Positions 1 to 40,792 of a DNA stretch of 40,792 nucleotides are shown here, piece after piece. Source of the DNA: a virus; the IMG/VR virus record IMGVR_UViG_3300042559_000319, positions 1-40,792 of that record; one strand, written 5' to 3'. A program made the translations under genes and the position numbers. How positions within the stretch are numbered: position 1 is the first letter of the stretch; every line of letters begins with the position of its first letter. Under the pieces are notes generated by a model. It was not told where the DNA came from and did not search any database. It saw only the letters and a list, made by a program, of their open reading frames with translations.

Positions 1-268
1 TTGCGATACCGGTAGGAGACACGGCTGTAGAACTAACGTCGGCGCTAACAAGAGTGTAGGTAAAAGTTGTATCGCTAAGTATCTCTTTGATGGTAAATGA
101 TCCATCAAATACATCATCTACGCCTGAGATAAGTACAGTCCACCCGGCGGCAAAATTGTGATCGCTATCAGTTGTGATGAGGGCGACGTTGGTAGTTAGA
201 GACTTAAAAGTGATAGATGCGGTCGCTGACCTAACAACATCAACATCGGTCTCAAAAATAGAACTCAT
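1..268 (-). CDS. Partial virion/baseplate-associated protein (N-terminus only)
   Basis: The gene starts at ATG 268-266 and runs off the left edge after about 89 codons. Its ATG overlaps the TGA of the upstream J-like gene (ATGA), so translation is probably coupled. The visible part is a beta-rich segment with a pattern of the type G-W-x-V-x-I-S-G-V-x-x-V-F-D-G-x-F-x-I. This resembles segments inserted in the neighbouring J-like protein. Its place directly after gp25-like and J-like wedge genes suggests a further wedge, tail-fibre connector or fibre protein. No specific function can be assigned from the fragment. Confidence 0.8.
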   Translation of the reverse strand, partial: MSSIFETDVDVVRSATASITFKSLTTNVALITTDSDHNFAAGWTVLISGVDDVFDGSFTIKEILSDTTFTYTLVSADVSSTAVSPTGIA

Positions 269-2577
269 GTGTTCACCAAACCGCCGCTAGCGATTACCCA
301 ACCCGTCGTATGAATAGTGTCAATATCAGGATCAATACGAGGCAGGTTATACGACGGAGTTTCAATATCCTCGATGGGACCAGTCTCCCCGGTGATCTTC
401 AACGTATCAAGGGTGATGTAGTCAACACCCTCTACGGCTAGAGCGGCCCTGTACACATCTCCAATAGAAATTCTCTTGCCAAAACTTACGTTGTCATATG
501 CGAAGATGTTTTCAATAGCAGCCTGTACTGCCGCTCTTACGCTTTCCCGGTTATACAGAGGACGAACCTGTACGTTCATCTTTACGTTTACGTTGGTCCA
601 CTCAACAGGCTCTCCGTAAACAACGGAACCAATCAACTTCTTGTCACTCAAGTATGACTCAAGAGAGTTGATAAGAAGTTGCATTTCAGCACTAGTAGTA
701 GTGATCGTACCCGTGGTCGCCTGAGCCTCAAGAATATCGGAGGCTGTTGTGTCATACGAAATACCCGCAGCGCCCGTAACTGTTCCCGACGTAACAGCGG
801 CGCTAGAAACATTTGCATTAGTTTTCTTATAGGAAATATCGTACCTAGCGTTGATGCTATCGTAAGTGATTTCACTAATAACATGGGTACCGTCAAATAC
901 AGCATCTGAGATAGAAACAGTGATTGGTTGCCCAATCACGAAACTTCCCACGGCAGCAACTGAGATACTGGCCTTATTGGAGGAGAGTACCTTGTTAACC
1001 ACATTAACAGGGCTGCCTGTGTAAAAAACCTTAGTAGTCTTAACACTACCGTTTAGACCAGTGCCGATTGCCGTGGCATAAACCGTCTGACCCACACTTA
1101 GGTTTAAAGAATCTGAGATAACGACGGTGGCGACCCCCGAGTTGACGTACCTAATAGAGGCATCGCTAGTGACATACCCTACTGATTCTGAACTAGAAGC
1201 CACTCGGACATACACAGCCGTGTAATTCTCACCATATGCAATTGCCTTGGTAATACCGGGAACCTGTAGGGCTAAATTGACATAATCATCAATAGTGACT
1301 GCTCGTTGCTTAAGTGATGCTGAGCGAGGGATCGAATAGCGCATAGATTCGATGGATTCAATATCAGCACCGCCTACAGGTGCGGCTGTATTAGTTACCG
1401 TCACACCGCTTTGGGTAGCGTAATCGTTATTAAGAACGGTAATTGTGTTAACGCCTAGGCTATTTGCACTTACACCTGACCCGTAGCGATAACTTACATA
1501 AATATCTACGTTCGTCGGAGGTACACGCCCTGAAGAGTTATCACCGAATAGAACATGCGTGTAGTTGTTATCGTCTACATATGTGACAAATGCGGACTGG
1601 GTAGGAGTTGCTAGAGATATCTTGTCCACACGAGACCACTGTACAACCTGTCCGCCTTCCCTTGTATATACCTGAACTGTCCGATCGATAACGCCCGGAT
1701 TAGCCAATACAAACTCTGCGTTAGGGACACCCTTACTGACACCGGCCAGTGTAGGTGTGATAGATGCACCTTCAGACGCTGCGGTAAGTCGTGACACCGA
1801 ATACACAGTCGAACCCGTGCTAACAGGCTTACCTGCCGTAGTATCTAGCGTAACGTCGAAGTTGAGTTCAAAAACGGTCACGCTGCCGCTTGAGTCGGGA
1901 GCCGTAGTCACATAGGTTCCTGCCGGAATAATTACTACGCTTCCGGTAGTCACCGTAGGGCTTCCACTAATAGTCGCTTCTCCGGTAGCGGTGGATACGA
2001 CGCTATAAGTAATATCAACAGCCGTGGTATTTGCTGGACTCTTGACAGAGTCAACCACAAAGATTCCATCGTAAGGAGTACCGACACCCGATACGGTAAT
2101 CGTCTGACCGATCACCATATTTACAGCGTAAGTATCATTGGAGATTTCCATACGAACAACGCCGTTTTCTACGGAAGCACTGTTTACGTCGTAGGTGTAT
2201 ACCGGAATAGATCCGCCCGGAAGACTGGCGGTGTCCCATTGCCAAGTAAATGACAAGGGTACGGTGGCTGCTCGCTGGCCTAATGGCGTGTATCCAAACA
2301 TGTCAGCGATATACATGACGCTCTGACGGCGAATAGCCGTCCCTAGGAAAGCCTCCGAAGCGACACGGTCAACGTAGTAGTTAGTAACGTCACCTGAGTA
2401 CGCATACAGTTCCAGCAATAGGGTACCGAAGTCTCCAGTTTCCCCTACTGTCTGCCACTCAGGGAGGAGGCCCTTAGCAAGCCCGACCAGCATAGATCGG
2501 ATAGACTTGTAATCACGGCTCGTGTAATCAAGAACGATCCTGTTAGTGGATGAAGATGTTGTGGCGATGGTGCTCAC
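265..2577 (-). CDS. Baseplate wedge protein, J-like (T4 gp6 / P2 gpJ family)
   Basis: This 770-residue protein has the typical J-like N-terminus (RIVLDYTSRDYKSIR, then a segment on the geometry of a wedge dimer, LLELYAYSGDVTNYYVDR). The conserved C-terminal region includes VQVRPLYNRESVRAAVQ and GKRISIGDVYRAAL. Family knowledge: such proteins form the inner ring of the baseplate around the hub. The GTG start (2577) overlaps the TGA of the gp25-like gene (GTGA), which fits translational coupling. The protein is long for the family because it carries beta-rich insertions at about residues 140-205 and 530-605, both with a [FY]-D-G core motif. These may be surface modules. Confidence 0.9.
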   Translation of the reverse strand: MSTIATTSSSTNRIVLDYTSRDYKSIRSMLVGLAKGLLPEWQTVGETGDFGTLLLELYAYSGDVTNYYVDRVASEAFLGTAIRRQSVMYIADMFGYTPLGQRAATVPLSFTWQWDTASLPGGSIPVYTYDVNSASVENGVVRMEISNDTYAVNMVIGQTITVSGVGTPYDGIFVVDSVKSPANTTAVDITYSVVSTATGEATISGSPTVTTGSVVIIPAGTYVTTAPDSSGSVTVFELNFDVTLDTTAGKPVSTGSTVYSVSRLTAASEGASITPTLAGVSKGVPNAEFVLANPGVIDRTVQVYTREGGQVVQWSRVDKISLATPTQSAFVTYVDDNNYTHVLFGDNSSGRVPPTNVDIYVSYRYGSGVSANSLGVNTITVLNNDYATQSGVTVTNTAAPVGGADIESIESMRYSIPRSASLKQRAVTIDDYVNLALQVPGITKAIAYGENYTAVYVRVASSSESVGYVTSDASIRYVNSGVATVVISDSLNLSVGQTVYATAIGTGLNGSVKTTKVFYTGSPVNVVNKVLSSNKASISVAAVGSFVIGQPITVSISDAVFDGTHVISEITYDSINARYDISYKKTNANVSSAAVTSGTVTGAAGISYDTTASDILEAQATTGTITTTSAEMQLLINSLESYLSDKKLIGSVVYGEPVEWTNVNVKMNVQVRPLYNRESVRAAVQAAIENIFAYDNVSFGKRISIGDVYRAALAVEGVDYITLDTLKITGETGPIEDIETPSYNLPRIDPDIDTIHTTGWVIASGGLVNT

Positions 2578-2966
2578 TGGGCACTCCCTGTACTGTCTGC
2601 GGACATGTCAAGGCCGACGGTAACGCTGGACTCGGGCATGTAACTAGAGGATTTGTAATGAACGTCAATGAATACCACGTTGGGTTCTGCGTCAGATACG
2701 TCTACTTCGACGCTCTTGATGAACGAACGTGGTACGAATTGGACCAGTCTATCACGGACATATGCTGCCGTATCCTGACGCTCCAACATGTCTGATGGAT
2801 CAAACAGGACTGACTGAATATCGCAACCCCAGTCGGGGTGCATTACCCGCTCGCCCTGATTAGTTGTCAGAGCGTCGATGACCTGATTCCTGACAATACG
2901 ATCGTAGTTGTCAGTCATAGTCAGTGTTCCATTAGAAATGGAAAGTGGGATATCAAAGGCTTTCAT
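2574..2966 (-). CDS. Baseplate wedge protein, gp25-like (lysozyme-related fold)
   Basis: This 130-residue protein matches the short gp25/GPW family. It has an N-terminal FDIPLSISNGTLTMT segment. The middle motif NQGERVMHPDWGCDIQSVLF matches the family's signature 'GER...P.(F/W)G...LF', followed by a C-terminal alpha-beta segment. In T4 and P2 this protein joins the sheath to the inner baseplate; it is structurally lysozyme-like but generally not catalytic. An AGGATAAT ribosome-binding site precedes ATG 2966. It sits between hub and J-like genes, the normal order in contractile systems. Confidence 0.9.
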   Translation of the reverse strand: MKAFDIPLSISNGTLTMTDNYDRIVRNQVIDALTTNQGERVMHPDWGCDIQSVLFDPSDMLERQDTAAYVRDRLVQFVPRSFIKSVEVDVSDAEPNVVFIDVHYKSSSYMPESSVTVGLDMSADSTGSAQ

Positions 2967-2970
2967 ATCA

Positions 2971-4227
2971 TTATCCTAACAAGCCGTTCTGAATTACAGG
3001 AGTAGCCATACCGGGAGGGACGATAAACGGGGGAACGGGATCAGAGACCCTAAGGGTATCTCTGATGAACTCAGGAGTTCTCCAAGTAGATTCCCAGTAA
3101 GTCTTAGGAGGAGTTCCACGGACTGTTTTTACTAGACGTGGACTCCCCTGATTAGTGCCCGACAGGGTTGTTCGATAATCAGTATTACTGAATCTCGTAT
3201 TCAACGTATCACGGGCTAGATCTAGTGCTGTCTGAAAGGAGTTATTAGTGAACGAGTGTTCGACTCCTCTAACAAACCATACTCCGTCATATTCATTACG
3301 ACCGGTAGGGTTACCACTAACTTGTACAGATATGTTTACGCCGGGAACTATACTGGCGTTACCATTGATTCGTGCGGTGGCCTGCTGATTCCAAAAATCA
3401 ATACGACGTTCCCAAGAGTCGCTGTAAATCTTCGCCATATCCCTGTCTTTGATAGGAGTATCAGTAGACATACGGTATGGGTAGGTACTTAGAGGTTGGG
3501 TGAGTCGTGCGGTAGTACCGTCAAAGTACCCGAATGAGGGCTTTACATTGTCTCTAATACGGAGAGATTGAGTAGTGGGATTGAAGTCAAGAAGTTGTCT
3601 TGACGGATCAAGTACATTGTCAGACTTTATGTATCTCTGACTAACTGCGCTCTCTGTTAGTACCCGTTTAGGATCTAACATCCGTACTATACCGTTATGG
3701 ACATATAAGGCGTACCCAAGTCGTGTAGCGAGGGTTTGGGCGAACTCCCAGTCGCTTTCCGTCGTCTGAGCCAGTGCAGGCCATACATATGTACTGTCTT
3801 CTACTTGACAGCCTAAATTGTGGTTGGAGACGATCTCCGCAAACACTGAGGATGCAGTTCGCTTAGGGAAAAATCTAGGCTGACCTGACTGCATAGGCCA
3901 TGTAGTACCGAAGCATGCGACATCAACAATAGTATCTTGTTGGTAATCCTGATTAGGATTAATAGTAATCACATAACCGTAGAACGTACCGCCTGAAAAT
4001 CTAGGGCCGTATCGGAACGTAATTGGTTCCCCGACAAATCTATCTATCTGAGACTTGGTAAGTTGCGTCGTGATAATCGCAACCTCATGCTTATTTTCGG
4101 CATTAGACAACCGTACCTGCTTCAATTCTGAAGAGGTAAGATTCAGCAGTTCTCCCTTAATTTCTACATCAGTGATGAGAATTTGCTGGAGAGAATTGAG
4201 TGCTGCGTTGTTTAAGGCTACGACCAT
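2971..4227 (-). CDS. Baseplate hub protein, gpD/VgrG-like
   Basis: This 418-residue protein has features of the late-control gene D family: an early LTSSELKQVRLSNAENKHEVAIIT segment, FRYGPRFSGGTFYGYVITI, then SSVFAEIVSNHNLG and ESDWEFAQTLATRLGYALYV. These correspond to the beta-barrel hub and the helical 'W-x-F-x-x-x-L-A' stretch found in gpD and T4 gp27-like hubs. The hub sits under the tail tube and holds the spike. No separate spike is seen in the window, so it may lie left of it. The start at 4227 has only a weak ribosome-binding site. Family-level call is good; the exact subfamily is uncertain. Confidence 0.82.
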   Translation of the reverse strand: MVVALNNAALNSLQQILITDVEIKGELLNLTSSELKQVRLSNAENKHEVAIITTQLTKSQIDRFVGEPITFRYGPRFSGGTFYGYVITINPNQDYQQDTIVDVACFGTTWPMQSGQPRFFPKRTASSVFAEIVSNHNLGCQVEDSTYVWPALAQTTESDWEFAQTLATRLGYALYVHNGIVRMLDPKRVLTESAVSQRYIKSDNVLDPSRQLLDFNPTTQSLRIRDNVKPSFGYFDGTTARLTQPLSTYPYRMSTDTPIKDRDMAKIYSDSWERRIDFWNQQATARINGNASIVPGVNISVQVSGNPTGRNEYDGVWFVRGVEHSFTNNSFQTALDLARDTLNTRFSNTDYRTTLSGTNQGSPRLVKTVRGTPPKTYWESTWRTPEFIRDTLRVSDPVPPFIVPPGMATPVIQNGLLG

Positions 4228-4231
4228 GGGA

Positions 4232-4558
4232 TCACTCAGGAAGATGAATCATGTCACCCATTGAAAAATCAAATGGATGTCGAATTTGAGGGTTAGCATT
4301 AGCGAGGACCCACCATCTAGTAGGGTCCCTTTGACTGCGATAAGAAAGCAATTGGATGTTATCGGTTTCTTTTACCATGTACTGCTTAGGAGGCGGTGAC
4401 GCAAACCCAGTAGTAAGTAGGTAAGTAGTATCCCGTGATACGTCATTAGTAACCAACGTATCGTCTGCGTTGTACTCAACTCGGCCTAGGTCGTCGTATG
4501 TATGGGCGGTGGCAGTTTCGTGGGCCGCATCTATGTATCTAGAGTCATTAGAAATCAT
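4232..4558 (-). CDS. LysM-like / gp53-like baseplate protein
   Basis: This 108-residue protein has a C-terminal half (about residues 58-107) that reads as a LysM-like unit: YMVKETDNIQLLSYRSQRDP, then W-W-x-L-A-x-A-N, then GDMIHLPE at the end. This layout is typical of the small LysM/gp53-type tail protein found beside contractile hubs, where LysM is thought to join hub and tube proteins rather than to bind cell wall. It overlaps neither neighbour but starts only two bases after the upstream stop. AAGGG lies six bases before ATG 4558. Confidence 0.75.
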   Translation of the reverse strand: MISNDSRYIDAAHETATAHTYDDLGRVEYNADDTLVTNDVSRDTTYLLTTGFASPPPKQYMVKETDNIQLLSYRSQRDPTRWWVLANANPQIRHPFDFSMGDMIHLPE

Positions 4559-4559
4559 G

Positions 4560-6080
4560 TCAAACCCTTAATCCTAGGTTTCCAATATTGAGATAAGTAT
4601 CGTTAGCCGCTCCAGCAGGGCGGATAGCGTGAGTATGAAAATTAGGACTTCCGTAGATAGCACCAAAACTGAAGTCCAAATTCCGTGGTCCGCCTCTACC
4701 CGCTGTTCGCCAAGGGGGAGCCGATTCGTAAGTGTAGACTCTTCCGTTTTTTACTTCTTTTACAAATGCCACATGTGCGTTTCGACTAATAATTAAGTCT
4801 CCTCGCTGTAAGTAATTTGCTAAGAAATTATCGTTAAACGGTACGAATGTATTTGGGCCTGCAATAACAGTACCCAGTTCAAACGCTTTGGCTAGCAGAC
4901 TTCCTGTATATCCTGCCGTCGCTGATTGTCCGATAGCATCTAGTGCTCCAGCCTTACCGTATGCCCAAATAACCAATGCTGAGCAATCAAGATACCCGGG
5001 ATTATCACTTGTATTAATTGGACGAACCTGATCATACTGAACCGTAGAGTTCCCCAAACTCATTGCTGCTTGAAGCGCTCTTTCTCTAGCGCTTCCGTTA
5101 AGCGGCCCAATATTGGCACGAACACTTGTTATAGCACCGTTAGCAGTGGTCACACCTGTAGACGCATTAGTGGTAGCAGGATCGTCGGCAATTAAAGCAT
5201 CCTGTACGTCATTGTAAGTGACTTCATACTGAAGGTTTTCGTCGTAAGGAATAGTTGCTTCAAAAACACCTTCGCTATCGGTACTAGCGAACGTGAAGTC
5301 TTCCTTAACTGGACCAAAGTAGTAGACCATCATGGATAGTGTTACTACCATACGAGTAGGGGTCATTTTATGATCAAACTTCTGATACTGAACTGAGGCC
5401 CTAAATGCCCGACCTTGGACGGACAACTGAGGACTAAACACCACAGTAATGTTACGGGGATTAATCATCATAATCCCGTTGTCCTGAAGAGCATTAGTCT
5501 GTTCGCCGGGAACGACCCCACGGACTACTAAATCAAAGTAATCATAATCCTCAAGAACTCCACGAGGCATAGATCCATTTGCGTTTTCAGTTTGGCGATC
5601 AAAAAATAGACTGAATTGAAAATTCAAAATACCGGGAGGGGCAACAAGATTATTAGCCCCATAGATCGTATTGAAGGGATCTAGGGCTTGCTGCTCAACG
5701 TATGCAACGTAATCCCGCTGAATTTCCGCAGGATTGTACATGAAGTACAAGCGATACCCGTCGGTAGGATCTGTGGAGTTGAGGTTACTTCTGCGGATAT
5801 ACCCACGAGAAATCTGTGGAGTGTTTCCTGTCGTACTACTGGTTACTAGAGATGTAAGCCTTCCTGCGCTACCTGTCTCAAACGGAGGATTAGACCTAGC
5901 AAGTGGACTATCGTCAAGCCTTTCGTACGAATGGCGCTTAAGAAGACTGGAGAAGTTTCTCTCGTTTGCTAGAAATGTATCGAACGCTAGTTCGGGGTTA
6001 GAAGTAGAGCGCCCATTAGGATCGCTGATAACTAGAGTCGGTACGAACTCGTTAGTAGTTACATAGTTATTAGTCGTCAT
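4560..6080 (-). CDS. Baseplate protein with C-terminal NlpC/P60-like peptidase
   Basis: This 506-residue protein has two parts. Residues about 90-270 share many identical stretches with the next upstream gene (RGYIRRS, LYFMYNP, APPGIL, YDYFDLVVRGVV, DNGIMMINPRNI, NKMTPTRM-type), so the two genes are paralogues. The C-terminal part has an NlpC/P60-like core: Cys366 in YLDCSALVIWAYGKAG, His436 in RNAHVAFV and a polar residue near Glu452 in YTYESAP. NlpC/P60 enzymes cut peptidoglycan stem peptides. Place and domain layout suggest local wall digestion at the tail tip. Its ATG overlaps the stop of the paralogue (ATGA). Confidence 0.82.
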   Translation of the reverse strand: MTTNNYVTTNEFVPTLVISDPNGRSTSNPELAFDTFLANERNFSSLLKRHSYERLDDSPLARSNPPFETGSAGRLTSLVTSSTTGNTPQISRGYIRRSNLNSTDPTDGYRLYFMYNPAEIQRDYVAYVEQQALDPFNTIYGANNLVAPPGILNFQFSLFFDRQTENANGSMPRGVLEDYDYFDLVVRGVVPGEQTNALQDNGIMMINPRNITVVFSPQLSVQGRAFRASVQYQKFDHKMTPTRMVVTLSMMVYYFGPVKEDFTFASTDSEGVFEATIPYDENLQYEVTYNDVQDALIADDPATTNASTGVTTANGAITSVRANIGPLNGSARERALQAAMSLGNSTVQYDQVRPINTSDNPGYLDCSALVIWAYGKAGALDAIGQSATAGYTGSLLAKAFELGTVIAGPNTFVPFNDNFLANYLQRGDLIISRNAHVAFVKEVKNGRVYTYESAPPWRTAGRGGPRNLDFSFGAIYGSPNFHTHAIRPAGAANDTYLNIGNLGLRV

Positions 6081-7503
6081 CCTACAAACCTCGGGACCTG
6101 AGGAGTGTTGGCCGCTACAAAAGCCCTAGCCTCATCCATATTTACTGATCGAAGGTGAGACCCATCCGGCGTTTTGTAATTACCCGATAATTGCCAAGGG
6201 ACAAACCTAGTACCATTATTGGACAATCTCATAGCAATACTCACATTAGTCCATGGATCAGTAATTTGTTCTGCTGACAGACCTCCCCAATTGACTTGGT
6301 TAATCTGCCAAATACCTACGTCCATAGTTCCATTAGTATTGACACCCGCAACATTTGCTACAAAGCCACTTTCACGCTTAGCGAGTGCCCAAAGAAATGT
6401 TGCTCCCTCAATTGGGCATTCTTGAGCAAGAAGTAACCCTAGGATCTGCTGATCAGAAAGAGTTACTGGTGCGACGTTAGAAGTAATCATACTATTACCC
6501 TGTCTAACAACTCTTACAGGAAACGGCCCCTGAGGAATGTCTGCGGGTCGTACACCCGGAGGACCGTTATACCCGTTACCGGACCCGCTACTAAACGGTC
6601 CTGAGAAATTAGCGTTTACGGTATTACCGTTGGACACGGTATCGGTAAGTTGTGCGTCAGTAACGTCTACAAAATTAGCCTGATACGACAAGTTCTCGTC
6701 AAATGGAATAGTCGCTTCGAAGATACTCTCTGATGTGAACTCGCTATAATTAGGCAGAGTTTGAACAGGTCCGATGTAGAAAGCCTTCATAGTTATTGAG
6801 ATAGACATCCGAGTAGGAGTCATCTTGTTATTGAATTTCTCAAACCTTACTGAAGCGTTGTATGGGCGGCCATGAACCGTTAGTTCAGGGCCAAACACCA
6901 CAGCGATATTTCTAGGATTAATCATCATAATCCCATTATCAGGAATAGCATTACCGCTGCTACTAGTGTCTCCCACAACCCCACGGACCACTAAATCGAA
7001 GTAGTCATAGTCTACTTTTGTACCGGGATGGCTAGGGTCTGTTGCAACCTCTAGTTGCCTGTCGAACAGCAGTTCAAAAGAGAAATCAAGAATACCCGGA
7101 GGAGCGGTCATGTTGTTAGACCCAAACATTGTGTTATAGGGGTCTAAAGACTGCTGATCCAAGTAAGCCATATAGTTACGTTCGATAGTTTCAGGGTTGT
7201 ACATGAAGTACAAGCGTTGATTACTAGTGGGGTCCGATGCATCAATGTCTGATCTACGGATATACCCACGAAGAATCTTGCTATTTCTCAAACCTAGACT
7301 GCTAGCAATATGGTTATTGTTAGAAGTCAATTTAAACGGAGGGTTAGACAATCCCTGATTAGAAGATGCAAGTCTTTCTAACCCATACTGATACTCAGAT
7401 ATCACGTCAACCGTGTTGTTCAAAATAGACACACGGGAATCGGCGTTACTGTTTCTAGTTACTCCAATATTCCTATAGTTATTGTTTTCCACATAGGGAG
7501 GCA

Positions 7504-7504
<1 letters not shown>
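6077..7504 (-). CDS. Baseplate protein with C-terminal transglycosylase/lysozyme-like domain
   Basis: ATG 7504 is preferred over an upstream in-frame GTG (7519). It forms a TAATG overlap with the tape-measure stop and has GGAG upstream, giving 475 residues. The N-terminal half is paralogous to the neighbour at 4560-6080. The C-terminal about 120 residues form a lytic-transglycosylase/lysozyme-like domain: WALAKRESGF with a likely catalytic Glu near residue 378, then GTMDVGIWQINQVNWGG, then a helix ending in SIAMRLSNNG. The protein probably cleaves glycan strands during entry while its N-terminal half sits in the baseplate. Whether it is active cannot be told from sequence. Confidence 0.82.
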
Positions 7505-10039
<2,535 letters not shown>

Positions 10040-10047
<8 letters not shown>

Positions 10048-10198
10048 TATCTCGTCTCCACTTCAATAAACGAAGCCAGTAGTCTCGCTCACTTTTAGTG
10101 AGGTTTCTTATCTCTGTAAGGTTCCAGCCCGGGTATTCCTTAGAGATAAGGTCGTATTCCAAATATAGGGAACTTCTATTAAGGGCGAAAAATGTCAC
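10040..10198 (-). CDS. Probable +1-frame extension of the tail assembly chaperone
   Basis: In the +1 frame relative to the upstream chaperone, an open frame continues past that gene's TAA and ends at TGA 10042-10040, overlapping the tape-measure start. It encodes a well-formed helical, charged peptide (EYDLISKEYPGWNLTEI, then NLTKSERDYWLRLLKWRR). The only in-frame start before this segment is GTG 10198, inside the chaperone gene and without a good ribosome-binding site. Tail-chaperone pairs are commonly made by frameshifting just before the tape measure, so a fused product of about 321 residues is the favoured reading. An independent 52-residue GTG-started gene is the alternative. Confidence 0.72.
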
Positions 10199-11006
10199 CC
10201 CACGAAAGTGGGAATGTCAGTTCGTAACCACAGTTAATGCACGGCATAGTGAGGTTCATGTCCGGGCTGGGCTGATCCTCTACTAGGTGGTCCATCAACT
10301 TACGACGATCACCCATGCTCAATCCTCGGGCCATACCCATAGGATCGATAATGGGCTTATCATTTACCTTGACCACACATTGGCTGATCATAAGGCTGGT
10401 CTGCTCAGCCGCACTGGCACCCTTCTTTTTAAGCAGGGCCATCTGATCAGATCCGATAGCAAGCCTGTAAGTAAGAGTATCGCCCTTAGACGTAACCATA
10501 GTATGGCTTAGCGTGTAAGGGCTTTCCATGATTGGCATTTCGATGTCTTCTGAAATGAGAACAGTCGTTTCGGCCTCGTTGCCGCAAGATGGGCAAGTAT
10601 GTCCGATGTCCTTCTCATTACCGTAGGTAACCCGAGCGATGTTGATAAACAACTGCTCACGTTCACCGATAAGCAATTCAGCAAGGATCGACTGGCGTTC
10701 GGGAAAACTCAGATCGGTCAGTTGTGTTGATCCGATCCGAGTTGTCCCGTACACCAGCACACCGTCAAAGAAGTCGGCGGTGTCATTGAACCGTGCTAGA
10801 GCCTCTTCGTCAGACCCCGTGAGTTCACGGAGTTCAACCTCAGTTTCCCACTTATTAGCGTTATGCCTACCACGAGGTAGATCAAAAAGAAGCGAGGGAG
10901 CAGCCTCAATAAGGGGAATGCTGCCAGCCACTACCTTTTGTGCTTCCTGAAGATCCCGTTCTTTGACGAACTGCGAATCTCCATCTTCAATATCTACAAA
11001 TGACAC
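10179..11006 (-). CDS. Tail assembly chaperone / T4 gp26-like protein with CxxC pairs
   Basis: This 275-residue protein lies between tail tube and tape measure, the position of tail assembly chaperones. The pattern LPRGRHNANKWETEVELRELTG followed by DEEALARF resembles the 'GKVxVRPLTGREE' start seen in T4-type baseplate/chaperone proteins. Two CxxC pairs, CPSCG (residues 138-141) and CINCG (256-259), probably bind one zinc. Translation starts at GTG 11006 after AGGAGAATTAATC. The C-terminus ends soon after the second CxxC pair, and the TTTTTC run there is the candidate +1 site. The role is inferred from position more than from similarity. Confidence 0.75.
   Translation of the reverse strand: MSFVDIEDGDSQFVKERDLQEAQKVVAGSIPLIEAAPSLLFDLPRGRHNANKWETEVELRELTGSDEEALARFNDTADFFDGVLVYGTTRIGSTQLTDLSFPERQSILAELLIGEREQLFINIARVTYGNEKDIGHTCPSCGNEAETTVLISEDIEMPIMESPYTLSHTMVTSKGDTLTYRLAIGSDQMALLKKKGASAAEQTSLMISQCVVKVNDKPIIDPMGMARGLSMGDRRKLMDHLVEDQPSPDMNLTMPCINCGYELTFPLSWGDIFRP
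10187..10193 (-). other. Candidate +1 ribosomal frameshift site
   Basis: The zero frame reads ATT TTT CGC CCT TAA. A phenylalanine tRNA on TTT (10190-10188) can move one base forward onto TTC (10189-10187), a better match to a GAA anticodon. The ribosome would then continue with GCC into the extension frame, four codons before the zero-frame stop. A -1 shift here would give a different short peptide that looks unlike a protein. Confidence 0.6.
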
Positions 11007-11043
11007 GATTAATTCTCCTATTAGTGGGAGTGTTGGTTAATTA

Positions 11044-11646
11044 TCAGACGTAATTGGTGCTACTGCCAACGCCGTTCGTGACCTCAGACTGACCCCAAAG
11101 GACCTCAAGGCCCTCGTGGTGGATCGTCATCTGAGAGACAAGAATAGCGTTGTCCATAGCGTTGAGACCTGAGAAAGCCACATTGGCAACCCAAGCGTTG
11201 TACAACGTGAACGCAAGAACCGCTCCGTTGGTATCGCCCTTCACAGCAGCACCGTCACCCTTGGTAACCGGGTGGTCAAAGACACGGATCATCATATCAA
11301 AGCGATAGTCGCTATTGATATCAATAGAACCGTTGCCCCACTGAACGGCAAACATCTGCTTGGCGAGGTTCCACATACCGGGCTTCTGATAGAAGACACC
11401 CGATGACAGGGTGACCGGCGAGAAGTCGGTCATTCCCGGCATCTTGTGTGGGTTGGTATTCCAACCACCCTCACGGTAAGGAATCATTTCAGTAGACATG
11501 TTGAGTCCGTCTACTGAGGTGAATCCCATGGAACCAATGCCCTTCTGAAGGCCATCGGTGTAGTGGAAGATTTCCACCTGAAATTTAAAGTTACGGAGCG
11601 GGTCGGCATACTGCCTAGTGCGCTCTGACATGGTCGTACCGGCCAT
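11044..11646 (-). CDS. Tail tube protein
   Basis: This 200-residue protein has the hallmark of the phage/contractile-system tube family (T4 gp19-like): YADPLRNFKFQVEI at the start, GFTSVDGLNMSTEMIPYREG, then SPVTLSSGVFYQKPGMW and a final ILVSQMTIHHEGLEV. Tube proteins stack as hexamers to form the inner tail channel. It is directly downstream of the sheath gene, the normal order, and has a strong GAGGAGG ribosome-binding site. Confidence 0.93.
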   Translation of the reverse strand: MAGTTMSERTRQYADPLRNFKFQVEIFHYTDGLQKGIGSMGFTSVDGLNMSTEMIPYREGGWNTNPHKMPGMTDFSPVTLSSGVFYQKPGMWNLAKQMFAVQWGNGSIDINSDYRFDMMIRVFDHPVTKGDGAAVKGDTNGAVLAFTLYNAWVANVAFSGLNAMDNAILVSQMTIHHEGLEVLWGQSEVTNGVGSSTNYV

Positions 11647-11660
11647 TATCTATTTCCTCC

Positions 11661-13241
11661 TCAACCCTGCGGCTGAACTTGAGCGGTGAAACCACCGCTT
11701 TCGAACTGGGTAACACGGATCACGATGAATTCTGCGGGGTACTCAAGAGCAACACCAATCTCCATACGAACCTCACCGGAAGCAATAACCGAAGGAGTAT
11801 TGATAGTAGCGTCGCACTTGATGTAGTACGCCTCATTCGCATTGGTGCCACGAAGACCGCCTGCTTCCCAAAGGGGGCGAAGCAGTCGTTCAGCAGTCAT
11901 GCGAAGTTGAGTCCACAGACGCTGATCATTATTCTCAAAAAGAGCAAACTGCGTCGAACGGCGCATGCTTTCCTTGATGTAGATCAGGGTACGTCGGGCC
12001 GAAATGTAACGATCAGCGCCGTAAATCTTACGAGTACGGGCACCCATGATTGCGATACCGGCACCAGCAACGGGACGGATCACATTGATGTTGGCTGAGT
12101 TGAGATCGCCAAGTTCAGTATCGGTGTACTTGGTATCGACACCGACAGCGTTGGAGATCGCTGCAACAAGACCAGCAGGGGCACGGAACACGCCGATAGT
12201 ACTATCGATACGGCTGATAACGCCAGCGATAGAACCACCCGGAGGAATCGTAATAGTTGATCCGGCCTGCTTCGGATTAGGGATGATGATCCATGGAGTA
12301 AATGATGCGACGTACGAATCTCCACTGTGCTGGCTAAGGACAGAGTTGATCTGAGACTTGTATTGAGTCGCAGTCTGCCTGTAGGTGCGGGGAGGCACAT
12401 TGTCGTTGAGGATAAAGAGGTCACCACGGTCGGGGAACGTCGTTGATGAAACGGTACCGGGCGCAATGTACGCCTCAGTGTCATTTCGGTCAGTCGTATA
12501 CCCTACGAGGTTAATAATAAGCGGACCTTCAATTTTGCTCACGGCAGCCTGAGCAGCGGACGGATAGTCGGAACTATCAGGCAAGTCAGGATCTGCACCA
12601 TCTTCAAGAAGAGTAATAACTGCAATATCTTCAGGGACGACAGAAGGATTGAACGATGTAATACGAACTAAGGTTGAACCCGAGTATAGATCGTTGATAG
12701 CAGTATCAACACGGCGTGTACCGGCTGCATCTCCGGTAGCAGTGAGGTACTGGAATCGCTCAACCTCAGAACCATTGCTATAAACAACAATAGTAAATAC
12801 GTCGTTGGTCGAATCAATGGTAGTAATAGTGATACCGATTACATTTCCATTTGAACCGACACTGCGTGCTTCTACTACAAATGCGGGCGTGGGATCTTCA
12901 GCACCATCGGTAACTTCATACGAAGCGGCAGTGCCTTCTTCGCTACCAATAGCACGTTGGATATAACAGGGTCGCCCACCATTTTGGAAGTACGAATAAG
13001 CGGCATACGGAAGGTATGTCGTTACAGTACGAGCATCTGTTGCAGGGTCAAGGATATCGTCAAAGTTTCCAAAGTTGAGAACGTAATCTGACCAAGTATC
13101 ACAGCGAACTGGCTGATCCGTAGGACCAGTTCCAGCGACACCTACAAAAAGGGCAGTTGAGGTGGCAGACGCAGTATCGGCACTGTTAACCAGCAGCGAT
13201 TCTTCGACGTACACACCCGGCTTTCGATATTCAAAAGGCAT
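11661..13241 (-). CDS. Contractile tail sheath protein
   Basis: This 526-residue protein begins with MPFEYRKPGVYVEES and ALFVGVAGTGP, the standard N-terminal extended arm and first strand of sheath proteins. It ends with EYPAEFIVIRVTQFESGG, the conserved C-terminal strand used for handshake contacts between subunits. A central segment with GVISRIDSTIGVFRAPAG and RRTLIYIKESMRRSTQFA matches the conserved inner domain. This gene establishes a contractile (myovirus-type) tail. AGGAGCC lies upstream of ATG 13241. Confidence 0.95.
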   Translation of the reverse strand: MPFEYRKPGVYVEESLLVNSADTASATSTALFVGVAGTGPTDQPVRCDTWSDYVLNFGNFDDILDPATDARTVTTYLPYAAYSYFQNGGRPCYIQRAIGSEEGTAASYEVTDGAEDPTPAFVVEARSVGSNGNVIGITITTIDSTNDVFTIVVYSNGSEVERFQYLTATGDAAGTRRVDTAINDLYSGSTLVRITSFNPSVVPEDIAVITLLEDGADPDLPDSSDYPSAAQAAVSKIEGPLIINLVGYTTDRNDTEAYIAPGTVSSTTFPDRGDLFILNDNVPPRTYRQTATQYKSQINSVLSQHSGDSYVASFTPWIIIPNPKQAGSTITIPPGGSIAGVISRIDSTIGVFRAPAGLVAAISNAVGVDTKYTDTELGDLNSANINVIRPVAGAGIAIMGARTRKIYGADRYISARRTLIYIKESMRRSTQFALFENNDQRLWTQLRMTAERLLRPLWEAGGLRGTNANEAYYIKCDATINTPSVIASGEVRMEIGVALEYPAEFIVIRVTQFESGGFTAQVQPQG

Positions 13242-13297
13242 TTCAGGCTCCTAGGGAGATAAGTGTTAGGGAAATTCGATTAGTATTTGTCATACTT

Positions 13298-14101
13298 CTA
13301 CGAGCCTGACGGCGGTTCGACGGTTACCGGCTCCGCAATTGTATGCTCATCGTCATACTCATGGGAACCTGATTCGTGAGTGGTGATCGGGTTCTCCTTG
13401 TAGATATCCACATGGACCCGACGTGCCTGCTCAACTTCATAAGCCCTGCTCTGAGGAATCTCAGCATCCATAGAGAGGGTGTAGACCTTTCGGAAGATCC
13501 GCTTGCTTCCTGATTCACTCGTCTCCGAGGTATCGGCTGGGCGCATTTCCGTTACTTCACAACGCCGCCATGTATGATCAGCCTCAACGCCGATCCAAAA
13601 TGGGCGAGGTGGAAGGATGTCAGTCATAAATCGGCTGAGAAGATACCGGTCGTGAATAGCCGACCGGGTATGGACCGTTATCTGATACATAAGAGTGTGC
13701 ATTAGATATGGGTCAACATGATAAGACGTGGTGCCGCTCTCATCCTTTTCAGGAAGGGCGCTGGCGACCGAAGGGATGTACATACCCGTTCGGATAAGCC
13801 CCCCGGTAATAGCATCTTCAAACTCACAGTAGTTTTCATCAACTTTGTGAAAACTTGTCCACCGGTCATATGAAGGGTTGATAGCGAGAAAGTCAATTGT
13901 GATAAACGGGAACTTGATCCGACGCTCGCCCTCGGGATAGCGGAACCAAACGTCTACATCGACCATACCCGTCTTATCAGGGACCGTAATACCTGACAGG
14001 TATTCTTTGAGGGCAGCATCCTCAGCAAGAACGAGACCGGTGTGAGCGGAAATGTCCACATCTCCGACGGCAAGATCATAATCCCACTCGGCAGCAGTCA
14101 T
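13298..14101 (-). CDS. Probable neck / tail terminator protein
   Basis: This 267-residue protein lies between a small minor structural protein and the tail sheath, where tail terminator and neck proteins usually sit. It shows MVDVDVWFRYPEGERRIKFPFITIDFLAI and later HTLMYQITVHTRSAIHDRYL, an alpha-beta pattern compatible with terminator proteins. The acidic, Glu-rich tail is probably disordered. Its ATG overlaps the upstream stop (ATGA), so the pair is probably translationally coupled. The function is inferred from gene order; no decisive motif is visible. Confidence 0.55.
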   Translation of the reverse strand: MTAAEWDYDLAVGDVDISAHTGLVLAEDAALKEYLSGITVPDKTGMVDVDVWFRYPEGERRIKFPFITIDFLAINPSYDRWTSFHKVDENYCEFEDAITGGLIRTGMYIPSVASALPEKDESGTTSYHVDPYLMHTLMYQITVHTRSAIHDRYLLSRFMTDILPPRPFWIGVEADHTWRRCEVTEMRPADTSETSESGSKRIFRKVYTLSMDAEIPQSRAYEVEQARRVHVDIYKENPITTHESGSHEYDDEHTIAEPVTVEPPSGS

Positions 14102-14415
14102 TGCTGATCTCCAAACGTGACAGATCTAATTAGCGGGACTGGAGGGTTGGCGGGATCTCCATACTCTGCCGACATAGCCTCGGACATGACATCGGTGTTT
14201 CTGATGCCGATCACATACTTACCGTCTTGAGACCACGTCTCAATATGCTCGGCAACTGGTAGCCATCGCTCAGACTGACGGGCAGCGGTTCGGAGGTTCT
14301 CCTGCACCATAGTCATAGTTCGCTCAGCGGATTCTCGGACAGCACTATTTACTGCTTGGGCGTATGCGTCCAAGGCAGCAAAAAAACCTGCACCGATGTG
14401 CAGCGAATCTGCCAC
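14098..14415 (-). CDS. Small neck/head-completion protein
   Basis: An in-frame TTG lies at 14421, but GTG 14415 has GGAGG seven bases upstream and is the better start, giving 105 residues. The protein is alpha-helical at the start (FFAALDAYAQAVNSAVRESAER), then has WSQDGKYVIGIRNTD and a short C-terminus ending IRSVTFGDQQ. That helix-then-beta form is like HK97 gp10-type and minor tail/neck proteins. Position before the terminator-like gene supports a head-tail joining role. The 95 bases upstream (14416-14510) hold its ribosome-binding site and no clear promoter. Confidence 0.6.
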   Translation of the reverse strand: MADSLHIGAGFFAALDAYAQAVNSAVRESAERTMTMVQENLRTAARQSERWLPVAEHIETWSQDGKYVIGIRNTDVMSEAMSAEYGDPANPPVPLIRSVTFGDQQ

Positions 14416-14510
14416 TTCCAAGCCTCCAAGGCGATGTTCTAATGGGAGAACTGGCCGCTCAGCCGGTTCCTATTCCAATAATACACTATGGGGGCGGTAT
14501 GAGCCGACTA

Positions 14511-15521
14511 TCAGGCGTTAGCGGTGGTGTTAGCCGTAGCGGGCACAGTACCGGTGTCCGTAATCCAGTCTTGGTAATCACCATGGACCTCAGCAGTTAG
14601 GACCCGGTGCGAACCATAAGCATTTGGATTGTAACCTAGATCGGTATACCACAGACGAAAATACCTAGTAGAAAAGGGACTGAGTTCAAAATCGCAAGGG
14701 ATTATCTGAAAGCCAAAAACCTCGCCACCCTGCCAATACCTACCTGTCCAAGCAAAATTTGGGTAAGCAAACTCATCAAGAGACACTGTTGAAGCACGGT
14801 TACCAGTAGGAAGGTTATATAGTGCAACGATCTTTCTCCTAGCGCCACCGGCAGCAAGAGTAAACCCTAGCCATTCAGAACCACCGGGCCACGCCCAACT
14901 CTGTCCCGTCCAGTATGTTCCGCTATCGTTGTCAAAGGCTTTACTACCATGGTACCTATAGTCCCCGTAAGGCTCACCGGGCCACTGTGACTGGGTCCAG
15001 TATGCAGGAATGAAATTAACGGTGGCTCCCCAGCGTGAGTTGTCATAAGGAACAGGTGCTGCCCCGATTACTACTCGTAGACGAGTGCCACCGGCAGTAT
15101 TGGTGGAGAAAGTTTGGGAAAGACCGGCTGCCCCAAAACTCTTAAGTCTGACGTAGTAGGTAGTACTTGAGGCAGCAAAGGTATGTGTGTATGACGTTAC
15201 GTTGCCGACATCTATATCGGGGCCGATTTGATTGTCGCTTGCGTCATATACGGACAAGAAATATTTAGTAACCGGAGCGCCAGTCGTTGGTGCTGTCCAA
15301 GTAAACGTGACTTGTCTATTAGACCCATTACCACCGCTACCAGTAAACGAGGTGGCTGCATTTGGATAAGCAACATATCCGCTATCTACCCAAGCGCCAC
15401 CTTGTTTTACTTTTACCGATATGGCGGTTCTCCACTGGCCGTCGGATTTAACCCTAATAGACCCCGCAGCGGGGGTAGTCCACGAACTATCAGATGTCTG
15501 ATGCTTGATTCTAAGGGCCAT
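14511..15521 (-). CDS. Fibronectin type III / discoidin-like virion protein
   Basis: ATG 15521 overlaps the upstream TGA (TGATG) and is preferred over an in-frame TTG at 15533, giving 336 residues. An N-terminal SIRVKSDGQWRTAISVKVKQ-type segment is followed by an FN3-like domain at about residues 60-150 (VTFTWTAPTTGAPVTKYFLSV, ending YYVRLKSFGAAG). Residues about 180-320 resemble a discoidin/F5-8C-like beta-sandwich (SKAFDNDSGTYWTG, then SEWLGFTLAAGGARRKIVAL). Such domains bind sugars, so a receptor or surface-adhesion role is plausible. It follows a shaft-like fibre gene and is probably part of the same appendage. Confidence 0.68.
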   Translation of the reverse strand: MALRIKHQTSDSSWTTPAAGSIRVKSDGQWRTAISVKVKQGGAWVDSGYVAYPNAATSFTGSGGNGSNRQVTFTWTAPTTGAPVTKYFLSVYDASDNQIGPDIDVGNVTSYTHTFAASSTTYYVRLKSFGAAGLSQTFSTNTAGGTRLRVVIGAAPVPYDNSRWGATVNFIPAYWTQSQWPGEPYGDYRYHGSKAFDNDSGTYWTGQSWAWPGGSEWLGFTLAAGGARRKIVALYNLPTGNRASTVSLDEFAYPNFAWTGRYWQGGEVFGFQIIPCDFELSPFSTRYFRLWYTDLGYNPNAYGSHRVLTAEVHGDYQDWITDTGTVPATANTTANA

Positions 15522-16516
15522 CAGGAGATCCAAATAGTCCCTTCGGGATAGTCACCAACAGTCGGAGTACCCGACGATTGGTAAATAACCCAAGCATTTT
15601 TAGTAGTAGTTCCCGAAGTCCCGTAATAGAAATTAGAGGTAGTGCGAATAGCCTGACTAGATGCTGCATTAAAGATTAGATCTTTACCAGTCGCTGAAAG
15701 TACTGAAGGGTTAGTACCACCAACCACGACAGTCCCGTTAGCCGTAACAATACCGCTGGCGGTAATTGCCGCAGCCGTAGTAGCACCCGTAACGCCGAGA
15801 GTGGTGGAGACCGTAGTGGCAGACAGGGCGGAAGTACCGGATACGGTAAGACCTCCGGTAAGCGCTGTGGTACCAGTGATATTAGCCCCGGCAGTTGTAT
15901 TGATACTTCCTGTAACCCTTACCGGGTTATTGATCTCAAGAGTAGTAGCGCTACCTACAGCCGTAGATGTCGTGACGGTAACAGCATTAGATCCCGAGGT
16001 ATTAATAACAAGGCCCGAGGACGAAGTGCTGATAGAACCTGCCAACCCGGCTTTAAGGGAGGTCAGGTAACCGGTCAGCGTTGTGGACTCAGAGACAGTG
16101 AGCGCTCCACTAATCGTAGTGGTAGTACCCGTAGCGCCGATAGATACCGCACCGCTTGTATTGTTGATAGTGATACCAGTACCGTCAGAAGCAGACGAAG
16201 CCTTCAATTCTGACGTAGAAGAACCATCTTTGATCAATAAGTGCTTAGATGAAGTAATGGTCTTGAATGAATAAGGAGACGTAGATGTAGTACTGACAAT
16301 AAGAGAATCGTCACTATCGTTGTAAAACACACGACCGTTAGCGAAGTTAGCAGTCTTTACCCCGGTATCACTGGGGTTGGATGCTGATGGGTTAGCGACA
16401 TTGATGCGTACAATCGACCTTTCCTGAAGCCATGTAGCATCAGCATCACGCCAGTTATCGCTGAGATCGACCCAGTCGGCATCGCCGTATCCATCAATAG
16501 TAAGTGGTTCAGCCAT
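15521..16516 (-). CDS. Tail-fibre shaft-like repetitive protein
   Basis: This 331-residue protein has an N-terminal adaptor-like part (residues 1-120). It is followed by about 150 residues of Thr/Ser/Ala/Gly-rich units with alternating hydrophobics, such as GALTVSESTTLTGYL and GGLTVSGTSALSATTV. Units recur roughly every 12-20 residues, as in trimeric beta-structured fibre shafts. The C-terminus has a FYYGTSGTTTKNAWVIYQS strand pair. It is followed directly by the FN3/discoidin-like gene (overlapping stop and start), so the pair may form one fibre plus its tip. Family assignment is by composition, not by a conserved domain. Confidence 0.65.
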   Translation of the reverse strand: MAEPLTIDGYGDADWVDLSDNWRDADATWLQERSIVRINVANPSASNPSDTGVKTANFANGRVFYNDSDDSLIVSTTSTSPYSFKTITSSKHLLIKDGSSTSELKASSASDGTGITINNTSGAVSIGATGTTTTISGALTVSESTTLTGYLTSLKAGLAGSISTSSSGLVINTSGSNAVTVTTSTAVGSATTLEINNPVRVTGSINTTAGANITGTTALTGGLTVSGTSALSATTVSTTLGVTGATTAAAITASGIVTANGTVVVGGTNPSVLSATGKDLIFNAASSQAIRTTSNFYYGTSGTTTKNAWVIYQSSGTPTVGDYPEGTIWIS

Positions 16517-17065
16517 TTAAATATCTCCGTCAGTAGGGGGAGGCGGTGGAGGGGGAGGCGGTGAGAGATCGGGAAAAAGGTCGAACACCCGTTCATCTTC
16601 AGGCTGAGTCTCAATGCCGGAAACTCCGACAATGACATCCTGACGGGCACGGCCCTTGATCTGAAAGTTGCTGATCTCGTAGTAGCGACCGTCGTAGTAG
16701 AGGATGTCGTTTAGACGGTCATCCCACCATGGTTTACCGGAAGGCTTCTCATCCCAAGTACGACCGCCATGGGCTTCAGTAGCACCGACCCCGGTCTCAT
16801 TGATAGTGCGTGCAGAACATGCAAATCTAAGGCGCTGAGTTGGGCGACGGCCTTCGGGTCCGTAGGTCTCGGTATCTTCGATCTGATCGATCCATAGGAC
16901 TGGTACAGCGATGCCGGGAAGATAGTTCCTACCGCCTTCGTCATATACAGAGTCATACGACGAATCCACGTCGAATTTGAACCAAATCAGACCTTCGCCC
17001 ATCTTGTTCTGATATCTGTTTAGTTCCTTATAAATATGATTGGTCTCCCTACGGGTATCAATCAT
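16517..17065 (-). CDS. Probable head-tail connector protein with poly-proline tail
   Basis: This 182-residue protein shows LIWFKFDVDSSYDSVYDEGG, PGIAVPVLWIDQIED and a long C-terminal segment LYYDGRYYEISNFQIKG. The last pattern (tyrosine-rich 'D-G-R-Y-Y-E-I-x-x-x') is common in head-closure/neck proteins that form small beta barrels. The C-terminus has nine consecutive prolines before TDGDI. Its start overlaps the stop of the gene at 17062 (ATGA). Function is inferred from gene order and this motif; confidence is moderate. Confidence 0.52.
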   Translation of the reverse strand: MIDTRRETNHIYKELNRYQNKMGEGLIWFKFDVDSSYDSVYDEGGRNYLPGIAVPVLWIDQIEDTETYGPEGRRPTQRLRFACSARTINETGVGATEAHGGRTWDEKPSGKPWWDDRLNDILYYDGRYYEISNFQIKGRARQDVIVGVSGIETQPEDERVFDLFPDLSPPPPPPPPPTDGDI

Positions 17066-17874
17066 GGGTTACCGCCTGTACCTAGTGACCCCCAGCCTCC
17101 ATACCCGAGGTCGTAAGATTCAGTCTGCATGTTGGGATCTTGAGAACCCCAAAATGCTTCCTCATCCTCAAATGGTGTGGATTCGCCGGGGTCGATCAGC
17201 GGACGAATACGGATAGGCGGTCGTGGGTTATCAATCTCACGGCCACGATAGAGAGGCGCATAGCGGTTGGAAAGTCGGGTAATACGTCGAAGAGTGTGCA
17301 TCTCAATGCGCTTGAGACCAACATTGAGCATCGCTGCCTTCTCTTCGTAACGCTTTTCCCAGTACTGAATGAGGGTCTGCACCTGCTGGAATCGCTGGTG
17401 AGCGGGGATGTTCATACCCTCAGGAGAGGAAATATCAATATCGGTGGCGAACTCAGCAAGCAAAGACCACAGTGCTCCGACGAGAGCACCGATACCCATT
17501 ACCTCTACTTCAGCGCCCATAATGGATTGAAGATCCACTCCGGGTCGATGATGCATATGTTCTGTGATGATTACCTGAGAAAAGAAGTCAAGGTCCTCAT
17601 CAAGGAACCACTGATAGTACATACCCGATACATAGACCCCATCCGCATACTGGGAGGGATTGGGGATCTTGAGTAGACCCCCACGGGCGTTGACCACAAA
17701 GTCAGTAACAGCAGCGCCTTCGTCATTGTCGATAACAGAGACAGAAGAAGGCTCTACCAAAGGATGGGGGAGACGGAGAGTTGCGCCTGTTGTCGCAAAG
17801 TTGATTTCGAAGAAAGTTCCGAAATCACGACTAAGTTTACGCGCTACAGACGAGACTTCTGCCAATGTTGTCAT
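17062..17874 (-). CDS. Uncharacterised connector-like virion protein
   Basis: This 270-residue protein has an N-terminal beta-rich part (DFGTFFEINFATTGATLRL, VSVIDNDEGAAVTDFVV). A helical middle contains WSLLAEFATDID and FQQVQTLIQYWEKRYEEKAAML, followed by a basic Arg-rich helix and a Gly-rich end. No family is recognised with certainty. Place just before the neck-like gene, with overlapping stop and start, suggests a head-tail adaptor. A TACTAT box lies at 17881-17886, exactly six bases upstream of ATG 17874, similar to the compact promoters elsewhere in this window, but no -35 box is clear. Confidence 0.6.
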   Translation of the reverse strand: MTTLAEVSSVARKLSRDFGTFFEINFATTGATLRLPHPLVEPSSVSVIDNDEGAAVTDFVVNARGGLLKIPNPSQYADGVYVSGMYYQWFLDEDLDFFSQVIITEHMHHRPGVDLQSIMGAEVEVMGIGALVGALWSLLAEFATDIDISSPEGMNIPAHQRFQQVQTLIQYWEKRYEEKAAMLNVGLKRIEMHTLRRITRLSNRYAPLYRGREIDNPRPPIRIRPLIDPGESTPFEDEEAFWGSQDPNMQTESYDLGYGGWGSLGTGGNP

Positions 17875-17891
17875 ACACCTATAGTACCCTA

Positions 17892-18038
17892 TCAGGCGGT
17901 ATCAGCCGAGAAAGCCTCTGTATCAAGGGCTTGGACCTGCTCAAGGGCCTTCTTTAGGATGATATTCTCTAGAATCAGTTGCTTATTGCGCTCTAGAACC
18001 TCATCAATGATGGCCTGAAGATCGATATCAATATCCAT
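17892..18038 (-). CDS. Small helical protein (48 aa), uncharacterised
   Basis: This short gene starts at ATG 18038 with AAGGGAG a few bases upstream, and it overlaps the end of the gene at 18028 by 11 bases. The product is acidic and almost wholly helical (DIDLQAIIDEVLERNKQLIL, then ENIILKKALEQVQAL), with heptad-like leucine/isoleucine spacing that suggests a short coiled coil. It lies in a tight set of three very small genes between the oxygenase and the connector-like genes. No function can be assigned. Confidence 0.68.
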   Translation of the reverse strand: MDIDIDLQAIIDEVLERNKQLILENIILKKALEQVQALDTEAFSADTA

Positions 18039-18252
18039 TAGTTTCTCCCTTAACACGACCGCCAGTGATAGTTCTAACCACTTCTTCGGCCCTAGCGACA
18101 GTTAGTACCTTGAAGTCTTCTTTATTAAGAACTTTCCTGACTACATCTTCACTGTTGCCACCGCTTAGAATCGCATATGTATGAATAAGTGCGTTGTTCA
18201 GATCATTAATTTCAGACATCATGTCTGCGATTACTTCAGGAATCTTCGTCAT
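18028..18252 (-). CDS. Small protein (74 aa), uncharacterised
   Basis: The product is 74 residues and helical at first (KIPEVIADMMSEINDLNNALIH), then has EDVVRKVLNKEDFKVL and a basic Gly-rich end. The gene overlaps its neighbours at both ends by 11-17 bases, typical of a tightly packed phage operon. No clear ribosome-binding site precedes ATG 18252, so it may depend on coupling with the upstream small gene. No family recognised. Confidence 0.65.
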   Translation of the reverse strand: MTKIPEVIADMMSEINDLNNALIHTYAILSGGNSEDVVRKVLNKEDFKVLTVARAEEVVRTITGGRVKGETNGY

Positions 18253-18376
18253 TTAGCGCTCGTTTACAGGCTTCTACAAATACATCCCAGTCGTATTTAT
18301 CTCCAAAAGCCGAGTATGCGGCAATGGTTGAGATTACTTCTCGGGGAAGTTCAATGGTGATCGTGTCTTTCTTCAT
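18236..18376 (-). CDS. Small protein (46 aa), uncharacterised
   Basis: ATG 18376 has GGAGAG five bases upstream. The 46-residue product starts KKDTITIELPREVISTIAAY and ends in a helix with WDVFVEACKRALNDED. The 'TIELPREV' start resembles small ribbon-helix-helix or CopG-like proteins, which often begin with a strand then a helix, but the length is short and this is only a hint. The gene overlaps the end of the oxygenase gene by 26 bases and the start of the 74-residue gene by 17. Confidence 0.6.
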   Translation of the reverse strand: MKKDTITIELPREVISTIAAYSAFGDKYDWDVFVEACKRALNDEDS

Positions 18377-19115
18377 CAGGCTCTCCAGTCTCTGAAATAT
18401 CTCGATTGTTGTGAATCAGCATAACCCCATCAGTGTTATCACATTTTGGGGGGATGTATCCCTCAATGTGGGAGTTAGGGTCATCAAATACAGGGTCAGT
18501 CTTTAGGTTTGGGTCATTAGTTACAAATGTACTAATGATAAATTTATCCCCTGATAGGGGGACTAGTCCAGCATGTCTGAACGTCCAAGTAGCCGGAAAT
18601 ACTAGCACACGGCCTTTTTTGGCAGAAACTGTTATTTCCCAGTCAACAAATTCTGTTTCCCCACCCACTTCGACATCGTTTAAATAAATAACTAGAGCCA
18701 AAATACGATTGTTATCTCCCAAAGACCACGGAACAGAATCGACATGAGTGCGATAATAACCTAGGTTTTGATGATATCTCTGTAACTGATATCCCGAATC
18801 TTTGAGATATATGGCCTTATGTAGAGTGTCGATCTTCTCAACATAGTGGGCTAGAACCCCAGTAAGTGCTGTATGTACCTCATAATCCAACTGGGCAAGG
18901 CTTCGGTGCCACCAATCTGATGGGGCCTCTTCCGTCCTAAGGTCTACGGAACATTTTACGTCAGACATAACTCCACTAATAGTCTTTCCGGGGGTGAAAG
19001 ACTGTTCATTAGTAATGAAGTCAGACGACAGTCTGTCGCACACATCTGACGGTATGGCATTATCATATACAGCGACGTATTTCTGCTTACCTAGTGGGTA
19101 ATACACCTCAAGCAT
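18351..19115 (-). CDS. 2-oxoglutarate/Fe(II)-dependent oxygenase (prolyl-hydroxylase-like)
   Basis: This 254-residue protein has the full facial triad of the superfamily: H124-x-D126 in YRTHVDSVPW and distal H181 in TFRHAGLVPL. K191 (GDKFIISTF) is a candidate for 2-oxoglutarate binding, at the normal distance after the distal His. LALVIYLNDVEVGGETEF is the typical strand pair of prolyl-4-hydroxylase-like enzymes. These enzymes hydroxylate side chains using O2 and 2-oxoglutarate. The gene is two genes after a collagen-like fibre gene, so the fibre is the natural candidate substrate, though this is inference. The last about 50 residues are acidic and His-rich at the end. Confidence 0.88.
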   Translation of the reverse strand: MLEVYYPLGKQKYVAVYDNAIPSDVCDRLSSDFITNEQSFTPGKTISGVMSDVKCSVDLRTEEAPSDWWHRSLAQLDYEVHTALTGVLAHYVEKIDTLHKAIYLKDSGYQLQRYHQNLGYYRTHVDSVPWSLGDNNRILALVIYLNDVEVGGETEFVDWEITVSAKKGRVLVFPATWTFRHAGLVPLSGDKFIISTFVTNDPNLKTDPVFDDPNSHIEGYIPPKCDNTDGVMLIHNNRDISETGEPDEERHDHH

Positions 19116-19122
19116 GAGACCC

Positions 19123-19884
19123 TCATTGATTTATAGATACTGGAAATCCATATCCTACAGGACTATCCACAATCTTATCGTGGAGCCAATACGATAGTTC
19201 ATCAGTCATATCGGGAGGAGTGGTGCGTTCTCTAGCGTCAGTGCTACCGCTTAGATATTTCACTACAAATTGATCAGGTACCTCGGAGCGAATCCACTCC
19301 TCTAGTTCTGCTGGAACATCAAGTTCAGTAAGTAGGAGGTCTGCCGTGATGGCTGGCGCAACGTCTGCATCTAAAAGAATATGAGCGTCTCTCCACTCAA
19401 ACATAAGTTTGAGTAATTCTTGGAGAGTGCGGGCTTCCACATTCCAGTGAGATACCACAAATAGGTCGTCGGCATCTTTGTCGTGAGCCTCTATGTAAGA
19501 AATGTATCCGTGCGGAAGTAGTGAAATAACGGGCGAACTAATGCGTAGCAAATTCTGATCCCCAAACCCGTTCTCGCACATGATGCCATATACGGGATTG
19601 GGGTCTAGTTTTCCGCAAGAACAATTACCGTTGCCATCGGGTTCGTGAAACGACATAGGGCCGATAACCCCACCGTCGCATCTTCCCTCTTCATTCCATT
19701 CAAGAGGAATGAATTGTGCTGAAGCAAACCCGAACATACCAATTTGGTCTGTCCCGTTAACTGTCTTAGCAAAATAGCCGACAGCACCCATATGGTTGGG
19801 TTCGTCTTGTATAAGGATCTTAGGTCGTTCTAGGGGTGGTAACCCCTCTGCTATTGACGGTTCTTGCTCATTGACATCGCTCAT
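19123..19884 (-). CDS. Uncharacterised protein between fibre and oxygenase
   Basis: The product is 253 residues and mostly beta-rich with an acidic character. Visible points are a Cys-bearing stretch (RCDGGVIGPM, then NGNCSCGKLDPNPVYGIMCEN) that could hold a metal or disulfide, and a helical segment ARTLQELLKLMFEWRDAHIL. GGAG lies upstream of ATG 19884. It stands between the collagen-like fibre and the oxygenase with gaps of only 11 and 7 bases, so the three are surely co-transcribed. It could be a fibre chaperone or an accessory of the enzyme; there is no sequence proof. Confidence 0.7.
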   Translation of the reverse strand: MSDVNEQEPSIAEGLPPLERPKILIQDEPNHMGAVGYFAKTVNGTDQIGMFGFASAQFIPLEWNEEGRCDGGVIGPMSFHEPDGNGNCSCGKLDPNPVYGIMCENGFGDQNLLRISSPVISLLPHGYISYIEAHDKDADDLFVVSHWNVEARTLQELLKLMFEWRDAHILLDADVAPAITADLLLTELDVPAELEEWIRSEVPDQFVVKYLSGSTDARERTTPPDMTDELSYWLHDKIVDSPVGYGFPVSINQ

Positions 19885-19895
19885 TGTTTACACTC

Positions 19896-22800
19896 CTACG
19901 CATACCTGATGATGTAGTAAATATCAACTACATCCACGTTGTGGCTGTGGTTGACACTGTTGTCTCCAGCATTAGAAGTAATGGTGTGACTGTGGTTAGC
20001 ACTTTCATTACCAGCATTTGATGTGATGGTGTGGGCGTGGTTAGCAGATATACCCCCAGTGTTGCCTGAGAAACCGTGGGTGTGGTTAACAGTAATACCT
20101 GAAGTAGTCTTACTAGTGTTGCCGCCGAAGTAGTTGTGAGCATGATCAGCACTTACGTTGCCTGTGTTACCACTATAGGCATGAGTATGGTTGGCGCTCT
20201 CAGTAGCCGAATTAGAAGTAATTGTATGAACATGGCTAGCGCTCTGATTACCCGCATTAGAGGTAATTGTATGGCTGTGATTGACACTCTGACTAGAAGT
20301 TGTAGTTGTCTTAGGTACACTCGGGACCGCTCCAGCAGCAAGACCTAGGGCAAGCCTTGTAGTGAAGTTCGGAAGATTGAAAGTACCACTACCTGATCCG
20401 TACCGATCTCCGATAGCGGCGTACAGATCGGCGTACGTCCCTGTAGTTGATAGAGACGCTCCGTTACAAAGTACCCATCCACTAGGCAGTGATGTGTATG
20501 CAGGAGCGGTACCACCAGTGGCTGCACCCGGCCACATAACAATAGAACCAATAGGGCCTGATGACCCTTGGAATCCCTGATTTCCTTGATTTCCTTGATT
20601 TCCTTGGTTACCCTGCGACCCTTGGTTCCCTTGCGACCCCTGATTTCCTTGGAAGCCTTGTGCTCCGGTATCGCCTTGGAATCCTTGGCTTCCGTCGTTT
20701 CCTTGAGGTCCTTGGAAACCCGTAGCGCCGGGTATTCCTTCATTACCTTGGTTTCCTTGGGAACCGGTATCGCCTTGCGAACCCTGAGAGCCTGTATCCC
20801 CCTGCGCTCCAGTTTCACCTTGGTTACCCTGAGAACCTGTAGACCCCTGAACACCTTGTGTTCCTTGGGAACCGGTATCTCCTTGATTTCCCTGTGTACC
20901 CTGAGAACCTGTGTCGCCCTGATTTCCTTGAGCGCCAACATCACCCTGAGTTCCTTGGGAGCCGGTAAGACCTTGATTGCCTTGGAAGCCTTGCGCTCCA
21001 TCGACACCTTGCGTTCCTTGGAACCCCTGATGACCCTGAACGCCCTGAACGCCGTCGTCACCTTGGTGCCCTTGATAGCCCTGAGGTCCATCGTTTCCTT
21101 GGAATCCTTGGTTGCCTTGAAAGCCCTGAGAACCGGTATCGCCTTGGGCACCTTCGTACCCCTGCGGACCTATAGCACCTTGTTCGCCCTGTGCTCCGGT
21201 GTCACCTTGATGACCTTGTACGCCCTGCGTACCTTGAGCGCCGGTATCGCCCTGCGCTCCGGTGTCTCCCTGTGTTCCTTGAGCACCAGTGTCACCCTGA
21301 GCGCCGGTATCGCCTTGAGTACCTTGAGGCCCTTCGTTACCAGTAGATCCTTGAACGCCATCGGCTCCCTGAGAACCTTGAGCGCCGGTAGCACCAGCAG
21401 AGCCTTGCGGTCCTTCGCCACCCATGTCGCCCTGAGATCCCTGAACACCAGTGTCACCCTGAGGACCTGTGTCTCCCTGAGTACCTTGCGGACCCACTTC
21501 TCCTTGCGCCCCAGTGTCGCCCTGAGACCCCTGTGAGCCTGTTGAACCCTGCGCCCCGGTATTTCCTTGGGTTCCCTGTGCTCCAGTGTCTCCTTGGTGA
21601 CCCTGAGCGCCTTCGATGCCTTGGAAACCCTGAACACCGTCAGAACCCTGAACACCCTGAGCACCAGCGGCTCCTTGATGGCCTTGGAATCCCTGAGGTC
21701 CGGCATCGCCTTGGAATCCCTGAGGACCTGTGTCACCTTGTGACCCAACATCACCCTGAGAGCCTTGGGAACCTGTCTCTCCCTGTACGCCCTGAGAACC
21801 GGTATCCCCTTGAGGACCTGTGTCTCCCTGATATCCCTGAGGACCTTGGTCTCCTTGAGCGCCTACGCTTCCTTGAGCGCCAGTATCACCTTGTGGTCCG
21901 GTGTCTCCCTGAGTTCCTTGCGTACCCTGCGATCCCTGAGGACCTTCAATAGTCCCCACATTGTCCCAGCCGGAGCCGTCCCATACATATAGATCGCCAT
22001 CGACAAGATACCCGTCACCGAGTGACCCGGTCGGGTGGTCTGCGATTAATTCAGCGTAAGTAGCATATGAGCCGAGGATAGTGACTGAGGTACCGTCGTT
22101 ACCTTGGTATCCCTGAGTCCCCTGTACGCCTTGAGTGCCTTGTACGCCCTGCGTACCTTGGCTTCCCTGAGCACCGGTATCACCTTGATACCCCTGTACG
22201 CCCTGAGAACCGGTATCCCCTTGATTTCCTTGGAAACCTTGATTTCCTTGGAAGCCTTGTACACCCTGATTACCTTGAGTTCCTTGAAACCCTTGATTTC
22301 CTTGTGAACCTTGTACGCCTTGATGGCCCTGAGGTCCGCTCAGACCCTGAGGACCCTCGTTACCCTGAGCGCCTTCTACGCCTTGAAATCCCTGATGTCC
22401 TTGAACACCTTGAGAACCTTGTGCTCCGGTGTCACCCTGCGTCCCTTGGGAACCAGTAAATCCCTGTACACCCTGAGAGCCAGTGTCACCTTGATTTCCC
22501 TGTGACCCTTGGTTGCCTTGATTACCTTGGAAACCCTGATTGCCTTGCGTTCCCTGAACACCTTGGTTGCCCTGATTACCTTGAAATCCTTGGTGACCCT
22601 GAACACCCTGATGTCCTTGGAAGCCTTGAGGGCCTTCTGATCCTACTTGACCCTGATATCCCTGATGGCCTTGGACACCCTGTGTCCCCTGAACGCCTTG
22701 AAACCCTTGGTGTCCTTGTACGCCCTGAGAACCAACGTCGCCTTGGAAACCCTGAACACCCTGATGTCCTTGGACACCCTGATACCCCTGATTACCTTGC

Positions 22801-23522
22801 GAACCGGTCTCTCCTTGGAAACCCTGATGACCTTGGTGACCCTGTGATCCCTGAGATCCTTCAAACCCTTGTGGGCCGATAGAACCTTGTGATCCCTGAG
22901 AACCTACTTCGCCTTGAGAACCTTGCGTACCCTGATACCCAACGTCACCTTGATGACCTTGTGTACCCTGTACGCCTTCTTCGCCTTGGTGACCCTGTAC
23001 GCCCTGTGAGCCTGTGTCTCCTTGGGGTCCCTGAGAACCTTGGACTCCTTGTACGCCATCTACACCCTGAGGACCTTGGTAACCGTTAGACCCCTGATTA
23101 CCTTGGTACCCCTGATAGCCACGCTGTCCCTGCGGACCTTGCGAACCGGTAGTTCCCTGCGCTCCTGTAACTCCCTGAGGACCTACAGCGCCTTGGTTAC
23201 CTTGATAGCCCCTAGCGCCTTGATACCCCTGATAACCACGGGTACCTTGGTTACCTTGATAACCCTGAGCACCACGCTGGCCGGACGAACCTTGGTATCC
23301 CTGCGTACCACGAGAACCCTGATTGCCTTGGGCACCTTCGTCTCCCTCTGCTCCTTGGGCACCCTGATTCCCCTGAGCGCCCTGAGGGCCTCGGGGTCCT
23401 GACAAAGGGGTAGTAATGGTCCCTACGGTATTTGTAGGAGCACCGGGAGTAATGATGATCTCAGTGGGGGCCTGAGGGTTGATAGTGACCGGAGAATTAT
23501 TGTTAACGGGAATGATTTCCAT
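19896..23522 (-). CDS. Collagen-like fibre protein with tail-collar and HxH-rich tip
   Basis: This 1208-residue protein starts with about 40 non-repetitive residues. Two long Gly-X-Y stretches follow (about residues 42-475 and 527-985), split by a small non-collagen module of about 50 residues (ILGSYATYAELIADHPTG ... LYVWDGSGWDNVG). Residue Y is mostly Gln; proline appears at X (GPQ). From about residue 988 a tail-collar domain (GSIVMWPGAATGG, PSGWVLCNGA) is followed by eight HxH motifs in near-repeated units. HxH motifs bind iron in trimeric phage needle tips such as T4 gp37. It is probably a trimeric, very long, thin fibre. GAGG precedes ATG 23522. Confidence 0.92.
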   Translation of the reverse strand: MEIIPVNNNSPVTINPQAPTEIIITPGAPTNTVGTITTPLSGPRGPQGAQGNQGAQGAEGDEGAQGNQGSRGTQGYQGSSGQRGAQGYQGNQGTRGYQGYQGARGYQGNQGAVGPQGVTGAQGTTGSQGPQGQRGYQGYQGNQGSNGYQGPQGVDGVQGVQGSQGPQGDTGSQGVQGHQGEEGVQGTQGHQGDVGYQGTQGSQGEVGSQGSQGSIGPQGFEGSQGSQGHQGHQGFQGETGSQGNQGYQGVQGHQGVQGFQGDVGSQGVQGHQGFQGVQGTQGVQGHQGYQGQVGSEGPQGFQGHQGVQGHQGFQGNQGNQGVQGTQGNQGFQGNQGNQGSQGNQGDTGSQGVQGFTGSQGTQGDTGAQGSQGVQGHQGFQGVEGAQGNEGPQGLSGPQGHQGVQGSQGNQGFQGTQGNQGVQGFQGNQGFQGNQGDTGSQGVQGYQGDTGAQGSQGTQGVQGTQGVQGTQGYQGNDGTSVTILGSYATYAELIADHPTGSLGDGYLVDGDLYVWDGSGWDNVGTIEGPQGSQGTQGTQGDTGPQGDTGAQGSVGAQGDQGPQGYQGDTGPQGDTGSQGVQGETGSQGSQGDVGSQGDTGPQGFQGDAGPQGFQGHQGAAGAQGVQGSDGVQGFQGIEGAQGHQGDTGAQGTQGNTGAQGSTGSQGSQGDTGAQGEVGPQGTQGDTGPQGDTGVQGSQGDMGGEGPQGSAGATGAQGSQGADGVQGSTGNEGPQGTQGDTGAQGDTGAQGTQGDTGAQGDTGAQGTQGVQGHQGDTGAQGEQGAIGPQGYEGAQGDTGSQGFQGNQGFQGNDGPQGYQGHQGDDGVQGVQGHQGFQGTQGVDGAQGFQGNQGLTGSQGTQGDVGAQGNQGDTGSQGTQGNQGDTGSQGTQGVQGSTGSQGNQGETGAQGDTGSQGSQGDTGSQGNQGNEGIPGATGFQGPQGNDGSQGFQGDTGAQGFQGNQGSQGNQGSQGNQGNQGNQGNQGFQGSSGPIGSIVMWPGAATGGTAPAYTSLPSGWVLCNGASLSTTGTYADLYAAIGDRYGSGSGTFNLPNFTTRLALGLAAGAVPSVPKTTTTSSQSVNHSHTITSNAGNQSASHVHTITSNSATESANHTHAYSGNTGNVSADHAHNYFGGNTSKTTSGITVNHTHGFSGNTGGISANHAHTITSNAGNESANHSHTITSNAGDNSVNHSHNVDVVDIYYIIRYA
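20566..23400 (-). repeat. Nine-base-periodic Gly-X-Y coding repeat
   Basis: Almost the whole segment is built of codon triplets GGN-NNN-CAR and near variants, broken once at about 21945-22095. The plus strand shows endless variations of the unit CCTTGNNNN. The repeat keeps several frames open on both strands, which yields spurious open frames. Such DNA favours recombination and length change. Confidence 0.9.
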
Positions 23523-23528
23523 GAGTTA

Positions 23529-24191
23529 TTACCTCACGGTCCACTCAGTAACAATCCTTGCCTTGCCCCGGAGGTGCGTCTTAACGACATCATCAACTGT
23601 ACGAGTCTGAAGATCCCAGCGGTACCAGTTTCCGGGGAGGATAAGGGAACTATCCGTAGCGGGCAGTGTAAGGGTCACACGAGTAGCCCATCGTTCTAGA
23701 TCATCAGTATCAAAGCCTTGGATAAGTTCAGAAGTAGTATCAAACTGGGCAACGATACTGTTACCACGCCACCAGTTGTACTGGTAGCCGTAGGCAGGGA
23801 CCCAGTAATCAGAAGCGTAGGTAGAGTAGATGTAAGGATTACGAACCTGAGAAGACCACGTCGTCTCAACCCACTCCGGCTGATCGACTTCTTCGGGATC
23901 GACGTGTGTCCAGTTGACATCAGTAAACAGGAACTGGAACTCAGCAGTGTCGCCCTGAACCCATTCAAGGTTATACGCCTGAGGCAGTAGGCTGGCGGTA
24001 TTAGTAGATGTTGTTGTAGTCACCGATACTCCTGAGAATCCGGCTGGGGGCCAGTTTGCTTCGTCTGCGTATTCGCTCATACCTAGAGGGTATGGTATTT
24101 CTTCAAGTTGCTCGGCGTATAACTCAGCGGCTGCGGTAACAGTATTTGGTACGAAAGATCCGACTCGGTAAACGACAGGTTCTGTCGCCAT
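23529..24191 (-). CDS. Uncharacterised virion protein in fibre cluster
   Basis: This 220-residue protein is rich in aromatic residues (Trp/Tyr) and beta-strand patterns. Examples are NLEWVQGDTAEFQFLFTDVNW, NPYIYSTYASDYWVPAYGYQYN and GNWYRWDLQTRTVDD. The 'QGDTAEFQF...' start of its main domain and the final 'W-Y-R-W-D-L-Q' strand recall the small beta-sandwich domains used to join phage fibres or receptor-binding proteins (BppU/LtfC-like), but similarity is weak. An AGGAGGT site precedes ATG 24191. Between two collar-domain fibre genes, an adaptor role is plausible. Confidence 0.72.
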   Translation of the reverse strand: MATEPVVYRVGSFVPNTVTAAAELYAEQLEEIPYPLGMSEYADEANWPPAGFSGVSVTTTTSTNTASLLPQAYNLEWVQGDTAEFQFLFTDVNWTHVDPEEVDQPEWVETTWSSQVRNPYIYSTYASDYWVPAYGYQYNWWRGNSIVAQFDTTSELIQGFDTDDLERWATRVTLTLPATDSSLILPGNWYRWDLQTRTVDDVVKTHLRGKARIVTEWTVR

Positions 24192-24205
24192 AGTATTTCT
24201 ACCTC

Positions 24206-25813
24206 CTACATCTTGATGTAGAAGTAGAGACTAAGTGTGGGAGGCTGAACGGTAAACGACGTACCGCTGCCAATAGTTCTATGTTCGGGAAGAGTGTGCG
24301 TATGCGCCGCAGCCGTACTCATAGTGTCAATAGTGTGAGTATGGGTTGATGAAGTACCGATTGAATGAAAGTGATTAGGAGCGCCGGTTACCGTGATGTT
24401 TGCAGTACCAAACATTGAATGAGGCTCAGGGAGAGTTCTATAGGTATGGCTAGCATCCGCAAAAGGAATATCCATACAACTATCGTGGTAAGCACCGGGG
24501 AAGGTAGCGACAATAGGGAAGCCGCCTTCCCAGTAATGCCAATGTCCTGAGTCAGAAGCGCTATGACCGTGGGCACCAGCGTCTCCGGTACCGCCAGTAT
24601 GTCCGTCGGCTGTATGAGTATGTGCCCCTCCACCTGCTGTCGTACCGGTATGAGCGTGGGCACCAGCCGCTTGTGTAGCGGTACCAGTACGGTGGCTATG
24701 AGGAGGTAGGTTTGCCTCGGTAAGAGTTACTGAGGAGCGTCCTGTACCGTCTAGTACGGTACCGTTGGTGGTTCCAATAGACCCTCCGGTAATATCACCA
24801 CCGCCAGCAGGGATACGTCCACGCATATCAGGCAGAGTGATGTTGCTACCTGATACCCATTCGGGGAACAGGGAAGGAAGATTGCCTGCCTCTGAGGTGG
24901 CGTAGATGCCACCTACTAGCGGTAACCACCCTGCCATTTTGTCAGGTGCCACAAGCGACTGAATGACGGAACCGGACGGAAGGTTAGGTTGGAGTGAAGT
25001 CCACTGTTTAGCGGCCTCGGTATCCAGTTTAACTACGCTGATATCACCGGTCGTGTTATCCACATAGACATCACCAATGTCTTTTGTAGACGCAGCAGGA
25101 CGACCTGCACCGTTACCCCACTCAATGGTTTCAGTGGTAATAACGTCTTTACCAGCAACAGTCGCTGACGAGGAGGCAGTAACTACATCTGCTGAGAACT
25201 CACCGGGAGTCCTGATAATACCGACACCGGAACGCTCAAGAGTAGTATCAACGACACTTGATCCGTCACCCCAAGAAATCTTGCCATTACCATTGATACT
25301 TACCTTGATATGAGTACCGCCACTGTCAAGGTTTTTAAGAATCATCGGTGTATCAACAGCAATGACTTCCGTCTGAAGGAAGTTACGCTTATCAATAACT
25401 CGTGATATACCGCTACCCCCCGAAGCCGGAATAAACACAGCAGCAAGCACAGTCATAGTGCTTGTTACATCAGGGAATACCGGATTAGCAGCAGGAGTAC
25501 CTGCTACTACTGCAAAGGGTGAAGCGAGGCTTGTATCGTAAACGATTAAGTCAAACCTAGCGGTAGCCGCTGGTGGTGATACGGAAAGATTAAGTCCCGG
25601 GGACAACGTATACAACTGACCTTCAACAACAAGAAGGTTAGGACCACCACCAACGGCTACAGTTGAGCCGCTGATAGAGATACTACAACCAGTAATAACA
25701 CCATATTGGCTGTTACCAAGGATCAGGAAATCGCCCTGATCCGGCTGTGCTGTCTGAAAGTCAGGAGCGAACGTATCGGCATTTGGGATACGGAACCCAT
25801 TACGAAGGGCCAT
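24206..25813 (-). CDS. Short tail-fibre protein with collar domain and HxH-rich tip
   Basis: This 535-residue protein has an N-terminal virion-attachment-like region (residues 1-170) of the type found in many phage fibre proteins (ALRNGFRIPNADTFAPDFQT, ARFDLIVYDTSLASPF). It then has a beta region and a tail-collar domain from about residue 282 (MAGWLPLVGGIYAT, ITLPDMRGRIPAGGG). The last third has eight HxH motifs (HSH, HAH, HTH, HGH, HWH, HFH and others), as in iron-binding fibre tips. It shares this tip style with the collagen-like protein but has no collagen repeat. Probably a receptor-binding or head-fibre protein. AGGAGC precedes ATG 25813. Confidence 0.85.
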   Translation of the reverse strand: MALRNGFRIPNADTFAPDFQTAQPDQGDFLILGNSQYGVITGCSISISGSTVAVGGGPNLLVVEGQLYTLSPGLNLSVSPPAATARFDLIVYDTSLASPFAVVAGTPAANPVFPDVTSTMTVLAAVFIPASGGSGISRVIDKRNFLQTEVIAVDTPMILKNLDSGGTHIKVSINGNGKISWGDGSSVVDTTLERSGVGIIRTPGEFSADVVTASSSATVAGKDVITTETIEWGNGAGRPAASTKDIGDVYVDNTTGDISVVKLDTEAAKQWTSLQPNLPSGSVIQSLVAPDKMAGWLPLVGGIYATSEAGNLPSLFPEWVSGSNITLPDMRGRIPAGGGDITGGSIGTTNGTVLDGTGRSSVTLTEANLPPHSHRTGTATQAAGAHAHTGTTAGGGAHTHTADGHTGGTGDAGAHGHSASDSGHWHYWEGGFPIVATFPGAYHDSCMDIPFADASHTYRTLPEPHSMFGTANITVTGAPNHFHSIGTSSTHTHTIDTMSTAAAHTHTLPEHRTIGSGTSFTVQPPTLSLYFYIKM

Positions 25814-25835
25814 TTGGAATTGCTCCTAGATTAGA

Positions 25836-27119
25836 TCAGTCAACAAGGACAGTAACGGTACCCTTAACGTCAACCTGACCATCCTTGTCAGTTGCGGTAA
25901 TGGTGTAAGTGCCGGGGGTGGCGTAGATGTGACTCAGGTCAAAGTTGGTGTCTTGACCATCACAGTCGGACCAACCGAACACTGTCACATATGCGTAGAC
26001 ACCATTCGGGGCGATAGTGATGCCATTGGCGTTAGCACCGACGTATTCAAAATCTTCAATGGTTTCCGTGTTGATGTCGATGTAGTACACGTCACCATTT
26101 CCATGAGTAACGTATGCAATATCGTCCTCATCGACCGCAATGGCCCACGGATAGTCCTCAGTAAGAACAAGATCAATAATTTCAAATGGGTCTGTGTCAA
26201 TGATAACTACACCGGCCTCACCGTTAAGTGCAACGGCAAGACGAGTTCCGGCGGCGTTCTTTGCAATACCGAACGGGTAATCGTGAGCGACAGCAGTGGG
26301 TCCAACTTCAATATTAGTGTAATCAACGAGGGTAGTAGCATCACTTTCAATGGCTGCAACCTGACCAAGTTCCCAAAGAGTGACGTAGAAAATACTACCG
26401 TCGTTGGAGAACACACCACGCATAGGCTCTGATCCGGCAACAGGGAATTCCAAGAAGCGATCAACTTCATCCGTAGCGGTATCGATGATATAGATGGAGT
26501 CATCCTCGGCGCAGGTGACCCAAAGTTCGGTACCGGCAGGGTTAATGACAACACCGGTCGGGTAAGCACCGACAGTAATTTCCTTGATGACCTCACGCTT
26601 AGCAGTGTCGATGACAAACACCCTGTCATCAAAGCCCTCTGTAGTTTGGCTAGAAGCGACATATACCTTACTACCGTCAGAGGTGGCAGTAATACCCCAT
26701 ACAAAGTAGTTGTTGGGGATAGCGATCTCGTCTAGGACCTGCTTGGATTGAAGATCCACGACACTAATACGACCGACTGGGTTGCCACTTTGGTCACCAG
26801 CCTCAGGCTGAGTGACGTAAGCGGTCTTGTTATCGGGAAGGATAGCCATCTCGTACGGGTTCGGATTATTAAACATGAACGGAACATCGACGACCTTGTT
26901 ACTGGTCTTAATACGAGAGATTGCACCACCCACTACCACGTCCTCTGTAGCAGTGCTGTCGCCCCAGTTAACGGTGTAGACGTTAGGAACCTGAAGGTTG
27001 TCAAACGTATAGGAACCGCTCCAGTCCTCAAGGACTGTGTTGGTACCTTCTTCGTCAGGAATGTCTACTACGCCGTCTCGGGCATTCATAGAAAGATAGT
27101 GGATGGTTGCAATACCCAT
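25836..27119 (-). CDS. YVTN beta-propeller inserted in a PKD-like domain (probable capsid/virion display protein)
   Basis: Residues about 72-380 form a YVTN-type beta-propeller. Units recur about every 40-45 residues with cores such as ISVVDLQSKQVLDEI, VFVIDTAKREVIKEI and IYIIDTATDEVDRF, each followed by G-x-x-x-x-x-D/P-x-G/D-x-x-x-Y/W-V. The N-terminus has YTVNWGDS (residues 48-55) and the C-terminus has HIYATPGTYTITATDKDGQ (397-415). These are the two halves of one PKD domain (W-G-D-G ... H-x-Y-x-x-P-G-T-Y-x-V). The propeller thus seems inserted into the PKD loop. Two genes after the capsid gene, it may be a head decoration. AAGGAG precedes ATG 27119. Confidence 0.85.
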   Translation of the reverse strand: MGIATIHYLSMNARDGVVDIPDEEGTNTVLEDWSGSYTFDNLQVPNVYTVNWGDSTATEDVVVGGAISRIKTSNKVVDVPFMFNNPNPYEMAILPDNKTAYVTQPEAGDQSGNPVGRISVVDLQSKQVLDEIAIPNNYFVWGITATSDGSKVYVASSQTTEGFDDRVFVIDTAKREVIKEITVGAYPTGVVINPAGTELWVTCAEDDSIYIIDTATDEVDRFLEFPVAGSEPMRGVFSNDGSIFYVTLWELGQVAAIESDATTLVDYTNIEVGPTAVAHDYPFGIAKNAAGTRLAVALNGEAGVVIIDTDPFEIIDLVLTEDYPWAIAVDEDDIAYVTHGNGDVYYIDINTETIEDFEYVGANANGITIAPNGVYAYVTVFGWSDCDGQDTNFDLSHIYATPGTYTITATDKDGQVDVKGTVTVLVD

Positions 27120-27131
27120 GGGGGTGGCTCC

Positions 27132-27443
27132 TTAGTGCCAAACCTTGCCGAGACCTTCAAGTTCTGCGGCAATGTAAATCGGGACTCGGTAACGATTACC
27201 TTGTTCAAAGGTGTATCGCTCTGTTCGACCAGCGGCAACGTAGGACATATCTTCAATGCTCTCGTTGACACGGATCACGACCGTCGGAACACCACCCTCA
27301 GTGCGGGCAGTGCTAGCGATTGGGTCAACTTCGACTTCGGGGAGGGGAGACGTGGTCATAACATTGGAAAGAGTTCCAATGCCCCCTTCAATTTCCTCAT
27401 TACGTTCGTCGTTCTGAGGCTTTACTGGCTTTGGTGCAGGCAC
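27132..27443 (-). CDS. Small acidic virion-associated protein, uncharacterised
   Basis: GTG 27443 has AGGAGA six bases upstream and is preferred to an in-frame ATG at 27503, which would place 20 extra residues without a ribosome-binding site. The 103-residue product has a flexible Pro/Lys/Glu-rich start (PAPKPVKPQNDERNEEIEGG) and a beta-rich C-terminus with PTVVIRVNESIEDMSYVAAG and RYRVPIYIAAELEGLGKVW. It lies directly after the capsid gene and before the propeller protein, so it may be a small decoration or anchoring protein. No family recognised. Confidence 0.7.
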   Translation of the reverse strand: MPAPKPVKPQNDERNEEIEGGIGTLSNVMTTSPLPEVEVDPIASTARTEGGVPTVVIRVNESIEDMSYVAAGRTERYTFEQGNRYRVPIYIAAELEGLGKVWH

Positions 27444-27503
27444 GGTGTGTTCTCCTATGAAAGGTTCGATACTGATTGATACTGCTTCTATGTAGTATCG
27501 CAC

Positions 27504-27534
27504 ACGGGGGCGGGCCTTGACGACCCACCCCCGT
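27504..27534 (-). terminator. GC-rich hairpin after the capsid gene
   Basis: Arms 27504-27514 and 27524-27534 form an 11-bp stem (one G-T wobble) with a nine-base loop. It lies 30 bases after the capsid stop and before the next gene. There is no T-run, so it may be a partial or rho-independent 'I-shaped' terminator, or an mRNA-stabilising end that raises capsid mRNA. A weaker repeat GATACT/AGTATC lies next to it (27468-27499). Confidence 0.6.
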
Positions 27535-27563
27535 ATCCGAAAGGTAATTCGGGGTACTGAAGA

Positions 27564-28832
27564 TCAGCCGTTGGTGACGATCTTGCAGACTGCCGAATCG
27601 GTGATGAGGCCGAAGCCCCAAATGCTGTACCACGCAAGGGCGTGCTCACGACCGAAGTCAAGAACGCCACCGTCACGGAGTTCCACCGGGAGGGAGATTG
27701 CATGACCGAATGCGTTGTCACCAAGCATAAGGGCTTCAAACTGCTCCGTGTCCGGGGTAACCGTGAAGTCTTCCGGCCAGTACTGATCCCAACCCGGGGT
27801 CGCAACTGCGTCCGGTTCGGCACCTGAACCCGGTGAATCTTCAATCGTGGCAGCGCTAACGTCAGGACCATCGGTCTGCGAGTCAGTACCACGCCATGCG
27901 GCAGGGGTACCATCGTCGTAGGCGGTGTTGATGTAGTCAGACGGGTCACTCAGCGGACGACCAACCTGAGTCGTTTCGATGAAGACAACGTCATACAGAC
28001 GACCGATTTCACCAAGCATGAAGTTGCCGGGAGCGGCGTACTTCGAAACTTCGATGAATTCGGGGGTGTCACGCAATTGACGGCTCTGCGACGGGTGGAT
28101 GAAGCAGACATACGTCTCGCCAAGGCGAGGAATGTTCTTGCTTGAAAGTTCAAGCACTGCATCCTTGACCGCATGCGGGGTGAGGAAGAAGCCGCCGGAA
28201 CCAATGGTACCGGAAGCGCCCTGAACGCCCTTGTTGTAGATGCCGTAGCCGGAGGTCAGGTCGGTCGGGGCCTTGTAGCCGTAAACCTTGCTGGTTGCCG
28301 ACTGAAGCGTCTGACGTGCCTGCGTGTCCATGTAAAGCGCCATGTTACGTCCGAGAAGACGTGAAGCCGAAGCCATAACGTCATCGAACGAAGCGTTGAG
28401 AAGAAGTTCCGAAACGGCAATGGCGAAACCATGCTCAGCAACCGTAATACGGTACTGCTGGGCGGTAATGCCATAGGTCTTCATACGGATACCTTCAACC
28501 AGCGGACCCGAAGGGATCGGAAGGTTGTTGTAACGCATGAAGTTAACCGTGAGACCCGGCATAACGCCGAGTTCGGTCTTCTTTACGGCAAACTGTTCGA
28601 ACCGGAGAACCGGCATGGCCTGAAAGAGGATTTCCTTCGACCAAACAGTTTGAATCGCAGGACCCATGAGGGAGGTACCGGAAGTGATACCTGCGCCATA
28701 GCCACCTGTGATATTTGCACCTGCACCGGTTGTGTCATATCCGGCAGGAGCGCCGAATGCTGACCCGGCAACGCCACCAGCGACACGGTTTGTGCCGGTG
28801 ATAGCAGACCCATCGGGGATCTGAAAAGCCAT
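27564..28832 (-). CDS. Major capsid protein (N4-gp56-like, HK97 fold)
   Basis: This 422-residue protein carries the sequence style of the N4-gp56 capsid family: VWSKEILFQAMPVLRFEQFA, LTVNFMRYNNLP, LVEGIR, GFAIAVSELLLNASFDDVM, and a late FEALMLGDNAFGHAIS. Residues about 293-362 (GRPLSDPSDYINTAYDDG to WPEDFTVTP) form an acidic, Gly/Pro/Asp-rich insertion that may be exposed on the capsid surface. It follows the scaffold gene and has a strong AGGAGG site upstream of ATG 28832. Confidence 0.9.
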   Translation of the reverse strand: MAFQIPDGSAITGTNRVAGGVAGSAFGAPAGYDTTGAGANITGGYGAGITSGTSLMGPAIQTVWSKEILFQAMPVLRFEQFAVKKTELGVMPGLTVNFMRYNNLPIPSGPLVEGIRMKTYGITAQQYRITVAEHGFAIAVSELLLNASFDDVMASASRLLGRNMALYMDTQARQTLQSATSKVYGYKAPTDLTSGYGIYNKGVQGASGTIGSGGFFLTPHAVKDAVLELSSKNIPRLGETYVCFIHPSQSRQLRDTPEFIEVSKYAAPGNFMLGEIGRLYDVVFIETTQVGRPLSDPSDYINTAYDDGTPAAWRGTDSQTDGPDVSAATIEDSPGSGAEPDAVATPGWDQYWPEDFTVTPDTEQFEALMLGDNAFGHAISLPVELRDGGVLDFGREHALAWYSIWGFGLITDSAVCKIVTNG

Positions 28833-28884
28833 TAGAAAGTCCTCCTATGGACTGGCTTGGTTAATAGGGTTGTACTTCTTCTGC

Positions 28885-29709
28885 TTAGCCTCGGTACTGA
28901 CGGCCAGCAGCGTTCAGAAGGCTCGCCCGATACTTTTTATACGTTTCCATATCCATTGTCCTGATATCATCAGGACTGATCGATTCGTACGTCTGCATTT
29001 GCTCCAATGGCCCCACAGGAGGAGCAGTCGGTGCTGCTCCCCTCATAGCCTGCCGCTGAGTCGAAGCCGAAGCCTCAAATTGACCCATGATTGCGGCAGT
29101 TCGTGACTTCATCTCTTCGATGAAACCATCGATTTCTTGCTCTGAGTTCCCAGTAATGAGATCTCGGAGTTCAGGAATGATGTACTCGGATTCTTGAGCA
29201 ATCCGCTCGTTTCGGTACTGTTCAAGTTCAGTAAACCGACGCTCACGTTCAAAGACTGCCCGGTCCTGCTCGTAACGTCCTTCAAGTTCTGAAAAGCGGC
29301 TTGACCACTCTTCTTCCTTACGCTGAAGGAGATCACGAGTTTCCATTTTCTCTTCTTCCTCGCGACGAGCCTTTTCGGTTTCAGCCTCAAGTTCAGCAAG
29401 GCGAGCCGCTTCGGCTGCCTCACGTTCCTTTTGGATGGCCTTCAACTGCTCGTCCATGGTCTGAATGCGCCCGTAAAGTTTGTCTTTCTCTTCACGGCGA
29501 ACTCGTTCAAGATCCTCGTCGGTATAGAAACGAGAATCCGCTGCGGTATGTGCGACGTTCTGTTCAACTTCCGGCAGGCTGTGCGCCAGCGGATTACCTG
29601 CAAGAGTTTCATTTTGAACTTCAGCCCATGTGGCGGAAGTACGAACTGGCTCTTTGGGATCGGTTCCAACAAAGAAACCGTCGTTTGCTTCTGATACTTC
29701 CTGCGACAT
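28885..29709 (-). CDS. Scaffolding protein
   Basis: The 274-residue protein sits between portal and capsid genes. It has a long charged coiled coil at about residues 60-195, starting FYTDEDLERVRREEKDKLYG and rich in Glu/Lys/Arg/Ala (ERAAEAARLAELEAETEK-type pattern). A C-terminal helical end (MDMETYKKYRASLLNAAG) is likely to bind the capsid protein. This is the standard form of scaffolds in actinobacterial phages. No protease gene is seen beside it. AGAAGGA precedes ATG 29709. Confidence 0.85.
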   Translation of the reverse strand: MSQEVSEANDGFFVGTDPKEPVRTSATWAEVQNETLAGNPLAHSLPEVEQNVAHTAADSRFYTDEDLERVRREEKDKLYGRIQTMDEQLKAIQKEREAAEAARLAELEAETEKARREEEEKMETRDLLQRKEEEWSSRFSELEGRYEQDRAVFERERRFTELEQYRNERIAQESEYIIPELRDLITGNSEQEIDGFIEEMKSRTAAIMGQFEASASTQRQAMRGAAPTAPPVGPLEQMQTYESISPDDIRTMDMETYKKYRASLLNAAGRQYRG

Positions 29710-29802
29710 GAGATTTGTTTCCTTCTACGGTGGTTTGTCCAATTACTGCTATTTGTTACTTATATAGATATACCATACTTTACGGCATATCATCGCAAAC
29801 CC
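29710..29802 (-). promoter_or_regulatory. AT-rich gap, possible promoter for scaffold/capsid
   Basis: This 93-base gap between the portal stop and scaffold start is much more AT-rich than its surroundings. On the coding strand it has TTGCGA (29798-29793) and, 15 bases later, TATGGT (29777-29772), with further TATA-like runs. Spacing is not ideal, so a promoter is only a possibility. It could raise expression of scaffold and capsid. Confidence 0.3.
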
Positions 29803-31452
29803 TTAACTCTCCTCAAAGGACTCACGCTGAGGAGGCTCTTGGCCGTATGCCCTCTGCATGATCTCCATTGCGAGATTCGGGTCTACACCGGGTGCCATTG
29901 TTCCGTCGCCCATGTCTTGACCGGGCATCATCAATGGCTGACCATCGGGTGTCATACCCGTGGCCTGAATAATAAACTGAGAAGCCTGAGCCTGAATGAG
30001 GTTAAGAGCAGCCTGCTCCTTCATATCCTCCATCATCTCATCGTTAATCTCAGCGATCTTCTGCTCAGCGAACATATCGCCCAAGTCCCGAAGCGCTCCA
30101 CGCTTGGACTCAAGACCCATAGACATACGAGCCTGAATCTCATTGATCTTGATAAGCACGTCAACCGGAAGCGGTTCGGGCCAATGAACAGTGGTTTGAT
30201 ACGTCACGGGATCGGACGGGTCCAACTGCTCATATTGTCCCATTCGAAGGGGGACAGTAGCGACATACGGGTTATACATAAGAGCCTCAGGCTCCTTGAT
30301 AGCCGCATGAAGAATGATCAGTTCATTTATCCGCTTAAATAGACGGGTGTACTGAGTCTTCTTAAGGCCATACTTCTGCATCAGAGGCTGATACTGGACA
30401 GCGAGAGCAGTTCCGCTTGTGTTGCTGATCGGCTGCATCTGTCCGAGCGCCTGAGCAGGCACACCGGTCATTTCGTGCATGGCCTGCTTGATCAGTTCCA
30501 TGTAACCCATAATCCCGGCGAAGTTGGTCTCCATCGACAGGTTTTGGATCTTTGCATCCTTGGAGCCGATGGTCCATACCTTCTTCGGACCCTTCTCAAG
30601 GTTCGATGCCTTAGCACCAATAATCACGGTTACAGGAGAACCGTGATAGTTGATGATCTCGCTGACCTCAGTTGCCTTCTCGTTGAATTCACGGTTGAGG
30701 CTGATGATATCCGTGATATCCGCTAGGCCCCAAGGAGAGGAGGCTACAGGGATGTTCTGAGTGTAAGCGATCGGGATCTCACCGAGCGGATTTGGACGCT
30801 GGTCGATTCGCTCATCATTGATGTACTCCTCAATGAAGTCTTCAGTCAGGATCTCCGTATAGGTGAAGACCTGACGAGCGCCATCGGAAGCAGTGCCCCA
30901 AAACTTGTACTTTAGTTTGAAACGAATCAAACGAGTACGGTCATGCGGGTGCCATTCGGGGAAACAGAAGGCTGGGTTGAGTGGGAGGATTCGGAACTTA
31001 CCCTGTCGGGGACGACCGGAAGCATCTACGAATGGTTCCTCGTAAGCAACCTTTACAAAAACATCCCCCGAGACCGACCCGTGCTGTCCCATTTCCCAAA
31101 GAGTTGTCTGCTTGTCGTTATCATGTTCCCAAGCACGCTTGAGTAGATACGGGACTACACCTTGAGTGGCCTCAGGAGAACCGAATTCTACGCCCTTACC
31201 AAAGGTGAAGTTCACCATATAATCGGCAAACGCCTTGACGTAGTTAAAAGAAAGTTGGGCTTCACCGAGTTCACGGCGGTACGCCCAGTGATGCCCTAGA
31301 TACCAAGCCCAGTTGCTCGCATAGCGGTTAAGGCGAGGACCATGGACCTCAAACTCTTCGTCCGCAAGTTCCACCAACCCGAGCGGGCTAATGGCAATAG
31401 TAAGATCGCTCGCTGCCGCACGGTATGAGGGAGGATAAAAGTTAAGGGACAT
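29803..31452 (-). CDS. Portal protein
   Basis: The 549-residue protein is located between terminase and scaffold/capsid. It has portal features: YASNWAWYLGHHWAYRRELG, SFNYVKAFADYMVNFTFGKG, WEMGQHGSVSGDVFVKVAYE, then IPVASSPWGLADITDIISLNREFN and a long helical stem near AALAVQYQPLMQKYGLKKTQ. The last 100 residues are Met/Gln-rich and acidic. The portal forms the dodecameric ring at the vertex through which DNA is packed. Only a weak ribosome-binding site precedes ATG 31452. Confidence 0.92.
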   Translation of the reverse strand: MSLNFYPPSYRAAASDLTIAISPLGLVELADEEFEVHGPRLNRYASNWAWYLGHHWAYRRELGEAQLSFNYVKAFADYMVNFTFGKGVEFGSPEATQGVVPYLLKRAWEHDNDKQTTLWEMGQHGSVSGDVFVKVAYEEPFVDASGRPRQGKFRILPLNPAFCFPEWHPHDRTRLIRFKLKYKFWGTASDGARQVFTYTEILTEDFIEEYINDERIDQRPNPLGEIPIAYTQNIPVASSPWGLADITDIISLNREFNEKATEVSEIINYHGSPVTVIIGAKASNLEKGPKKVWTIGSKDAKIQNLSMETNFAGIMGYMELIKQAMHEMTGVPAQALGQMQPISNTSGTALAVQYQPLMQKYGLKKTQYTRLFKRINELIILHAAIKEPEALMYNPYVATVPLRMGQYEQLDPSDPVTYQTTVHWPEPLPVDVLIKINEIQARMSMGLESKRGALRDLGDMFAEQKIAEINDEMMEDMKEQAALNLIQAQASQFIIQATGMTPDGQPLMMPGQDMGDGTMAPGVDPNLAMEIMQRAYGQEPPQRESFEES

Positions 31453-31475
31453 AGTTCGGTTACTTTAGCAGTCAA

Positions 31476-32822
31476 TCAGTCGAACAAAGAATCTTGGATG
31501 CCGCTTTCGTTCTTGCGACGGTCAGAGGCTGCGGCCTTATCCGCTTTGGCCTTCTGTCGTTGGGAGGCATTGAATGGAGCGTCGCTACCTGCTTCACGGC
31601 GAGCCTGAGTCCAAGCGACCTCCTGCATCATCACAGAGGGTACTCCGATGTGCTGACCGAACTGGTCGAATGAAACAGGACCCACACCTTCAGCAGCCAT
31701 ACGAGTGGCCTTATTATTAAAAGCGTGAACAGCACCTACACCAGTAATCTCAGCGACTTTAGGAAGACCTGTATTCCTCTTCTGAAAGGAGGCCATATCT
31801 CCCGGCCCATTCTTATCAACCGCACGCTTAGCGGGTGAAAAGTTGCGACCATTATGCTTAGCAGAAAGTGCCTGACCCGAAGAAATAGCCTGCATCCAAG
31901 TGTCTTCAGCAGTTGCGTGATCCGGGCTGAGAATACTGTTTTTAGCAGGCTCTCCCGGCTCCTTTGCGGAGAACATAAACATCCCTTGATTAGGATCTCC
32001 AGTTACTAGATGTCTAGAGATGCTCTCGTAATCGATCTTTTCTTCCAAGGATGCTTCGCCTGCATCAACAATAGAATGAAAATATGAGGATGTCTTAGGA
32101 GCAGTCATTGGGTCATTTGTCGCCTCGGGAGACGTAACCCCACGCATAGCGTCAATACCCTTAACAGTCATTCTTTCGTGGGGCCTACCAGCCACATGGA
32201 ATGTCTCAGATGAAGAAACTACTGTACGCTCAGCGTTAGCCGAGTTCTCTTTAGCCGCTTGAGTAGCAAACCTAGCAAGGGTTTGGGAACTAAGATCACG
32301 AACCTTGCTACTTGTGTTATCCACAGTTACTGAATGGTCTTCATTATGAAGTTTCGCCAATTCAGCAAACGCTGGTAACTCGTCTACCTTAGGATCTTTA
32401 CCGGGACTAAAAGCCGCAGCCGCTGCGGCAGCGTTACGGAAAGGAATATCACCACGAGACTGCTGGATAGAGTCAGAGTGATCTATATACCACCCAGCGC
32501 CCGGAAGAGTGGTGTTTTCGTTACGGGCATAGTCAATAGCACGACTAAACGCTGCGCCACGACGATTAGCAGCCCCTTGCAGAGTAATAGGCTTATCCTT
32601 GAAAGTACCTGCAATAGACTCAATGACATTGGCCTTTTTACCGGCTTTTTCCCTGTTAGTCTGCTTATTAGATTCTTTAGACTCAGTGGTCCGAAGTTTA
32701 GAGACAGATTCCGCTGCATTGGTCTTTGTAGACTTACCAATACGGTTAATTTCCGAAGCAATGTCCTTGCGTTCAGAGGTGGAGTAGTCTTCCCACTGCA
32801 TCGGGGTATCTCTGTTAGCCAT
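31476..32822 (-). CDS. Uncharacterised 448-residue protein (DUF7178-like segment)
   Basis: Residues about 70-145 resemble a domain of unknown function frequent in actinobacterial phages: a long helix (RGAAFSRAIDYARNENTTLPGAG), then GWYIDHSDSIQQ, then an alanine-rich AAAAAAAFSPGKDPKVDELP. The rest is Ser/Ala/Lys-rich and probably partly disordered, with a very basic C-terminus (ARREAGSD to KADKAAASDRRK). The gene is in the head block, between small uncharacterised genes and portal. Its function is not known; the family resemblance is from memory and should be verified. Confidence 0.7.
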   Translation of the reverse strand: MANRDTPMQWEDYSTSERKDIASEINRIGKSTKTNAAESVSKLRTTESKESNKQTNREKAGKKANVIESIAGTFKDKPITLQGAANRRGAAFSRAIDYARNENTTLPGAGWYIDHSDSIQQSRGDIPFRNAAAAAAAFSPGKDPKVDELPAFAELAKLHNEDHSVTVDNTSSKVRDLSSQTLARFATQAAKENSANAERTVVSSSETFHVAGRPHERMTVKGIDAMRGVTSPEATNDPMTAPKTSSYFHSIVDAGEASLEEKIDYESISRHLVTGDPNQGMFMFSAKEPGEPAKNSILSPDHATAEDTWMQAISSGQALSAKHNGRNFSPAKRAVDKNGPGDMASFQKRNTGLPKVAEITGVGAVHAFNNKATRMAAEGVGPVSFDQFGQHIGVPSVMMQEVAWTQARREAGSDAPFNASQRQKAKADKAAASDRRKNESGIQDSLFD

Positions 32823-32823
32823 A

Positions 32824-33093
32824 TCAGTTACCTGTCATACCCTTGGAAATGTTCTGATTCTTCTTGTTCAGAAGCCAGCGAGGTTGAAGACCAGTAGGCA
32901 ACTCGTTTGTGCCATAGGTGTTCATAAGATCTTTAGCGCTTTTGAGATACTCGGGCATCCGAGACTCATTCGCATGGGGGGCAAAAGAGATCTTAGATGT
33001 TGAAGTCTTTTTCCCCTTAGGACGGCCAGTAGCGCCGGGACCATAGGCGTTCTTTTGAACGGTCTTAGACCCCGGCGCTTGACCGAAATTCAT
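32824..33093 (-). CDS. Small basic protein, uncharacterised
   Basis: The product is 89 residues and strongly basic, with GATGRPKGKKTSTSKISF near residue 20-37 and a C-terminal PRWLLNKKNQNISKG. It could bind DNA or an acidic virion surface. The gap to the next gene is one base. No clear ribosome-binding site is seen before ATG 33093, so translation may depend on coupling. No family recognised. Confidence 0.6.
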   Translation of the reverse strand: MNFGQAPGSKTVQKNAYGPGATGRPKGKKTSTSKISFAPHANESRMPEYLKSAKDLMNTYGTNELPTGLQPRWLLNKKNQNISKGMTGN

Positions 33094-33104
33094 TGAAGTT
33101 GTGA

Positions 33105-33467
33105 TCAGTCGTTGACGACAGTGGCGTTGAATCGCAGGATGCGGGTTTCGCTGCCTGCAACACGCTCAAAGGTAGGATGATCAGCCATCGCACCCTGAAC
33201 AAACTCCGACAATTCCATCGGAGCCTCAATCCAAGTAGCAGAACCGACATGAGCCTTCTCACGAAGGGTTTCCATCGGGGTCTTGATCATGCCAGCCATG
33301 GTCTGACGACCACGTCCGTCACCTTCGGTGTCGCCGTAAGCGCCACGACCGAATTCGAAAGGAATGTCGGTATCGGTAGCGACACCCTCTTCGAAACGAA
33401 GTGGGCCACGACGGGTAAGGTTCTCAGCGTACGCATATTCGTAGCCGGTCTCAGGCGCATAAGCCAT
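33105..33467 (-). CDS. Uncharacterised head-block protein
   Basis: The 120-residue product begins MAYAPETGYEYAYAENLTRRG and has an acidic Gly-rich centre (EFGRGAYGDTEGDGRGRQ), then EFVQGAMADHPTFERVAGS and a final strand RILRFNATVVND. GGAGA lies upstream of ATG 33467. Its place between terminase and portal suggests a packaging or virion-associated role. There is no recognisable family. Confidence 0.68.
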   Translation of the reverse strand: MAYAPETGYEYAYAENLTRRGPLRFEEGVATDTDIPFEFGRGAYGDTEGDGRGRQTMAGMIKTPMETLREKAHVGSATWIEAPMELSEFVQGAMADHPTFERVAGSETRILRFNATVVND

Positions 33468-33542
33468 TGGGGTGTCTCCTAGCGAGATAATGGGACGTAA
33501 TTAGTATGGCACAAGTATCGATATCAACGAAACCCGTAGATT

Positions 33543-34067
33543 TCAGTAATCGGGAACTTCCCACTCGTCTTTACGAGAAACTCCACGAGGAGGAGGTATG
33601 TAACCCGGACCCATCCAACTGGGGACATCGCCTTGACTTGAACGACCGGGAGGTGGAGTTGAATCCCAGTCAAAGTCTGATGAAGATTGATGACTACCTG
33701 CACCGGGAATTTGAGCGTCCCATGCGGGAATGCTGCCTGAACCGGGAGGAGGAGGAAGATGTCCGAACTGTCCGAACTGTCCGGTAGGGCCGGAACTAAC
33801 GGCTCCGGCACCACCACGAGATCCTTGAATAAGTCCGTGCGCTGCTTTACCTGCACGAATCTTGTTTCTAACTCCGGGTACAACAAGACCGGTCGCAATG
33901 TCAGCAACCTGTCCACGCTTTTCCCGGTCTCGGATGATTCCTGAAACCACGCCACCCGCTCTACCGCCCGTGCCTGTCTGATCAATAGCGTCAGCAGCAG
34001 CACCGGCAATACCGTGAGCGGTGTCAGATTCTAGAAACTTACGAACACCTCTACCGATAAGACCCAT
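33543..34067 (-). CDS. Gly/Pro-rich protein, uncharacterised
   Basis: The 174-residue product has an N-terminal half with repeated small helices (GIAGAAADAIDQTGTGGRAG, then DIATGLVVPGVRNKIRAG). The C-terminal half is a Gly/Pro/Ser-rich low-complexity tail (HLPPPPGSGSIPAW, STPPPGRSS, PGYIPPPRG). The tail is likely disordered. It lies directly after terminase. A short plus-strand frame that overlaps it is not supported. The start at 34067 has only weak signals. Confidence 0.65.
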   Translation of the reverse strand: MGLIGRGVRKFLESDTAHGIAGAAADAIDQTGTGGRAGGVVSGIIRDREKRGQVADIATGLVVPGVRNKIRAGKAAHGLIQGSRGGAGAVSSGPTGQFGQFGHLPPPPGSGSIPAWDAQIPGAGSHQSSSDFDWDSTPPPGRSSQGDVPSWMGPGYIPPPRGVSRKDEWEVPDY

Positions 34068-34096
34068 ATGAAAAGTATGACATACCTATACAAATA

Positions 34097-35686
34097 TCAT
34101 CGAAACCAAGGCGCTTCAAAGGTTTCGACGTAAGGCGTGGTGTCGTTGATACTCATAGCACAGGCGATAGCGAGTGAGTCCACGAAGTCATCATGGGAGT
34201 CACGCTCATCAGGCGGGGCCTGAATAAGCATGTAATTTCCCTTGATTACCTTCTCGGCATCTTCCATCTGCTGACGGAAACGCTTCCAAATGCGAGTACG
34301 ACGGGCTTTGGAGTGGCCGGGGTACACGATCATTCGGCGCTGGAGTAGGGCGATGAGATGCTTCCAGCGCTCGCTCTGTGTCTTGATATCGGACGATACG
34401 GGTATAACCTCACATCGGTGCTCCAAGAGCCTCTGAAGGCGCTCAGCGACGGCTGAACCCATACCCTGAGCATCTACGCCCACATAGGCGATGTTGTAGT
34501 TGTCCAAGAAGTCCACGATTTGGAAATACTGGTCTTCCCATTCCGTATTCTGAATCTCCAGCCAGTTGAGAACTCGGTGCTCTCGGAATCCGGCAGGGTC
34601 GGGATAATCCCAATCCACCCAGCAGACCGTAACCACAGTGGAGTCCTTCACACGGGCGGGGTCAATACCGACCACTACCGGCGTACGATGCCATGACTTC
34701 ACCAGTGGCATAGACGGGTCGGCCAAGAAGTCCAAGTCGTCCTCGGCTACTAGCATTCCTCGGTCAAGCATCCATTTGAGGTTGTAGGACATCTGAAACT
34801 CGTCAGAGTCTTCCCCGAGACGCATCTTTTCTTGAGTAATGAACTTGGCGTAGTACGGGTTGTACTTACCCACAGTCCGATAGTCATACTCAAAGTGATT
34901 CATACGACTACGCCTCTGAGTGCCTCGTCGCTTATTCAACTGGATGGCCTTGTAGAAGTCTCCCTTATGGAACGAAGGAGTTCCAATCTTTACCATGGTG
35001 CCTGCATAGGCAGCGAGCATGGGGTGGATGGACTTACGGACCATCGTGTCATCGGCTTCCTGAGCCTCATCGATAACGACGAGATGGTACGACGCACCTT
35101 CGATCTTGGCTCGTGGGTTAGCAGTTGAACGACGGCAGATAGACCCTGAACGTAGTTTGATTACCTTGGACTTGCCGTCCACTCGCTCGTCTAGTTCGGG
35201 GTCATTGAGGAACTCCTGAGCATGCTCGGAGGTCAACTTATCCACAATGCGTCCATGAAGGAAGTCTGACTGGCTATCCACAGGTGCAAACACACCCACC
35301 CACATTCCCCGCTTGAATCGTTCCAACATTTCGAACGACATAGCCAATTTAGGGAGGATGACCATGCATCCAGCGACAATGACAGACAAAGTCTCGGACT
35401 TACCGCTCTGACGTGACCACAAGGCGGTGATTTCCTCACCGTCTACCATAACCAGTGACTCAACGATTCGATATGCCAACTGCCGCTGATATGGGCGAAG
35501 TTCAAGTCCAGCGAACTCTTCGCAGAAGATAATGATCCGCTTGATTAACTGATCAACAAAGTCGGCTGTCTCAGCATCTAAGCCGTAGTCCTCTTCTTCC
35601 TCTTCGATGTCTTCCCGATCATCATCTTCGACGTAGTGATTTTCTTCGATGTCGTCGGGGTTTCCTAGATCTTCGTAAGTTGGCAC
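34097..35686 (-). CDS. Terminase large subunit (ATPase/nuclease)
   Basis: GTG 35686 is preferred to ATG 35704 because a -10 box TATAGT lies exactly six bases before it and would overlap the longer coding start. This gives 529 residues. The ATPase has a Walker A-like SRQSGKS at about residues 91-97 and Walker B VVIDEAQEAD (Asp206, Glu207). The RNase-H-like nuclease has VVVGIDPARVKDST (Asp342), GVDAQGMGSAVAERL and DDFVDSLAIACA (Asp499/500/503). The N-terminus has an acidic run of about 25 residues. No small terminase subunit is seen beside it. Confidence 0.95.
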   Translation of the reverse strand: MPTYEDLGNPDDIEENHYVEDDDREDIEEEEEDYGLDAETADFVDQLIKRIIIFCEEFAGLELRPYQRQLAYRIVESLVMVDGEEITALWSRQSGKSETLSVIVAGCMVILPKLAMSFEMLERFKRGMWVGVFAPVDSQSDFLHGRIVDKLTSEHAQEFLNDPELDERVDGKSKVIKLRSGSICRRSTANPRAKIEGASYHLVVIDEAQEADDTMVRKSIHPMLAAYAGTMVKIGTPSFHKGDFYKAIQLNKRRGTQRRSRMNHFEYDYRTVGKYNPYYAKFITQEKMRLGEDSDEFQMSYNLKWMLDRGMLVAEDDLDFLADPSMPLVKSWHRTPVVVGIDPARVKDSTVVTVCWVDWDYPDPAGFREHRVLNWLEIQNTEWEDQYFQIVDFLDNYNIAYVGVDAQGMGSAVAERLQRLLEHRCEVIPVSSDIKTQSERWKHLIALLQRRMIVYPGHSKARRTRIWKRFRQQMEDAEKVIKGNYMLIQAPPDERDSHDDFVDSLAIACAMSINDTTPYVETFEAPWFR

Positions 35687-35692
35687 GACGAC

Positions 35693-35721
35693 ACTATAAA
35701 GCATTTATCCACATATGCGAA
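35693..35721 (-). promoter_or_regulatory. Probable leaderless promoter of terminase
   Basis: On the minus strand, TTCGCA (35721-35716) and TATAGT (35698-35693) are separated by 17 bases. Six bases separate TATAGT from GTG 35686, so transcription should start at or next to the start codon. The same layout occurs at other starts in this window. Confidence 0.6.
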
Positions 35722-35758
35722 GAGACCCCCCACCGATTTATAACAGTGGGGGGTCTCT
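35721..35758. terminator. Perfect 13-bp hairpin upstream of terminase
   Basis: Arms 35721-35733 and 35746-35758 are fully complementary (AGAGACCCCCCAC / GTGGGGGGTCTCT) with a 12-base loop. There is no T-run on either side, so it may be an 'I-shaped' terminator working in either direction. It would insulate the terminase operon from the small-gene operon to its right. Its edge touches the -35 box of the terminase promoter. Confidence 0.8.
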
Positions 35759-35770
35759 ATGCACATCTGA

Positions 35771-35811
35771 CCAACTCGGGGAAGGGGACCAATCCAAGCA
35801 CCCTGAGTTGG
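35771..35811. terminator. Second hairpin in tandem
   Basis: Arms CCAACTCGGGG (35771-35781) and CCCTGAGTTGG (35801-35811) pair over 11 positions with one G-T wobble and a 19-base loop. It is the first of two hairpins met by transcripts coming from the small genes at 35840-37561. The pair may be a double terminator or part of a packaging or RNA element. Confidence 0.55.
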
Positions 35812-35839
35812 GATTACTTTACATTATTGACTTGTGACT

Positions 35840-36076
35840 CTACAAATCTTCGTCAGAAGTCTTTGGAACAGGGAGAGGGGTGACTCTTTCCATTACAAAA
35901 GTACGCATGGAGTTCTTGCCTCCGGGGTCTTTATCTCCCCCGTAAACAGTCACAGAGTTGTCACTCTCATTGATCTTTACAAACTTATATGGTCCACGCT
36001 CTCCAGCCACCGTCACAGGGTGATTTCTCTGTACCTCAGTGAGGGGAGGCGTTGTTAGTTCTTTCTTAGTGGTCAC
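35840..36076 (-). CDS. Small uncharacterised protein
   Basis: The 78-residue protein starts at GTG 36076, which overlaps the TGA of the zinc-finger-like gene (GTGA). It has a short beta-rich centre (HPVTVAGERGPYKFVKINES, then VTVYGGDKD) and a flexible, acidic end. It is the last gene before the tandem hairpins. No family recognised. Confidence 0.62.
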   Translation of the reverse strand: MTTKKELTTPPLTEVQRNHPVTVAGERGPYKFVKINESDNSVTVYGGDKDPGGKNSMRTFVMERVTPLPVPKTSDEDL

Positions 36077-36357
36077 TGCTGCGTTTCAGCCTTTTCACGC
36101 TTCTTCTTAGCCCGGTAATCCGAGTAATACTCACGGTTGATCTGCACACAACGCTCGCCCTGACATCCCTGCTGGTAACGGTAGATGCTCGCATCGGCAC
36201 ACGTTTTTGAGTCACAGTCAGGGTTAATGCCGCAGATGCCATTCTGAGATGTGACGTTAGGACGCATACGGCGACCCGGACGTTCTTTTTCAAGAAAAGC
36301 AATTCGCTGCTCTAATGCTTCGATTCGCTCTTCGATTGTGATGCTTTTGTCACTCAT
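36073..36357 (-). CDS. Small Cys-rich, probably zinc-binding protein
   Basis: The 94-residue protein has an N-terminal coiled coil (TIEERIEALEQRIAFLEKER) and a Cys-rich centre: CGINPDCDSKTC, then YQQGCQGERCVQINREYYSDYR, then a basic helix. The 'C-x-x-x-x-C-x-x-x-N-R-E-Y-x-x-x-Y-R' end resembles small zinc-binding proteins widespread in actinobacterial phages. It could bind nucleic acid. GAGGAG lies seven bases upstream of ATG 36357. It overlaps both neighbours by a few bases. Confidence 0.68.
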   Translation of the reverse strand: MSDKSITIEERIEALEQRIAFLEKERPGRRMRPNVTSQNGICGINPDCDSKTCADASIYRYQQGCQGERCVQINREYYSDYRAKKKREKAETQQ

Positions 36358-36631
36358 TGGATGACTCCTCGTGGGTTTCGATAACTAGTTGGTAAACGAT
36401 GGACTGGTGGAGATCGTTCTTGATCCCGTACCAACCTGTACTCCGTGGGTCTTCTTCCCAGTCAAGACTGTAAGGGGACCTCTGTAGGAGACCAATGAGT
36501 GATCTCCTAGTACTTTCAGCAAAGGCTCTAAAATCCGGCTTCGTACAGTCCCCTGTGGGTTTGTAGTCTCGGTAGAGCCTTACTTTGTAACGATTAGTGT
36601 CAGGCGGTAATTTTAGTTGTAGTTGGTCCAT
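36350..36631 (-). CDS. Small uncharacterised protein
   Basis: The 93-residue protein has a basic N-terminal half (LPPDTNRYKVRLYRDYKPTG) and a Trp/Tyr-bearing centre (YSLDWEEDPRSTGWYGIKND), ending in an acidic tail. It is the first gene of a small operon: a promoter-like pair lies directly upstream, with TATACT only eight bases before ATG 36631. No ribosome-binding site is seen, which fits a leaderless or near-leaderless mRNA. No family recognised. Confidence 0.65.
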   Translation of the reverse strand: MDQLQLKLPPDTNRYKVRLYRDYKPTGDCTKPDFRAFAESTRRSLIGLLQRSPYSLDWEEDPRSTGWYGIKNDLHQSIVYQLVIETHEESSNE

Positions 36632-36639
36632 GCCCGCAG

Positions 36640-36667
36640 AGTATACGGATCATTTCGCACTAGTCAA
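36640..36667 (-). promoter_or_regulatory. Strong consensus-like promoter
   Basis: TTGACT (36667-36662) and TATACT (36645-36640) are separated by 16 bases on the minus strand. The -35 box overlaps the stop codon of the upstream gene. TATACT ends eight bases before ATG 36631. Confidence 0.72.
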
Positions 36668-36903
36668 GTATTCCGACTACTAAGTTCCTGACAACCAAGA
36701 GATGCCGTCTCAAGACTGACGCTCATCCAATTCAGAATGGCTCCTCGGACGGATTCATCTCCTTGTCGGTATTGCGTGAGGGTGTACTGCGCTTCCATGA
36801 GATTGCTCTCAATGAGAAGGTACACATCCTCTGACGGCATACCTTTTAACTTTGTTGGTTCAATCGCAGTCGGCTCAGTTACCTTGCGCTTTAGTAAACC
36901 CAC
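36664..36903 (-). CDS. Small uncharacterised helical protein
   Basis: The 79-residue protein starts at GTG 36903 with GGAG eight bases upstream, overlapping the end of the preceding gene by 13 bases. It is mostly helical (EDVYLLIESNLMEAQYTLTQ, then ESVRGAILNWMSVSLETASL), in a form common to short phage proteins. The stop overlaps the -35 box of the next promoter. Function is unknown. Confidence 0.62.
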   Translation of the reverse strand: MGLLKRKVTEPTAIEPTKLKGMPSEDVYLLIESNLMEAQYTLTQYRQGDESVRGAILNWMSVSLETASLGCQELSSRNT

Positions 36904-37133
36904 TTGCCAATCTCCTCAGGTGTCTTTTCCACCTCATGGATGATCGGCTTCTTGCTCTTACGACAGAAGCCTAGGTGGACGGCTCGGGAACCTACACGGA
37001 ACCGGAGAGCATGTCCAACTCGGAATGGTGGTGCCGTTTCAGCCATCCATGCTGTGTCGATGACCTTACCTTCGGCTCCATACTCTTTGGCCCAATACAG
37101 AGGACCCTTACCTTTGATATGTACTTGTGCCAC
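36891..37133 (-). CDS. Small basic protein, uncharacterised
   Basis: The 80-residue protein starts at GTG 37133 behind AAGGA. It is basic and beta-rich: PLYWAKEYGAEGKVIDTAWM, PPFRVGHALRFRVGSRAVHLG, then a Lys-rich end. No Cys-based or other known motif is clear. It overlaps the start of the next gene and is part of the same small-gene operon. Confidence 0.62.
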   Translation of the reverse strand: MAQVHIKGKGPLYWAKEYGAEGKVIDTAWMAETAPPFRVGHALRFRVGSRAVHLGFCRKSKKPIIHEVEKTPEEIGKWVY

Positions 37134-37141
37134 GATGTTCC

Positions 37142-37561
37142 TTACCTGATGTCCCAGCCTTCAGTTTCAAGGCCTGAACGATAGTCAATAGTAGGCTTCT
37201 TGCCTTCTTTTTTATCTTTAGCCGTCTGAGTTCTAGATACTAGACCACGACGACTAGTATTTGATGGTTCGACAACTTCGTCAACTGTCATTAAATCATA
37301 TGAGAACTCATTGAAAGGGTTATTGATACGCCTTCCCTTAGAAGTTGAACGGGCGAACTGGACGTACTGAGAGTAAGGAATATCTTCGTAAATACCGTAG
37401 ATGTATCCCCAGTTCTTCTGATTCTTCCACTGAACTTGAACTGCGTTATTGGCAAAGTCGTATCGATATCTACTTACTCGGGTAGAGGAAGGAGCCGAAG
37501 TCCAAGGGGACAAATCCCACTCGTCACCCCAATCATCAGGGCGATCATAAACTCTTGGCAC
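37142..37561 (-). CDS. KTSC-like domain protein
   Basis: The 139-residue protein starts at GTG 37561, four bases after AGGAGG. Residues about 30-85 follow the KTSC pattern: a strand SRYRYDFANNAVQVQWKN, then WGYIYGIYEDIPYSQYVQFA, then STSKGRRINN. KTSC domains are named for a conserved Lys-Thr-Ser-Cys set near the strand ends; here the 'SKGR-x-x-N' end is present and the rest is degenerate. KTSC domains are thought to bind RNA or single-stranded nucleic acid, but their role is not settled. The C-terminal tail is basic. Confidence 0.6.
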   Translation of the reverse strand: MPRVYDRPDDWGDEWDLSPWTSAPSSTRVSRYRYDFANNAVQVQWKNQKNWGYIYGIYEDIPYSQYVQFARSTSKGRRINNPFNEFSYDLMTVDEVVEPSNTSRRGLVSRTQTAKDKKEGKKPTIDYRSGLETEGWDIR

Positions 37562-37595
37562 GACTCCTCCTCTTCCCTAGTAAGTATTACCTATT

Positions 37596-38153
37596 CTACA
37601 ACCAATTAAATTTCCTGCTACAACCCGGCCAAGCCTTCCAGCCGGATGAAGCAAGTACTCGCTCAGCAACCACAATCTGTTGCTCTCGGCTTGCCTCCCA
37701 TGGGTGTGGAGCAAACTCTCCTCCACCGAAAGACAGCCACGTTGAGTACGAGCGTTGGTGCATGAACTGGAGTCCGCCACCAAACCCGTTTCCGGTGTTG
37801 GTAGCCCAGTTTCCTCCAGCCTCACACTGAGCCAATCTATCCCAGCGACTACCGTCACCCGGATCATAATTCGGCTCAACAGCGGGAGCGCTGTCTACTC
37901 GTTGTGCTTTTTGTGCTTGCTGAGCCTTTTCGGACTCAACACGGTTTGCTTCTGCCAAGAAGGAACTCAGTTCTGCGATCGCAACGTCAATGACGTATTG
38001 ATCGGAGGGTAGTGGAGGCTGCTCCACCGCTGGGGCTTCTTCGGCAACAATAGTTACCGTTGTAGCGGAACCGTCAGCAAGAGCGACGGTTCCGGCTGTG
38101 ACTGTTAAGAATGAGATAACTCCCAGTCCTAGCAGTTTCTTTCCGTTTGTCAT
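37596..38153 (-). CDS. Secreted Rpf-like muralytic protein
   Basis: ATG 38153 is preferred over an upstream in-frame start (38180) because AAGGAA lies just before it and the product then begins with a signal peptide ([22 protein letters not shown]). The 185-residue protein has a Pro/Ala/Gln-rich linker, then an Rpf domain at residues 103-182: [20 protein letters not shown] with Glu111 as the likely catalytic residue, and C110/C178 placed for the family disulfide. Rpf proteins cleave peptidoglycan and wake dormant actinobacteria. It may help in lysis, in wall remodelling or in resuscitation of the host. Confidence 0.88.
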
Positions 38154-38171
38154 GTGTTCCTTTCCCGAAAG

Positions 38172-38204
38172 CCCGATCAAAAACCCTTGTAGTTTTTGAA
38201 CGGG
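38172..38204 (-). promoter_or_regulatory. Structured 5' leader hairpin of the Rpf-like gene
   Basis: Arms TCAAAAAC (38177-38184) and GTTTTTGA (38192-38199) pair perfectly around a seven-base loop and are extended by CCCG/CGGG (38172-38175, 38201-38204) across one mismatch. Between it and the start, CTTT/AAAG could pair over the ribosome-binding site. A second short hairpin, CCGC/GCGG, lies at 38224-38238. The leader may control translation. Confidence 0.6.
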
Positions 38205-38245
38205 TGGTCCTTCGTATTGGTTTCCGCAGACAAAGCGGTCTTACT

Positions 38246-38274
38246 ACTGTAACCTGCTATTCATCTTACTGCAA
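38246..38274 (-). promoter_or_regulatory. Possible promoter of the Rpf-like gene
   Basis: On the minus strand, TTGCAG (38274-38269) and TACAGT (38251-38246) are 17 bases apart. The TANNNT -10 box fits actinobacterial promoters; the -35 box is weak. The start would leave a leader of about 85 bases carrying the hairpins described at 38172-38238. Confidence 0.45.
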
Positions 38275-38294
38275 ATAAAACATATCGCACTTTA

Positions 38295-38337
38295 CTAATC
38301 GTTAGGATTACCAAGGCTTAGCGATTAGGTGTAGAGT
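38295..38337 (+). promoter_or_regulatory. Operator-like inverted repeat and -10 box of the 109-residue gene
   Basis: CTAATCGTTA (38295-38304) and TAGCGATTAG (38319-38328) form an inverted repeat with 9 of 10 positions matching. TAGAGT (38332-38337) follows and ends six bases before ATG 38344. There is no clear -35 box, so an activator or other factor may act at the repeat. Confidence 0.45.
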
Positions 38338-38343
38338 AGGTAC

Positions 38344-38673
38344 ATGATTGAATCAAATGACTGGGACCACGATCATTCAAACTGCGATCACGATGACGTT
38401 GATGACATTATGGTCATCGCCATTGCGGCAGATACTGAGACGTGGCTTCCTCATCTAGTACTCGGTGTTCCGGTCGATGAGGAAGAATCAATCGGTGGAA
38501 TGGTACCGGTTACTCTTACTCCTGAAGAGGCTTATCAGGTAGGGGCATACCTCATTCAAGCCGCCTCAACGGTGTCGTCGTTCTACAACGAACTTCTTGA
38601 TAAGAGCATCGAAGAGCGCAAAGAGATCATCTCGCTAGAGAGTCACTTCTTGGATTCTTCGTACCCTCTTTGA
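38344..38673 (+). CDS. Small acidic protein, uncharacterised
   Basis: The 109-residue plus-strand protein has a highly acidic, His-rich N-terminus (DHDHSNCDHDDVDD), a strand-rich centre (MVIAIAADTETWLPHLVLGV) and a C-terminal helix (PEEAYQVGAYLIQAASTVSS). The N-terminus could bind metal. No ribosome-binding site is seen, but TAGAGT ends six bases before the ATG, which suggests leaderless translation. The gene ends convergent with, and 31 bases inside, the gene at 38643-38891. No family recognised. Confidence 0.65.
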   Translation: MIESNDWDHDHSNCDHDDVDDIMVIAIAADTETWLPHLVLGVPVDEEESIGGMVPVTLTPEEAYQVGAYLIQAASTVSSFYNELLDKSIEERKEIISLESHFLDSSYPL

Positions 38674-38891
38674 GCGCCTAATCCTGCTACAGCGTCAATC
38701 ACATAGGGCGCTGCAACAAAGGTTGCTTTATCGAAGAACGTGGTGTCCTCACCTGACATTGTTTGTACTGCAACGTAAGTGAGAATTGCCTCGTTTACCG
38801 GGGTAAGTTTTGCTTTACGGGTAGTACTTTCCTGACGCTTTGACACCGTTGGCGTGATCAGGTCGCTGATGAACTTCCCAAATTTATTCAT
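38643..38891 (-). CDS. Small protein, uncharacterised (leaderless start)
   Basis: ATG 38891 is chosen because a consensus promoter (TTGACA-17-TACGCT) ends six bases before it. Longer starts up to 39098 would cover that promoter and the divergent gene. The 82-residue product has a basic middle (VSKRQESTTRKAKLTP) and a C-terminal hydrophobic stretch (FFDKATFVAAPYVIDAVAGL) that could be a membrane or helical segment. No family recognised. It overlaps the end of the convergent plus-strand gene. Confidence 0.6.
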   Translation of the reverse strand: MNKFGKFISDLITPTVSKRQESTTRKAKLTPVNEAILTYVAVQTMSGEDTTFFDKATFVAAPYVIDAVAGLGAQRGYEESKK

Positions 38892-38894
38892 GTT

Positions 38895-38926
38895 GTTAGC
38901 GTATGTGCTAACGGAAAGCATGTCAA
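38895..38926 (-). promoter_or_regulatory. Consensus promoter overlapped by a palindromic operator
   Basis: TTGACA (38926-38921) and TACGCT (38903-38898) are 17 bases apart, and the ATG of the gene begins six bases further. GTTAGC-N6-GCTAAC (38895-38912) is a perfect palindrome that covers the -10 box. A bound repressor there would block transcription. Confidence 0.7.
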
Positions 38927-38958
38927 GTCTTTTGTTCCATATTCCCATCACCGCTTGT

Positions 38959-38964
38959 GATAAT
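38959..38964 (+). promoter_or_regulatory. Extended -10 box of the 72-residue gene
   Basis: TGTGATAAT holds an extended -10 (TGN before GATAAT, 38959-38964), ending eight bases before ATG 38973. No ribosome-binding site is visible and no -35 box is clear. Confidence 0.5.
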
Positions 38965-38972
38965 CTTGATGC

Positions 38973-39191
38973 ATGGGAAAGAAGGCCATAGCCTTCCAAG
39001 TGAAGGAAACGACAGTAACTGGACTTGAACTTGCCTGCGGTAAGTGTCCAGTCGTTCTTCAACTGACCCATGATTCTAACTACCCCCTTCCTAAGCACAG
39101 ATGCAATGGCGACATCAGAGATTTTGACATCGTCATGGAATTAGATAGTTTGATTACCCGACAAAGCCGTATAGATAAATACTGGCGCTAA
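38973..39191 (+). CDS. Small protein with Cys pair, uncharacterised
   Basis: The 72-residue plus-strand protein has a short CGKCPVVLQLTHDSNYPL stretch and a later KHRC, which together could form a C-x-x-C...H-x-C metal site, followed by an acidic helix (FDIVMELDSLI). It is divergent from the gene at 38643-38891, with an 82-base promoter region between, and directly precedes the endolysin gene. Function is unknown. Confidence 0.62.
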   Translation: MGKKAIAFQVKETTVTGLELACGKCPVVLQLTHDSNYPLPKHRCNGDIRDFDIVMELDSLITRQSRIDKYWR

Positions 39192-39204
39192 ACATAGGAG
39201 AGAT

Positions 39205-40263
39205 ATGGGTTATTACCTTCTCGACAACCCTCCGGCTTCACCACAGTTTTACCCATCTCGTAATAACGGACTGAGTGGTGGTGTTGTTATTCACACAACT
39301 GAAGGTTCCGGTGGAGACACCGCTGCCGAAAATACCGCATCGTTTATTTCCCGTAGGCGAGATCCGGGCAGTTACCACATGATCGTTGATACGGATTCGT
39401 CTGTTGCCATGCTGCCCGATGACTATGTGGCCTTCGGAGTGGCTGTCTCGGGATTCAATAGCCGTTGCTGGATGATTGCTATCGCAGCACGCTCATCGGA
39501 CCTTGACCCCAATAGCCCATACACTCAGACTGAGATCGACCGAATGGGCGCTGAAATCGCCGCCTTTTGGAAACGTAATGGCATCAACATTGCTGAAGCA
39601 TCACAGTTCATTGGTGATGGTGTAAAGGACCGACCCGGACTCGCACATCATGGCGACGTTCAGCCAGCAGATCGTTCAGACGCTTGGAGCCGTCGTGAAG
39701 ACCGGTGGATCTTCGACTCGCTACTTCTTCAGGCCATCGAACGTCATGCCGGTGTTGCCCCTGTAGTGCCTCCTACGCCCACTCAGCCGGTCCCTGTGGC
39801 CCCTGAAACTATGTGGCGTGTTGGTTCTACCGGTGACAAGGTCCGATCGATCCAAGGTATCGTAGGCGTTGCTCAAGACGGAATCTTCGGTCCTCAAACC
39901 GAACGAGCCGTTATTCAATGGCAAAAGAACTTAAAGATCACCCCCGATGGCATTTGGGGACCAGCGACCGAACAGGCGACACACGACCTGTTTGTGTTCC
40001 TAAACAACCTTCCCGCCGTCGCTCCTAGTAACCCATTCTTTGATGCCTTGAACGATGCTCGTAATCAGGTGCTTCGTCAGGGATCAAGCGGTGGCGCTGT
40101 GAAGATTGCACAGTTGGCGCTTAACGGCAAGGGATACCGGCTTGTCGGTGACGGCATCTTCGGTCCAGCAACTGATAGTGCCGTTCGTCGTTTCCAATCA
40201 TCCCGGGGACTTCAGGCTGACGGTATCGTCGGACCTCAGACGTGGGAAGCCCTTCTGTCCTAA
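39205..40263 (+). CDS. Endolysin: amidase domain plus two peptidoglycan-binding repeats
   Basis: The 352-residue protein has an Amidase_2-like N-terminus: His30 in VVIHTTEG, SYHMIVD at 57-62, and His149 with Asp159 in HHGDVQPADRSDAW. These positions match the zinc ligands and catalytic residues of N-acetylmuramoyl-L-alanine amidases, which cut the bond between MurNAc and the stem peptide. Two peptidoglycan-binding units follow: residues about 206-262 (AQDGIFGPQTERAVIQWQ) and 292-350 (VGDGIFGPATDSAVRRFQ), joined by Pro-rich linkers. A strong AGGAGAG site precedes ATG 39205. It probably lyses the host late in infection. Confidence 0.92.
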   Translation: MGYYLLDNPPASPQFYPSRNNGLSGGVVIHTTEGSGGDTAAENTASFISRRRDPGSYHMIVDTDSSVAMLPDDYVAFGVAVSGFNSRCWMIAIAARSSDLDPNSPYTQTEIDRMGAEIAAFWKRNGINIAEASQFIGDGVKDRPGLAHHGDVQPADRSDAWSRREDRWIFDSLLLQAIERHAGVAPVVPPTPTQPVPVAPETMWRVGSTGDKVRSIQGIVGVAQDGIFGPQTERAVIQWQKNLKITPDGIWGPATEQATHDLFVFLNNLPAVAPSNPFFDALNDARNQVLRQGSSGGAVKIAQLALNGKGYRLVGDGIFGPATDSAVRRFQSSRGLQADGIVGPQTWEALLS

Positions 40264-40436
40264 ATAAGTTTCAGGTTGATAATTGATTCAACCGGAATCT
40301 CAATAGCAACAAAGCCGCTGCTGGAATACTCGGTAACGAGTTGAAGGCAGCGGTTTTTTGCTTCTGTAAGCCAACCAATGCTGTGGGTTGGATCACCGTT
40401 ATTATCCCAAAGAACCTCTACGGCTACATCGTGCAT
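40260..40436 (-). CDS. Small uncharacterised protein
   Basis: The 58-residue frame starts at ATG 40436, overlapping the TAA of the phosphoesterase-like gene (TAATG), so it would be translationally coupled. The product runs HDVAVEVLWDNNGDPTHSIG, then a helix WLTEAKNRCLQLVTEYSS and a final strand FVAIEIPVESIINLKLI. Its end overlaps the convergent endolysin stop by four bases. The endolysin terminator lies inside it on the opposite strand. Its coding role is likely but not proven. Confidence 0.55.
   Translation of the reverse strand: MHDVAVEVLWDNNGDPTHSIGWLTEAKNRCLQLVTEYSSSGFVAIEIPVESIINLKLI
40315..40359 (+). terminator. Endolysin intrinsic terminator with nested GNRA-type hairpin
   Basis: CCGCTGC (40315-40321) and GCAGCGG (40347-40353) pair, extended by G-T/A-T pairs, and are followed by TTTTTT (40354-40359). 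Within the loop ACTCG-GTAA-CGAGT (40328-40341) forms a second hairpin. It lies 51 bases after the endolysin stop and serves the plus strand. Confidence 0.85.
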
Positions 40437-40792
40437 TAGAACTTCCTAGCCGTGTACTTCTCTAGTGATACGCCTTCATACTTACGACATAGGTACGCCA
40501 TGGATACGAACATAGGGTCATAGGCACCATTCTCAACTTCATGGCACACAATCAGTCCACGCCAGTGGGCGTTTCCTTGGTATCCCTTATAATCTTCATC
40601 GTGCATATAAAAAGCCCCAGCGATGAGTCCACAATGCTGGTCACCATTCGCTAGGAAGCGAGTGCTGTAATCAAGCGTCTGCTGGTGACCCATGGTGAAG
40701 GAATGACCGATGGTCTTGAGACGGGTAGATGCCACACCGCCTATAGGCTTCCCTGACATAGGATTAGCCCAATAGTGGGCATAATGTACCCC
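40436..40792 (-). CDS. Metallophosphoesterase-like protein, C-terminal part
   Basis: The frame is open to the right edge; the ATG at 40759 is internal, because eleven more in-frame codons precede it (GVHYAHYWANP, then MSGKPIGGVAS). The visible 118 residues include IGHSFTMGHQQTLDYS, GLIAGAFYMHDEDYKG and a final EVENGAYDPMFVSMAYLCRKY. The 'GH-x-H/Q' motif followed by a 'NAG(C/A)F' strand and 'WxxGLVVxHEV' resembles the C-terminal half of calcineurin-like phosphoesterases in phages. The metal-binding N-terminal half is outside the window. Confidence 0.7.
   Translation of the reverse strand, partial: GVHYAHYWANPMSGKPIGGVASTRLKTIGHSFTMGHQQTLDYSTRFLANGDQHCGLIAGAFYMHDEDYKGYQGNAHWRGLIVCHEVENGAYDPMFVSMAYLCRKYEGVSLEKYTARKF

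Follow-up and report, generated by a model that had tools for sequence, protein, structure and literature searches.

The collar and HxH rod tip of a phage tail fibre, a 253-residue protein of an unnamed family (here termed mid) and a 2OG-Fe(II) oxygenase have almost certainly been inherited together across unrelated phage backbones, as judged from comparison of their sequences. We hypothesize that the three constitute a transferable cassette for maturation of the fibre tip, a reading that we hold to be somewhat probable, and the tip protein is on balance the likely, if putative, substrate of the oxygenase. The collagen shaft of the fibre, which lies beside the oxygenase in the phage studied here, is shown by the comparison of related loci to behave as an interchangeable spacer.

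The stretch of DNA analysed (the window) is a 40.8-kb IMG/VR fragment (IMGVR_UViG_3300042559_000319; 40,792 nucleotides) of a BRock-like myophage, and it carries contractile-tail genes (sheath, tube, baseplate, portal, terminase). Capsid and terminase are nearest to those of the Streptomyces myophages BRock and GiJojo, which have the head/tail backbone and the fibre locus in common with the window (MCP 65% identical). At this locus, located between capsid and sheath, BRock and GiJojo carry another fibre, and a phage search returned no oxygenase match for them. The operon of a 1208-residue fibre, a 253-residue protein and an oxygenase described in the initial annotation is confirmed by the open reading frames (Table 1): the three genes form a tight minus-strand operon with 11 and 7 nt between successive genes, and each downstream ATG is preceded by an AG-rich, Shine-Dalgarno-like stretch. 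A second collar-type fibre, at 24206-25813 of the window, also has 8 HxH motifs, with another C-terminus and with neither rod lysine nor cassette, and provides an internal contrast. The neighbouring 427-aa protein (25836-27119) displays weak PKD and beta-propeller matches and is retained beside the fibre genes in close relatives.

Table 1. Features of the fibre operon, with positions in the window.
Feature	Position	Strand	Basis or remark
2OG-Fe(II) oxygenase, 254 aa	18351..19115	-	PF13640, phrog_61, invariant catalytic residues, dN/dS
Mid protein, 253 aa, unnamed family	19123..19884	-	28 related loci, alignment
Collagen-like tail fibre, 1208 aa	19896..23522	-	PF01391 E 1.5e-143, PF07484 E 8.4e-15
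Fibre collagen block 1, aa 42-479, 146 triplets	22086..23399	-	
Fibre collagen block 2, aa 527-994, 156 triplets	20541..21944	-	
Fibre tail collar domain, aa 992-1056	20355..20549	-	PF07484
HxH rod of fibre tip, aa 1082-1194	19941..20279	-	8 HxH motifs
K1138 codon, only lysine of the HxH rod, loop H-A-H-N-Y-F-G-G-N-T-S-K	20109..20111	-	
Non-canonical fibre C-terminus NVDVVDIYYIIRYA, lacking the Asn that collar-type ends usually have before IIK	19899..19940	-	

The fibre consists of two collagen blocks, followed by a tail-collar domain and the HxH rod; the collar domain and the eight HxH motifs were missing from the initial annotation. Six of the seven spacings between motifs in the rod are 15 residues. 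Repeated HxH motifs and a presumed trimeric rod are common to this C-terminal region and to the iron-binding tips of T4 gp37 (2XGF), P2 gpV, R-pyocin and Alteromonas phage R22Y. In the fibres of T4 gp37, P2 gpV and R-pyocin, HxH pairs bind iron and probably serve as reference points during folding (PMC6116203). The tip may, by analogy, be a metal-centred trimer, in which three rod chains would fold round metal ions held by the HxH pairs. Metal binding by the tip is proposed from the motif only, because a single-sequence phmmer search of PDB sequences returned no match to a solved fibre, T4 gp37 included, at the sequence level. Unlike the T4 gp37-type tips, the rod of the cassette comes after a collar domain; an oxygenase gene stands behind the tip, and none is reported at this place for the phages that carry those fibres. 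A typical cassette tip comprises the collar domain and usually 5-12 HxH motifs; for T4 gp37, the reported number of irons is seven.

Pairing of the collagen-like fibre with the oxygenase had been suggested in the initial annotation, and the adjacency of the two in the window is real. A hydroxylation of the Gly-X-Y region, for instance at X-site Pro, Asn or Asp, would be in line with this adjacency, with prolyl 4-hydroxylases as the nearest solved relatives of the enzyme by sequence, and with an X site that holds Pro in 24 triplets and Asn or Asp in many. However, the Y site is Gln in 215 of the 302 triplets and Pro in just one (between 0 and 2 in the remaining cassette fibres that were examined), which confirms the near absence of Y-site proline pointed out earlier and differs from what a collagen prolyl 4-hydroxylase would require. 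Lysine is found in none of the 302 triplets.

The distribution of collagen among related phages also argues against such a substrate. In the sister phage L009, whose capsid protein is 98% identical to that of the window, the collagen of the fibre is 97-100% identical over residues 1-400 and 88-100% over residues 600-800, and similarity drops to 21-26% in the tip. From there up to the conserved gene g270 the L009 locus encodes other collar proteins and neither mid nor oxygenase, and PF13640 finds no match in its 35-kb record. By this comparison, tip, mid and oxygenase have been replaced as one block, with the collagen retained. Collagen fibres without an oxygenase are also seen in a 117-kb relative, L011. 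The reverse arrangement, an oxygenase kept in the absence of any collagen-like gene, was named in the initial annotation as refuting its proposal, and it was observed: records of 128, 90, 85, 40 and 36 kb (possibly fragments) carry tip, mid and oxygenase and gave no PF01391 match, and the majority of tips in mid-bearing loci have no collagen. Loci L198 and L202 have mid and oxygenase in common and tips that are 89.6% identical over 280 aa, whereas the fibre of L198 contains 65 collagen triplets and that of L202 contains 0. Within 8 kb of the oxygenases of S-TIP37, Rhizobium phage RHph_TM21B, Sf-FS3 and ACG-2014f, no collagen was found. All relatives are metagenomic and possibly fragments, and hence absence from a single record is weak evidence; the pattern is consistent over many records. 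Since co-inheritance fails in both directions, we reject collagen as the substrate, and modification of the Gly-X-Y region appears very improbable. The initial caveat that another substrate must be considered was well placed, as collagen is not a constant partner.

The constant partners are the tip and mid. A scan for the mid family displays 28 loci, with an HxH-rich gene directly upstream of mid in 27 and an oxygenase downstream in 23, and the gene order is nearly always tip-mid-oxygenase. On a different backbone, locus L002 carries a tip 83%, a mid 87-88% and an oxygenase 93% identical to those of the window. A set of 80 loci was selected by the oxygenase only, and HxH-rich genes and collagen were sought within 7 kb. 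An HxH-rich gene was present in 5 of the 6 closest oxygenase relatives versus 1 of the 74 others, this one being an 82-aa ORF on the opposite strand that is probably spurious; collagen was rare (2/6 and 3/74, respectively). Chance adjacency of tip, mid and oxygenase was set aside given the order in the mid-bearing loci, this survey and the C-terminus association described below.

Features of the tip itself track the cassette. A scan for tips returned 80 loci; once near-copies had been removed, there were 25 tips with the cassette and 26 that had room downstream but no cassette. The canonical C-terminus (Asn before IIK, or an RNxALL variant) occurs in 0 of the 25 cassette tips and in 20 of the 26 other HxH tips (Fisher P 4e-9, uncorrected for shared ancestry). 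Apart from a single loop lysine, K1138 in the window, cassette tips have almost no Lys or Arg in their HxH rods. This aromatic-lysine loop, HxH-(1-4)-[YF]-(0-9)-K, is present in 23/25 cassette tips versus 2/27 others (Fisher P 4e-10, uncorrected for shared ancestry and with the pattern defined post hoc). The pattern is a lead and not a test, because it was seen first and counted afterwards. The two cassette tips that lack the loop are extra tandem tips of L195, the third tip of which has it. A counter-example is L218, where a loop-bearing tip (L218:4164-5585) is found with neither oxygenase nor 253-aa protein in a 26.8-kb fragment. The L218 tip closely resembles that of L217.

The oxygenase is shown, as far as sequence comparison can tell, to be a conserved and selected enzyme of a distinct clade. 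It matches PF13640 (E 5.6e-11; 43.7 bits, above the curated cut-off of 27) and phrog_61 (E 8.8e-36), and its HxD...H...K site, comprising the iron triad H124, D126 and H181 and the basic 2OG-binding residue K191, is intact as initially annotated and identical in 25 of 25 related cassette oxygenases examined. A dN/dS of 0.08-0.17 versus two relatives indicates that the gene is maintained. Superfamily and active site are common to P4H-type 2OG oxygenases (PF13640; B. anthracis P4H, 3ITQ/5HV0; PBCV-1 P4H, 5C5T), and the B. anthracis enzyme displays a partial sequence match over residues 112-178 (E 1.5e-6). What sets the window oxygenase apart from these P4H enzymes is its linkage to an HxH tip and a 253-aa protein instead of proline-rich peptides. 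When 91 oxygenases were placed in a maximum-likelihood tree, all 17 distinct cassette members (17/17) grouped in one clade of 20 rows with support 98/94. The remaining three rows, L109, L111 and L112, are all without mid. These three oxygenases adjoin tryptophan-halogenase-like flavoproteins and further 2OG oxygenases.

Phage 2OG oxygenases are common, and their functions are reported as not specifically investigated (PMC9602691). The window enzyme could be thought of as an ordinary auxiliary metabolic gene acting on a host molecule (the 2-oxoglutarate pool, a surface glycan, a nucleotide), placed beside the fibre by chance or as a moron. Cyanophages indeed have many such oxygenase genes away from fibres. 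One paper describes a phage with 24 of them and proposes that they act in the metabolism of the host (PMC9602691). Cyanophage and pelagiphage 2OG-Fe(II) oxygenases belong to the same phrog_61 and are 24-36% identical to the window oxygenase; however, they fall outside the cassette clade and, at the loci examined, are not beside HxH tips. Moreover, the oxygenases of the cassette belong to a single clade and, on different backbones, stand in a conserved order beside one class of tip; exchange at the fibre locus takes tip, mid and oxygenase as a unit. This makes a metabolic role quite improbable.

The mid protein is conserved in the alignment at R68-C69-D70, H80, C88, C90 and E163-W164. Sixteen members of the family gave no match above chance to Pfam or PHROGs, a search of 50,697 phage records found none either, and a scan of bacterial genomes with one degenerate pattern returned no relatives. 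A structure predicted from 16 sequences is of moderate confidence (pLDDT 66, pTM 0.72); the model has no match among PDB folds and three among uncharacterised viral predicted structures. Homology to a known tail-fibre assembly protein was hence not found by Pfam, PHROG or PDB fold. The hint in the initial annotation that the 253-residue protein may take part is upheld insofar as mid belongs to the conserved cassette; its role we infer from its position directly behind the tip, which suggests a folding helper or cap.

The conserved Cys, His and Asp of mid may also bind metal, and this leads to the main rival of tip hydroxylation, in which the oxygenase acts on mid, or the two proteins, as a complex, load the HxH tip with iron, the His-rich tail of the oxygenase serving as metal carrier. 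Cassette oxygenases tend to have His-rich C-termini (3.3 His in the last 25 residues, versus 1.3): that of the window ends in DEERHDHH, and several others have tails like HDHPHPHPH- or HHHDHDHHHEGEV. The near-constant order tip-mid-oxygenase and the iron bound by HxH motifs in T4 gp37 and R-pyocin fibres (PMC6116203) are in keeping with this alternative as well. However, some oxygenases have no His tail (e.g. L107 and L110), the catalytic site is fully invariant, a constraint that metal carriage by itself would not impose, and mid occurs without an oxygenase in L188/L189, L194 and L241. The tips of L188/L189 have four HxH motifs and that of L241 has two, with no aromatic-lysine loop in either. 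We therefore regard iron loading, or action on mid, as fairly improbable.

Returning to tip maturation, we hypothesize that mid would assist the folding of the altered C-terminus of the tip, or cap it, in a role like that of Tfa or gp38, and that the oxygenase would hydroxylate a residue of the tip. The first candidate for this residue is the single lysine of the aromatic-lysine loop, K1138; given the post hoc nature of the pattern, we deem it rather unlikely that this very lysine is modified. Hydroxylation of the tip would tune receptor binding or tip stability. In its most specific form, the proposal is that a dedicated phage lysyl (or other) hydroxylase modifies a single conserved residue in the phage's own metal-centred receptor-binding tip, together with a new partner protein, such that a three-gene mobile cassette would yield an enzymatically matured adhesin. 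Taken as a whole this is tentative and somewhat unlikely.

In T4 gp37/gp38 and Tfa tail-fibre assembly, the helper gene downstream of the tip is exchanged together with it. Joint exchange was also found here, in the replacement at L009 and the transfer to L002, whereas the helper of the cassette belongs to an unrelated, unnamed family and is accompanied by an oxidising enzyme. Phage 2OG oxygenases, HxH tips and tip-helper exchange are each known; the cassette joining all three appears to be new, as our literature search found no published report of such a cassette or of a phage 2OG oxygenase linked to a fibre. By inheritance, one clade of oxygenases goes with a particular structural protein, down to a particular loop, and this renders the substrate directly testable. 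If the proposal is true, the phage would use enzymatic oxidation to tune its host-touching tip, and the shaft of the fibre, the tip and the enzyme that modifies it would be parts that can be separated and swapped.

Other genes are found at or near the position of the cassette. Behind the collagen fibre of L011 (14090-18820), the slot is occupied by a methyltransferase-like ORF (200 aa) and a glycosyltransferase-like ORF (373 aa), as though different modifying enzymes could be accommodated there. A variant order is present in L217 (5604-8327), with tip, oxygenase, a glycosyltransferase-like ORF and the 253-aa family protein. A thioredoxin-like ORF follows the cassette in L107 (6745-7131), L197 (4687-5079) and L213 (7511-7897). 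Finally, L100 (6632-9512), a more distant relative by capsid, encodes two oxygenase-like ORFs and one carbamoyltransferase-like ORF amid short collagen-like fibre genes.
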